In this document: positions 1-64,000 of the stretch, piece by piece
Layout: every line of letters begins with the position of its first letter
Numbering within the stretch: position 1 is the stretch's first letter
Assembly: GCA_030710605.1 (NCBI GenBank)
Contig: CP092863.1
Coordinates: 135,313,069 to 135,377,068 of the forward strand
Source of the DNA: Cordylochernes scorpioides
Lineage: Eukaryota; Arthropoda; Arachnida; Pseudoscorpiones; Chernetidae
Reading direction: 5' to 3'
Length of the DNA: 64,000 nucleotides
Translations under genes and position numbers: made by a program
The notes under the pieces: model-generated
The model's input: only the letters and a program-made list of their open reading frames with translations
Told to the model about the DNA's origin: nothing
The model's database searches: none

Positions 1-239
1 TGTATACCCCCTCCTCCTGTTATGTGCAATTTAAATGCTGTAAATAAATAAATGAATCTATTCCACACACAGTATATGTAAATAGATATCTTATAATGAA
101 AGGTATTTTATACCAGCTTTATATTTTGCCTTACAGCAACAACACAAACAATATGGGGGATAAATATTCAATAATAAAAAGCTATTTCAATATTTGTGTC
201 TAGATTATTTGCATATGATAAGGCACACAATTTGATTAT

Positions 240-666
240 TCTATATATAGTTATCAGCGTCATGCGTTCTGTCACTGTTTGCTTTTGGTGGCGTGATCGT
301 AGCGAGCCAATAGGAGAGCGCCATTCAGGTGTCACCGTTCGCTGCGCAACCACGTGGCGCGACGGTGACCTTGAGTGATGTAATGACAGGGTAGGAACAA
401 GAAATCACTTGCTATCATTATCATATCATTTTATGTATATATCAGATTTAAAATATATTCATACAAAAAATCTAAATAGTACAATTTTCAAAAATCGTTG
501 TGAAAATTTACATTTTTATTTTTGTATTTTAAAAACACACAAAGATTGAAGCGGGACGTTTCAAAAGAGTGCCATCCACGACGCCAATTTATAATTGTAA
601 AGAATAGTATTTTAATAAAACATTTAATCGGGTAAAACCCGGGCGTTGCCCGGGTCATTCGGCTAG
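240..666 (+). mobile_element. Non-autonomous Helitron A
   Basis: It begins TC after an A (240) and ends CTAG before a T (663-666), as expected for a Helitron inserted in an AT dinucleotide. Eight bases before CTAG lies a perfect hairpin: ACCCGGGC (637-644), loop GTT, GCCCGGGT (648-655). The interior contains no protein. The 3' 110 bases recur near 57.1, 57.5 and 57.7 kb. The 5' end is less certain than the 3' end. Confidence 0.7.
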
Positions 667-673
667 TAGATTA

Positions 674-870
674 TAAACACAAGGTAATGAGACCAAATCT
701 AAATAAATTAATAGTGTGTGACGTTTCACACGTGATAACAGTAACTATTTAAACCATGCTGTGGTAAAATTTATCATTCAGTACGTTTGTCTGAAGATGA
801 TAACAACGCTGTTACCGAAACGTCCCACACTATTTATTTATTTGGATTTGGTCTTATTACCTTGTGTTTA
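674..870. repeat. Foldback (MITE-like) element, copy 1
   Basis: The two ends are imperfect inverted repeats, starting TAAACACAAGGTAATGAG and ending with the matching CCTTGTGTTTA, and could form a long hairpin. The centre contains TAACAACGCTGTTACC. It directly follows the Helitron A terminus. No target duplication could be fixed. There is no coding capacity. Confidence 0.6.
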
Positions 871-902
871 TTTGCATATGTTCAAATCACAACTTCTCCT
901 GA

Positions 903-1210
903 GGGTCGGTGGAAGGATGGTCTAAACTGTTGGTTTTCGACCGCTATGACCCGGGGTTCGATTCCCGCATTGGGCACTTTTTTTCTTATTAAGTAAAATG
1001 CTCCAATGGCCCCTGATTCTTGTAAAAATCCAACCACACCAGTGAGTGCAAGTAACCAAACGGGGCTCTGGCACATTTGTAAGTGCAAAGTTGAACTGCT
1101 TTTCACATGTGTAGAAATGTGGTGTACTTACAGTAAAAACTGTCGCTACTTTTACCCACCATAATTATCATGGCCTGTACCACGTTGTACTAGGGATAAG
1201 CAAAAAAAAA
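903..1210 (+). mobile_element. tRNA-derived SINE (family A), full length
   Basis: A tRNA-like head starts GGGTCGGTGGAAGGATGG and carries a pol III B box, GGTTCGATTCC, at 955-965. A conserved body of about 220 bases follows, and the element ends GGGATAAGC plus poly-A (to 1210). The same unit recurs at 2435, 24006, 34858 (fragment) and 49276. No target duplication is visible at this copy. Confidence 0.75.
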
Positions 1211-1263
1211 TAATACATCCCCTTAATACATCACAAGGATATGATAAAGCACAATTTGGATTA

Positions 1264-1743
1264 TCTATATATATATAAAAATGAATGTATGTGTGTCTGT
1301 CCTTTATGCCTGACCAAACCACTCATTGGAACGCCATGGAACTTTGGGAAGTTATTTAGTATAGTACTGGGAAGGTTTCTAGCAAATAAAATTTTTGAAA
1401 TAACTTTTCACCTAAAAATAATCAAGATAAATATTCTAATTTATCTGTTATAATTCAACAATCTGCTCTAAATATTATCATGATGATACGATGATTTTGT
1501 AATGTAGAAAATTAGGAAAGACAAAATTCAGGATGACACGGCAATTTATTTGAGACAAGAATAATGATACAATTCCAAGGCAAGATACTATTCCTTTAAC
1601 TTCCAATTACCGAGGGAACCAATTAATATTGATTTTATTCAACTTATCGAGTATTTTTAAAGGGACCGGGAAAAAATGTTCACTTTATCGAGAGATTCGT
1701 TAGACAAACCTTTACTCGGGTAAAACCCGGGTACGTCCGCTAG
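1264..1743 (+). mobile_element. Non-autonomous Helitron B
   Basis: A 480-bp unit opens TCTATATATATATAAAAATG after an A and ends CTAG (1740-1743) before a T. A degenerate ACCCGGGT hairpin remnant precedes the end. Its interior differs from Helitron A, but both flanks match those of Helitron A. It carries no ORF of note. Confidence 0.7.
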
Positions 1744-1750
1744 TAGATTA

Positions 1751-1903
1751 TAAACACAAGGTAATAGAACCAAATCTAAATAAATAGTGCGACATTTCGG
1801 TGACAGCATTGTTACCATTTTCAGTATTTTTGTCTGAAGATGGTAACAACGCTGTTACCGAAACATCACACTATTTATTTGGATTTTATCTTATTACCTT
1901 GTG
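1751..1903. repeat. Foldback element, copy 2
   Basis: This is a second, shorter copy of the inverted-repeat unit at 674-870. It starts TAAACACAAGGTAATAG, ends TTACCTTGTG and shares the core TAACAACGCTGTTACC. Like copy 1 it immediately follows a Helitron end. Confidence 0.55.
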
Positions 1904-2434
1904 ATCAAGAATAGAATATAGGATATCTTTAATTCAACAAACTTCTTTTCACTAGTTTTTCAAATCCTATTTAGCCTATATTACACTCATAGATAAAACT
2001 TAAGGAAGTTGTACCTTTCAGCATGTATACCAGGATTCAAACAATAACTGAAAGATATTACAGTGACCTTTATTGAAGTCACAAGAGATAGCCAAGTGTG
2101 AACCACTTCTGTCTCCTTCAAGTGAAAAAAAAGTACCGACAACATCAAAAACTTTCCACTTATGTTTTGTCTACGAGTGTATATTTATTGAATAATGAAT
2201 TAAAGACCTATAACCCCTTTTTTGACATGATCTTACTGGAAAGTAAAAAAAAACTTCATGAGGACAAGGTCACAATGTAATTTGGTTTTCAACCAAAGAT
2301 GTAAAATAAAGTATAAATATTATTATTACAACAACAAACAGCTTTATTAACACCTTTTGGTCTTAAACAGATTATCAAAGTATAAGAGGGTATATACAGA
2401 AATAACAGTAATAGTAACAATAATTAGCAATGTT
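1904..2434. other. AT-rich stretch, no recognised feature
   Basis: Only short chance ORFs are present. I found no tRNA, repeat family or protein similarity here. Confidence 0.5.
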
Positions 2435-2561
2435 TTTGTAAGTGCAAAGTCTAACTGCTTTTCAAATGTGTAGACATGTGGTTACAGTAAAAGCAGTTGC
2501 CTACTTCTACCCACCATGATCATCATGGCCTGTACCATGTGTACTTAGGGATAAGGAAAAA
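2435..2561 (+). mobile_element. SINE family A, 5'-truncated
   Basis: It matches the 3' ~125 bases of the SINE at 903-1210, from TTGTAAGTGCAAAGT to TTAGGGATAAGGAAAA. The tRNA head is missing, as expected for 5' truncation during retrotransposition. Confidence 0.7.
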
Positions 2562-2728
2562 TCAATGTTTTTTTACAATATATCAAATAAGGGGAAAGAA
2601 GAAAAAGATATACAAACAAGCGAGAACAAGCAGTTCCTTTTCTTAAATAACAATAATTAGTAGTATTGAGACAGAAATTTAGATTAGTACAAGTGAAATT
2701 TTTTTTTTTTATCATATAGATATATATA

Positions 2729-3917
2729 CAGTATAACCTCGTTAATTCGACACACCCCAATTCGACACTCGGCGATAATTCGACCATGTTCCGATGTCCC
2801 GACCTCCGGCCTATCAAATAACAAACCGTAATTCGACAGTATCGATAATACGACAGTTCCGATAGTTCGACCATTTTAAAATTCGAATTTCGACAGTTGA
2901 ATGTTATTTTACATGCAACTTTACCGCTAAACGGTATTACGGCGGCGACGATCGGCATCGGCGGGCGGCGACGATCGGCAACAGCGGGCGTCGATACGAT
3001 CGCGCCTGCGCACTTTTGGTTTCTGGTTAGTTTAAGTTTCACTTTGCAGTGCCGTTGCGCAATTTCGCGGATGTTATTGTTGTTTTTTTTACGCGGGAAT
3101 TTCGGCATCATGCGCTAACTAATAATAATTTTTATTTTTTTATTTTTAACATTGAAATATTTTAGCTATTTTTAAATTTATAAATAATTTCTTTTTAAAT
3201 AAATAAATCTTTATAAAATGATCCAACAATGATTATGATAACATTTTATTTCAATATTCCATTTCTGTGTTATTATAAAAGATTTAAACACAAAATCAAT
3301 AACACCTGCAGCAGCAGTGGATGCCTTTAATACATTAAAATTTATTTATTAAAAGACATTTCAGAGGAAGAAAGGCATGCATGTTTTTTCAAAATGCCAT
3401 CTGGAATACATTCTGAATAGGATTTCAGTGCAAAAACAGATATCTATAAAGGAATTTTTTAAAAGATCTTCATGATTATTTTAAAATAATATTTTAAAAT
3501 TTTCTTTTATTTACCATATTTATTTCCTTTCAACTGCTATATTTTTCAATTAGAATAAAATATTATTTAATATATTATATTTAATATTTTAATGTCTGTA
3601 GAGTTAATATTTGATTATATTACTGAAAAGAAACACATTGCCAATAAATTTATTTGTTACAATTATTTATGTTTCTAAAATATGTATTAATGCCATTTTG
3701 TCACTGATACTAAAAGTTAATCATGAAAATAATATAAAAACACACAATGGTTTCAATTAATATCATTAATTTATATTACAAAGCTATTAAAAAATATATA
3801 TTTTAGCGAGTTAGATGATTACCTAATCATATAACCATATAACCTTAATTCAACACTTCCTTTAATTCAACCGAAAGATCTGATCCCTTGGGGTGTTGAA
3901 TTAAAGAGGTTCGACTG
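2729..3917. mobile_element. Non-autonomous pogo/Tigger-like DNA transposon
   Basis: The left end starts CAGTATAACCTCGTTAATTC and the reverse complement of the right end starts CAGTCGAACCTCTTTAATTC. Both ends are flanked by TA, the usual pogo/Tigger target. The first 250 bases contain repeated TTCGAC/CGAATT motifs. No transposase ORF survives; the ORFs on both strands between 2545 and 3118 look incidental. Confidence 0.65.
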
Positions 3918-4246
3918 TATATCAAAATTAGATAGTAAAAAGGGATATATTGGATTTATATATCAAAATATAATATACTCTAGTATAACATGCACATATA
4001 TTATTGTACATTTACAATATTCTAGAATATAAGGCATCTACATATTTTTACATAATAGTTTATGCAATGATAAATCAAAATCTTTCTATTTTCAGGATAA
4101 AAAAAAGGGGCTCTCTGATATGGTTAAAACAATATATTTATGGACAAATTAACACCAACATTATGACCATAAATTGTCTAGATAATATAGAAATGTGAAG
4201 ACAAGTTTTATATAAACATATTGCTTTTATATACAATTTATATATA
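3918..4246. other. AT-rich spacer
   Basis: A 330-base AT-rich stretch between two TA-flanked elements. I see no gene or repeat in it. Confidence 0.5.
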
Positions 4247-4427
4247 CAGTAGAACCTCCTTTTAGCGGACACCCTGCTAAAGGACACCTCTCCACAAAGG
4301 ACAATTTTCATTTGCAAAATTACCATTTTTACTATTTAGTAACTCTCCGGTAAGAGGACACCTCTCCCTGAAGAACACATTGGCTCTGCAATTAGGTTTT
4401 GTCCTTTACAGGGAGGTAGTTCTACTG
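4247..4427. mobile_element. pogo-like MITE
   Basis: A 181-bp element with terminal inverted repeats CAGTAGAACCTCC and GGAGGTAGTTCTACTG (left and right ends as read on the plus strand), flanked by TA on both sides (4245-4246, 4428-4429). The interior carries GGACACCTCTCC-type motifs on both arms. It belongs to the same family as 5038-5338 and 20950-21383. Confidence 0.75.
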
Positions 4428-4705
4428 TATTTCTTTAAAAGCCTGAATATCTATACAATTAAACTGGACACACTTGGGAAGAAAACCATTTCAAGGATAA
4501 TTTTATAAAAGAGATTACAAGATACTGTATATACTCACACAACTTTATTAAGACCATCAGTCTTACAGTAACACCTTTTAGAAGCTGTCAAGTTTTATCT
4601 CAGGGTAGTTATTGGAAGCATCTCTCTCATTTTATGAATTCTGGTCATTCGACAATGTGGTGAAAATTACAATTACAACACATATACAATGTGGATTTAC
4701 ATATC

Positions 4706-4990
4706 AGACATCCAGTAGAACTACCTCCTTGTAAAGGACAACTCCTAGTTACAGAGCCAAAGTGCCCTTTAGGGAGAGGTGTCCTTTTACTGGAGAGTTA
4801 CTAAATACAGTATAACTAACTCTCTGTAAAGGACAACACCTAGTTACAGACCCAAATTGTCCTTTAGGGAGAGGTGTCCTCTTACTGGAGAGTTTCTAAA
4901 TACAGTATAACTAACTCTCTGTAAAGGACAACACCTAGTTACAGACCCAAATTGTCCTTTAGGGAGAGGTGTCCTCTTACTGGAGAGTTT
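4706..4990. repeat. 95-bp tandem repeat derived from the MITE arm
   Basis: Three consecutive ~95-bp units run from 4706. The second and third (from 4801 and 4896) are nearly identical and start CTAAATACAGTATAACTAAC. Each holds the MITE arm sequences TCTGTAAAGGACAA and GGGAGAGGTGTCCT, so a MITE end appears to have been locally amplified. Confidence 0.65.
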
Positions 4991-5037
4991 CTAAATATTA
5001 AAAATGATCATTCACAAAAATACAAAAGAAATATCTA

Positions 5038-5338
5038 CAATAGAACCTCCCTTAGCAGACACCTCCAAACAATGGACACTTTCCCAATGTATCATTTATT
5101 GATTTTACATAAGACATTCCTGCTAGCGGGAATTATTTACTATAGACATTTACTGAGAGTGTTAAACAAGCATAATAATATGCTATAATATAAATAAATT
5201 TATTGTGCTCACATAAAGATTTAAGAAGTTTTAACGAAATAAAAAAAAAAATGGCAACTCTCTCCAGCAAGAGGACCTCTCTCTGTAAAGAACACTTTGG
5301 CTCTGTAACTAGGTATTCTTTAAAGAGAGGTTCTACTG
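5038..5338. mobile_element. pogo-like MITE, longer copy
   Basis: It starts CAATAGAACCTCCCTTAGC and ends GAGAGGTTCTACTG. TA flanks it at 5036-5037 and 5339-5340. The interior is AT-rich and non-coding. Confidence 0.65.
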
Positions 5339-5340
5339 TA

Positions 5341-5824
5341 TATATATATATATATACATGATAAAATACAATTTGGATTGTAGATACATAACAGACAACA
5401 AGACCAAAAAAAATTCAATAAATTAAATTAATAGATATTACCTTTTGTATTTACAACCACTTTTGATCATTGTTCCATTATTAGCCTTTCAAATTGATTA
5501 AAAAAAAAAAAGCTTATATATCAATAAATTTGTTTTGAAAATAGAGAGCAATCTATAAACAAATCTTTAATTCAAAAAAGACATATTGGATAAAAAGATT
5601 ATTTATTTACCAATATTCAATGTGAATATGTTGTACTTTGAAAAAGGTTGGCATTCAATCAACTGAAATATAGGAAAATAAATTATTTTCGGATCCAATA
5701 TATATATGTTATAGAAAAATATTATTTTATTTAAAATTATATTTCATAGATTCAAATATTCTGTTTAAATCGACCACCAGAGGTCACGCTTCCCCTATAA
5801 AAACTTGTTGTTGTTGTTTAAGGA
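5341..5824. other. AT-rich region with a Helitron empty-site paralogue
   Basis: Around 5360-5420 the sequence resembles the joined flanks of Helitrons A and B (CAATTTGGATT followed by GTAGATACATAACAGACAAC) without an insertion between them. The rest is AT-rich with no gene signal. Confidence 0.4.
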
Positions 5825-5998
5825 TGGCCTCAGTGCTTCCACTGCGGTGAAGACGGCCATGAAGGCCGAACCTGCCCATCCATTGCTGACCAGCGCACCT
5901 CCAAATGTGCCAACTGCTGCTCCCAGGGCCTTCCTGACAAGCACGAGGCGAGAGCCTCAAGCTGCCCCATCCTGAAGTCTAGGGCCCTCAAGTTCTAG
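5825..5998 (+). pseudogene. LINE ORF1 (Gag-like) zinc-knuckle fragment
   Basis: A short open frame reads through a CCHC knuckle (CFHCGEDGHEGRTC), then a second cysteine cluster (CANCC, H, C), ending in TAG at 5996. Paired knuckles of this kind occur at the C-terminus of ORF1 proteins of I/Jockey-type LINEs. The N-terminal part and the RT are absent here. It is clearly more GC-rich than its surroundings. Confidence 0.6.
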
Positions 5999-6204
5999 GC
6001 TTCAAGGACCTTCTGCCTCCATTATCATCTGCCACTTCTCCTGGATTCCTGGCCTATTCAACGCACCCGCCTCACTGCACCCTGGCGCTATTCCCCTGCT
6101 TGCCCAACGTTTCTACCACCCCTGCGAGACATCTCCTGCTTCCACATCCTAGGGTCCCTTGCCACCTGACATCGATTTTGGGCTCAAAAATCATAACTTT
6201 TGGT

Positions 6205-6330
6205 TAGTAGCCCGTAAATAAAGATATTTTCTCTCTCTTTCTCTTCTTTACGGATGGCCCTTCTGGTTAGCAGCCCCGTAAAATAAAGATATTTTCTCTC
6301 TCTCTCTCTCTCTTTACGGATGGCCGGCTC
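6205..6330 (+). repeat. Duplicated LINE-tail repeat with (CT)n
   Basis: The segment GTAAATAAAGATATTTTCTC, followed by a CT run and TTTACGGATGGCC, occurs twice in tandem, each time including the 'GGTTAGYAGCCC' lead-in. It follows the ORF1 scrap and may be the 3' tail of that LINE. Confidence 0.5.
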
Positions 6331-6639
6331 AAACCTCTTGTACATTATGTAAATAAGTTTTTCATTTTTTGATTCTTACGCCTTAAGCCAGGCAGTACTT
6401 TTATCAAATTATGTTTTTTATATATTCCTTTAGTTCAATTAAAGCTATTTATGTGATAACTATTTTTATTAATATTATTTAATTATTACCATGACTGCAG
6501 AAAAATATCTCATACTCATGGATTCCAAGATCAAGCAAATGATCAACAATATTCTCTATTCTCAAAATAATTAGCATCAAGTAATAATTCAATATAACTC
6601 TAATATTAAAAAATCAACAGAATATTTTTTATTTATCTC

Positions 6640-6980
6640 TATATATATAAAAGTCAATGTCTGTCTGTCTGTCTGTTTCGCGATAAACTCAAAAACTACT
6701 GAACCAATTGGTACCAAATTTTGCATGTCGCTTTTTATAAACCTGAGGAATATTTTCGGCTAGATTTTGATCAGTATTTTTGGCTATTTCTTTTTTTTTT
6801 TTCATTTGAAGAACTTTTTTTTTACGCGGAGTAATCCGGAATGGAATAAATACCCAAATATGGCCATTTTTTATAAGCATCGGTGGTTCAGTGGTAGAAT
6901 GCTCGCCTGCCACGCGGGCGGCCTGGGTTCAATTCCCGGTCGATGCATTTTTTTTTTTTTACAATTTTTAAAACTCATTT
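6640..6980 (+). mobile_element. Helitron 5' portion carrying a tRNA-Gly
   Basis: It opens TCTATATATATAAAAG followed by a (TGTC)n run, a start typical of arthropod non-autonomous Helitrons. It contains the tRNA-Gly at 6877-6947, followed by poly-T and ACAATTTTTAAAACTCATTT. The same downstream bases follow the tRNA-Gly at 57 kb. No 3' hairpin is found here, so the element is interrupted, probably at the PLE that begins near 7 kb. Confidence 0.6.
6877..6947 (+). tRNA. tRNA-Gly (anticodon GCC)
   Basis: The 71-base cloverleaf is intact. The acceptor arm is GCATCGG paired with TCGATGC (one G-T pair), the anticodon loop is CTGCCAC, and the B box is GGTTCAATTCC. A discriminator A and a run of T (pol III terminator) follow. 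Its location inside a repeated Helitron-like unit suggests a transposed copy. Whether it is transcribed cannot be seen. Confidence 0.85.
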
Positions 6981-7057
6981 ATATTATATATAATATAAAT
7001 ATATATTATTATATCAACTATAATATCAAGGGACTCATCTTCCTGACCTCACAGAAC

Positions 7058-8437
7058 ATGGGCATCGCAGTTCTCACCTCCTTCATAGAGAAAACCACAA
7101 CAGATGTTAAGACTCTGGAGCAGAATACAAACCGCAAACATGACCAAAAACTGGAGTTTTGGTCCCAAAAATATTCTTTCCCTCTCCAACGTAGGAACAC
7201 CAACCATGAGATCTCCAACGTCATCAACATGTCAGACATAACCCTAACACCGGCTGAAAACAGACTATTATCCAAAGGGCTAAAATACAGAATCCCAGCC
7301 AAAGCAGACACACCCCGACTCATTAGTGGAATAGAGGCCTCTATCAGAACCCTCTCCCACCAAGACCAATGGACCATCAGGAATCAAGTAACCCGCACCC
7401 TCCAACGACCGCTACCTCCACTCCCCACGTCAAGTTCAGAACACAAGACCATACACAAACTGAAATCCCAACGATCCATTGTCATCACCCGATCAGACAA
7501 GGGATCTGATACAGTTATTCTCAACCAAACCGCATACCATGCAAAAATGATAGACATACTGAATGATACAACCACATTCACCCAAATTTCCGCTGAAGAA
7601 AGCAAAGCAACAACCAAGAATTTTAGGGTTTCCCTCAACCGCATGAAGCGCTCGGACACCATCACAACAGAAGATCACAAGAACTTCACCTCCAACTTGG
7701 GAACCAATGCCTATATATACGGCCTCCCCAAGATCCACAAACCATCCGTCCCCCTCCGCCCAGTCATCGCATACCATCTATCCCCTGCCTACCCCCTGGC
7801 CAAGTATCTTACGAACCTTCTAACCCCCCTTTGGAATAATAACAGGAGAGCCTTCACGATACCCAATTCCACCAGTTTCATACAAGATATAACAAACCTG
7901 CTCCCCCCTCCAAACTCATCCATGTGTTCGTTCGACGTATCGTCCCTATTCCTCAGCCTTCCACACAGCCTCATGATAGATAACCTCCACCAATTTCTTT
8001 CATCCATCCACACAGATGCCACCATAGCTAGTAACATCATCTCACTCACCGAAATCTGCCTGTGCATGAACACCTTCACCTATTCCCATACCCACTTTAA
8101 ACAGATCAGGGGAACCCCAATGGGCAGCCCCCTCTCATCCATTTTATCTGAAATAACCATGTCTACCATAGACCAGTGGATTTGTAACCGGCACCCCTCG
8201 AACATCTTCTTCTGGCGACGATACGTTGACGATATTTTTTGCATATGCAAAACCGACAGCGAGGATACGATTCTCTCCGACCTCCACACTTACAATCCCA
8301 ACATCACATTCACTCTTGAGAGAGAATGCGAGCATGTCATTCCCTTTCTAGACGCCCTAGTCATACGCACACCAAATACCTACCATACCACAGTCTACTA
8401 CAAGAAAAACCACCCCCCCCAGATACACCCATTATAG
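7058..8437 (+). pseudogene. Penelope-like element reverse transcriptase (PLE-1)
   Basis: This frame encodes most of a PLE polyprotein, which copies RNA by target-primed reverse transcription. In order it shows an N-terminal region with RSDKGSDTVILN, then YGLPKIHKP (RT motif 1), FDVSSLFLSLPH (motif A, catalytic Asp), GTPMGSPLSS (motif B), RRYVDDIFCI (motif C, catalytic Asp pair) and VIPFLDALVIR. The open frame extends upstream to 6767 but crosses the tRNA gene there, so I start at the first ATG after it; the real start is unknown. The frame breaks near 8411-8420 in a run of C, after which PLE-like sequence resumes in another frame. Confidence 0.85.
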
Positions 8438-9197
8438 ATCACACTGCCCAACTTCCCACAAAATCAACATAGTTAAAGCCCTCACCCGCCGCCTATTAAC
8501 CCACTGCTCACTCCCCATCTTCAAAACTATTGAAAAGAACCGCATCATCTCCCATCTTACAGCTTCAGCTTTCCCTCTGTCCTTTATAGAAAAACACACC
8601 TACTCGCCTGTTCCTCTTAACCCCCCTGCAGCCTACAAATCCATGTGTGTGATCCCATTCTCTTCCCTCTCAGTTAACCTCTCCCGTTTCCTCAAACTTT
8701 CGACATCCGTACCTTTTTTACTAACACACCTAACCTCCACTCACTCCTTAGGCATCCCATCACAAAAACCGACTCCCCCACTGACCCTCTAACATCTACT
8801 GGCGCGGTCCTACTTGGTCTCATGCCAACAGTGCCCTGCCACCTATGTGGGTGAGACCGGTAGGACCATCGCCATTAGAATTTCCGAGCACACACGCAAC
8901 ATCACCAACCGAGATCCCCGTTCCCTCATTTTTCAACACATTGCATCTTCTGGCCATTCCTTTGACACTGCTAACCCAACCATTCACTACAGAAATATCT
9001 CCAACCTACACCAAAGATTGGTTCTGGAATCCATTGTTTCCTCCAAGCTACACAGCATAAATAGAAAAAATAGACATTCCCGCAATCTACACAACCTACA
9101 TCTCCAATTGAATTTTTCAGATTCTACCTCTGGTATATTAATAACCCCCTTCCACCACCTCAGTCACACCGGTCAAAAACGGTTTTTCTCTCACTAA
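8438..9197 (+). pseudogene. PLE-1 C-terminal region with GIY-YIG endonuclease
   Basis: Reading in a shifted frame, the linker contains HKINIVKALTRRLLTHCSLP, matching the linker of PLE-2. From about 8814 a GIY-YIG nuclease follows: SCQQCPATYVGETGRT, then an Arg-rich helix (IRISEHTRNI) and SGHSF. It ends at 9197. The domain nicks the target DNA in Penelope-type elements. At least one further frame break lies near 8795. Confidence 0.8.
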
Positions 9198-9502
9198 TCA
9201 TTAAATACCAATTCATAGATGGCAGTCCATAGCATAGTCATTAACCACACAAATTTACCCGTAATAGTTACTTAGATATATTTAATTATGTAATATCATT
9301 GTAATAATTTTTCTAACTCTCTAATTTTTCAAATATTAACACAATTTTAATTCATTCAAATTCAGACGCGCGAGTAGTCTCACGCGAGTTTGTATATATA
9401 TCTTATTTTTGTTTACTATGGTTAGCTGATATATATTTACATTGTTTAATTCTCAGTTACCTAGTTGCCTTAATTTACCTTTAATTTTTTATTTTTATTT
9501 TA

Positions 9503-9531
9503 CCTGTAGAAGGGCATTGCCCGAAAGCTTG
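9503..9531 (+). ncRNA. Hammerhead-like motif, PLE-1 tail
   Basis: CTGTAGA (9504-9510), a GGGC/GCCC stem with loop ATT, then GAAA (9523-9526) and GCTTG. The order matches the hammerhead core (CUGANGA, stem II, GAAA), but the first box is CUGUAGA, so self-cleavage is doubtful. Hammerheads are known in the terminal repeats of PLEs. Confidence 0.5.
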
Positions 9532-9848
9532 TAATGTTTTACAATTAAAAGAAACTCATCTTCTGAAACTTCTTACTTGACATTAATAGAAAGATAGAAA
9601 TTCCCGACATCTATGGTGTTTTCTTGGCTGAAACATCTGTAACATCTTAGTTTTTCATAAAATATTAAATATACAATAGTTCCCGTCATTAAGTTTAATA
9701 ATTGAAATAATAGTTAGATATTTGCATTTCTTTGGTTTAGCCTACTATACTAATTTTACAGCAAAATTCTTGTAAATATGTTAAACACTAGCATATATCA
9801 ATATTCGCTCCTACCTACCATTTGTATCTTTGCGCGTATTCATAATTG

Positions 9849-9880
9849 CCAGTAGAAGGGCGTTCGTCCCGAAAGCTTGC
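9849..9880 (+). ncRNA. Hammerhead-like motif, second copy
   Basis: CAGTAGA, a GGGCG/CGTCCC-type stem, then GAAAGCTTGC, followed by ATTAAAAGAAACTTATC. The motif at 9503 has the same kind of trailer (AATTAAAAGAAACTCATC), so this is probably a second PLE terminus. Confidence 0.45.
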
Positions 9881-9974
9881 ATTTCGTTTAATTAAAAGAA
9901 ACTTATCTTACCTCACGTGTTGTCCAGCTTTATAATTTACTAGTAAGAGTCCCTGCAATTTTTCTAAGTGATAT

Positions 9975-10383
9975 TGTTGTGTGTCAACAAGTAGCCGACG
10001 ATGGTACACTGGAGCAGTACAAATTATTTTCATTTTTTTATTTTAATTAATTACTTATATATAAGAGAAATGCCCCCCAGAGAGGACGGGGTTAAATTGT
10101 ATTTGACTATTGACCACCGTTTCGCTGCAATGCGTTAAATACAACGTGCCAGTTATCGTTTGACCTTCGTCTTATTTTTTAAATTTATTTTTTCTCTACC
10201 GGCGAACGGAAGATTTTCTGTCACAGCTATAACCCCTCCAACGGCCACACCGATGAGAACCGGACATCAACGACCCTCCGAGACCTGATGAAGAACCCAG
10301 CACTGGAACGGGTCCTGGTGACCATGACCCATCAGGACACTGCAGTCTCTAAATAAAATAAACATTACATCCCCACCTCATCA
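9975..10383 (+). mobile_element. Solo LTR (TGTTGTGT family), copy 1
   Basis: It runs from TGTTGTGTGTCAACAAGTAG to CCCCACCTCATCA with the 4-bp duplication ATAT on both sides (9971-9974, 10384-10387). An AATAAA signal lies near the 3' end. The unit is 409 bp and closely matches 18927-19333. A solo LTR is what remains when the two LTRs of an element recombine. Confidence 0.75.
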
Positions 10384-11024
10384 ATATCAATGAAACATAC
10401 TTTCAATATAACAGAAACCCACAGTACATTACAGTAACATCCATAATAGGTACCAAAGATTAATTATAGAATCAATAATATTGCGAGATGTAAATAGGAA
10501 AATGCAAACATGGGTCATTATAAAAGAATAGAAAAATTTTAAACATTTCTCTTTTATGATAGAGTTATTTTTGGTATTTTATTCTGAGATACAATAAAGT
10601 TTTTGTTCTCCAATTTTTTTTCTATCATTTCCAACTCTACAATATCTAAACAGGTTAAACCATAGTGATTATCTGCCATAAACATACAAAGCAATATATA
10701 TATATGTGGTGACCCCACTTTGCTACAGCGTGCAAAGCTTCACTACACATACGGGCAGTAGTGTGTTGGCCTCACTACGCCTCGGCAACCGCGAGCTGGG
10801 AGAACTTGCTTATGCCAAACAGATATAATAGATTCCATTTTATATTAACTAAAAAGCCTACACAAAGAAATAGATTTCACTCTAAAAAAGGAAATTAATA
10901 ATACTTTACCGTTCTTATAGATATTTTAATTACTAAAAAAAAAAATAGCAATACAACACCACAGTTTATTACAAACTCACATTTGAACCTGATTACATTT
11001 ACTACTCCTCATTGATTGCGGCGG
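10384..11024. other. AT-rich region with an LTR-like scrap
   Basis: At about 10708-10810 the sequence TGTGGTGACCCCACTTTGCT and what follows resembles the start of the Gypsy LTR at 26146 (TGTGGCGACTACACTTTGCT). It is probably a diverged relative. I see nothing else. Confidence 0.45.
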
Positions 11025-11970
11025 AGATTGTCATGTCTGATGGAAGGATCAACAGTTTTGAGGAATTAGGTATAGGTATATAGATGATGTATTTTGCGAA
11101 TTCCAAAAAGGAAAAGAGCATCAAATTTTAAATACTTTAAATAGATATAACTCCCAAATCAAATTTACTATGGGATTAGAAACCAAATCGATGTTACCTT
11201 TTCTTGATATCCTCATTTTGAAAACAGAACAGAAATTCCACTCCACAGTCTACTATAAACTCGGCATAGAATCTTTTTATTTAAATTTTAAATCATACAG
11301 CCCAATAGGACACAAAATTTCTATAGTGAAAACGTTAACTAAACAAATATGGACACATTGTTCTCTACCAATTTTCAAGAAAATTGAGAAATGAAATATC
11401 ATCCAAAATCTAAGAAATAATGGATTTCCAATAGATTTTATATATAAACATTTCTACAACCAATCCCTCCCTAAAAACAAACAATATACCGGGCAAATAG
11501 TTATTTACAATATTCACCTGCTAATGAAAGATTATCCCATGAATTGAAGAAATATGGCATGAAATGCTTATTTAGAAATTCCTGAACCATAGGCCAGATC
11601 ATTAGAAACCCCATAACCAAATCCAATAATAATACAGAGTCGAGAAACAAGCAGAACGCCATATACTCCATCTCCTGCCGACAATGCAACGCCTCTTACA
11701 TAGGAGAGACCAACAGATCAATAGACATAAGAGTTAAAGAACATAGCCGTAATATCAGAAACCAAGATAACAAATCCTTAATATTCCAGCACGGAAATTC
11801 TACAGGTCATCAATTCAACCTACAAGATGTCACATAGCATATTCTCCTAATACAATACTTATTCTACAATCTTTAATCTCCAAAGACAATAATAGTATAA
11901 ACAGAAGATCTACCCCAAAACAGTTCCAGCATATTCAACACAGATAATCCCACCCCCATTGAAACTGTAC
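11025..11970 (+). pseudogene. PLE-2 fragment: RT motif C to GIY-YIG
   Basis: It contains YRYIDDVFCEFQKGKE, then LPFLDILILKTEQKFHSTVYY, the linker HKISIVKTLTKQIWTHCSLP, and after several breaks a GIY-YIG start (SISCRQCNASYIGETNRS) at about 11665-11720. It ends near 11837 with the usual untranslated tail. Stop codons and frameshifts make it non-functional. The RT N-terminus is missing. Confidence 0.8.
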
Positions 11971-12067
11971 CCTCTACAACTGGAAACTATTTTTATTTTT
12001 GATTTTTTAAATGTATTTCTCTGAAACTCTATTATATGTATGTTGCACGCCTTTGCAGGGCCAGTGG

Positions 12068-12098
12068 CCTGATGAAAGCGCGACCGCGCGAAAGCTTG
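12068..12098 (+). ncRNA. Hammerhead motif with canonical CUGAUGA core
   Basis: CTGATGA (12069-12075), two A, a GCGC/GCGC stem II with loop GACC, then GAAA (12090-12093) and GCTTGCC. This is the only motif of the PLE-tail group here that keeps the exact consensus core. It closes the tail of PLE-2, and PLE-3 starts directly behind it. Confidence 0.65.
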
Positions 12099-12119
12099 CC
12101 TCCCAATATCTTAATAAAG

Positions 12120-13220
12120 TAGATCCCCATACAACTTATTCTATAACACAACTGACCAAACTCTGCTTAAACATGAACTCCTTCACATTCCTTAAAGATC
12201 ACTACAGACAGATTAAAGGCTCCCCAATGGGCAGCCCTCTATCCTCTATTGTTGCAGAAATAACCATGTCCGAAATAGACCACTGGATTACCCATACCCT
12301 CCCCACAGATATACAAATATGGCGCCGTTACATTGATGACGTTTTTTGCATATGCAGAAACGGCCAGGAGAGCACCATACTTGCAGCCCTCAATAGTTAT
12401 AACCCCAACATCTCCTTCACTATGGAAACAGAATCAAACCAGGTCATCCCATTCCTTGACATACTGATAATACGCACCGCATCCACATTCCACACCACAG
12501 TTTATTATAAAAAAACAATGTCCCTCCAGTTATACCCATTTCAATTCACACTGTCCTATTGCCCATAAAAATAACATAATAAAAACTCTCACTAAAAGAA
12601 TATTTACTCACTGCTCACTCGATATATTCAAAGAAACTGAGAGAAATCTTATCATATCGCACCTCTCTAAAGCATCATTTCCACTTGAATTTATCAACAG
12701 ATATTCATATACACCTGGTCCCTCCAATCTACCTATAATTTATAGATCATTATGTTTCCTGCCCTACTCCCCCTCCTCAGTTGATATAGCTATAAGCCTT
12801 AAGGACATATGGTATCCGCACCATATATAAGAACTCCTCCAACCTGCTCACATCCCTCCGTCACCCATATACTAAATCGCATTTCCCACCAGATCCCCTC
12901 CATTCTGCTGGCGCGGCCTACTCTGTCTCGTGTGAGCAATGCTCTGCCACATACGTTGGCGAGACAGGTAGATCCGTTGCCATCAGAATGTCTGAGCATT
13001 CTCGAAACATCACCAATCAAGACACCAGGTCCCTCCTTTATCAGCACACACTCAATACTGGCCATTCTTTTAACACCAACCACCCCACCATACATTACAG
13101 ACACATTCATAACCAGCACCAATGATTAGTTCTCGAGTCAATAGAATCCCATAGGCATAACAGCATTAACCGAAAAATAGAACTTCCAGTGCACTATCGT
13201 GCTCTCCTGGCCTTGAAGTA
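12120..13220 (+). pseudogene. PLE-3 fragment: RT palm to GIY-YIG
   Basis: The open frame to 12568 holds QIKGSPMGSPLSS (motif B), RRYIDDVFCICR (motif C) and VIPFLDILIIR. After frame breaks the GIY-YIG domain appears from 12901 (SVSCEQCSATYVGETGRS) with a TGA near 13122, then LVLESIESH and NSINRKIELP. The open frame that begins at 12011 runs through the hammerhead of the previous element, so its start is not real. Confidence 0.8.
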
Positions 13221-13509
13221 ATAACCTTAACAAGATAGCCAGAAATCAATATTACTTAAATTTTGAAATAATCGCATATACAGTATTTTACATTAGCATA
13301 TTCCCCTATAGTTTCAAACTCCAAACATAAAAATTCCATATTTACTTATTATCTCTCTAATTATAAAATAGTCATAACAAATGCAAATCCTCATTTACAT
13401 AATTTATTACACAAATATGTAAATAGTTATGTGTACATATTCTCTTTTTAGCCATTGTACCTGCATTATAGTGCCACACGGCGTTATATTTTCTTTATAT
13501 ATTGTTTCT

Positions 13510-13541
13510 CCTGTAGAAGGGCAGACAAGCCCGAAAGCTTG
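13510..13541 (+). ncRNA. Hammerhead-like motif, first of a tandem pair
   Basis: CTGTAGA (13511-13517), a GGGC/GCCC stem with loop AGACAA, GAAA (13533-13536), GCTTG. It lies 118 bases before a second motif, and both are preceded by the phrase ATTATAGTGCCAC, so a unit has been tandemly duplicated. Confidence 0.5.
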
Positions 13542-13627
13542 AGAAGATCAAAATCAAGATACTTATCTCCATAAACGTTTTATATTCTGATATCAATTAT
13601 AGTGCCACGTTTGTTGCTGTAATCACG

Positions 13628-13659
13628 CCTGTAGAAGGGTTTTTTTGCCCGAAAGCTTG
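13628..13659 (+). ncRNA. Hammerhead-like motif, second of the pair
   Basis: CTGTAGA (13629-13635), stem GGG/CCC around a T-run, GAAA, then GCTTGCTTC. After GAAA the bases GC-TT-GC could form the tiny helix III known for PLE hammerheads, followed by UU as a possible cleavage site. The first core box is not consensus. Confidence 0.5.
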
Positions 13660-13858
13660 CTTCGATATATTTCTATTAAAGAAACTCTTCTTCTTTAATT
13701 TTGTCTTGTCATCTAAATCTTTCCAAGAAGAATATTATAGTCGTTATCGCCAAAGAAACTCTGCAAAAGTTTTTAAATTTATTTAACTCAATTATAATAT
13801 TATTTGCATCAATATTTCAAGTACTCCTCATATTGCCCTTTAAACCATAAAATAAATA

Positions 13859-15016
13859 TTAGGTTGATGCAAAAATAATGGCCGATTTCAAAAATCCAAA
13901 TTCAATCTTTGATAATTGCAATTAATTATTTAATTTTTTAAAATTATTTTTTTATTTACTAATTTTAAATATTTTCAAGTAATATATAATTATAAAGCTT
14001 ATTTCTTGCTTTGTTACAATATCTATCAATATATTTATAACAATAGTTTTTGTGTGATTTCAGACTGTATTAAAAATTCTTTCAAAACAGGAAATCCGCA
14101 TAATTTGCTTCAACAACTTGCTTCAACAATTTTGCCACAACACTGCAGAAACTCGAAATGTCATCAGCGCATGGGTACTACTTCTGAACGCACCCCGCAG
14201 GTGGTTCTAAAAACTTCTCAACGGCGATACCAGCCTTGGAGATGAAGAGAGCCCTGGACGTCCGTCCGTGGTTGACAACGACCAATTAAAGGCAATAATC
14301 GAGGCGGATACAGGCAAAACTACACGAGAGGTTGGCGAAGAACTCAACATCGATCAGTCGACAATTGTTTCGTCACCTGACACAAATTGGAAAGATGAAA
14401 TGCTCGACAAATGGGTGCCGCACGATTTGAATGATGTTCATAAAAATTGGCGTTTTGAAGTGTGGTCGGTGCTACTTCTGCGCAACAAGAACGAACCGTT
14501 TCTCGGCCATATTATAGGACAATCTGCGAAGTTCTGTGCAATAGTTGGACCGCGACACAGCTCCGAAGCACTTCCCGAAGCCCAAACCGCACCAAAAGAA
14601 GGTCATGGTGACTGTTTGGTGGTCTACGGCTGGTTTTATCCACCACAGCTTCCTGAATCCAGGCGAAAACCATCACTGGGGTGATGTATTGTCAGCAAAT
14701 CGATGAAATGCACCAAAACCTTGCCATATCTGCCCGAGATAGGTCAACAAAAAAGGGCCTATTCTCAACAACAACGCCCGACCACACGTCTCAATGATCA
14801 CCTAGAAAAAGTTGAATGGGCTGGGCTATGAAACTCTTGATCACCCACCATACTCGCCCGACCACTCGCCTACCGACTACCACTTTTTTAAGCACCCTCA
14901 CCAACTTCCTGGGTGAGAACTGCTTTAAAAACCAAGGTGATGCCGAAACGGCCTTCAATGAATTCATTACCTCCAGAACTCCAGATTTTTATAAAACTGG
15001 AATATACCAGATATAA
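13859..15016 (+). pseudogene. mariner-type transposase (DD34D), decayed
   Basis: A TIR-like start, TTAGGTTGATGCAAAAATAA, is followed by a transposase broken by frameshifts. The N-terminal DNA-binding region lies at 14050-14350 with ERPGRPSV and TTREVGEELNID (helix-turn-helix). The catalytic region includes TVWWSTAGFIHHSFLNPGE, NNARPH (the catalytic Asp of the second motif replaced by Asn) and PPYSPDHSPTDYHFFKHL, ending near 15016. No 3' TIR was found. It is inactive. Confidence 0.8.
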
Positions 15017-15059
15017 CACAGAAATCGTTTCCTATCATAGAAATCTGTAAAAACCACAT

Positions 15060-15235
15060 ATAATCCAGATTAAAAAATCTCTCAAAGCAATAATGAGAAA
15101 TCGGATAATCAGTGGAGATGAACACAAAGAATTCTCTTCAAACTTATTCTCCAGTCCATACATATAAGGTCCTCTTAAAACCCATAAACCCTCTCTCTCT
15201 GTTGGATCCTATTCTTTATAATTTTCTTGAATTCA
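15060..15235 (+). pseudogene. PLE fragment, RT motif 1 region
   Basis: It reads IKNLSKAIMRNRIISGDEHK, then EFSSNLFSSPYI, a stop, and GPLKTHKPS, matching the region before the PLE-1 motif YGLPKIHKP. The remainder of this element is absent or scattered. Confidence 0.6.
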
Positions 15236-15427
15236 AATTTTATTTGTAAAAGTTTAACCAGGATCTCTAAATTAATTGTACCATATAAAATCTTAATATG
15301 CAAATTTTAGGGCAGTCTGCAAGTATGCAAATTTTATTGTTTAGAACTCTCTCTCTCTCTCTAGTAGCTAAATTCTGAAGCATAATAAACAGTTATTCAA
15401 AATCAAGTGGTAATATGCTTCTTTTTA

Positions 15428-15970
15428 TTGTTGTGTAATCACAAGTAGCCGACCGCTAGTACATGTGACCATTAAAAATTATTTCAATTTTTATTCATTT
15501 TTTAAATTTATTTTTATCAGAGAAACTGAATCACAGAGATGAAGGTATAAATTGTATTTGACCATTGACTACCCTTTTACGGCAATGTACATGCATACAA
15601 CATGCTAGTAATAACATAATATTTGTCATATTCAGATCTTAACCGGCGATTGCAACTTCTTAATCCAAATCAATAGCATTAGCCAAAAAATTGACCTGCC
15701 TCCACAGTACCTGCACATTTTGGTGGAACGGCATCAACAAACTAGTCGAACGTTGGGAGAAGGTCGTATATAATAACGGAGAATACATAATTGATTAATT
15801 AATTATTATAATTAATATATAAACAAAGGCAGCAAACTAGTCTAGCCACAGCTCCAACCCCTCCTACAACCGGCCCGACGAGACCCCGAAATTAATGACC
15901 TTCCTGACTGGACAGTGAGCCCAGCACTGTACCAAATAAACCTTCTGAGCATTACATCCCTGCCTTTGTC
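15428..15970 (+). mobile_element. Decayed TGTTGTGT-family LTR interrupted by a PLE C-terminus
   Basis: 15430-15645 matches the first part of the solo LTR (TGTTGTGTAATCACAAGTAGCC), and 15838-15970 matches its last part (CATTACATCCCTGCC). Between them, 15655-15830 encodes a PLE C-terminal tail (KIDLP, QYLHILVERHQQTSRTLGE), almost the same as at 16.5 kb. The PLE piece seems to split the LTR. Confidence 0.55.
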
Positions 15971-16120
15971 TCTCATCAATATTTTCTATTGAACATTCAA
16001 GCACCTTTGATTCCTCTTAAACCTATCTGATTTATAAATTAATCTCATAATTTATTGTAAAGATAGTTTAGTCTGTGAAAATAAAAATATTAGAAGGGTG
16101 AGCAAACAAACTATAAATAG

Positions 16121-16373
16121 ATGGCTTTTTGTGTGATTTCAGACTGTATTAAAAATTCTTTCAAACAGGAAATCCGCATAATTTTGCTTCAACAACTTGC
16201 TTCAACAATTTTGCCACAACACTGCAGAAACTCGAAATGTCATCAGCGCATGGGTACTACTTCTGAACGCACCCCCGCAGGTGGTTCTAAAAACTTCTCA
16301 ACGGCGATACCAGCCTTGGAGATGAAGAGAGCCCTGGACGTCCGTCCGTGGGTGACAACGACCAGTGTGTACA
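16121..16373 (+). pseudogene. mariner N-terminal fragment, second copy
   Basis: It is nearly identical to 14050-14284, including ALEMK and RPGRPSV-region DNA, and then stops abruptly. The next bases encode a PLE GIY-YIG tail. The close match implies a recent local duplication or a shared recent source. Confidence 0.7.
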
Positions 16374-16905
16374 TATCCATAGTACAGGCCATACATTCAA
16401 CTTAGTCCAAGCTACAGCACATTACATAGGAATAAAAAAAAGCAAAAGAGTCTCTTCCTGGAGACAATAACATACATCCAAATAAACAGTTTTAACTGAA
16501 AAATTGACCTTCCTCCACAGCACCTGCACACTTTGGCTAAACGGCATCAACAAACTAGTCGAATGTTGGGAGGAGGTCGTAAATAATAACAGAAAACATA
16601 AATGATTAATTAATTGTAATAATTAATGTGTTTTTGTCTATAATAAAACCGAACAAACTTTCTTTACAACCCAATCTGTTTCCCACCCATGAAAAATTAC
16701 AATTCCCAAAACTTTCTTCTTAAGGGGTTTCAGAAGGTTTCTGTCTTTCTCTACAACTTAGTATTCATCCTTTTTTCACAACTAATCTGTATGCAAATAT
16801 TTAAATAATCGTTCATTTTATAAAATATATTTATGCAAATTATCTTCTATAGTTTCTTGTATTTGCATAATGGCCTATTGAAAGACATCATCGTCCGAAA
16901 GCTCG
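16374..16905 (+). pseudogene. PLE C-terminal tail
   Basis: It begins VHIHSTGHTFNLVQATAHYI, the end of a GIY-YIG domain, followed by KIDLPPQHLHTL and QQTSRMLGGG, matching the tail at 15.7 kb. It ends with a hammerhead-like motif at 16874. Only the C-terminus is present, fused to a mariner fragment. Confidence 0.65.
16874..16905 (+). ncRNA. Hammerhead-like motif, degenerate
   Basis: CTATTGA (16875-16881), AA, GAC/GTC stem around ATCATC, then CGAAA and GCTCGC. The order is hammerhead-like, but the first box has lost the consensus. Confidence 0.4.
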
Positions 16906-17009
16906 CAACCTTTTAAATACAGAAACTAGTCACGTTTACCTTTGGTCGCTTCCAACAATGATATTCTGAGATTTCTTCTTTTAGAATATCTTCTTGTTTG
17001 ATGGGCAAT

Positions 17010-17400
17010 GGTTCCAACAGATTAGAGGATCCCCTATGGGTAGCTTTCTATCCACGGTAGTGGCAGAATTAGTCATGTCCCATCTTGACCGCTGGATTAA
17101 CTTAAAACATGGATCAGACTTAATATTTTAGAGGAGATACATTGGTGATATATTTTTGCATTAGCTCAAAGGATAAGGTAACAAGCATTCTTGTGGTGTC
17201 TTGTCCAAAAGAAGCATTTTCAACATACTCAATAGCTACAACCCTGAGATTTCTTTCAGCCCCAGCTCTTTCACCTACAGTGCAACAAATATTATAGAAA
17301 TTTATTGGACTTATCCTTCTACCTGTGAAGAAAAAAAAATTCAACACCTCACGCTACAAAGAGATTATAAAAAATTTAATCCTTCACTATGTATTGCATG
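17010..17400 (+). pseudogene. PLE RT fragment (motifs B and C)
   Basis: QQIRGSPMGSFLSTVVAELV (motif B) is followed, after a TAG, by RRYIGDIF, in which the first catalytic Asp of motif C is replaced by Gly. ILNSYNPEISF follows. Several stops and frameshifts are present. Confidence 0.7.
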
Positions 17401-18089
17401 AAATTTTTACTTTTTACAAACTTTTTTTTCTGCAATTAATAATTATTTTAATATCTTTCTCAATATATGGCTAAAAAAAAGCATATACACAGTCATACAA
17501 GTTGAATTCACCTCTATGAAACTTTGGATCACAAAGAAGGATCCAATATACTTATCAAAATTCAATATTAAACCTTACTAATACAAACATGGACAATGAC
17601 TTTCCAGAATGATTGCAAGGTTTTCCCCACTATGTACTAAGTGCAATTCTCAACCTGAAACCCAAAACACATTATTCACTCATACATTGATGAGCTCTAC
17701 TCTTCCCCAGCAGACACCACCAAAAGTCTCAAGCTTTACAACCATGATACCTTAATATGATTGAGTGGAGATAAGAAAGAAGAAGACATACAAACTTATC
17801 TAAACAAAGGTATCAACTTCAGGATTCCAAGCATACAGTTATCTTATAATGGATTAGTAGGCCATCTGTTATAAGAAATTGAAAACTTATTTTTGACACA
17901 TATGAACCTTTTAAATACAATTTTCTAACGCCTCTTACTGCAATGATAGGTTAATGAGAGATAGCCAGGACACTACATGGCAAAGCTGTAAACTTTAGCA
18001 ACCACACATCTAGGCAGCAAACTCTGGGGAGGAAAAAACCTGTTATCAAAAACACAACAATCTTTCAAAAAACTTTCTGCATAGTCTTC
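17401..18089. other. AT-rich remnant region
   Basis: No clear coding domain. The phrase TAATATGATTGAGTGGAGAT at 17755 recurs near 25480, so the region contains another unclassified repeat. Confidence 0.4.
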
Positions 18090-18900
18090 ATTTCCTGTAT
18101 TGTAACACTACACACATAGGCAAAGCAGGTAGAACCATTTCAACATAACTATCCAAACATCAAAGATACATAAATAATATAGACCACAAAATTAATCAGT
18201 CTATAGTCAATATAGATAACATACCTTCAATCTTTGTCAAGCCCACTAAGATAGCAGGAAAGCAAACAGCATTCCCATCCTTGGACACTTTCATTTTTCC
18301 GTTCATCATTACTCTTCATCCTTTCATACTTCATCCCTAAGGATAGGAATAGTCGATTTTTCTCGTAAAAATAATTTAAATTATGATTTTTCATTCTGTG
18401 TGTAAAAAGAAACATTTGTGGTAAAACTTGTTAAACATTGTTCAACATTCTATTCAACAAGATGTTATGAGCCCTCGTATTAGGATTATGGCCACTTTAT
18501 CCCATCTGTAGGTCAGATGTACATTGTGATCCTGCATTGTAACACTACATACATAGGCAAAGCAGGCAGAACCATTTCCATATCTATCCAAACATCAAAG
18601 ATACATAAATAAGAGACCACAAATTTATCAGCATGTACTGATAGAAGCCATAACCTTCAAACTTTGTCAAGTCCACTAAAATAGCAGGAAACCAAACAAC
18701 ATTCAATTCTACAAGAAACCCAGTTATGAGCCCTTATGATAGGACTATGGCCACTTTATCCCATCTGTAGGTCAGATGTACATTGTGATCCTTGCATTGT
18801 AACACTACATACATAGGCAAAGCAGGCAGAACCATTTCCAAGTGACTATTCAAGACCAAAGATGTATAAATAATAGAGACATCAGATCACAAATTTTTAT
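18090..18900 (+). repeat. Repeated PLE GIY-YIG scraps with a SINE-B tail
   Basis: The string encoding CNTTYIGKAGRTIS (a GIY-YIG core with Lys for Glu) occurs near 18107, 18540 and 18805. The last two sit inside a ~260-bp repeat that also contains CCCATCTGTAGGTCAGATGT (again at 19447). At 18268-18400 a fragment matches the tail of the tRNA-like SINE at 42.8 kb (TTTTTCCGTTCATCATTACT). Confidence 0.55.
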
Positions 18901-18926
18901 CAGCCTATAGTCAATAGATAACATAC

Positions 18927-19333
18927 TGTTGTGTGTCAACAAGTAGCCGACGATGGTACACACGGGAGCGGCACAAATTATTTTAATTAATACTTATCAG
19001 AGAAACGGCACCACATAAAGGACGGGGTTAAATTATATTTGACCATTGACCACCGTTTTGCGGCAATGCATTAAATACAACGTGCCCATTATCGTTTGAC
19101 CTTTGTCCTATTTTTAAATTTATTTATTTTTTCTTGACCGGCGAACGGAAGATGTCCTGTCACAGCTATAACCCCTCCAACAGCCACACCGATGAGAACC
19201 GGACATCAACGAGCCTCCGAGACTGGACCACGAACCCAGCACTGGAACAGGCCCTGGTGACCATGTCCCATCAGGACCATGCACTGCAGTCTCTAAATAA
19301 AATAAGAATTACATCCCCACATCAGCCTCATCA
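18927..19333 (+). mobile_element. Solo LTR (TGTTGTGT family), copy 2
   Basis: It runs from TGTTGTGTGTCAACAAGTAG to CAGCCTCATCA and is flanked by the 4-bp duplication ATAC (18923-18926, 19334-19337). The 407-bp unit is very similar to 9975-10383 but sits at an unrelated target, so the two are independent insertions. Confidence 0.75.
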
Positions 19334-19337
19334 ATAC

Positions 19338-20122
19338 TTTTAATCTTTGTCAATCAATAGCCCACTATGTTAGCAGGAAAGCAAACAATCTATTCTACAA
19401 GAAACCCAGTTATGAGCCCTTATGATAGGACTATGGCCACTTTATCCCATCTGTAGGTCAGATGTTCCATTTAACACCATGGTTTGTAGCGACAGAGAAT
19501 AGTAAACACTATAAATACATCTAATATATTGGTAGATAACCTACTACTCCCTCCATCACTACACATTCAACATTCTTAGAAGAATATACCTCTGTCAAAA
19601 CTCTATATTATAAACATCTAAATCGACATTCTCTTTTTAAAAAATCATTACATCACTGTTTACAGGTATTATATTTTTCCTCAGCTTACCTTTGTCCTAT
19701 TTACACATGGTGAATAGAGGTGGAATATTACTCCCTAGCTACCATCTTCTAACAAAATATATCTCGCAGAAGAGATGATTTTATAGGTGAGCTAAGAAAT
19801 TCCAAAACCAACAACAAGTTGCATAATTATGTTTATTCAATGTGGCAGCCTTATTTGCACTCTAATAAAAGAGAGAAATAAAAACTTGAATAGAAATCTC
19901 CACACTCACCATCCAGAATCCAAACACAGCTGTATAAATAATACAGAAAATAAGTACAAATTGCCTGATGATTTCTGTTGACATTGAATCCTTATAAACA
20001 TCTATTCCACAAAGAAATAAGCCCTTACATAGAGAACATTTTATCTACAAAAATCAATATCTTATAGAATGATTGATTTTATAGGTGAGTTCTAAGAAAT
20101 TTCAAAACCAACAACAAGTTGC
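19338..20122. repeat. Repeat-rich region with repeat R, copy 1
   Basis: From about 19820 to 20072 lies the first copy of a unit that recurs at 20241-20620 and 31033-31285 (CACTCACCATCCAGAATCCA, CCTGATGATTTCTGTTGA). The DNA before it (19338-19800) is AT-rich without a recognisable gene. Confidence 0.5.
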
Positions 20123-20134
20123 ATAATTATGTTT

Positions 20135-20270
20135 AATAAAAATAAAATACAACCTTTCGCAATGAGTTTCTTTTATATAATAAAAGAAACTCATTGCGAA
20201 AGTTTGTATTTTATTTTTATTATTTGTAGCGCAATTTTTTTGTTTACTTCAACTATGAACCTCAACTTGA
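20135..20270. mobile_element. Small foldback element, copy 1
   Basis: The first ~87 bases form a near-perfect hairpin: CAACCTTTCGCAATGAGTTTC on the left, its complement on the right, and a loop of about 6 bases. It is followed by TTTGTAGCGCAA and GTTTACTTCAA. A 12-bp direct repeat, ATAATTATGTTT, flanks the unit (20123-20134, 20271-20282). A homologue with its own target duplication is at 43099-43232. It is non-coding and interrupts repeat R. Confidence 0.75.
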
Positions 20271-20340
20271 ATAATTATGTTTCTTCTATGTGGCAGCCTT
20301 ATTCCTACCTCTCACACTCTAATAATAAAAATAACCTAAA

Positions 20341-20620
20341 AGAGAGAAATAAAGACTTGAAATAGAAATTTTCACACTCACCATCCAGAATCCAACCACA
20401 GCTGTATAAATAATACAGAAAATACGTACAAGTTACCTGATGATTTCTGTTGACATTGAATCTTTATAAACAGTTATCCCGTATATAGAAGTAAGCTCTT
20501 ACATAGAGAACTCAAACATCTACAAAAATCAATATTACAAACCAAAGGCTATGAACATCATATTCCATTCCCCTGAGGAAGGTGACAGGGAAATGCCGTG
20601 AAGGAATAAAAGAAATGATG
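20341..20620 (+). repeat. Repeat R, copy 2
   Basis: It contains the same CACTCACCATCCAGAATCCA and CTGTATAAATAATACAGAAA phrases as the other two copies and ends CCTGAGGAAGGTGACAGGGA, then AATGCCGTG and GGAATAAAA. The ending has a faint hammerhead-like order (CTGAGGA, then GAAA) but no good stem II. It may be the tail of a PLE. Confidence 0.5.
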
Positions 20621-20949
20621 TAACATATCCTTCCAAACAAACAACAGGATTCACTAAGAGAAACCCTGTTTCTTCATTCATTACAAACATATTTATAAAC
20701 CACACAATGACAAAAGTTTATAGAAACTAAACACTTCTGAAATCATATTATAGAAACCCTATATCAATGATGTCTTATCACTGAAAACATTAGCATATAT
20801 TGGGTATCTCAAATTACCTAAATAAAAATACCTCAAATTACCTAAAATTCACAAATGAAATAGAAAAAGAAAATTGAACAATTTTTTTTTTCTTTAAACA
20901 AAATGTCTTTATCTGGAGAGGTTATGGGGTGGGCTTGTGGAATAGTATA

Positions 20950-21383
20950 CAGTAGAACTTCCATGAGAGGACACTCACGCGAGGACACTTTTCATCGCCA
21001 AAATTGTCATTTTTACTAATTAGCAACTCTATGGTAAGAGGACAACTCTCCCTAAAGCCCCTTTTGCAGAGCTGGATCTTCGGGCATGACCTGGAAGACT
21101 GGGCATCCTCGCATCTGCAAAGGCGAGTATATATAGACACTTCCTGGCCCTGGAGTTGCGAGGGGTCCGAGAAGAAACCCTCCTGGTCTGGAAGAGGACC
21201 CTATCAAGATGGTGGAGCCTTCTTCACTCATAATTCATTGTTTATAATCTTTTTTTTTTTTCATTCTCTTTGTAAAACCTAATTGACAAGATGTCAATAA
21301 AAAGTGTTTCAATCTCAATCTCACTAAAGGACACTTTGGCTCTGCAACTAGGTGCTGTCCTTTACAGAGAGGTAGTTCTACTG
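20950..21383. mobile_element. pogo-like MITE with a nested insertion
   Basis: The ends CAGTAGAACTTCC and GGTAGTTCTACTG are flanked by TA (20948-20949, 21384-21385). The arms match the 181-bp MITE at 4247. A foreign segment at 21058-21323 splits it. Confidence 0.75.
21058..21323 (+). mobile_element. 5'-truncated LINE tail nested in the MITE
   Basis: A GC-richer 266-bp segment is bounded by the duplication CTAAAG (21052-21057, 21324-21329). Its frame from 21058 reads as a short LINE C-terminus (SWIFGHDLEDWASSHLQRRV) with a stop near 21280, followed by GTCAATAAAAAGTG and a (TCAA)TCTC repeat tail. Truncation at the 5' end plus a simple-repeat tail fits target-primed reverse transcription. Confidence 0.65.
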
Positions 21384-21439
21384 TATTGTAAATTTCTAGA
21401 ATGTATTATTCTGTTAAAGCTATAAGAATACCACATAAG

Positions 21440-21987
21440 AAACCATAACCCTGTCATCAAAGAATCAGATTTACAGAACAATATTCTACATCCCATACTC
21501 TCACATCTCAATAGCCATAGCCAGATACATTAGAAAATTTGGAATTAAAACACATTTTAGCAACTCCCCTTATATAGGTAACATAGTCAGGAACTCATTA
21601 ACTAAAAACAAACTCAATTCTTCATATCCCGTTAATAAAAAAGAAGTAATTCCATTAAATGCAATAACTGTGCAGTTAAATACGAGCGGGAGACTGGAAG
21701 GAGAGTACTGCAAGTATGAACACCAACAAAACATAAAAAAAAATAGGACAATAGATCATTGATATACCAGCATTGTAGAGAAACACATTTGCAATAGACC
21801 AACCACTGATACATTATAATAACATAAGTCACAAATAACGAGTTTACAAATGCAGTTCTACTTAATAAGTCACAAATATCTAAGAAAATTCATGGAAGCG
21901 CTCATATCAAGGCAAAACAACAGCATCAACAGAAAGATAGACCTTCCAGAAATATATGACCTATTATACCCCAATAATGTTTAATAT
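21440..21987 (+). pseudogene. PLE fragment (GIY-YIG and tail), left part
   Basis: At 21660 the translation CNNCAVKYERETGRRVLQV is a decayed GIY-YIG start (compare PLE-1 CQQCPATYVGETGRT). Near 21915 NNSINRKIDLPEIYD is the conserved PLE C-terminus. A Gypsy element is inserted directly after it. The 3' tail resumes at 23191 and includes a hammerhead-like motif at 23401. Confidence 0.65.
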
Positions 21988-22168
21988 TGTTGTGTAACCA
22001 CGCCGCGACCTTGAAGGCGGACACGCTCGCCCCGCCCCTAGGACTGAAGTCCCCGCTACACCCGAGCCCAGAAGTCCAGCTTCTCCCAGAGACAATTCTC
22101 GGGACTACAGAAGAAGCCTGCACATCACCGGAATTGAGCGGCCGGTCCGTGTAATTGACATCCGCTAA

Positions 22169-22381
22169 TATTTCCAGGAGCAGCACAACAGGAATGTCGT
22201 CCATGTCTACATTCCAAAGGAACGTGACACTGGGAAATTCCGTAACTACGGTTTTGTTACCTTTGAAACTGTCGAGCAAACTGAGAGTCTGGTGGGCAAC
22301 CACACCATCCAGGGTGTGACCCTTAGGGTTAAGAAGTCTAGGGAGCCAAGGTCCCGTCGTCGAGAGATGCAACCTCAATGA
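22169..22381 (+). pseudogene. RNA-recognition-motif (RRM) fragment with EPEV repeats
   Basis: An open stretch of 70 codons encodes NVVHVYIPKERDTGKF followed by RNYGFVTFETVEQTESL and IQGVTLRVKKSREP. This fits the second half of an RRM: the β2 strand, the RNP1-like octamer (F-RNYGFVTF), helix 2 and β4. The first strand is lost behind a TAA at 22166. Past the TGA at 22379 the same frame runs into repeats of the pattern E-P-E-V-K/Q to about 22483. RRM folds bind single-stranded RNA. An RRM is not a usual part of Gypsy elements, so it may be captured host coding sequence. It could instead belong to an unusual gag of this family. Confidence 0.65.
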
Positions 22382-22485
22382 CCTGTAAAGCAGGAACCTG
22401 AGGTACAGGAGCCTGAGGTGAAAGAAACTGAGGTACAGGAGCCTGAAGTGAAGGAGCCTGAGGTAAATGAACCTGAAGTGAAGTG

Positions 22486-22718
22486 GGCGATCTGGTACTA
22501 CTGGAGTCGTCTCACAGGAAAACGGAGAAATGCCTGCCGAAATACGTAGGACCGTACGTAATAACGGATTGAATCAAGGAAACCACGTATAAGCTCCAAC
22601 CCGCCAATAGTGAACGTAATGATAATACATGCCAAAGAAATACGTTGGCACACGTGTCTCGCCTAAAGGAGTTTGTTTCGAGAGACGGTGGTATTCCAGA
22701 GGACCGGGACAGCCCTTA
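22486..22718 (+). pseudogene. Gypsy integrase C-terminal domain remnant
   Basis: GDLVLLESSHRKTEKCLPKY followed by VGPYVITD, a stop, then TYKLQPANSE fits the GPY/F-type C-terminal module of Ty3/Gypsy integrase. It ends just before the polypurine tract (run of G at 22719-22728). Confidence 0.7.
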
Positions 22719-22729
22719 TGGGGGGGAGG

Positions 22730-23190
22730 TGTGTAACCACGGCGCGACCCTGAACGCCGGACACGTGGGCGCGACTAACACACGCCCGCTATCTTAACTA
22801 GCAAAGCTCACGATTTTGAATTTTTTTTTAAATTTTAATTTTTTTTTTAAATTTTAATTTTTTTTTTAAATTTTAATTAATCTTAAACTCTCTCTGTGAG
22901 TCATCAAACAACAGAATTCGCCGAGAAATTGCACTTTGACCACGGACCAACTTTCTTGCTTGCTCTCTTTATTTATTTTGTAGAAAATTGTTTTTGAGGA
23001 CTGAAGTTCCATTTTTGGATCAACGAAAAATGAAGACGGCCCGACCCGCACCGACCGACCCTACAGAGGACCGACCCTAGTGCCAAGAAGCTACAGACAA
23101 GATGCACCCCCGGACCAGCCCCAACCCTGGCACCAATAAAAAGTTACATCCCTTAGTACGGCCCTGTGACTTCCAGGCACCCACACAACA
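22730..23190 (+). repeat. 3' LTR of the deleted Gypsy element
   Basis: It runs from TGTGTAACCACGGCGCGACC to CCCACACAACA and contains AATAAA near 23138. A triple TTTTAAATTTTAATT repeat lies at 22815-22880. It directly follows the G-rich polypurine tract. Confidence 0.7.
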
Positions 23191-23430
23191 ATATTGAACT
23201 CTAATTTACAATATAAAATATAACTACAAAATAATAAGTCAAATTCAACCAATAATCGAACACTCAGGCTATAATAAACAAGTAATATGCAAATAATAAT
23301 CAGCTCAAAATTAATGCCAATATGCAAAAATCCGGCCAAAACATATATATAGAAGTATAATAGTTATCCAACGTTGTGATATTATTGTATATTTGTACTC
23401 CTGTAGAAGGGCTACGATGCCCGAAAGCTA
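23191..23430 (+). pseudogene. PLE 3' tail, right part, with hammerhead-like motif
   Basis: It continues the PLE interrupted at 21987. At 23401-23407 CTGTAGA is followed by a GGGC/GCCC stem (loop TACGAT) and GAAAGCT, the same tail motif as at 9503 and 13510. The two halves share the ATAT duplication created by the Gypsy insertion. Confidence 0.6.
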
Positions 23431-23509
23431 GAATTGGCAAAAAAAAAGAAAATCATCTCCAGGGACTTATTGACTTGTTTAATTTTTTTTTTATTTATCT
23501 TGCACAAAA

Positions 23510-23835
23510 CTGGTCATCTCTCATCAATGTATACTGTCCATCCCACCAACTCCCTGAAATTTTCCTCATCCCTTACGTCAGTTTTGTAGAACGGGTTACG
23601 AGACAATGCATCTGGTGCAACGTTCTTCCTGCCCACCCTGTGTACTATCTCGAAATCGTATTCCATCAGTTTTAGGCCCCATCTTGTAAGTCTCAAGAAG
23701 GATCGCGTACATTTGTTAACCAAGTTAACGCACTATGGTTGGTTACTACTCTAAAGCTTCTACCAAAAATGTACGGCCTTATATAACGCCCAGACTACAG
23801 CCAAACATTCTTATTCTGAGATGTCATATTTACAC
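23510..23835 (-). pseudogene. Gypsy RNase H fragment
   Basis: On the minus strand FRVVTNHSALTWLTNVRDPS leads into TRWGLKLMEYDFEIVHR and GRKNVAPDALSRNP, the end of Ty3/Gypsy RNase H, which removes template RNA during reverse transcription. A frame break lies near 23720. The rest of the element is absent. Confidence 0.75.
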
Positions 23836-24005
23836 TCATGTTTAGACGTGGTTCTCTATATGTACAGGGTGAAGAAACCCTTATACAGTTATTATAGGCT
23901 ACACTCGGAGAAATATACAGCAAAGAACACAAATATTGAAGCAATTATACATTTAAATAAACCTTGTAATACTTAGAGTTTACAAAGATTTTTGACAACT
24001 ATCGT

Positions 24006-24318
24006 TTTTTTTTGCTTATCCCTTGTACATGTAGTACAGGCCATGATAATCATGGTGGGTAGAGAGGTAGGAGACTGCTTTTACTATAAGTGCACCACAT
24101 GTCTACTACACATGTGAAAAGCAGTTCGACTTTGCACTTACAAATGTGCCAGAGCCCTGTTTGGTTACTTGAACTCGCTGGTGGGGTTGGACTTTTGCAA
24201 AAATCGAGGGCCATTGGACGATTTTTTTTAAATCAGAAAAAGTGCTCAATTCGGGAATCGAACCTGGGTCCTAGCGGTCGAAAACCAACAGTTTTGACCA
24301 TCCTTCCATCGACCCCCT
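24006..24318 (-). mobile_element. tRNA-derived SINE (family A), full length
   Basis: A reverse copy of the SINE at 903, with the poly-A end at 24006 and the tRNA-like head ending at 24318. It is flanked by a 12-bp target duplication with one mismatch, GACAACTATCGT (23994-24005) and GATAACTATCGT (24319-24330), which fixes both ends. Confidence 0.85.
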
Positions 24319-24599
24319 GATAACTATCGTGATTGGATGAAGTAGAATGCTTCTGTCATTAAGTCTGGGAGCATTACTCAGTAGCAGGCCAACTTAGCTC
24401 TAAAAGAAATTGCAGCCTCTGACACGAGGAACAAACGCCAAGACTAATCCTGTATCCCTGGAGTCCATACAGGGTACTATCAGCCGGGCCAGCTGAGCCC
24501 TGGTTTTTTATCAAGCTTGTTACTGCTCCCCTTCTCCCTTTTTTACGAGATAAGAAAAAAAGAAGAGAAAACATATTTTTAGGTATTCTATTAATATTT

Positions 24600-25250
24600 A
24601 TAATAAATTCATTCCACACTATGCAAAAATCAGGGCACCGTTAAATGAAGTCTTATTTAAAAATGCTCCTTGGCTTTGGGGTAAGAAAAGAACAAGCATA
24701 TCAAACATTAAAAAGAATTTAAGTTCTCAACCTGTACTTTATGATCCAAACAAAACTACTTATTTACATATGTATCACAATTAGGCCTAGCAGGAATGCT
24801 TAAACAACCAGAGGTATTTTACATCCCATAGGTAATTTTCAATAGAAATTTATATCTATATGAACAGAATTATACTGCCTCAGAAATTGAAACATTAGCC
24901 ATTATAAACTTATTACAAAGATTTCACCCATATCTACACAATACCCATTTCAAAGCTAGCGGAATGTTCTACACAAGAAGCTCCTTTTTGTTCTTTTATC
25001 ACAATATAGGTAATCAAAAAGTTGTTCTCTACACCCATTTCACATTACACACGGACCATTTATCTTTAAAATGGATTGTAAATGTTAAAAAATCTGAAAG
25101 GAAGATTATTCAGATGCTTCTCTCTCAGTAGAACTTTTATAGAAAACATATTAAGGGCTTAAAAAACATGGAAGAAGATATGCTATCAAGATCACCCGTT
25201 TCCCATTATTTAACTAAACACTAAAAGAACACCAATCCACAGAACATATT
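24600..25250 (+). pseudogene. Decayed Gypsy-type RNase H region
   Basis: Translation in shifting frames gives APWLWGKKRTSISNIKKNLS and LYDPNKT, then SEIETLAIINLLQRFHPYLH. These fit the RT/RNase H part of a Ty3/Gypsy pol. It is heavily mutated. Confidence 0.45.
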
Positions 25251-25724
25251 TCCAGTAATAAAATTAAAATTCAAAATGGCTTTATATAATCCTAAAAAAA
25301 GAGGAATCAATAGGGCATATGTACTACAAACACTAAGGCATATTTATTACATAAAGTATATATATGAATCATGGATGCTTTGGTAAAGTACAAATGACAA
25401 AAAAAATCATCTTTGCTTATTACTATTGGTCACATATAACAAAGAACATTATTACCTATACAAAACACTTGATACCCTAATATGATTGAGTGGAGATAAG
25501 AAAGAAAAGAAGAAGAAAAAAACACAGAAACTTGTCAATTTAACAAGTCAAGAGAAAATAGGGTCGTTTATGGACTATTGCAGCAAATGTATATGGCTAC
25601 ACATCCTGCGGCCACATTTTATCTCTTGATACAATGGGAGATTTGCATAATTGTGGGGACAGAAAAACAGAAACCAACCACCAATCCCTAATTGTCATCA
25701 TTTTTTGTCTTGTCACCTTAGGTT

Positions 25725-25945
25725 TATAAATGGTTTACAGATATATTAACCATGCTTTTTGGCCAATTCCAAAAAGAAAAAAAAAACTATTTTTAAATAC
25801 TCTGTGATAGGTTATAACTCCCAAATCAGAATAACAATGAAAATAGATAACCAAATCACCATTAATGTATTTGGATAGCCTCATCTTGAAAATTAAATAA
25901 GGCAAAAAATACAATATATATAAATTTTATGTAAAAAGAGCTCCA
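25725..25945 (+). pseudogene. PLE fragment, decayed
   Basis: The translation resembles the PLE-2 segment from motif C to LPFLDILI: KRKKK, then LNTLCDRL, then LDSLILKIK. Only the pattern of positions is preserved. Confidence 0.4.
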
Positions 25946-26145
25946 ACATCAGGTTCGCTCAAGTCAGCGTTCGCCATATTTTAGACATTACTCGGCCGAG
26001 TCCAATTAAATCAGCCCTGACAGGCTCCTAGACATCCTACCTAGAGTAAAAATATTTCTCTAAAGTAAATTTATGTAGATATTGATTTCAATTGTACCCA
26101 CTCCCCCACTAACATTTAAAACCTGCAACGACGTTTAGATGACCT

Positions 26146-26398
26146 TGTGGCGACTACACTTTGCTTCAACGCATGCGCGGGCGTCAACACTTCACTACGC
26201 ATGCGCGTGGGACGTCATCAGAGACGCTGGTTTTTTAGCGAAAAACATGTAGGCTTACTCCAACGGTCGTTTACTCCAACCGTTGTTTCTTTTCTCTTTT
26301 TAATTTCTCTTGCTTTAAAATAAATTAATTTTAATTATAATTTTATCAGCAGCCTTTCCACAAGCCACACAACACAGCACATCAACAACCATCCTACA
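26146..26398 (+). repeat. 5' LTR of the young Gypsy
   Basis: It starts TGTGGCGACTACACTTTGCT and ends CCATCCTACA. It contains two ACGCATGCGCG motifs at about 26168 and 26200. No clear TATA box is seen. Confidence 0.95.
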
Positions 26399-26489
26399 AA
26401 TTGGTGAGCCGGACGTGATGCAAAAGTTGTTTTAATCACACTTCTATATATTTTTTTATTTCATCCACGAAACTTTCAACAGCCCCAGA

Positions 26490-27305
26490 ATGCAAGACGC
26501 AACTACGGAACATCCGGAAGGGCCAACATCCACGGCACCCTCCCAAATATCAAGATTGGCTTTCCGTGCACCACCATTCTGGCCCAACAACGTTGAACTG
26601 TGGATAAGCCAGCTAGAAGCCGCTTTCGGTCTAGCCGAGATCTCCCGCGACGAAACTAAATTCCAAGCAACAGTAACGAGCCTAGACCAGCCAACCCTTA
26701 CTTACGTCGCGGACATCGTAACGGCCCCCCCACCCTCTGGTAAATACGATGCGCTGAAAGCAGGCCTTCTCCAACGACTTGGTCAATCAAAACAAACTAA
26801 AATCTTACAGGTTCTGGATGGGCGTCCCATGGGAGATCAGAAACCATCAACAGTCCTTGCCGCGATGCAACATCAGGCAGGAAGAAATTTCTCCGATACA
26901 GCACTGAAAATGCTGTGGACTCGACGCCTACCTCAGGACATAAGGGCCGCTCTCGCAGCATCCTCTGAAACAAGTTTGAGTAAGCTGGCGGAAATGGCAG
27001 ACAACATACACGAAGCCATACTGCCAACGGTCTCAGCAGTGGACCAACCAAGCACAGGTCATAGCGCGGAAGCCCACCAACAGCTGATGACGCAAATCCA
27101 AGACTTGCATACGCAAATCGAAGCTTTGAAGTCATCCATGGACACCCCACACAATCGCTATCCGAACGATAGATACCCACCCCACAACAAAAAGGGAAAC
27201 GCAGGAACTTGCTGGTACCATATGAAGTTTGGAGCGCAAGCTAGGAAGTGCCTTCAACCATGCAACTTCAAGGTCCAGGGAAACGAATACGCCCGCCGTC
27301 AGTAG
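26490..27305 (+). CDS. gag: Gag polyprotein of the young Gypsy
   Basis: A 271-residue uninterrupted frame starts 92 bases after the LTR. Gag forms the virus-like particle that holds the RNA. Residues 25-190 form a capsid-like region ([40 protein letters not shown]). A zinc knuckle near residues 238-255, [18 protein letters not shown], has the CxxH-x-FG-x-x-A-x-x-C-x-x-PC form common in arthropod Ty3/Gypsy Gags. The last 58 bases overlap pol in the -1 frame, so pol is probably made by -1 frameshifting. Confidence 0.9.
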
Positions 27306-30157
27306 GAGCCACTGACGGCGCAGGCCTTACTCGCCGGCTCTTCATTACGGACCGACGCAGCGCCTATTTGTTTTTGGTCGACACCGGAGCCGAAGTCTCA
27401 GTGATTCCACCACCAGTAAAAAACGCTAGGCCCTCGCACAGGCAGCTTTTCGCAGCTAACGGATCTATCATCCACACTTACGGGGAACGACATCTTGAGC
27501 TTGACCTCGGTCTCGGACGTTTATTCCGTTGGCCTTTCATCATAGCCGACGTCGGCGTGTCCATCATCGGCGCAGACTTTCTCCGACATTACGGGCTGAC
27601 AGTAGACCTGCGTAATCACCGGCTGAGCGACCCAGTATCTTCCCTTCACTCCATTGGACAAGTTTCCCCTTCCCCCGCTGTTAGCATTCACCTTACAATC
27701 GCCAATTCTCCTTACTCCAGAATACTCAGACAATTCCCAGAGCTCACTAGTCAGAATCTTGTAAAAAGCCCTCCCCGTCACTCAGTGACTCATCATATCG
27801 TCACAAAGGGCCCCCCGATTGCAGCAAAACCGCGACGACTCCCCACGGACAAACTCGCCGCGGCAAAGAAAGAATTCGCCTTCATGATGGAGAAAGGCAT
27901 CTGTCGTCCATCCAAATCACCATGGGCCAGCCCTCTCCACCTAGTACCCAAAAAAGACGGCTCGCTACGACCATGTGGAGACTACAGGAAACTGAATGCC
28001 GCTACCGTCCCCGACCGATATCCAGTCCCTAACATTATGGACTTTGCATCGCATCTGCATGGTAAGAAAATATTTTCTACTATCGATCTGGTTAGAGCGT
28101 ACCACCATGTGCCCGTGGAAGCTAGAGATATCCCTAAGACTGCCGTTATTACGCCTTTCGGCCTTTTCGAGTTTCCCCGCATGTCCTTTGGCCTATGTAA
28201 CGGAGCCCAAACCTTTCAAAGGCTCATCAACGAAGTACTCCAAGGTTTGGATTTTGCATATGCCTACATTGACGACGTGCTTATCGCATCCGATTCAGAA
28301 AATCAACATGTATCCCATCTTCAACAACTTTTTGGTCGCCTTCGAGACTACGGCCTGACGATCAACGAAACCAAATGCACCTTCGGCCAACCTTCAGTCA
28401 AATTCTTGGGGTTTATCATCACTAACGCTGGAATCTCGCCGGACCCTCAGCGAGTACAAGCAATTAAAGACATCCCAATCCCTGATACTGTCGGAAAACT
28501 TCGACGTTTTCTGGGTATGTTAAATTTCTATCGGCGCTGCCTCCCCAATGCCGCTAGTACTCAGGCACCACTCCACGCCATGGTCGAAGGGCGCAAGAAC
28601 GCATCCTGCCAATGGACCCCAACAGCACTCCAGGCTTTCGACCAGTGCAAATTTCAACTAGCCAACGCTGCCCTCTTGCACCATCCTTTTCCAGAAGCGC
28701 CTCTCTGCCTTACGGTAGATGCCTCGGATTTTGCTGTGGGCGCCGCGCTTCACCAGCAAGTTGGCAACAATTTCCAACCAATAGCGTTTTTCTCAAGGAA
28801 ACTAGACGCTGCACAAAGAAAATACAGCGCATACGACAGAGAACTCCTGGCGGTATACTTGGCTATCAAGCATTTCAGGCATTTTTTGGAAGGGCGACAA
28901 TTTCCGGTCTATACGGACCACAAACCTCTCACATACGCCTTTCAACAAAATCTGGACAAGGCCTCACCGCGCCAATGTCGACACCTCGATTTCATCGGGC
29001 AATTCACAACCGACATCCGCCACATCGCGGGCTGTGAAAATGTACCTGCAGATTTCCTGTCACGCGTGGAACCCATCTCCCACCACCAACCTTATGACCC
29101 GAAATCCCTAGCCGAAGCGCAAGCAGTAGACCAGGAGCTACAAGCTCTCTTGACATCGGAAAACCGCAGCTCACTACAACTGGAAAAGGTACAAATCCCA
29201 GAAACGAACATTTCCCTGTACTGTGACGTTTCAACAGCAAAACCCAGACCTTTCGTACCCGCACCCTGTCGCCGCATAATTTTTTCTGCATACCACAACT
29301 TGTCTCACCCCGGAGTACGAGCTACTACAAGGATGGTCACCGCCCATTACGTCTGGCCGGCCGTCAAGAAGGATTGCGCACTTTGGACTCGCGCCTGCCA
29401 CCGCTGCCAAGTCTCCAAAACCGCTAGACACACAAGAACGCCCCTTCAGTCGTTTAGTCCCCCAGACGGAAGGTTCAGTCATGTTCACATTGACCTGGTC
29501 GGACCATTACCAACGAGTGAAAACTATCGGTACATATTCACCTGCGTCGACCGATTCACTAGGTGGCCCGAAGCCCTACCCATACAGGACATCACCGCCA
29601 AAACAGTAGCAAATGCCTTCCTATCGGTCTGGATATCTCGTTTTGGCGTGCCAACAAAAGTGACTACAGACCAAGGCAGGCAGTTTGAATCAGCACTTTT
29701 CGGTGAGTTGACACGGCTTCTGGGAATCAACAGAATAAGGACATCACCCTACCACCCAGCAGCAAACGGCCTGGTAGAAAGATTCCACAGACAGCTGAAA
29801 GACTCCCTTCGCTGTCACGATTCCACGAGCTGGTCCTTGAAACTTCCCCTGGTGCTCCTAGGGATTCGTTCGTCGCTAAGGGAAGATCTCAACACCACAA
29901 CCGCTGAGCTGGTCTATGGGAAGCCCCTACCCCTTCCAGGAACTTTTTTCGAGGACCCCCCCCTCTGCAAGCTCGCCTACCGAACCGTGGCTGGAGGACT
30001 TCAAGCGCGCCATGGCATCTCTGAAACCTGCACCAAGCAAACCACATGGGAACCGCCACGTTTACGTGCCCAAGCCACTCGAGACATGTTCCCATGTCTA
30101 TCTACGTCGGGACCTGATATTGCCACCGCTAGCTCCCCCATACGACGGTCCATATGA
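27248..30157 (+). CDS. pol: Pol polyprotein of the young Gypsy (PR-RT-RH-IN)
   Basis: A 969-residue frame with domains in the Ty3/Gypsy order. The protease has [12 protein letters not shown] near residue 43. The RT has [13 protein letters not shown] (motif A) and [11 protein letters not shown] (motif C, near 338). RNase H has [15 protein letters not shown] near 490 and [11 protein letters not shown]. The integrase has an HHCC zinc finger ([11 protein letters not shown] to CHRCQVS, 681-730) and a DDE core ([29 protein letters not shown]). The listed ATG lies inside gag, and the true N-terminus depends on frameshifting. After about residue 900 the frame goes astray: the real C-terminus continues in another frame, because a run of eight C near 29955 is out of register by one base. 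Confidence 0.9.
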
Positions 30158-30296
30158 AGTCCTTTTTAGGAAACCCAAAATTTACAAACTGAAGATTAAA
30201 AAGAGATCCACGTGGGTGTCAATCGACCGCCTCAAGCCTGCTTTCACATCAGAAGGACCGATGTTTTCCCAAGACCCGAACTTAACAAACCAATAA
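29955..30296 (+). pseudogene. Integrase C-terminus of the young Gypsy, out of frame
   Basis: This frame reads [20 protein letters not shown], then [20 protein letters not shown] and VSIDRLKPAF, the GPY/F-type integrase end, and stops at 30296 just before the polypurine tract. It joins the main pol frame if the C-run is one base shorter. Either a disabling insertion or a homopolymer sequencing error explains it. Confidence 0.8.
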
Positions 30297-30340
30297 GATT
30301 GCATAGGATCGCTGGAAAGATCCTACTGGAGGGGGAGTAG

Positions 30341-30593
30341 TGTGGCGACTACACTTTGCTTCAACGCATGCGCGGGCGTCAACACTTCACTACGCATGCG
30401 CGTGGGACGTCATCAGAGACGCTGGTTTTTTAGCGAAAAACATGTAGGCTTACTCCAACGGTCGTTTACTCCAACCGTTGTTTCTTTTCTCTTTTTAATT
30501 TCTCTTGCTTTAAAATAAATTAATTTTAATTATAATTTTATCAGCAGCCTTTCCACAAGCCACACAACACAGCACATCAACAACCATCCTACA
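30341..30593 (+). repeat. 3' LTR of the young Gypsy
   Basis: It is identical to the 5' LTR over its whole length. It begins directly after GAGGGGGAGTAG and ends TACA, followed by ACCT. Confidence 0.95.
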
Positions 30594-30599
30594 ACCTAA

Positions 30600-30800
30600 T
30601 AAAGATAGCTTTTGTTGAAAATTAAAAAAATAATCTCCACTTCACAGTCTACTAAATATATAAAAACTGCACAGAACCTTCATATTCATGTCTACACATG
30701 GGACACAAAATTTTCAATATTGAAAAAATGTGAAGCCAACAAATATGGACAGTTTCCACCACCAACATTCAGTAAAATATTGTATATATGAAGGATAAAG
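30600..30800 (+). pseudogene. PLE linker fragment, decayed
   Basis: LHFTVY, then HMGHKIFNIEKM and QQIWTV, match the PLE-2 linker (FHSTVYY; GHKISIVKTLTKQIWTHC). It lies immediately after the young Gypsy, so the Gypsy may have landed in old PLE DNA. Confidence 0.45.
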
Positions 30801-31032
30801 AAACATTTTGCCAAATGATGTGGGTGTAAACAAAAAAAAAATTACCAAACTTCTACGGTCTATAATTAATAGGCTAATCCCTTTTAGATTTGAACATTCT
30901 ACGGTCTATATATAAAAAAAAAAAACAAAACCAACAATTCCTAATGTCCCATATTCTCCTATATTGGATTCCGATCAACCCCTTTAGCCAAATGTCTATC
31001 ATTCCTAATTCCCCCACTCCAAAAAGAATTTC

Positions 31033-31285
31033 CGCACTCACCATCCAGAATCCAACCACTGCTGTATAAATAATACAGAAAATAAGTACAAATTGGCCTG
31101 ATGATTTCTGTTGATGTGTTGAATCCTTATAAACATCTATCCCACATAAAGAAGTAAGCTCTTACAGAGAGAACTCAAACATTTTATCTTCAAAAATCAA
31201 TGGTACAAACAAAAGGCTATGAACATCATATTCCATTTCCCTGAGGAATGGTGACAGGGAAATGCAAGGAAGGAATAAAAATGAG
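31033..31285 (+). repeat. Repeat R, copy 3
   Basis: About 250 bases matching 20370-20620, from CACTCACCATCCAGAATCCA to CCCTGAGGAATGGTGACAGG and GGAATAAAA. Three copies in one window mark it as a dispersed repeat. A PLE tail is one possibility. Confidence 0.55.
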
Positions 31286-31479
31286 AATGGTTAATGTGAC
31301 TGTATCCCGTGAGATTGAAGGGACAAAGTATGACTGTCATATGGTAGATAGCCAACCAATGACAGCAGCTCTCCATCATGGAGACTTATGGACTAAATAT
31401 TGATATAAATGTACCATCTACAAGAACAAAGAGACCAGACTACCTCTTGGAATATATGGGAGCCTCAAGACAGGACCTG

Positions 31480-31579
31480 NNNNNNNNNNNNNNNNNNNNN
31501 NNNNNNNNNNNNNNNNNNNNNNNNNNNNNNNNNNNNNNNNNNNNNNNNNNNNNNNNNNNNNNNNNNNNNNNNNNNNNNN
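31480..31579. other. Assembly gap (100 N)
   Basis: Exactly 100 N, the usual filler for a gap of unknown size. Open frames that cross it are not meaningful. Confidence 0.99.
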
Positions 31580-33659
31580 AACTACGTAACTGTACTATAC
31601 AGTCAATCATTGTAGATTGTATTTAATAGAATGTAGATAGACGTTTTCCTTATAATGTCCTGTTATTCCATACACTCGTTAGCGACAATGGACTAATCCT
31701 AAAACAGATCAGGTAAGTGACATTTCAAATTCATAATTTTTCGGGCATTCAACCTGTGACCACGGACCGGTACGGTAACGTTGGCATTTCAGCTAGTGGG
31801 CAATGAACCCACTAAATTTTATAACTTATTTCCAGCGATTAAAATTCGATAAAGGATATAAAAATGAATCATTTTAAAAACCAAACTCATAAAACTACAA
31901 AATATATAAATCGTTCACAATTTTTTTCCTTAATCTCCTCAAAACTTATTATTTTATTTCAATTAAAAACGCTATGTCCCCCTAGGGATACTTGCGCTGT
32001 CATACATGTATGCCTTTACACATTTGTCTATACATATATATATATACAATAATTTTTAGGTCGTGAATAGAATAGTCATATGATATTAACAATGAGAAAG
32101 AGAGAAAAAACAAGAAAAAGAACTGTGTACAAAAGAAAGAAGTGTCTGGCAATATGTACAATCAGCATAATATAAATTATCAGTTTCTTAAAAAATATTT
32201 GTTACTATATAATTTAAATATATCTACAAAAGGTATTGAATTTAATATACATTTCTTTACTGGAAATAAAAATATTTGGATCTGTTATTATTAAATTATT
32301 GTCGATTCTATAGTCTTGAAAAACAGAACAATCCAGTAAAAAATGTATTATCCTATAGCGAAGCGATCATTATTATTTTTATTATCATTATCATGTATAC
32401 TTTGAATAGATATGATTTGATTAATCAAATAAACCGATCTTTTATCAGCAATACCATTTTGGTAACAAAAGTTATTTTGTACGGGTTAACACAAAATGCA
32501 ATAAACTAGGGCCTAAAGTAATAGTAACGAAACACATTAAAAGCGTACACTCAAAAGTACAACACAAAAAATAAAAAATAAAAAGGGAAGTAAATAATAA
32601 CTCACAATTTGCTAAATAAAAAAAAAAGTACTTATCTTTATTGTTGCGTTGGTAGGGATCGGACCGGGGTCACACAGGGAATGCGAAGATATCACCAGAC
32701 ACGGATAAAACACGCAGAGAACACTATAAGCGTCTCCACACAATATTTTTCACACTGGCATCCCACATTCCCTTAAACCCCCTTTATATAAAAACATGGC
32801 CACATTCGTCCAATTAGAATGCTTGAGAGATTGGTTTAATTAACTAACAAAAACAACATTCTTTCCACTAAAGAAATAAGATAAGAGTGCAAATATTTGT
32901 CAATATAATTTGATATTGAAACGACATAACATTGACAAAATTATAGAACCAAAAGACACAGTCAAAGTATTCCAAATTTTCCATATAGAATAGTTAATGA
33001 GGTGTTGTATATATGTACATTAAATGGTTTCAAATATTATTGGAATTGAGGCAATTTTATCTTTCTTTTTGATAAAAGTTTTTATTTTTGCTAAGTTTCA
33101 GAAATAACAATGACACTAAACGACCCATTGTTGGTTATTTGAAAAGTGCTTTTTTCACAAATTCTTTCAAATTTATCTCTTGCTTACTGTGTCCATATTG
33201 AGAAATTCCAAACAAAAATAAATATTTGGGCAGAAAGAGAAAAAAAAGCTTTCTTTATATATCTAAAAATTCAACGTTTTAAAAACAAAGAGTTCAAGAA
33301 GTTAAAATCAAGAATCAAATTCTCTCTTGATAAAAGAATGATCTATTGCTAAGAATAATTACAAAACAAACATCTATGCTCTTTAATTAGCTTTAAATTT
33401 GTGGAATATGATGAAATTACCAAAACCCGATTATGTCTCGACTTTGAATCCTCGAGACATGATTTCTATGGAAAATTTTACGACAATATTCCTTCAGTAA
33501 ATCAGGTAATCTTCATTTGTGAATTGATGCGAATGTTCACATTATCATAGATTTGTGATAAAAATTATAAACCGATTTCATTTTAATGCTATTTTTTTTT
33601 TGTTTTGATTCTTCAAATAATTTCTAATGCTTTGCCAAATGTTTTAATTTTTGTTCGCT
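31580..33659. other. AT-rich region without recognised genes
   Basis: Small simple repeats (ATATATATATATA near 32035) and short chance ORFs. The 32640-32810 stretch is less AT-rich and contains a TTTATATAAAA box, but I see no gene behind it. Confidence 0.4.
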
Positions 33660-33690
33660 CCTGACGAGGACAAAAGATTTTTGTCGAAAC
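33660..33690 (+). ncRNA. Hammerhead-like motif with CUGACGA core
   Basis: CTGACGA (33661-33667) fits CUGANGA. One unpaired G is followed by a perfect 7-bp stem II, GACAAAA/TTTTGTC with loop GAT, then GAAAC (33686-33690). Both conserved boxes are intact. No PLE coding sequence is recognisable just upstream, so this may be the tail of an old element. Confidence 0.55.
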
Positions 33691-35280
33691 AATAAAAAGA
33701 TTTACTGGCCGAAGTGTCTTTTATTTGAAGAACTATGAATGCCGGCCAGGAAGCCTCTATCTTTACGATTTTTATTTTGAATTATAAATAATTGAGATTA
33801 TTTCTACAGAACCCTCTTATCCTTCGATGTTTAAAAATTGAAAGAAGGAAGGAATGGCTCATCAGATATGTGATAGCTGAATTAATTATTCGACACACTA
33901 TCATAATAATCTGCTTAAAGAAATTGACCCAAATAGGAAAGATAATTTCACGGCAATACTTTATAAACCAGTGGCCATTCCAACATTTAATGATACTACA
34001 AATTTCGACGTAAGTGTAGATCAATCCAATCAATTTCTGTTCCAACTTGAATCTCCAATAACGATTTGATATCGAAGACCATCAATCACCAACCACATCC
34101 AATCATTGACAATATCATCCTGATTAATGAACCACCATTAACTAATTTCATTCAAAAATCCAACTGTACACATCATAAAGAGCCATATACGAACAAGATT
34201 AGTCCATAACACGAATCTCTTCCCCACAATTTAAAATTGTCAAAACCAGGTAAGTGCAGTTTTGTGTTATTCCATCAAAGCGCCAACTTATGCAGTGGTA
34301 GTGTTTTAATTATTTTCTGATTTATTTTATGTAACTTGCTTCCATGTCTATTTACAAGTTTTGAGAAAATTTTTAAAATATACATCTAGCTTTTTTCCCT
34401 AGATATTTGAAAATTTCCCAACTCGCTCAATTCAACAAACACATCAAGTGTATAAAATTACTGACGTTTGGGTTGTCGCCGTGGTCAGGAATAGACGAAT
34501 TTCCATATTCTCTTTCAAATCCTTGTGATAAATTTCTAATATAACTTCCAGATCACGTAGGTAGAGAGGGTGGTGGGGAATAAATTAATTTGTATATTTC
34601 CCCTCAAATATTAAAAATACGTGCGGCCATTTCTACGCGGTAATAGGCAGCTGACATTCCATAAAAAGATGTCGGAAGTTTGAAACTATAAATGGTGATG
34701 TGTGGTTCCCTCAGTAAAATTTAAATATTTAAAATTATTAGAATTTAGCCGAATGTAAAATATTACACACATTATATATATATATATTCGAAATTATTTT
34801 AAAGGCGTAAGATTCTTTTTGAAAATAAACAATTTCTACTGCCCTTACTGCAAATTTCCAGTGAGTGCAAGTAACCAAACTGGACTTTGGTATCTAAAAA
34901 ATGACAAAAAAATCTAATGATTAGTGTGAATAAAGGAAAATGGTCCTCTCAACCTGAAAATTTCACTTTCTCCACTCTCGGCTGTTCAAGAAGAAACAGT
35001 CAAATTAAACATTTTTAAGGGCACCTAATCCGGCACTTTCATCTCTAAATAGTTAAGCAACTTTTATAAATGTAATATATCTTCAATACTGAAATACCCG
35101 GATTAGTTATTGTTGCAGGTTCAGAAAAGTGTGGGAAATTGGAAATTTTTACACAATAACGTACTTTTTAAAATGATATATAAATAAAAAGGAAATTTGC
35201 ATAATTTTCTAATAGTCAAGGGCAATTTTAAAAATACCAAAAAAGCAAGACCAAATAAAAAATAAACAAATTATGTGCCA
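33691..35280. other. AT-rich region, a SINE scrap only
   Basis: At 34858-34890 CCAGTGAGTGCAAGTAACCA and following bases match the body of SINE family A. Otherwise I find no supported gene. Confidence 0.45.
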
Positions 35281-36259
35281 CAGCCTTTGAAATACTGGGA
35301 GTAGAACTTGCTGGTCCACTTTACCTCAAGAACAAGACCAAGGCATGGATTGTTCTATTTACCTGTGCCGTCTTCAGAGCTATACACCTGGAACTTGTAA
35401 CCTCATTAAGTACTGAAGCTTTCATACAAGCTCTGAGAAGATTTATATCCCGGAGAGGGCGACCAACAGTCATTTATTCTGATAATGGTACTAATTTTGT
35501 GGGCGCTAACAATGCTCTCAAGGCTTTAAACTGAAAAAGATAGTGTTAGACCAAAATCTTCACAAGATAAGTTCGAAGTTCATACCTCCTACTGCTGCAT
35601 AGTGGGGTGGTTGGTGGGAGCGTCTTATTCGTTCCATCAAGGATCTCCTTGTTCGAATTTTGGGCCATTCTTCAGTGTACTATGAAGAGATGTCTACTAT
35701 CCTATGTGATGTAGAAGCTACAATCAACAGTCGTCCGCTGACATACATTCATGAGGACTTTGATAGTTTGATTCCTTTATCACCCTCCATGTTTCTACAC
35801 GAATCAAAAGACGTGGGAGTTCCAGATCTTGATAAGTTGGATTCAAAGAAATTTCAAGATAGATATCGGCATTGCCAAAGGCTGCGAGAAGCTCTCAGAA
35901 GTCGCTTTCGGAGTGAATATCTGGGCCAGCTTGTCCAGAAGGCCAATGAGAGGACTCCGAAACTGTGTGTGGGTGATGTGATTATAGTGAAGGTGGAAGA
36001 CAAGAGGAGACTCCACTGGCCTATGGCAAGAATAGTGGAACTGTTTCCAGGAAGAGATGGACATTCTCGGGTTGCTAAAGTTCGCACAAAACTGGGAACC
36101 CTTATACGCCCTGTTCAGAAGCTCTACCCCCTGGAAGTTTCAAGTGGGGATTCAATTCTTCGATCCAAAGGAGATACTACAATTGAAGAAGAGCATAGTG
36201 AGGCTAAGCGAACTCGATGTGGACGCGTGGTCAAGCCACCACAGAGACTCAATTTATAA
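35281..36259 (+). pseudogene. BEL element integrase fragment (BEL-1)
   Basis: It opens in a frame reading TAFEILGVELAGPLYLKNKT and RGRPTVIYSDNGTNFVGANN, holding the first two acidic residues of the DDE core. After a TGA near 35533 and frame changes it continues from 35660 as 199 open codons with EEMSTILCDVEATINSRPLT, LRSRFRSEYL and RRLHWPMARIVELFPGRDG, the integrase C-terminus of BEL elements. The WWERL motif with the third acidic residue sits at 35614. Gag, protease and RT are missing. Confidence 0.85.
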
Positions 36260-36340
36260 TGCTTAACTCCTTTTATGTACCACATATATATCACTTATCT
36301 TAATTGTATGATTTGCTTCCTCAAATCATAGGTGGGAGTA

Positions 36341-36645
36341 TGTTAAATATCCATTATAGTGGGCGAGCGGCTCGAAAACACGACCCCATCGAGCAACACA
36401 TGGTGGCGGTGGGCGTGGTGTGCGCCTGCGCAGGATCGTGTATAGAACAGTTGCTTGCAGACAAAGAAAAATGGCGGTTGCCAATGTTTACGTTTTGGTT
36501 TCATTAAATTTTGTTCTTTAGTTTATATATATTTATACGTGTAAATAAATAATATTATCTTTAATATATTTCAAATTCAATTAAAATTAAAAGCAATAAA
36601 TAAAGGCTTTTTGTAAATTCTATTTATTTTTGCTATTAATTAACA
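36341..36645 (+). repeat. LTR of BEL-1
   Basis: It starts TGTTAAATATCCATTATAGT after the purine-rich AGGTGGGAGTA and ends TTAATTAACA, so the ends are inverted TGTTAA/TTAACA. AATAAA occurs at about 36597. It fits the 3' LTR of BEL-1, yet the next bases already encode a BEL Gag. Confidence 0.7.
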
Positions 36646-36656
36646 CTACGTTTAAA

Positions 36657-37770
36657 GAAGAAGCGTGCTATTAACAGATCATATTTAACGAAAACATGCA
36701 ATAAGATTGAAAGTGGACTTGACACGCTAATGAGAATTGAACTTGAAGAATTATTAGAACAATTGAATGAAATCATTTAATGAACTTAAATTAGTTGATC
36801 ACTAAATAGAAACGCTTTTCTTGAAACTGGCGATTTAGAGAGGGAATTACAGGGGGTAGAGGAATATCGAGAGAAATAGATTACTTGGAGATTTAGGGCA
36901 AATAAAAAGATTCGCCAATCAGATTCTCGTGGCGAAAATATACAGGATTCAAACTCACGAATAGATGAACCCGAAATGAGACATTATGTACCTTCCTGCA
37001 CGACTGTGAAGCTTCCGAAATTGATGATATCGAAATTTTATGGAAACTTTAGTGAATGGCTGACGTTCTGGAATTCTTTTGATGCAGCTATTCACCAGAA
37101 CAACTCACTGAACCCGATCGATAAATTTAACTATCTGAAGACACATCTCGGCGAACTGCACTAAACACATTCGAAGGTTTCGCTTTATCTGCGGACAATT
37201 ATGAAAAAGCTATAAAATTGCTTAAAGACAGATTTTACGCGATTAACCGACATATGAACAATTTGTTGTCAATGAGACCACTCAAAACGTCAAGCGATGT
37301 AAGAACCTTCCGCGAACTTTTTGACAACCTTTCTGTTCAAATAAGAAGTCTCGAGTCACTAAACGTGTCCATTGATGTTTACGGACAACTGTTGTGTCCG
37401 ATAATAATAAAGCTTCTACCTGCCGACCTTAATTTGGAGTTGAACAAAGAACTCCCGACAGGTTACGTAATTAATGACTTGATTACCTTTCTAGAAAGAC
37501 AATTAACTGCACGGGAGAAGAATTTTAGAAACGAAATCGGTACCGGGAATGAATCAACTTCTAAACCTAATTTAGTAAACAAACATCCAAAGACCAGATT
37601 CTACAATTGCGACAGGTTCAGAACTTTTGAATTAATTTCACAAATCTAATGAATGTGTATTTTGTGGTAAAGACAATCATGGAAGCCCTAAGTGTAACTT
37701 TGCCGCTAATTTGAGTTTAAACGAAAAGAGATCACTCATGAGGGAAAAAAGGTGTTTGTTATAAATGTCT
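36657..37770 (+). pseudogene. BEL-2 gag region
   Basis: It starts about 12 bases after the LTR: KKRAINRSYLTKTCNKIESG, then after stops TTVKLPKLMISKFYGNFSEW, which fits the DUF1759-type gag of BEL/Pao. The segment from 37218 (MRPLKTSSDVRTFRELFDNL; IIIKLLPADLNLELNKELP) continues it. Several stops interrupt the frame. Confidence 0.8.
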
Positions 37771-38431
37771 TCGGCCTTCTTATTTAAGTAAATTTTGCAA
37801 AAATGTAGTCCGTTGTTCGATCTGCAACATGTCTTCCCACCTGGATGTCATGTGCTCAAAACTGATTTTAGATAGAGGTGGATCTTCTAAGTCTCCAACG
37901 GTGCAAGATGAAACTCTCGCCAACTTATCAACCTCCCCAGACGTCTTGTTACCTACTTTGAGAGTGACCCTCAAAGGGAACAGAACGGAGAAGACGGCAC
38001 AAGCTATAATAGACACCGGATCCCAAAGATAATATATTTTACATAGCACAGCAATGGAAATGGAATACGAACAATCTAGGAGAGAGTTCTTCCGGCATTC
38101 CTTGTTTGGAGGATCGAGTACCGACGTAGTTGAACATGAGGTCTATACCATTCATTTATCTGACATCAATAATTCCTATCGCTGTGAGTTTGAAGCACTA
38201 GGTCAACCCCTTATCTGTGGAAGCATACCTCCGGTGTGTCTAAGATCATTTTTAGAAGGGAGTGAAGAGCTCGACGTGTCTGATTTGATGAGAGACCGTA
38301 TAGAAGTTCTTATAGGGGCGGACATCGCCGGGAGATTGCTAACTGATGATCAGAGAAGAATCTCATCTGGACTTGTGGCAATCCGTACCAAACTAGGATG
38401 GACTGTGATGGGAAAAATTCCTCCGACGTAG
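37771..38431 (+). pseudogene. BEL-2 knuckle and aspartic protease region
   Basis: A degenerate cysteine-rich stretch ends near 37835. It is followed by TLRVTLKGNRTEKTAQAIID and DTGSQ (catalytic Asp of the BEL protease), a TAA, and the downstream part, FEALGQPLICGSIPPV and RDRIEVLIGADIAGRLL. The stop after DTGSQR prevents a full product. Confidence 0.8.
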
Positions 38432-39982
38432 GTGAGAGATAACACCAGCTCCCTTTGCGTGACCACACTTTTATCTTTGGATTTAGAAAACTTGTGGAAA
38501 TTAGATGCAATTAGGGTCTCTGACGCGGAGGTTGAGAAGAAGACTCAGTCATTACAAGCTGAAATGGAGGAACATTTCGCCCACACCAGGACGAGAGATA
38601 TTGAGGGGCGCTATGAGGTAGCTCTACCCTGGGTGCAAGACAAGGAAAGGATTCCTTTGAATTGAAACCTAGCCGAAAACCAACTAAGTTCTGTGAGAAG
38701 AAAACTTGAAGAAGTTGGATACATGAAAGAGTATGGACAAATCTTTAAGGAATGGATGAATTAGGGGATAATCGAGTATGCCAGAGAGGATAAACTAGAT
38801 GGTGTACACTACCTGCCACATCGACCAGTGTATAAAAGGAACAGTCAAACTTCTAGAATACGGCCAATATTCAATGCGTCGGCCCGGAAGAGAGGTAAAC
38901 TTTCCCTGAATGACTGTCTGGATAAGGGACCCAATTTGATAGAAATTATACCAAAACTTTTAAATAAATTCCGGAAATATGAAGTAGGTGTCTCTTCCGA
39001 TATTGAGAAAGCATTTTTACAAATTGGAATAAAAGAAGAAGACCGAGAGTGGCACACAGAAGACGGAAGATTGATCACGTATCGACATAAAAGGGTTGTT
39101 TTTGGAATTACGACTAGTCCGTATCTTTTAAAGGCTACCTTATCTTTCCACTTAGATAAGGCTCCTGAACATTTAAATATCACAGCTGAACAGTCGAAAT
39201 CATCCTTTTAGGTTGACAATTGTTTAGCCAGTTTTCAGAATGTTGAGGAAACGGAGAAATTCGTGAAAGAATCTACTGAACTGCTCTCTACAGCTTGTTT
39301 CAATCTCCGAGATTGGGTGAGTAACGTTACAGACTTTTCTCTTATGAACCCACTGAATAAGGAAGTGAACATTTTAGGAATAACATGGAATACTGATAGA
39401 GACACACTGACAATTGGTTTGGAAGATTTTGAATTAATTGGACCAACCACCAAGAGAAAAGTACTTTCAATTGCGAGCAAGATATTTGATCCATTAGGAG
39501 TTGCTTGTCCTGTGACTTTAATTCCCAAGCTGATATTACAGGAAACTTGGACACAGAAGTTGACATGGGACGAAGTCCTACTTGGATGTTTAGTACAAAG
39601 ATTTTGGAAGTGGTTTAGCAAACTGAAACACTTGCCTAACATAGAAATTCCTAGATGGCTCTGTTTTAAGGACTCTTATGTAGAGAAAACCACTCTCCAC
39701 ATCTTTTGCGACGCCAGTCAGTTTGCCTATGCAACCTGTATTTTCCTCCACATTGAAAAGGAAGATAGAGTGGACATCCAATTAATACAGGCTCGAACAC
39801 GAGTAGCTCCACTGAAGAAACTCACCATCCCAAGATTGGAGCTTTTGGCTTGTCTGATTGGAGCTCGTTTGGCAGCTAACGTCATACAAGATCTGGAATT
39901 TGAGGAAATTCCAAGATTTTATTGGACCGTTTCGACCAATGCTCTCTGTTGAATCCAAAGGGAAGACAACTGGGCAGCCTTT
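38432..39982 (+). pseudogene. BEL-2 reverse transcriptase and RNase H
   Basis: The 38828 frame holds RT motifs: RIRPIFNASARKRGKLSLND, VGVSSDIEKAFLQIGI (motif A Asp) and RVVFGITTSPYLL (motif B). At 39209 the codon for the Tyr of the expected YVDN motif is TAG. The frame from 39263 continues with RNase H features (LHIFCDASQFAYATCIFL; VAPLKKLTIPRLELLACLIG). BEL-type RT uses YVDD or YVDN. At least three stops interrupt it. Confidence 0.85.
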
Positions 39983-41812
39983 GTGATGAACCGTGTTAAG
40001 GAAATTCATAATCTTAGCTCCCCCGAATCTTGGCGCCACATACCAGGCCGATTAAACCCGGCAGACCTCCCATCTCGGGGATGTTCAGCAGAAACACTTA
40101 AGGAGACAAGATGGTGGGAGGGACCTGCATGGTTAAAGGAATCTCAAGAAGAGTGGCCCAAATCAACCATTATCCCTGATTTGGAGATTGTTTATTCTGA
40201 GAGGCGCAAGACCATCCTGAACACCTTGTGTACGACAAGAGAAAATGAAAATTTATTTGAACGATATTCCCGTTTTTTAAGAAAAGTACGAATCATCGCC
40301 TGGATATACAGATTCTTCAACAACGCCAAGATTGATAGAAGAAAGATAATTTCAGAAGATCTCAGTACAGAAGAAATCACTAAGTCAGAAATAATACTGA
40401 TGAGACTTATCCAAAGAGAATCGTTTTCAGGGCATGAAGATAAGAAACTACAAGGCTTTAAGTTACTAGTAGACTCTTCAGGGATTTTAAGAATAAAAAC
40501 TAAAATTTGCAGAAGAGAAGATTTCGCTAATTTTAGAATGCCCATTTTATTGCCCTCAGATCACTTCTTGGTCTCTTTGCTCATCAGGTGGAACCATGAA
40601 ACCCACGGGCACGCCGGTCTTCAAACGCTCCTCGGTATTCTGAGAGAAAACTATTGGATACTAAGATCCAGGAAAACCGTCAAGAAGATCATCAATCAAT
40701 GCATTCGCTGTAAACGATTCACCGCGACACCAGCTACCGTCGAATCAACATCATTACCAGAAGACAGAGTACGAGATGCTGCAGTTTTCGAAATAGTAGG
40801 AGTTGATCTAACAGGACATCTTATCTTAAAGAATAAGAAGAAAGCATGGATTGTCATCTTCACATGTGCAGTGTATAGAGGAGTTCATCTGGAACTTGTG
40901 CCATCTTTGTCTTTGGAAGCCTTCCTCCAAGCTTTCCGCTGATTTATTGCTCGAAGAGGCCGACCATTGATTGTGTATTCGGATAATGGGACTAATTTCA
41001 AAAGCATGGCTAATACTTTAAAGAAGATTGATTTTTCGAGATTAAAATGTGATCCCACATTGAAAAACATCACCTGGAAATTCATACCTCCTGGTGCTCC
41101 TTGGTGGGATGGATGGTGGGAGCGTTTGATTGGAATGATGAAACAATTGCTCTTTAGGATTCTCGGTCAAACCTCCTTGAGATATGAAGAACTGTCCACG
41201 GTAATGTGTAACGTCGAAAGCTTGGTGAACACGCGTCCTCTGACCTACCTAACTGAAGAAAATGAGGATCTCGTTCCATTGACACCTTCGTTGTTCTTAC
41301 ATGAGGTCAGAGTGGTTGGCGTTCCAGACCTGGACTTGATTGATAACCAGACCCTCTCCCGCAAATATAAATATATCAAACGTGTACGAGAAGATCTTAG
41401 AGAACGATTTCGTATCGAATATTTTGGATTCCTGAGACAAGAAACGAGACGCCTGAAGACTACCATACCATTCAAGGTGGGAGACATGGTGCTCATTGAA
41501 CATGAGAGTTTAAAGAGACTACACTGGCCGTTAGCCAGAATAATCCAACTCTATCCAGGAAAAGACGGATTTGTGAGGGTTGCGGAAGTGAAAACTTCAT
41601 CAGGTGATAAAATACGACCTATTCAAAAACTCTACAATTTAGAGATAACGCCCGAGATAAGATGTCGAGACCCTCTAACGGAGCGATCTCCCACACAAGA
41701 AGTTCGATTGACAACTGAAGAGGACCCCTTGATTTCACAACAAGAGCAACATCACATTGAAACCCCAAATGTTGTGTCAAGTTACGGACGGCCCATCAAG
41801 AGATCCAACTGA
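39983..41812 (+). pseudogene. BEL-2 integrase
   Basis: Two long frames are split by one TGA at 40940. The first (319 codons) contains WRHIPGRLNPADLPSRG (the RNase H end), the HHCC finger (NHETHGHAGLQTLL to CIRCKRF) and VGVDLTGHLIL (first Asp). The second (281 codons) contains YSDNGTNF (second Asp), WWERLIGMMK (Glu) and RLHWPLARIIQLYPGKDG. Only one nonsense change separates them, so this part is much better preserved than gag. Confidence 0.9.
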
Positions 41813-41879
41813 CTGGATCTACTGAACTTTTCCTTTCCATGTTTGAGTCGTCGAGGCGCCAACTCAAAGGTGGGAGAAA

Positions 41880-42221
41880 TGTTGGAAAAGAAAAAGTTAG
41901 AAGCAGCCAATGGGAGGCCGACGGAGGGGGCTACGGGGATGCAGCGGCTGGAATGAGAAGAACAATAACAGAAGAACTTGTAAACAACTTTCGAACGCGA
42001 TAATTTGCCCTGATCCCCGATTCTTTTAGTGTAAATATTTAAATATATAATTAATTAAATAATACTTTATTTATTTTCTTAATTTATAATAAATATAAAT
42101 TTCCCTCCTGTTTTCGTCGTACATTTTAAAAAGCGACACCACAATTTTGAACCTTCAACCCTGCCGACCAAGATTAGAGGTGAGCGACTCCTTCTATAGA
42201 ACTTAGATCGTTGCCACAACA
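41880..42221 (+). repeat. 3' LTR of BEL-2
   Basis: It starts TGTTGGAAAAGAAAAAGTTA after AAAGGTGGGAGAAA and ends TTGCCACAACA. The inverted ends TGTTG/CAACA delimit 342 bp. It does not resemble the LTR at 36341, so BEL-2 has no matching 5' LTR in the window. Confidence 0.75.
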
Positions 42222-42252
42222 CAGAGTGGCGGTGAAATCGCAATAGTTATAA

Positions 42253-43045
42253 TATCAATTTTTTTTATTTCAAGGTAAAATATCGACTATTTCTAACCTT
42301 TTTGGATGAGGTATGAAAGGGTGAATTATGAAGAGTAATGACGAACGGAAAAACAAAAGTGTCCAGGGATGGGAATCGAACCCACAATGTTCCGCTTACC
42401 GTGCAGATGCCGTGTCCACTAGGCTACCCTGGACGTATTTTTCCATTCGTAAATGATACATAAAGTAACTTATAATACAATATAATATAATGCGGCCTGT
42501 GATTGTAAAACGACGCTTGAAGTTACACCGCATGAGTTTCTTTTAAACGAAATATCAAAATTTTTTATTTCAAGGTAAAATATCGACTATTTCTAACCTT
42601 TTTGGGTGAGGTTTGAAAGGGCGAATTATGAAGAGTAATGACGAACGGAAAAACAAAAGTGTCCAGGGATGAGAATCGAGCCCGCAATGTTCCGCTTACC
42701 GTGAAGATGCCGTGTCCACTAGGCTACCCTGGACCCTCAAGTGTCGTTTTACAATCGCAGGCCGCAGTGTATTATATTGTATTAAAGTTACTTTAAGTAT
42801 CATTTATGAACGGAAAAATACGTCCAGGGTAGCCTAGTGGACATGGCATCTGCCCGGTAAGCGGAACATTGTGGGTTCGATTCCCATCCCTGGGCACTTT
42901 TATTTTTCCGTTCGTCATTACTCTTCATAATTCACCCTTTCATACCTCATCCAAAAAGGTTAGAAATAGTCGATGTTTTACCTTGAAATAAACAATTTTG
43001 ATATTTCGTTGAAAAGAAACTCATGCGGTGTAAACTTCAAGTGTC
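42253..43045. repeat. Three tRNA-like SINE family B units, two inverted
   Basis: The tRNA-like modules lie at 42361-42434 (-), 42661-42734 (-) and 42822-42895 (+). Each reads GTCCAGGGTAGCCTAGTGGA (A box) and has GGTTCGATTCC-type B boxes; the copy at 42661 is altered. Each is linked to a ~150-bp tail with TTTTTCCGTTCGTCATTACT. Copies 2 and 3 face each other, making a large inverted repeat. The anticodon loop reads GGT but lacks the usual U33, so these look like SINE heads rather than tRNA genes. Confidence 0.7.
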
Positions 43046-43098
43046 GTTTTACAATCACAGGCCGCAGTGTATTATATTGTATCATACGTTATAATATA

Positions 43099-43232
43099 AT
43101 AAAAAAAGTAAAAATACAACCTTTCGCAATGAGTTTCTTTTTTTTTTTAAGAAACTTTTTAAAAGAAACTCATTGCGAAAGGTTGTATTTTTACTATTAT
43201 TATTTGTAGCGCAAAATTTTCGTTTACTTCAA
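43099..43232. mobile_element. Small foldback element, copy 2
   Basis: The hairpin arms AGTAAAAATACAACCTTTCG and their complement are separated by a short T/A-rich loop, followed by TTTGTAGCGCAA and GTTTACTTCAA. An exact 11-bp duplication, GTTATAATATA, flanks it (43088-43098, 43233-43243). It matches the unit at 20135-20270 in length and sequence. Confidence 0.75.
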
Positions 43233-43243
43233 GTTATAATATA

Positions 43244-43735
43244 GTTACCTAGAATAATAAAAGGGGCGCATTTCAGAATAGAATGTTTTTAGAACGTTTA
43301 CGAATAATGTAGAAAAATCGGAGAACAGTTGATTAGCCAATCTAAAGCGATTGCGCAAGGCTTAGCGCTGGCGGCTTTCTGATTAGCTGACCAATCATGA
43401 CCGTTCTGGAAAGATCTACTCCGGGGTATATAGGGAAGAGGAACTCATGTCGGGGGAAGAACGAAGCTACGTGGTGTACTCCAAACAAGCTGCTGTCTCA
43501 AGAGGTCGGACTGCTGCTTACCGCCGACGCCGGTATACTTCCGGGAATATTATAGAAGGTTTTACAAACTTCTGTCTCCTGTTCTGCTTCTGCCTTCCTT
43601 CACTTTGCTGCAGTTGGTGAGTTTGTAACTGCTGTTTTCTTTGTTGTTGTTTTATTTTGCATTCTTCTGTAATTATTGATTAGGCTTTAATAAAGTTCTT
43701 AAGATCATTTGAACCCACGCAAGTTATTCTTTGTC
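43244..43735 (+). promoter_or_regulatory. LTR-like promoter and polyadenylation segment
   Basis: Two CCAAT boxes (43337, 43391), TATATA (43427-43432) and AATAAA (43689) occur in the order and spacing of an LTR, and the segment ends AACAACGCAACA. It is GC-richer than its surroundings. I could not fix a TG start or a target duplication, so it may be a solo LTR or part of one. Confidence 0.4.
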
Positions 43736-44879
43736 AATTAACAACGCAACAATATAGTGTGGGAGTCTTTTTATTTAATAATATTGGGGGCTTACTATTT
43801 TCGTATGGATATTAAATTTATTTTGGGTAAAATTTGATTCTCTTGATTATCATGTTTTGTAAATTTATATTGGCTATGGTAAATTTATAAATTTAGAATT
43901 CACGCGACTAAGATTAAATAATTAATAAATATAAATTTTCATTGTAAAAAAGGTTTTTAAAATGCACTAAAATAGGAAAAATAAATATTTTATGTCATTT
44001 AATGTGAAACGACTAATGAACACGTTTTTATTGTTTTCACTCAATTTTTAACCTTTTCCCTCTTTTATATGGAAATCCTTACCCACTGCTTTTCTTTAGA
44101 CTCTTATAAATCCAAATTTTCAATGGTGGAGTAGTTGATATATTTGTTTTCTCCTTTACAGTGCACTAAAATCCTTGTAACAGCCTACAAACGAATCATC
44201 ACTGCGAAATTTGTATACCAAACTTCGCATCATTGTTTTGTGAAACGTTTACCAGACTTTGTTTCACAACTGGATTACATAATATTCCATATACTATGGT
44301 CCTTGCAGAATCATTTGATACCAATCTTTTGGATTTCTGTTCATTTGGAATTCTGAAAAAAAAAAGACAAAGGAACTACTAGAGTGGAAGACTTCTGAAA
44401 AAGTTGCTCTTTCTCTTGGGAAGCAATCAATACCTTGGTGAAAATATTCTATTCATTTATAAACACAGCGATGTCGTTTTTTTATTCAATGTTCAGGAAA
44501 TATTATAATGAAAAAGATGAAATAAAGAATTTTTTGTCGTTTCAAATTCGTTATTTAAAAAAAAAAAATCCTTCTTTATATGCGCAGTATTTTTGGGAAC
44601 AGAAGAATTATTTTAAGACTAGTGTCTAGGATTGGTCATCAGCAAACAGCATACAAAGGGCTAGTATATGTATAATCCTTTGGAAAATAAAATCTGGCTT
44701 GGTATGGCCCATTGCCCATATTCACAACCTATACAGTGACATGGTATTTTTCTAAAATATTCTATAGGATTTTCCTCATTCCTGAAAATATTTACGATAA
44801 TAGTTTTAAGATATGTTAAGTAGCTGCCTCTTAATATAAAATATTAATTATTTGAAATAATTGAACATTTTACAGAAAC
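43736..44879. other. AT-rich region without recognised genes
   Basis: Contains short ORFs at 44135 and 44435 with no recognisable domain and biased, low-complexity composition. Confidence 0.4.
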
Positions 44880-45620
44880 TGATCTTGATACAATGATATC
44901 ACAGCTAAACCAAATCTCCAGGAATAGATCGTATTTCGAATCGGATGATATAACGGTCATATAATCAAATGAAACTCCTTCTATTAAGGACCTTCAATAA
45001 ATGCATGAAAATGAGTAATTTCCTTCTTTCTTGGGAAAACTCCACCGTACGTTTTTTCAACAAACCCAACAAGCCAAACAATATGAGTTATAAATCCTAT
45101 CGCCCTATATGCCTCCTTCCCAACTTAGCCAAAATCTTTGAGAAATAGATTGCCAGAAATATGATGGATCACTTAACTCCCCTGCTGAACACAAGTCGGT
45201 TTCTTGAAGGGACGTGATCTCCGTTCTTGAAGAAATAACTAGGAGCATCATAGAATTTAAAGGAAACCAACTAGTCGCCCTACTTCTAGTATATATTACT
45301 GCGACAACTCCTGGCATCCAATTATAATTAAATCCCTTGATCAGCTGAACACTCCATTTGATAAGAAAATATATAATATAATCATATTTTCAAAACCATA
45401 AAGTCTTATATATTTGAATACGCTGGATTTATTGTATCAAAACAACTAAACAAATGATGTCCACAGGAAGGAACACCGTTACTTTGGAACGTTATTTTCA
45501 ACGGTCTCCTCTTCCGCCTTACTCAAATATCAAAAATTCGTCCTGTAGCATATGCTGATGATGTGAATATCGTTCTCTGATCCACAAATATAATAGACTT
45601 GAGAAATTTAATCTATACAG
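44880..45620 (+). pseudogene. LINE reverse transcriptase fragment
   Basis: Translation across frames gives PGIDRISN, FNKPNKPNNMSYKSYRPICL (the fingers motif of Jockey/CR1/I-type RT), PNLAKIFEK, then IRPVAYADDVNIVL (motif C) near 45570. Stops and frameshifts are frequent. Confidence 0.7.
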
Positions 45621-46109
45621 TTCTACATGTGATAGACCAACGGTGCGATGAAACTAAACTATCTTTATCAACCGAAAAACAACTTTAACTTATATTCATA
45701 ATCAGCCTTATTTAACAATAGAAAACAAAGGAGTAGACCTGAAAATTACCGATCAATACTCGGAGTCTCTTTCTCTGATAACAAAAACAAGTCTTTCAAG
45801 TCACATAGAGGATATTGTAGCTCAATGTAACAAAATAAAGAACATTCTTTTCTCAATTTGCAAAATATCTTGGAGGTTTGAATATAAGAAGCACAATTTA
45901 TAAATAACCCATACGATCGAAAACCACTTATGCTAGAGAAATATGGTTTCCATATATTTATATATGTTCTTTACAGAAACTTCATTCACCACAAAATAAT
46001 ATTCTTATCTCAGTGGTACATGGATATTGACCCATATCATTCGAATGTCCACACCTCCTTTCACATAAGAAATCTTCATAAAAGAAGATCTCAACTATAA
46101 ATCAATGTA

Positions 46110-46472
46110 GTGCGAACTGAAGAGCAAAATTTACAGGGAAATATTAACAACAATAATTGGCGAAGAAAAACTATTATTATGAATCATTTGTATCAATCCA
46201 TTCATAATGCTAATTACACAATTCGCACTATTTTTCCAAACGTAATTCCTACACAGTTTCATCCAAATTTTATAGTTACTCAATTTGTCCCATCACACCG
46301 AAAATTCCAGAAATACTTACATAAAAGAGGTCTATCAGAAACACCAAATTGTTCCTGCGGAGAAACTGAACAAACTGCTCTCCACCTTATCTATGACTGT
46401 TCGAACTTTGCAGAAATGAGACATCGTTTGTTCCCTGATCTAAATATAAATTTTATGAACTCTGTAGAATAA
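46110..46472 (+). pseudogene. LINE C-terminal zinc-finger region
   Basis: A 120-codon open frame ends with HKRGLSETPNCSCGETEQTA followed by HLIYDC. This C-x-C-x7-H-x4-C finger is typical of the C-terminus of Jockey/I-type LINE ORF2. It belongs with the RT at 44880. Confidence 0.75.
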
Positions 46473-46902
46473 TTTTAGGTAAATCAGCCCATACCAATTC
46501 TCAGTGCATGTTTTTATGCTATTTACAACTATTGGCCTCTAGGCAAAAAAAAAAAAAACAAATTATCTATTCACACCGCATGATAAAAGGTCAAAATTAT
46601 TCTATCAAGGCAATAGTAGAGTCAACAACTACTCTTTAAACATCAATCATACCTTCTTTTATCATCTTTCTACAGTCCTTCTATCAGCCTCTACCGTCTA
46701 TTTACAACCTCATTGTCAACTTTCCATCGACTTTATCTCTTTCAACACCTCTTCACATCTTTCAACACTCTCTCTCTGTCGATTTTCGACATCCTTCGAC
46801 ACCCTTTTACTACATCTCTTTCCATCTCTTTCAACACTTCTTTCTGTCGATTTCCACCCTTTTCACCATCCTTCTATCGACACCATTCAACTCTTTTTCA
46901 TC

Positions 46903-47154
46903 ATATCTCTTAACGCCATTCAACTCTTTTTCATCCCTCTGGAGTTTCCTCGAAACCCGTCATCGGGAACAAATCCCGATATTACGCTAACCCACTTTGA
47001 TATCGCAGGGGTCCTTTAATATCTCTTAACATTTCTCTCTTTCGACACCATTCGACCCTTTTTCATCCTATCTCTTAACGCCATTCAACTCTTTTTCATC
47101 CCCCTGGAGTTTCCTCGAAACCCGTCATCGGGAACAAATCCCGATATTACGCTA
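46903..47154 (+). repeat. Direct repeat with conserved hairpin (LINE tail?)
   Basis: Two 87-bp copies (46903-46990, 47068-47154) contain CTGGAGTTTCCTCGAAACCC and CATCGGGAACAAATCCCGAT. They are nearly identical and 165 bp apart, embedded in pyrimidine-rich TTTCAACAC/TTTCATC repeats (46700-47100). Confidence 0.6.
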
Positions 47155-47637
47155 AATGGGTTACACTTAGTTGCCAAAAATTTAAACTAGACCAAATGTC
47201 TACACTTACAAATGTATGGACATGTGAAAATTTGAAGATTTTAACATAAAAGTTCAAATTCAAAGTTTTGAAAATAAAAAAGATTCTATAAAAGAAAGAT
47301 TTTTGCTTAATTTGATCTCTCCCATTTAATATATATTAAAATTTTACGAAATGACTGATTCTTATACAGCTTTCTATATATATACACGTTCTTAATGTTC
47401 ACATTAGTGACTATGGTCTTCGCCCACATCACAAAGTCTACACCTTGTCGGCCTTCTCTCACGTCATAAAGCTGACGAATTTTGACAGTTATCTTATCTG
47501 GACTTTGAACTGGTACTGTTTGGTTACTGCAAGGTGATACAACTTATTTACTTAAAAGGTACAAGATATGCAAATCCAGGATTTTTACTGCAAAAGTGTT
47601 TGTCTATCCTGTTCCTGAGAATTTCCCTGTTCTGTAT

Positions 47638-47720
47638 ATATCGTCCCTACAACTGCAAACTATCGAATGTGAAAAATTCAATTTTTCACATTCGATAGTT
47701 TGCAGTTGTAGGGACGATAT
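47638..47720. repeat. Perfect 40-bp inverted repeat with 3-base loop
   Basis: The left arm (47638-47677, starting ATATCGTCCCTACAACTGCA) and right arm (47681-47720) are exactly complementary over 40 bases, with loop TCA. The DNA or RNA would fold into a single long hairpin. No flanking duplication is evident. No coding role is apparent. Confidence 0.85.
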
Positions 47721-49262
47721 GTCTAGAGTGCTTCTGTTGGAAACATTAGCTATGCACGCACTCTGTTTTACATATATCAAGGTTTTTCGTAATGTTTCTT
47801 TCTTTAGTCCAGCCTGAACTTTTTCAGCTAAAATAAAAATAAATTTGGTATCATTGTATTAGATTGTTCTACTCGTTATGCTAGGATTACATTTGTTCAC
47901 AACGCGGTGGTTCAAAAATTACTATCGATTGTAGACTAACTTCTCTCACGTCCTCGATGATATTGAGTATTTTGACCTGACCTGGTTTGACTCAGCACGC
48001 TTTCCCATCGAAGTCTCACTAGAACACGGAATTGAATGTTCAAATTATATATATCATAATGGTACTAAAGATTTATCTCGTTAAGACCTGGCTGTCGCAG
48101 TGATTTCTCGTGGTATGACAGAGGTGAACCGAGCCTAGACACATCTGAGTAGGTGCAGGTTGGCATAACTATATCTTGCGTAGATTAACTTGGCATGTCG
48201 GTTAGTCAATCTTGGAAAATCTGAGCGAATTAGGTGCATCAGCCTTGCTTTCTACACATCCCGCCACAATGACCCACTCTTCAATTGGTTCACGTCACGT
48301 GGTTTTACGCTCGGTGGCGTCCATCGGGATATTATGTTCTATGTCATTCTTCCCTCACGTACACCTTCGTGAGCATCTTTAAATCTTACTGGGTAATGTA
48401 CAATTTTCCTCAGGCAAATTGCATGCTCCGACATCCATTGTTTAATACTACGCAAGATACCCTTCTTAATATTCAAGACCTATTCTCGACCTCCCAGAAA
48501 TGTAGTTTTTGCTACTGGTTACCAATGTCTAATGTCACATTTCATAAAACTACGAAAGCCGATGTTGAAACGAGTTTTAGGTCTGTTGTGATGCTATAAT
48601 CCTTTCTTTTGTTACTGGCTTCTGCTACCAAATACTCTGAAGGTGGTGGAGTAGATAAGGGTTTCTGGAAGGGCTTATCAAACCAGTCAAGTGCAAACAT
48701 ACACGAGGTGCAAGGTTCATTATCATTGCTTATCTAAGGTCACCTGTAAATATATATCTAATAAATTGCTAAGTTCGCGTATTGCGTTTAATTCCGAAAT
48801 AGTGCTATTAAATTCCAAAGGATGCAGGATAAAAAATATGATTTCGTTCTTTGGCTGGAGTTAAAGAAAAGAAACAAAATTTTACTAATTTCCTTTAAAC
48901 GAACATAAAAGGAAAGCGTTCCCCACCAGATCCTGTACATGGAATATCATACTATAAAAATCGTTATCAGATTGGATATGTAGTGTAATTCTTATGATAA
49001 TACTAAATAATAAGTTGTAAATGGGATTATATGCAGTAACTATCTGTGATGTGCGTGACACATACATACACGTCATGTAAAAATATTATCTAAGGTGACT
49101 CAAGCAAAATTTATCGAGAGAAAAATAAATACTTCATATCTAAAAAAAAAAAAAACTGTATACTTGATCAAACGTATTTCCTGTATAAACTAAAGTAACC
49201 TAAAAAAAAAATTAAGTGGTGTGAAATTACTTAATTACCATATATAAGATTTTTATATAAAT
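47721..49262. other. Unclassified region
   Basis: Less AT-rich at 47900-48600 but with only short ORFs, none with a known domain. It could be old transposon or non-coding sequence. Confidence 0.35.
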
Positions 49263-49275
49263 AAGTCCCTTTCAT

Positions 49276-49585
49276 TTTTTTTTTGCTTATCCCTAGTACA
49301 CGTGGTACAGGCCATGATAATCATGGTGGGTAGTTAGCGACTGCTTTTTACTGTAAGCGCACCACATGTCTACACATGTGAAAGCAGTTCGACTTTGCAC
49401 TTACAAATGTGCCAGAGCCCCGTTTGGTTACTTGCACTCGCTGGTGGGGTTGGACTTTTGCAAGAATCGGGGGGCCATTGGAGCATTTTTTTTTTTAAAC
49501 AGAAAAAAGTGTCCAATGCGGGGATCGAACCCGGGTCGTAGTGGTCGTAAACCAAACGGTTTAACCAGCCTTCCACCGACCCCCC
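49276..49585 (-). mobile_element. tRNA-derived SINE (family A), intact
   Basis: A full-length reverse copy, poly-T at 49276 and tRNA-like head to 49585, flanked by an exact 12-bp target duplication AGTCCCTTTCAT (49264-49275, 49586-49597). The B box GGTTCGATCCC is well kept. It is the best-preserved member here. Confidence 0.9.
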
Positions 49586-49597
49586 AGTCCCTTTCAT

Positions 49598-50033
49598 AAT
49601 AATCTAGAGTGCAATATGTAAATATATGCGATAAATAGATAAAAAGAATCACAATAAGAGTTATTGCGATACAAATAAGAATAATCTTAAAGATGATATG
49701 CGGATCATATTTATAATATTCAATAGCTTCACAACGTTTAAAAAATGTTATTTATGAAGACATTCTATCGTTTGTACCTAAAAGAATAACTAAATATGGG
49801 GGGGGGGGGGGGGGAGGTTCCTATGCATATCATATCCGTACAAAAAAATCCGTACAATAATATACATGTAAATTTGTAAATATTTAAATCTAAGTTCTAA
49901 TTTGTTTGCTGTTTTGTTTTCTCTGTATTAGGCGCAAATATTTCAATATCGCGCCTGGTTGATTAATAACTTAAATTAAAAAAAAAAAATTGAAACAAAA
50001 GAATATGCTTTTAGTAAATATACTTGATATTTC
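49598..50033. other. AT-rich spacer with a G-run
   Basis: A run of about 16 G (49799-49814) is the only notable feature. Its length may be unreliable. Confidence 0.5.
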
Positions 50034-50303
50034 TTATATTCCATTATGTGAAAAAGTCATATTTTTCTTTGAATAATGAATTCGAATTGATGTTAATATT
50101 TTTCTTGATAAAACTAAAAATGCAAATAGTGAAATAAATAAAAGTGTTATATGTACTATATATTTTTTAGAATTTTCTATAGCAGTTACTCTATCGAAAA
50201 ATGATTTAGTTTTTAGGACATTTATAGAGTTCCTACTGTAACGAAATGATTTGGGAATCAGGCCTGGCTGGGGCTCATAGGTTTCTAAAATACGATTAAT
50301 CAT
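50034..50303 (-). CDS. Small predicted membrane protein (89 aa), unrecognised
   Basis: An open frame of 89 codons with one strong hydrophobic segment, IVHITLLFISLFAFLVLS (about residues 49-66), flanked by basic residues. It lies 156 bases downstream of the kinase-like ORF on the same strand. I recognise no family. The length is short enough for a chance ORF in AT-rich DNA; proximity to the kinase ORF is the only support. Confidence 0.3.
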   Translation of the reverse strand: MINRILETYEPQPGLIPKSFRYSRNSINVLKTKSFFDRVTAIENSKKYIVHITLLFISLFAFLVLSRKILTSIRIHYSKKNMTFSHNGI

Positions 50304-50459
50304 ATAGCTCTACTAATTTGGCTGGTCATCTTGAATAACTGTTTGTGTGGTTATGTACACTCATTATGGGATTTTCTATATCATACACAATAAATTTATT
50401 TTATTTTCAGAACACACTGGTGGAAAATACATTCCATACCTACATTCAAAAACAAACAG

Positions 50460-51362
50460 TTATAAAATGTTACAGCAATTGTAGAAGTCGGAAAAATCCA
50501 GGTTTCCATTCGGATCCGAGGTGCGTTTGGCTGCGTGGTAGAGTTCAACCAAGTTGTTTACATTCCGCGCAAATCGAGGGTTGCCATGCAGAAAGTGGTA
50601 AAGATCGCTCATGTCGATCAAGTTGTAGGATAGGTCGCTTTCTGCGAATGTGGAGCGCTCGAAGTCGATCAGTTTCCCGTAAAACCCACGAGTTAGGATG
50701 GGGAAACTTCTATTTCCGACATTGTAAATAAGTGCCGACTTTTCCCCCTTTTGAACCAACACATTCCTCTGATGGATATCATTATGAGCGAAACCTATCT
50801 CAACCTCCGCTTCAGCGAGAAACAAGCAAATCTGACAGAAAACACTCCATTGTACTTGGCGTTCGATTTGTTTGTTTTGAACAAGGCTGTCGAGAGTCTC
50901 TCCTCCAAAGGGCATTCTGTAAACAATAAACAGCTTCAGACTTTCTCCGTCCTCTTTCCTCGGTGTAGCCACTTTGAGCATCCGGCAGTAGTCAAAGAAC
51001 ACGTGAAGCTGATCCTCCACCATCCAGTATGACGTGAAGCAGCACGTATTCTCGCGGTGTCGAGGCAATATCCGCAGTTCGTCTACCACTCCCATCTCTT
51101 GTCTGACTTGGGACAGTTTGACTTCCTTAACACCGTAGATCTCTGGGCCGGCACTGTCTTCGATCCCAACAATCCTGTAAGCAACTGACCTGTTCCCATT
51201 GTTGTCAACTTCGTAAAGGCAGATTGCAGTTAATCCTCTCGCCAAAGGACGAAGAGTCCTTCCACTGAAGATATCCTCAAATTTGACAAAATCATTCCCA
51301 GCGGAATTGGGGATGAACTCTCTAGCCTGCTGCCTGATGGTAAACATTTGAAGTAATAACAC
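50460..51362 (-). CDS. Atypical protein kinase-like protein (300 aa, intronless)
   Basis: A continuous 300-codon frame in otherwise gene-poor DNA. It has a plausible kinase order: a β3-like lysine in YGVKEVKL (about residue 79), a possible αC glutamate nearby, the catalytic loop FAHNDIHQRNVLV (Asp about 195, Asn about 200, in HxDxxxxN form), and GKLIDFERS, where Glu replaces the Gly of DFG (Asp about 233). A glycine-rich loop is not obvious. The DFE variant and the short C-lobe recall haspin-like and some large-DNA-virus kinases, but I cannot assign a family. There are two start options, at residues 1 and 6. It could be a host retrogene or an endogenised viral gene. Confidence 0.7.
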   Translation of the reverse strand: MLLLQMFTIRQQAREFIPNSAGNDFVKFEDIFSGRTLRPLARGLTAICLYEVDNNGNRSVAYRIVGIEDSAGPEIYGVKEVKLSQVRQEMGVVDELRILPRHRENTCCFTSYWMVEDQLHVFFDYCRMLKVATPRKEDGESLKLFIVYRMPFGGETLDSLVQNKQIERQVQWSVFCQICLFLAEAEVEIGFAHNDIHQRNVLVQKGEKSALIYNVGNRSFPILTRGFYGKLIDFERSTFAESDLSYNLIDMSDLYHFLHGNPRFARNVNNLVELYHAAKRTSDPNGNLDFSDFYNCCNIL

Positions 51363-51930
51363 GCTCCGTTTTTAAAAAAAAAAATATTGTAATTTAAATA
51401 AATGATTGAACTCTCAGTATGTAAACTAGTTATAATCTTTGTTGAGTGACATGTGACTAGAAGTTAACTCTGTGATAGGACTCCATAATATTTCCTTATC
51501 TTATCATACATAACCGAATTCCAAATCAATGTTAGACGTAGTTATTCATCAATAATAACCTTCAAATCTAATGGCATATTACTTGATTAGATAATGAGTA
51601 GTGTTGTTTCATATTTGATGCGCATTTGGATTAAATTTAATTAAATTTGTTTAATATTTTTTACTGATGTATTTTAACAAATTCTATTTAATATACTTTT
51701 TGTTATTCTTTCTATATTTGACAACACTGTCGTTATTTGATTTCTTTCGACATCAGCACGAAGAGAGACAATTTTTGAAAGGATTCAATATATTATAAAA
51801 CACGATTTACAAGGTTGTCCCAAAAGTTCGTAAACACTTGCAAAAAAATTGAAATACCAGTATATTATTCGCTATAATATTATTCGCCGTTATGTATAAT
51901 GTCTTGTATTATGTATAAAGTAATTGTATT
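51363..51930. other. AT-rich spacer with a mariner-like TIR scrap
   Basis: At about 51809 ACAAGGTTGTCCCAAAAGTT resembles the terminal sequence at 51931, so a second mariner-like end may lie here. Nothing else is seen. Confidence 0.4.
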
Positions 51931-52640
51931 ACAAGGTATGTCCCATAAGTTCCGGACTGGGTCCATAAAAAAAAAAGTAAGATATTTTTAAAAAATATAA
52001 TAAAACTTTTCAAAGTAATCCCCCCTTGCTTCAACGCACCAGTGCCATCGTTTCTCCCAATTGTCGAAACAGTTTTTATAGGCCTCTTTTGGAATGCTCT
52101 TCAATGCCAACAGCGATTTTTTCTATTATGTCATCCCTGGTGTCAAAATGTCTTCCTTTTAGAACTTTTTAGCTTTAAGTTTGGGGAACAGGAAAAAAGT
52201 CATTTGGTGCGATGTCTGGGGAATAGGGTGGTTGAGGTAGGATTTGTGTCCCGTTTTTCGCCAAAAAACTCGACACCAAGTGCGCTGTGTGAGGGCGGGC
52301 ATTGTCATGGTGCAGGATCCAGTCACCATTAGTCCATTTTTCTGGCCTTTTTTTTTTTCGAATCGCTTCCCTTAGACTGCGAAGAATGCCCAAATACATT
52401 TCCTTAATAACTGTTTTGGCCTGCAGGAAGATACTCGTGATGAACAATGTCCTTGTTATCCAAAAAAGCGACCAGAAACACCTTGTTACTGGATTTCAAT
52501 ATCCCGGATTTTTTGGGGTCCAGGCTCACCTTGACCTCTCCACTCGGCAGATTGACGCTTGGTTTCAGGGTCATAGCCATAGACCCGTGTCTCGTCGCCT
52601 GTGATTATCTTGTCTTTCCATTGGACAACAAGATCGATCT
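51931..52640 (-). pseudogene. mariner transposase, C-terminal two thirds
   Basis: On the minus strand KWKDKIITGDETRVYGYDPE holds the first Asp of the DD34D triad, HHDNARPHTA the second and PPYSPDIAPNDFF the third. LFPKLK and a long tail follow in another frame. The end at 51931 reads ACAAGGTATGTCCCATAAGT, probably the TIR. The N-terminal DNA-binding part is missing, cut at the LINE at 52650. Confidence 0.8.
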
Positions 52641-52649
52641 TTATTTAGT

Positions 52650-54462
52650 CATATAAACGAAGATACAGTTTTAAGTGTTAGTAAGGGGGGGGGGGGGGTA
52701 CATTCAAAATCTTTTCTTATGAAGAATTTGTAAATATCGTACTTAGTCCTATTAAAAAACCGTCGGAGCTCTGGCTTGGCGCGGTCCATGACGAAGTCGG
52801 CGGGGCTGTATCTGTATAAAGGGTCGGTGTTTCGGCAGTCGTTCTTCATTTGTTCGATCAAATGCTGTATCTCAGGGCACTCTACGTAGCGGTTGTAAAA
52901 TGTCCGGCGGTCCTAGGCAGGCGGAGCACGCTTGTTTTCCATTCCTGGTCGGGTAGGGCAAGGCTCGTATTTTCAGGCGCCATGCTATGTCATCATAAAT
53001 GTTTCGTTTTTTTGTGCCAGCTGGGTGCGGCGTTTAAAGAGCCATTTGAAGCCTTTTCGTTTGAAAATTTGAGATCAAAGTAAGTCGAGATAATTATCTC
53101 GCGTAGTGCGCTGCTCGTGAATCGGGAGAAGAGTCGTGATTTGTGGGTGATGGGCAGGTGCATGCAGGAACCATTATCTCTCGCTTTAAAATTCGTATTT
53201 TTTGTTTTGTTGTAGAGCTCAGTTAAGCTTTCAAAATCCTTCTTTATGTTCCGCGTGGCATGAGAGAAAAAGTCGTGTATTTCGCGCATATCACCGTTCT
53301 CATTAATAAAGTCTTTGAACCGTTTTAAGCGTCGGGTGCTAAAGACGGCGGGATTTTCGAGATATAGACTGTGTAGAAGATAACATTTCGGTAGAACAAG
53401 GTGTAAAAAATCGTTGCGCGAAAGTTGTTTAAAATCGATGCTGAAGTTGGGCGCGATATTTTTCCAGCTCGATAAAAATTGTTTTTCGCGCGACGATAAA
53501 AAAAAACTATGTAAATCGTAGTTAAACAGATTGTAGTAGTTTGTCGAATTTTTGTTTATAAAAAGAAAATCGTTTTCGTTTTTTACACCGTTTATGGACC
53601 TTTGTATACGTTTTAAAATGAAGAGGTCGCGCTGAGTAGCTAAGTGCAGCAGGCTGAGGCCACCCCTCTCGACGGCAGGCAAGTTATTGTCGATGTCGTC
53701 CAAGTTGTTTCCATATAGAGCGCGTCATCTAAATCTCTTTGTAATACGTTTAATATAGAATCGTTTTGGCAGGATGGCGTTTATCAAATAGGTAAATTTT
53801 GGTATGAAGTTCGAATTTAAAAATCGCGTCTTGAGGTGGAGGGGAGCGTTAAAATGTTTTCTTTAGCAATTACGGCTGAGTGGCGGAAGTAGGAACGAAG
53901 ATTTTCTGTTTGCATTTTGAGAGGCGTTTTGGAATTTTCAAAATGTATACCGAGGATGTCAATTGCGTCGTTCCGCATTTCTATATCTTCTGGCTTATCG
54001 GTCCTGCCGCTCCAATTGCCGCACCACAACCCCTTATTCTTCTTAAAATTAATAGCGATGCCGGATATTTTCTCAAAATTTTTGAAACAATTATAAATAC
54101 GCTTTAAAATCAGTTTCGTCTTTTAAAAATAAGATAAAATCGTCGGCATATGCATAAATCCCGGACGTAGAGCTGAGGTTTCGACGAAGATGGTATATGA
54201 GAGACGTCGTGGCAAATGAGGAAAGCAGCGCGGACAAGCCGCAGCCCTGTCGCACGCCTCTATTTACGCTGAATTCTGGAGAGCATTCGCCGTTCACGTC
54301 GATTTTTATTTTATTACCACTAAAGATGATTTTAACCCATTTCAAGGAAATATCGGGGATATCGAGCCTTTCCAGCGTAGCAATAATAAATGGTCTGTTG
54401 ATCGAATCGAAAGCTTTTTTTTGTAGATCGATTGTTACGATTGCGAGGGACGTATTAAATGA
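52650..54462 (-). pseudogene. LINE ORF2 (RT and C-terminal region)
   Basis: Minus-strand pieces in order: VNRGVRQGCGLSALLSSFAT and YAYADDFILFL (RT motifs B and C) at 54091-54345, IDILGIHFENSK at 53817-54029, then VERGGLSLLHLATQRDLFIL in the 236-codon frame to 52993, and MKNDCRNTDPLYRYSPADF to 52649. The order fits one non-LTR element whose 5' part is lost in the assembly gap. A run of 13 G at 52685 falls within the end. Confidence 0.75.
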
Positions 54463-54562
54463 NNNNNNNNNNNNNNNNNNNNNNNNNNNNNNNNNNNNNN
54501 NNNNNNNNNNNNNNNNNNNNNNNNNNNNNNNNNNNNNNNNNNNNNNNNNNNNNNNNNNNNNN
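54463..54562. other. Assembly gap (100 N)
   Basis: Exactly 100 N, inside or next to the LINE. True size unknown. Confidence 0.99.
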
Positions 54563-54639
54563 TCATGAGTCGATTTAATTTTAATACACTATTTTTTATT
54601 TTTTTTCTTCATTCTCAGCCCTTTTTGTTTTACATTTTT

Positions 54640-56530
54640 CGGTTATTCCTTATTAGGCCAAGCCATCGGAGAAGCAATCTTTCTCAGCGTTCCAATAGCT
54701 CTAGGTTTCAGCATTCTTACAGCCTGCGCGAAACCAGAGCACAGATATTCGAAGATTGCGTGAACAGTCAGCGCGTAAAGCCACTCTGCGGTCTTTAGAG
54801 ACACTGATCCCTCCATTCTCGCTTACAGGCGCATTCAGAGAGATATTATTCTACTCGGAGAAATACTAGAACAAATAATTTTTTCAGCAGCGTTTGGTCT
54901 TCTATGGAAAATGTGGGTTTTAATATTCTTTTGCTGTTGAATACTTTAAGCACCCTTTAATTTCCCTTGGGATGATGGACACTACATGCAGGTTTTGTGG
55001 GGCCTTAAGATGGAAAGATGAGTCTTCTGGAATGTGCTGTTCAAACGGGAAAGTCCGTTTGCCATTAATTGAGCTACCTCCCGCGCCAGTTCGCAGCCTA
55101 TTATCTGGAGAGAAATATGATTCAGTCCATTTTTTTTGCGAACTATTCGCAAATATAATTCCTGCTTCTAAATGACATCATTTGGGGTTGAAAACACAAA
55201 CCCACTCTGTTACTTTTCCAACCACATTTTCTATCCAAGGAAAGTTCTACCACAGAATAGGTTCACTTATGCCCTCTGAGAACCAGCCAGTAGATTTCTT
55301 CAGATCTATTTTATGGCAGTGATGATGATGATGATGATATTCAGACTGATCGAAGATGTCAGCAAATACAGGGAGTACGTCGTAATATTGTACAGGGTTT
55401 GCAGCGCATGTTGCACTAACACAATCTACTGGTTTAACAGTTTAAAACTGCACTTGAAAATCTCCCCAGTGATGCATACAGAGTTGTTGTAAATTGCTGA
55501 TCGGACACCTCCTGGTCAACATCCTAGACGGTATAATGCTCCTACAGCTAATGAGGTTGCGGTTGTCTTAGCTGTAATCAATTTGGCTCACGTGACACTG
55601 TTTTACGTCAGCGAGATAATGTACTGCAACATGTTAGCGACACACATCGCTTTTATGATGCCTTCAATATCCTTTAATTTTATGGAAAGGCCAAGAAGGA
55701 TATTCTTTTCATATTCCTCAGATCGACCCAAACACTAGACAGCCTTTGTCAAGTGAAATGTCTTCTATGGATTTTTATGGCTATTTTAATATGGTTCGAC
55801 GAAATACCAAATGTCATTGTTCAATTTGGCCAGCTCTTTCATCAATTCCTGGTCGATATGTATGCTAAGGTAGAAAGTGAACGTTTGCGCTATATTACGC
55901 TGCACCAGAGAAACTTGCGTGCAAGAGTTATATTCATTTGCGCGATGCCCTGTCAACTGATGCAAATATTAACCCTAATAGCTGGGTCAAAGGATCATTT
56001 TGCCATCAAGTTTTGTCAATAGTCCCAGATATTTGTCAGAATATACGCAGGATGCTTTTTGTTATGTTCGGAAATTTGGGCGTCCAGATCTTTTTATTAC
56101 TTTTACAAGTAACCCTCTTGGGAAGAGCTATCTGCAGCGTTGCTACCAGAACAAAAACGCTGGATAAGGCATGATATCACAGCTCGGGTTTTTCGGGAAA
56201 TAATTAGTTAAATTTATTGGGGCTCTAACAAAAGGCAATTGTATGGAGCAACAGTTGCGTGGATGTATTCTGTTGAATGGCAGAAAAGGGGACTTTCTCA
56301 TGCTCACATATTAGTTTTGCTAGCAAATAAGCTCCGTCCCACAGATAGACTCTGTTATATGTGCTGAGTTTCCAGATCCTATTCAAGACCCGATATTGTA
56401 TAACATTGTGGTTTAGAATTGATACATGGGCCTTGCGGTGAGTACAACCCTGTGTCCCCTGTATGAAGAATAGTAGCTGTTCTAAAAAATATCCGAAACA
56501 ATTTTTGCTGGAAACCCAGACTAATGAGAA
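54640..56530 (+). pseudogene. Helitron Rep/helicase gene, N-terminal half, decayed
   Basis: Arg/Ser-rich repeats (54640-54850) lead to CRFCGALRWKDESSGMCC and GKVRLPLIELPPAPVRSLL (54972-55100), the N-terminal domain of Helitron proteins. GKFYHRIGSLMP follows, then the Rep (HUH) motifs: FITFTSNPSWEEL near 56090 and YSVEWQKRGLSHAHILVLLA near 56275 with the two His. A degenerate IHGPCG follows near 56425. Rep nicks and joins DNA in rolling-circle transposition. Many stops and frameshifts are present, and the helicase domain is absent. It shows that an autonomous source once existed for the small Helitrons nearby. Confidence 0.8.
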
Positions 56531-56605
56531 TGGTTATCTACTTATATAATTGCCTTATTCTGTCTGTGTGAAGTTCACTGTGTGAAGTTCACGGCTAGAT
56601 TTTGG

Positions 56606-56935
56606 TCAGAATATAATATAAAAAGCCAACAATGAAGAATGAATGTAAGTTAAAAAGCCAACAATGAAGAGTAAATATGATATAAAAAGCCAACAATGAA
56701 GAATAAATGTAAGATAAAAAGCCAACAATGAAGAGTATATATATATAAAAAGCCAACAATGAAGAATGAATGTAAGATAAAAAGCCAACAATGAAGAGTA
56801 AATATGATATAAAAACCAACAATGAAGAATGAATGTAAGATAAAAAGCCAACAATGAAGAGTAAATGTAATATAAAAAGCCAACAATGAAGAATAAATGT
56901 AAGATAAAAAGCCAACAAAAAGAGTAAATCTACTT
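56606..56935. repeat. 32-bp minisatellite array 1
   Basis: Tandem units of about 32 bp built on ATAAAAAGCCAACAATGAAG. Two variants alternate: one with GAATGAATGTAAGAT and one with AGTAAATATGATAT. The lead-in CTACTTATATAATTGCCTTA resembles a Helitron 5' end. Confidence 0.85.
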
Positions 56936-57204
56936 ATATATTTGCCTTATCTGTCTGTTTGTCTGTTTGAAGCTCACGGATGGGATTTTTCATAACCATC
57001 GGTGGTTCAGTGGTAGAATGCTCGCCTGCCACGCGGGCGGTCTGGGTTCGATTCCCGGCCGATGCATTTTTTTTTTTACAATTTTTAAAACTCATTTATA
57101 TATTATACAAGAATGACATCCACGGCGCCAATTTATAATTGTAACGAATAGTATTTGAATAAAAGCATTTAATCGGGTAAAACCCGGGCGTTGCCGGGTC
57201 ATTC
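56927..57204 (+). mobile_element. Helitron with an internal tRNA-Gly
   Basis: It opens TCTACTTATATATTTGCC followed by TCTGTCTGTTTG, contains the tRNA-Gly at 56996-57066, and then the shared 3' region (ACGGCGCCAATTTATAATTG; GGGTAAAACCCGGGCG) with the terminal hairpin, slightly shortened. CTAG is degraded. Unlike the 6.6-kb copy, both ends are present around the tRNA. Confidence 0.65.
56996..57066 (+). tRNA. tRNA-Gly (GCC), one acceptor mismatch
   Basis: Identical in architecture to 6877-6947: anticodon loop CTGCCAC, B box GGTTCGATTCC, then T-run. The first base is C instead of G, so the 1-72 pair is lost. It may be a tRNA pseudogene. Confidence 0.75.
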
Positions 57205-57534
57205 TTATATAATAATTGTATAAACGAATGCAAGACAAAATCACCGCGAATGTTTCTTTTTTTAAGGCAATTTTTTTTATGGCAATTATCGTTATTTATC
57301 GTTAATTTTTGTTCCATTTTATTAAAAAAAAAACGATATGGTGCCTTTAAAAAATGATCTTTATTACTATGCAGTTTTCTATTTAGTCAATATACCTAAG
57401 TTAATGTTGCAAATGTAATTATCTCTATCGATTTAGTAGGTGAATGCAAAAAAAAAAATCGACATGATGAAATCTTTATGAAAATTCACATTTTTATTTT
57501 ATATTTTCAAGACACAAAACAGTTTGGGGCCGTT
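57205..57534. other. AT-rich spacer
   Basis: Short poly-A/T tracts and no gene signal. Confidence 0.5.
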
Positions 57535-57747
57535 TCACAAGAGAGACATCCACGGCGCCAATTATAATTGTAACGAATAGTATTTTAATTAAAACATTTT
57601 AAAAACACACAGTTTGGAACGGGACGTTTCACAAGAGTGACATCCATGGCGCCAATTTATAATTGTAACGAAGTATTTGAATTAAAACGTTTTTAAAATA
57701 TATACGCACTCGGGTAAACCCGGGCGTTGCCCGGGCCATTCGTCTAG
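57535..57747 (+). mobile_element. Helitron 3' end with repeated internal unit
   Basis: The phrase GACATCCACGGCGCCAATT plus TATAATTGTAACGAA occurs twice (57545, 57639). The element ends with the hairpin ACCCGGGC-GTT-GCCCGGGC and CTAG (57744-57747) before a T. It has the same terminus as Helitron A. Confidence 0.7.
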
Positions 57748-58203
57748 TATAATATAAAAGCCAACAATGAAGAGTGAATGTAAGATAAAAAGCCAACAAT
57801 GAAGAGTAAATGTAATATAAAAAGCCAACAAGAAGAATGAATGTAAGATAAAAAGCCAACAATTAAGAGTGAATGTAAGATAAAAAGCCACAATGAATAG
57901 TAAATGTAATATAAAAAGCCAACAATGAAGAATGATGTAAGATAAAAAGCCAACAATGAATAGTAAATGCAATATAAAAAGCCAACAATGAAGAATGAAT
58001 GTAAGAAAAAGCCAACAATGAAAAGTAAATATAATATAAAAAGCCAACAATGAAGAGTGAATCTACTTATATAATTGCCTTATTCTGTCTGTGTGAAGTT
58101 CACTGTGTGAAGTTCACGGATGATTATGGTCAGAATATAAATAAAAAGGCAACAATGAAGAATGAATGTAAGATAAAAAGCCAACAATGAAGAGTAATTA
58201 TGA
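57748..58203. repeat. 32-bp minisatellite array 2
   Basis: Same alternating units as array 1, with small indels, interrupted at 58061-58130 by a Helitron-like 5' start (TCTACTTATATAATTGCCTT). The array is cut by the Pao element at 58204 and resumes at 63514. Confidence 0.85.
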
Positions 58204-58700
58204 TGTTCAGGATTAGAGTTATTCTCTTTTATTTTTATTTGTGTCATGCAATTATTTGTGTACATCGTGTAAATTCATTATTGGTTTTTGTATAAGATTA
58301 TATTCGTTTTCTTTGTAGGCAAATATCAGACTCACCTAAATTGTAGGTATTATGTAAATTTACTGTCTCTTTTTTGTTTTGTGTAATATATGAAATATAT
58401 GTAAATTTAGTTAGTATAAAAGGGATAATTTTGGATGAATAAAGGTCAGTGTGAAAGTGAGGCTGGTCTAGGTGTCTTGCTTGACCTCCTTTACAGGTTT
58501 AAATTGTCTCCACAGGTGAGACTGGTCCCTCGACATCTGAATCTAAGGGCGCCTAGGCAGACAGCCTTTATCGCGCCAACAACTGGTCCCTCGTCATCTG
58601 AATCTAAGGGCGCCTAGGCAGACAGCCTTTATCGCGCCAACAACTGGTCCCTCGTATCTGAATCTAAGGGCGCCTAGGCAGACAGCCTTACGCGCCAACA
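58204..58700 (+). repeat. 5' LTR of the Pao element
   Basis: It runs from TGTTCAGGATTAGAGTTATT to CGCGCCAACA. It contains a TATA box, AGTATAAAAGGG (about 58418), AATAAA (58438) and three ~57-bp tandem repeats starting TGGTCCCTCG and ending ATCGCGCC. Each repeat copies the start of the primer-binding site. Confidence 0.85.
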
Positions 58701-58729
58701 AGTGGTCCCTCGAGCCGGATAGAAGCGCT

Positions 58730-60270
58730 ATGGAGACGCAGTCAACGGATTTGGAGGGAACTCCTCGTATCAGGAGGAGTACTAGAAAAAACCTTGGAAT
58801 CGGCCAGTAAGATATCCGGACGCAGAGCCTCAGAGAACAATTCCCATGGCCACAACAGAGCTGACTGGGGAGGGAATAGACTCGACCAGGACAACGGATG
58901 ATGTTCCAGACGGACCCAGCCTTGTGGAAACTTACGGGAAGTTGAAAAGGATACTGGAACAAAAGCTGGAACAGGTGGACGGTCAGCTGCTTCGAGCCGA
59001 TCAGATCGTTTAAGGAAGCGAATGGAGCTTCAGATGGTGAAGCTGAAAATTGAAAGAGAAAGGGAAGCTTCGGTCAACTCGCTGCAGCAGCGGGAATTGG
59101 AGCTGCGAAGGAGCCTGATAGAGGACGACTCCCAGTGCCTTAGCAGCGACGACGATGTCCCTGAAGACACCAAAGCCGAGAATGATGAGAAATACGTGGC
59201 GGAACGGGAGACAAGGCCGAAAGAAGAGCCATTGCTGTCGCAGACTACCCCTGTATTTCGTCCCGCAACGCAGCCTGGTCGCTGCGCGAATGATCCAGAG
59301 CCTACTTCTGGTGCCAGCGAATTGGCAATGGCGTTGGTAGAGGCTTTCAAACAGCAGGGCCTAAACACGGAGAGATTATGGCGCGTCAGGGTTCGGGAGG
59401 ACAGTTGCCTGTATTTTCCGGGAACCCCCTTGATTGGCCGGTGTTCATCCAGCACTATCGGCAATCGACCAAGGACTGTGGGTATTCTCCAGCTCAGAAC
59501 ATGGCGAGGTTGGAGAGAGCGGTGCAGGGAGATGCAAGAAGGTCAGTGCGTGCTCTCATGATTGTCCCGGCCAATTCTGAGGTGGTAATACAGGTTGGAG
59601 CAGCGGTACGGACAGCCTGAGTACGTGGTACAGGCCTTAATTGAAATGGCCAAGAAGACCCCATCGCCGAAGGAGGGTCGATTGTCTGGGATCTTGGATT
59701 ACGCCAACGCTATAAATAACCTGGTGACAACGGTGAAGGCGCTGGACACCCCGAGCCACCTGCAAAATCCTCAATTGAAGAAGGAGTTGGTAGACAAATT
59801 CCAGATGCGCTGCGGTTACAGTGGGAGAATACGTGTTGATGCGAGGGGGTGCAGGAGAAGTCACATTGGAAGACCTTTCTAAGTGGATGAATATAAAAGC
59901 TGCAGCAGTCAGCATGGTGACCATCCCGGACTTCAAAAAAGGCCGTGAGAGGGATAGTGGGCATCATAGTTATGACGGCGGTTGAGTCGGGTTCTCCCGG
60001 AAATGCGCGGCGTGTAACGAGGCCGGTCATTGCATTCGGAATTGCCATCTATTTAGGTCAAGTGACATCGATGACCGATGGAGGATGGTCAAGGAGAAGA
60101 AGTTGTGCATTTCCTGTTTGCGAAAGGGACATGGCATAAAAACCTGCCGCCAAAAGAAGGTGTGTGGTGCGGGTGGATGTGAGCGGAGCCATCATCCCCT
60201 TCTGCACAGTGAGAGGAAAGACCAGCGGCAACCTCGTCGACCGACACCAGAACCCCAGCAGAAATAAGTG
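58730..60270 (+). pseudogene. Pao gag (coiled coil, capsid, zinc knuckles)
   Basis: A short start at 58730 (METQSTDLEGTPRIRRS) ends in a stop. From 59022 a charged coiled coil follows (LKIEREREASVNSLQQRELE), then in another frame the DUF1759-type capsid region, GGQLPVFSGNPLDWPVFIQH and AVQGDARRSVRALM. The next segment is LVTTVKALDTPSHLQNPQLK. Two knuckles close it: CNEAGHCIRNC and CISCLRKGHGIKTCRQKKVC. Several frameshifts, no full-length product. Confidence 0.8.
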
Positions 60271-60275
60271 GACTG

Positions 60276-61084
60276 TTGAATGGAAGCTCGCGATCCGTCA
60301 TACTGCGGGTTATTATGGTCCAACTGTATGGAAAGGATGGAAAGTCAAGGAAGGAGTGTGCGATTTTTGATGAATGCTCTTCCGTGACGATGATGGATGC
60401 GGATTTGGCGAATCAACTCGGACTACGGGGAAGGACTGACCCCCTGCGGCTCAAATGGACAGACGGGAGAATGCAGGAGATTTCACTTCCCGACGTGTTT
60501 CTTGTGAGGTCGGCCCCGTAGAGGGTGGCATAGATTCAGCCTGAATAATGTACGAACTGTACAAATCTCTGTCTTCCTGCTCAGCTATACAGATATGATG
60601 AGCTGTGCGAAAAGTGGAATCACCTAAAGGCGGTAAAAATACCAGATATGGGTAATATAAAACCGAGATTACTAATCGGTCAACCCCACATTAGGCTGAC
60701 GGCGGCGAGAGAAATCATAGAGGGAACTGGCGACTCTCCTATTTTGACAAAAACCCGTCTAGGGGTGGTTGGTACACGGTCCAACAGGCAATGTAAGCGG
60801 AAATGGGGAGATTTCTTTCTCTACCTTTGTGGTATCTGACGAGGACTTTCTTCATGATCTGGTGAAGGAGAATTTCAAAATTGAAAGCATTGGGTTAGGG
60901 GGCTGTTACCTCGTTCAAAACAGGACCTTCTGGCGGAGCAGAAGATGAATGAACTCATTCAACGAGTTGGAAACAGATGGGAAACTGGTTTGCTGTGGAA
61001 GGTGAACGAGGGGGATATGAGGCTACCTGATAACTACAGTGTTGCATTCAACCGTCTTATAGGAGTAGAACCAGAGGGAGGGAT
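60276..61084 (+). pseudogene. Pao protease and start of RT
   Basis: The frame at 60276 holds ECAIFDECSSVTMMDADLAN, a BEL/Pao protease-like segment in which FDECSS stands where DTGSS is usual. It continues with LKAVKIPDMGNIKPRLLIGQ and GDSPILTKTRLGVV. The last pol sequence is GNRWETGLLWKVNEGDMRLP followed by DNYSVAFNRLIGVE, the region just before RT motif 1. The catalytic RT motifs are missing because host-like sequence takes over. Confidence 0.8.
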
Positions 61085-61945
61085 CCAAGAACAAAGTGAG
61101 CGACCTGCTCAAGCCAATCTCCAGGGAGAAGCCCAAGGCAAAGGGCAATGATGATCTCCTGGTCTACAAGAAGATGCCAATCTCTGAGTTCATCTACGGG
61201 GACAACTACACTGAGATCCTCTACAATACCCATGAGATCACTCTGGATGACGAGACCATTGCCAACCACCTCTCCTCCACAGCAGAGATTAAGGAGAATC
61301 TTAAGGACATCAAAGTTCTGGGTCCGGCAGACATTAAGCGGCTGCTGAAGTGGAGGAGAGCACTGCGGGAGGAGCTGGTAAAGAGGGAGCCGGGCAGGGA
61401 GGCAGAGGAGAAGTTGGGGGAGGAAGATGTGGACGCCCTACTGGCCAAAGAGCTGGAAGAGGTCACTGGAAACATGCGCAAGGAGAAGAAGCGCAAGCAG
61501 AAGAAGCTCCAGAAGAGACAGACTCAGATGTTGAAGAGTGAGGCTGAGACCGACCTGCTGGCTGAAGACTATGACCTCTTCACTATCTCCAAGATCAAGA
61601 CCAAGAAAGCCTTGGAGACCATTGGAGCCGACCAGGAGCCCCCAGAGCTGGAGCCAGAACCAGAGGAGGAAGATGCTGAGCTGAACAAGAAGAAGCTCAA
61701 GTACTACAGCCGGGATGAGCTGCCCGACTACCACACAGAGGGCGACGGAGCCCCAAGTCTAGCTCAGAGGATAAGGACAGTGACGTGGTAGATGATGGAG
61801 ATGCTCTAGACTCAGCCAGTGATGAGGAAGACAATGAGGAGATTTCAGAAGACGAAGGACTTCCAGATTCTGAGAAATGTTCAGCCGAGAAATCTGAAAT
61901 TGATGATGATGATACCACTTCTGCCATTAAGGAAGAGGAACAGAC
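61084..61945 (+). pseudogene. Captured FTSJ3/SPB1-type pre-rRNA processing protein fragment
   Basis: The frame to 61791 matches the middle (DUF3381-type) region of FTSJ3/SPB1, a nucleolar protein with an N-terminal RNA methyltransferase, used in large-subunit ribosome assembly. Visible marks are ITLDDETIANHLSSTAEIKE, LKDIKVLGPADIKRLLKWRR, an acidic segment, RKEKKRKQKKLQKRQ and YDLFTISKIKTKKALETI. After a frame change near 61745 an acidic stretch continues (SSSEDKDSDVVDDGDALDSA). The methyltransferase domain before it and the SPB1 C-terminal domain after it are missing. No intron interrupts it, as expected for copying from mRNA. Confidence 0.75.
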
Positions 61946-62460
61946 TTACGACGATGACGACTTCAACATTCCTCAGTTCAGCATGACAGAATGGCAGACC
62001 ATGAAAGCCAACTACCGGTCGCAGCAAGTCACAATTCACATCAATTTTGAGAAGCTGGTCGATGCAGTCACCAAGGGAGACAAGATCACAGTGTACAACG
62101 CGTTGCGCAAGGGCCGCAGTACCACCGCCATGACCTGAACATCCTGATAGATGGCACCACACTACTGTTGATGGCCGTTGAGCGGGGCTTTGACGAAATT
62201 GTGGAGATCCGGTGTTGGGCGGCGCGAACCCCAACTTGGCCTTGCAGGGCGGCAAGACACCGCTCATGGTAGCGATGGAGAAGAACCAGGTACGCTGCCT
62301 ACTGGTGCTAGTGGACACCGGAGCCAGACTGGGCAGCCAAGATAACGACGGCAACTCTGTGCTCCACCTGGCATGTCGCCTGCGCCGTACCACCTGTGTG
62401 GAACATTTGCTGCAGTTGGGCGCAAACACCGGACCGACCAACAAGCGGTCGTTGAGGCCC
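61946..62460 (+). pseudogene. Captured ankyrin-repeat protein fragment
   Basis: NFEKLVDAVTKGDKITVYNA, then after a frame change TTLLLMAVERGFDEIVEI, GGANPNLALQGGKTPLMVAM, then GARLGSQDNDGNSVLHLACR, VEHLLQLGANTGPTNKR. These are about four ankyrin repeats (TPLMVA and SVLHLA signatures spaced about 33 residues). Frame breaks lie near 62125, 62205 and 62450. The parent gene is not identifiable. The base composition is much richer in GC than the surrounding DNA. Confidence 0.75.
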
Positions 62461-62973
62461 TGCCGGCTGGGGGACATCGATGCTGTGCTCAGCCATATGT
62501 CCATCCTGGAGGACAACTTTGAGTACACCATCAAGCACTGCAGCCCCTACATGAAGCTGGTCACCCCCCTGTTCCCTCTCCAGATCTTCTCCCTCAGGGA
62601 AGGCCCGCTCTTCGTCCTCAGCTTTGCCTGCTCTCTCATCTGCTATCACTCCCAGATGTGCCTCCTTTTCATGGCTCCGGCAGACTTCAACTTCCAGCAC
62701 AGGATGAAGACCTGCATGGACGGCGCCACCTCCCCCGTGGTGTCTGTTATCCTGAATGAGTTCCAACAGAAGTGCATCTCGCTGGATGGAAATTTTGTGT
62801 TCTGCCTTGTCAACCTAGTCAATGGCACCAACCTACACGGTGCTGATAAGGAGCAACAGCAGGCACCTGAGTTGCAGAAGGAGCAACAGCAGGCACCTGA
62901 ATTACAGACTGGGCAAGAGCTGCCACCTGAACCACATCCTGGGCAAGAGCTGCCACCTGGACCTCAAGGCTGA
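62461..62973 (+). pseudogene. Captured C-terminal coding segment, unrecognised
   Basis: The frame continues from the ankyrin part: NFEYTIKHCSPYMKLVTPLF, a hydrophobic stretch (REGPLFVLSFACSLICYHSQ), MDGATSPVVSVILNEFQQKC, then Gln/Glu/Pro repeats (KEQQQAPELQ twice; GQELPPEPHP, GQELPPGPQ) and a stop. I recognise no family. It may be the same host protein as the ankyrin part or a third transcript. Confidence 0.6.
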
Positions 62974-63006
62974 AAATGGATTTCGTCCCGAAATCGAGGG
63001 GAAATA

Positions 63007-63513
63007 TGTTCAGGATTAGAGTTATTCTCTTTTATTTTTATTTGTGTCATGCAATTATTTGTGTACATCGTGTAAATTCATTATTTGTTTTTGTATAAGA
63101 TTATATTCGTTTAATTTGTAGGCAAATATCAGACTCACCTAAATTGTAGGTATTATGTAAATTTACTGTCTCTTTTTTTGTTTTGTGTAATATATATGAA
63201 TATATGTAAATTTAGTTAGAGTATAAAAGGGATAATTTTGGATGAATAAAGGTCAGTGTGAAAGTGAGGCTGGTCTACGGTGTCTTGCTTGACCTCCTTT
63301 ACAGGTTTAAATTGTCTCCACAGGGGAGACTGGTCCCTCGACATCTGAATCTAAGGGCCACTAAGGCAGACAGCCTTTATCGCGCCAACAACTGGTCCCT
63401 CGTCATCTGAATCTAAGGGCGCCTAAGGCAGACAGCCTTTATCGCGCCAACAACTGGTCCCTCGTCATCTGAATCTAAGGGCGCCTAAGGCAGACAGCCT
63501 TAACGCGCCAAAA
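63007..63513 (+). repeat. 3' LTR of the Pao element
   Basis: It starts TGTTCAGGATTAGAGTTATT after the polypurine tract and ends CGCGCCAAAA, followed by TATGA. It has the same three ~57-bp repeats as the 5' LTR, with about ten scattered differences. Confidence 0.85.
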
Positions 63514-64000
63514 TATGATATAAAAAGCCAACAATGAAGAATGAATGTAAGATAAAAAGCCAACAATGAAGAATGAATGTAAGATAAAAAGCCAACAATG
63601 AAGAGTAAATATGATATAAAAAGCCAACAATGAAGAATGAATGTAAGATAAAAAGCCAACAATAAAGAGTAAATGTAATATAAAAAGCCAACAAAGAAGA
63701 ATAAATGTAAGATAAAAAGGCACCAATGAAGAGTAAATATAAAATAAAAAGCCAACAATGAACAATAAATGTAAAATAAAAAGCCAACAATGAAGAGTAA
63801 ATATAATATAAAAAGCCAACAATGAAGAATGAATGTAAGATAAAAGGCCAACAATGAAGACTAAATATGATATAAAAAGCCAACAATGAAGAATGAATGT
63901 AAGATAAAAAGTCAACAATGAAGAGTAAATGTAATATAAAAAGTCAACAATGAAGAATAAATGTAAGATAAAAAGCCAACAATGAAGAGTAAATATAATA
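63514..64000. repeat. 32-bp minisatellite array 3
   Basis: A continuous array of the same alternating 32-bp units (ATAAAAAGCCAACAATGAAG) that resumes array 2 after the Pao insertion and runs off the window end. Confidence 0.9.

Follow-up and report, generated by a model that had tools for sequence, protein, structure and literature searches.

The genomes of acutely transforming retroviruses are defective gag-host fusions that carry spliced host cDNA and depend on helpers. To our knowledge, the maize LTR element Bs1 has no reverse transcriptase (RT). In the available excerpts of PMC5408686 and PMC13317346, Bs1 is described as an LTR element with pieces of three cellular genes. Tan et al. (2016) have described LTR-mediated retroposition in metazoans, in which template switching inside the particle between the RNA of an LTR element and a host mRNA gives rise to LTR-flanked retrocopies (excerpts of PMC5408686 and PMC8232201). 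Capture by template switching has been described for LTR elements of both plants and animals (excerpts of PMC5408686, PMC8232201, and PMC13317346). The Anakin elements, as the excerpted text of PMC7642597 presents them, are Pao elements that acquired a chuvirus glycoprotein gene and multiplied it. A limited search of the open literature, including part of PMC3118150, found no BEL/Pao capture of host genes like the one reported here.

The stretch of Cordylochernes scorpioides DNA analysed here, called the window, is 64 kb long and corresponds to C1:135313069-135377068 of a genome that was searched over 2.62 Gb in 24 contigs. One element in it, of BEL/Pao-like type, is a case of LTR-mediated gene capture comparable to that of maize Bs1, to which recombination of two gene-carrying lineages is added. 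As far as the excerpted accounts of Bs1 go, both are LTR elements carrying host gene pieces; Bs1, however, is a plant element, whereas the present genome has two lineages with different host genes, found first separately and then in recombined form. In contrast to metazoan LTR retroposition, the captures became multicopy lineages (at least 19 and at least 13 other copies) and recombined. Anakin differs in having taken a viral envelope gene, with 13 elements reported complete in the available part of that paper, whereas here spliced host cDNA stands in place of pol. Unlike in acutely transforming retroviruses, nothing in the window element implies infection or cell transformation, and the FTSJ3 changes fit neutrality. 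Comparisons with phages, plasmids, and IMG/VR gave nothing useful for the window, and in a large protein search the ankyrin part led nowhere and the FTSJ3 part had one match.

The element lies at 58204-63513 of the window, on the forward strand like all its features given below, and a 5-bp TATGA duplication stands outside both ends (58199-58203 and 63514-63518, read directly and equal). Alignment of the LTRs placed the 5' LTR, TG...CGCGCCAACA, at 58204-58700 and the 3' LTR, with the terminus CGCGCCAAAA, at 63007-63513. The primer-binding site (PBS) TGGTCCCTCGAGCCGGAT was read directly at 58703-58720 and the polypurine tract lies at 62996-63006; the initial annotation had recognised all of these landmarks. 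The TG...CA ends and 5-bp duplication of BEL/Pao-type LTRs are present, the duplication in all three insertions checked, with CTGTG and AAGGT flanking one FTSJ3-type and one ANK-type insertion (see below), respectively. The 5' LTR contains three tandem 61-bp units. In both LTRs the three units measure 61-62 bp (58521-58712 and 63329-63511) and each opens with the first ten PBS bases; other 3' LTRs in which units were found have 1 to 4 of them. The pattern suggests that the second strand transfer slipped at an internal PBS-like site. Elsewhere in the window, two tRNA-Gly(GCC) genes (6877-6947 and 56996-57066) belong to a dispersed repeat of 123 bp that may be a tRNA-derived short element. A Gypsy-like element (by eye) at 26146-30594, whose 254-bp end repeats are identical and whose open frames span 289 and 970 codons, is apparently young, and two overlapping inverted-repeat pairs of 221 and 212 nt surround tRNA-Thr genes on opposite strands at 42251-43033.

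Between the LTRs, remains of gag extend over 58902-60267 in several frames, with a DUF1759-like part at 59589-59882 and a zinc-knuckle-like part, read by eye, at 59986-60267. Gag with DUF1759 is typical of BEL/Pao elements; the match here (PF03564, E 7.8e-4, 19.9 bits) is under the gathering score of 25.4. An aspartic-protease-like region at 60213-60518 (PF13650, E 0.036, weak and under the curated cut-off) is followed by the protease-RT linker of a Pao-like pol at 60549-61070, and 60445-60970 matches family copies at 96-97%. From these weak profiles and family-typical motifs, the element would be classed as BEL/Pao-like. Comparison with FTSJ3-type copies places a deletion junction with about 6 filler bases at 61071-61076. 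Next come spliced FTSJ3/SPB1 cDNA (61077-61913, DUF3381 and an acidic region, 4 host introns absent), the template-switch site GATGATGATGAT (61901-61912), spliced ankyrin-gene cDNA with a 30-bp tandem repeat at its end (61913-62957, 5 host introns absent in the matched part 61918-62785), and a native Pao-like pol tail with the polypurine tract (62951-63006), which is the same tail as in the RT-bearing copies L062 and L063. The junctions previously put at 61084, ~61945, and ~62985 are corrected to 61071-61076, 61901-61912, and about 62951-62958. In the insert, DUF3381 of Spb1 is matched with E 2.1e-29 and Ank_2 with E 2.7e-11.

About 866 bp are deleted between 61070 and 61077, comprising the N-terminal half of RT and the methyltransferase part of FTSJ3, both held by FTSJ3-type copies; none of the 13 FTSJ3-type loci that were read shows this loss. 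The window copy has neither RT nor what comes after it in pol, and without the complete pol of BEL/Pao it is at most a defective derivative of that group. It had been proposed that the element traded the 3' half of pol for host sequence. The loss is real but larger, and takes in the N-terminal half of RT that FTSJ3-type copies keep. The reading frame steps through 1, 0, 2, and 1 in the insert and the copy is broken; read from the frames, each step is a one-base loss, and some may be assembly errors.

Intron-bearing parents, the search for which had been suggested as a check, were both found in the genome, FTSJ3 on C7 and an ankyrin gene on C15. The FTSJ3 part of the window matches parent exons at 95-99% in four pieces with introns between, and the ankyrin part matches parent exons in four pieces at 95.5-100% and a fifth at 81%. 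The 53 gap positions of the fifth piece are a 53-nt GT-AG intron of the parent, absent from the element. For the FTSJ3 introns spanned by another copy, L032, GT-AG bounds were found by script in 6 of 7 and by eye in the seventh. Because the parent exons carry introns that the element lacks, both segments derive from spliced mRNA, and the element holds what identifies LTR capture, an LTR-enclosed copy that lacks the introns of the host gene. Profiles and parents together confirm the intron-less FTSJ3/SPB1 middle domain and ankyrin repeats first noticed here. The FTSJ3 parent is present as two inverted copies ~70 kb apart, C7:33456948-33460496 (-) and C7:33530880-33532677 (+).

The genome search found FTSJ3 in at least 19 other element copies, and N-terminal sequence of the ankyrin gene in at least 13, 6 of which span the ankyrin part. 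Thirteen FTSJ3-type and six ANK-type loci were read together with 1.5 kb of sequence to either side. In FTSJ3-type copies the linker leads into the N-terminal half of RT, which passes into FTSJ3 at CAAPGGW, and 12 of the 13 copies end in the Pao-like tail (L040 gave none). ANK-type copies leave Pao at 60975 and hold 416-434 bp absent from the window copy, most of which matches C15 at 86869449 and 86892743; the host sequence that corresponds to their N-terminal part lies 6 kb upstream of the remaining ankyrin exons. Distinct 3' flanks were found for 8 of 11 FTSJ3-type loci with a readable flank and for all six ANK-type loci (L034 and L040, among the 19, gave no 3' flank). Open in-frame fusions extend over 873 codons from the locus start in the ANK-type L022 and L023 and over 696 codons across FTSJ3 in L028. 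Most copies read are broken by stops or frame breaks, with two of six ANK-type loci open through and no FTSJ3-type locus open throughout. Several other ankyrin-bearing copies look like deletion derivatives. Five (C1:197333768, C20:22499946, C18:63616301, C18:63511647, and C18:60016206) apparently pass from the N-terminal part of the ankyrin gene straight into the tail repeat, with the middle absent, and are probable deletion derivatives.

Relatives with RT are also present. The linker (60445-60970) has matches at 96-97% in 39 other places among 40 scored of 95 candidates. The 40 comprise the window, 10 FTSJ3-type, 7 ANK-type, and 17 RT-bearing copies, 4 without RT where expected, and 1 unreadable (L060, which is N). 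RT past the junction was read in five of the 17 (L051, L053, L055, L056, and L059) and is presumed in the other 12; L048-L050, outside the 40 scored, also carry it. L048-L051 have YMDD, in agreement with the YXDD of RT, and RVT_1 is matched in L048 with E 2.7e-7 and 30.9 bits (cut-off 29.6). The four copies without RT where expected (L054, L057, L058, and L061) share overlapping sequence, by eye downstream pol, and a 66-residue piece of L061 had no Pfam match. In the nine copies where the two could be paired, RT start and tail lie ~3.1 kb apart in seven and 2.6 kb apart in the two on C16, as compared to 2.0 kb in L028. No third host gene was recognised in 200 bases from eight of the nine sampled copies, a small sample, and 20 sampled genome stretches (190 kb) had no match to LTR, gag-pro, or insert. 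An RT-bearing copy at C16:84447214-84449980 has ankyrin-type tail repeats near its 3' end and is possibly a third kind of recombinant.

The capture junctions can be read from these copies. At the left FTSJ3 junction, the RT-bearing L051 reads GATGATTGTGCTGCCCAG and the FTSJ3 parent CTCTGTGCTGCACCTGG; the switch in L028 falls within an 8-base microhomology, TGTGCTGC, common to RT and FTSJ3 and in the same frame. At the right FTSJ3 junction the native tail LAKLDLKAENGFRPEIG runs on in frame as EAKLDLKAENGFRPEIGGKYVQD in L028. Microhomology would be expected of template switching; the overlap is 8 bases at the left FTSJ3 junction and 12 at the switch in the window copy, but only about 1 base at the left ANK junction. 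The absence of introns from the captured parts would also be expected of LINE-type processed pseudogenes inserted into Pao copies, but pol is replaced rather than interrupted, no poly(A) was seen by eye at the junctions, and no copy was seen in which pol borders the gene at both ends and a poly(A) tail is present. Since the fusions are moreover in frame and the copies move as LTR units with 5-bp duplications, we give LINE activity next to no chance as the source.

The DUF3381 part is joined to the ankyrin part only in the window among the copies found (40 of 100 candidates scored). Left of 61901 the window copy is FTSJ3-type and to the right it is ANK-type; the 12-base GAT run GATGATGATGAT is common to both, and the frame is kept across it. 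In the FTSJ3-type L028 the host exons go on in order beyond the switch point, the acidic part being gapped. ANK-type copies in turn have ankyrin-gene sequence ahead of the switch point that is missing from the window copy. Since host order continues across the switch point in both lineages, it is the window copy that is the derived recombinant. We therefore consider it highly probable that FTSJ3 and ankyrin mRNAs were captured separately and that recombination of the two element lineages then gave the window copy. The initial annotation had proposed template switching between co-packaged RNAs with two host segments taken up in a row. The capture of spliced mRNA and template switching are supported, but consecutive capture of two host mRNAs in this element is not, given the separate multicopy lineages, each carrying one gene beyond the switch point. 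A single round in which successive switches captured both mRNAs, the single-gene lineages being deletion derivatives, would account for both genes lying in one unit in the window copy; it is extremely unlikely, since FTSJ3 beyond the switch in L028 and ankyrin sequence before it in ANK-type copies are both missing from the window copy, which is thus not the ancestor.

Separate capture followed by recombination is also consistent with further mosaics. In L022 and L023, the ankyrin repeat passes at GCAAGAG into a short stretch that otherwise precedes the FTSJ3-type tail, so that recombination between the lineages is not a single accident. By eye, the tail of the window copy from about 62951 resembles the native tail of L062, L063, and the FTSJ3-type copies more than it does the six ANK-type tails, which makes a further switch possible. 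The linker by itself assigns the left part of the window copy to neither lineage, its mean difference being 2.8% to FTSJ3-type and 3.0% to ANK-type copies. Sorting of lineages by LTR was also tried. All 10 diagnostic U3 columns were ANK-type, mostly through one indel and with L022 and L023 not included, and LTR types are mixed in both lineages; without clean sorting by lineage, LTR haplotypes cannot say which RNA gave U3 or U5. A low-GC3 stretch at 61788-61923 (reached by 0 of 60 permutations) was considered as a third source and rejected, as FTSJ3 exon matches cover most of it.

Both flanks of the window element consist of a 32-bp minisatellite, which contains TATGATATAAAAA 4 times and the repeat core 29 times, and the TATGA duplication alone is therefore weaker evidence than usual. 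It is backed by the 5-bp duplications of the two other insertions and by private states common to the window LTRs. Between the two LTRs, 6 of 327 compared sites differ; the closest among 17 other LTRs differs at 15 of 322. In six alignment columns (5 events, two columns being one insertion) both window LTRs have a state found in none of the 17. The window LTRs are sister LTRs and the element integrated as one unit, as had been concluded from the TATGA duplication. This argues against a DNA-level crossover between integrated FTSJ3-type and ANK-type copies, for which both lineages are suitably dispersed and 96-97% like the window in the common part of pol. Such a crossover would pair LTRs from two insertions and leave mismatched flanks, unless its product later retrotransposed, and the sister LTRs with matching 5-bp duplication make it very unlikely. 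An assembly chimera of two element copies joined at the GAT repeat has a slighter chance still. The assembly may be deletion-prone here, given the single-base frame steps and the 11 bases, spread over 9 places, that the 3' LTR has and the 5' LTR does not (2 bases in the reverse direction), and the minisatellite flanks point the same way; however, the join is bounded by a matching duplication and by sister LTRs that share private states, 12 bases of overlap are few for an assembler to join two copies, and another mosaic of both lineages exists in two insertions, L022 and L023.

The order of events was probably as follows. In the FTSJ3 lineage, reverse transcriptase would have switched between element RNA and spliced FTSJ3 mRNA, with an 8-base match on the left; in the ANK lineage, spliced ankyrin-gene mRNA would have taken the place of an overlapping part of pol. 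Both lineages, lacking RT, would have multiplied as passengers, presumably with RT and integrase from RT-bearing relatives. One RNA of each lineage was then probably co-packaged and copied into one cDNA, with the switch inside the 12-base GAT run, and the chimera, with its internal deletion, would have integrated into the minisatellite; that the deletion arose in the same cycle is conjectural.

The Ks comparison suggested for element and parent was carried out for the FTSJ3 part, and over 246 codons the window copy has dS 0.046 and dN 0.023 against the parent. Single copies have dN/dS of 0.25-0.61 against the parent, and the uncorrected ratios for changes among the 13 copies are 0.56-0.57. Simulations with the same base changes and CpG context brought these ratios close to neutrality, and synonymous changes were 39 of 118 among single-copy FTSJ3 changes (37.8 expected) and 8 of 24 among partly shared ones (7.2 expected). 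Five of the nine changes common to all copies are synonymous (2.1 expected, reached in 61 of 2000 simulations), and these nine may include changes in the parent. The FTSJ3 changes among copies fit neutrality, and nothing seen suggests that the element retains FTSJ3 because it uses it; weak selection, or selection at an early stage, is possible. Because the FtsJ match in L028 begins at profile position 24 of 181, the first catalytic lysine is presumably missing from that capture, and the FtsJ domain is lost altogether from the window copy.

The capture of FTSJ3 is worth noting because this 2'-O-methyltransferase is reportedly recruited by HIV (excerpt of PMC9317671). One genome shows the stages of capture together, namely RT-bearing relatives, two multicopy capture lineages, intron-bearing parents, and a recombinant in which two unrelated host genes are fused with the frame kept at the switch, and with these side by side LTR-driven gene fusion becomes countable and datable. 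It is conceivable, although we think it unlikely, that the capture lineages are satellite retroelements that produced Gag-Pro-host fusion proteins and spread with their help, with recombination acting as a germ-line gene-fusion machine. If this is true, satellite fusion proteins could equip particles with a domain derived from an RNA methyltransferase or with an ankyrin adaptor.
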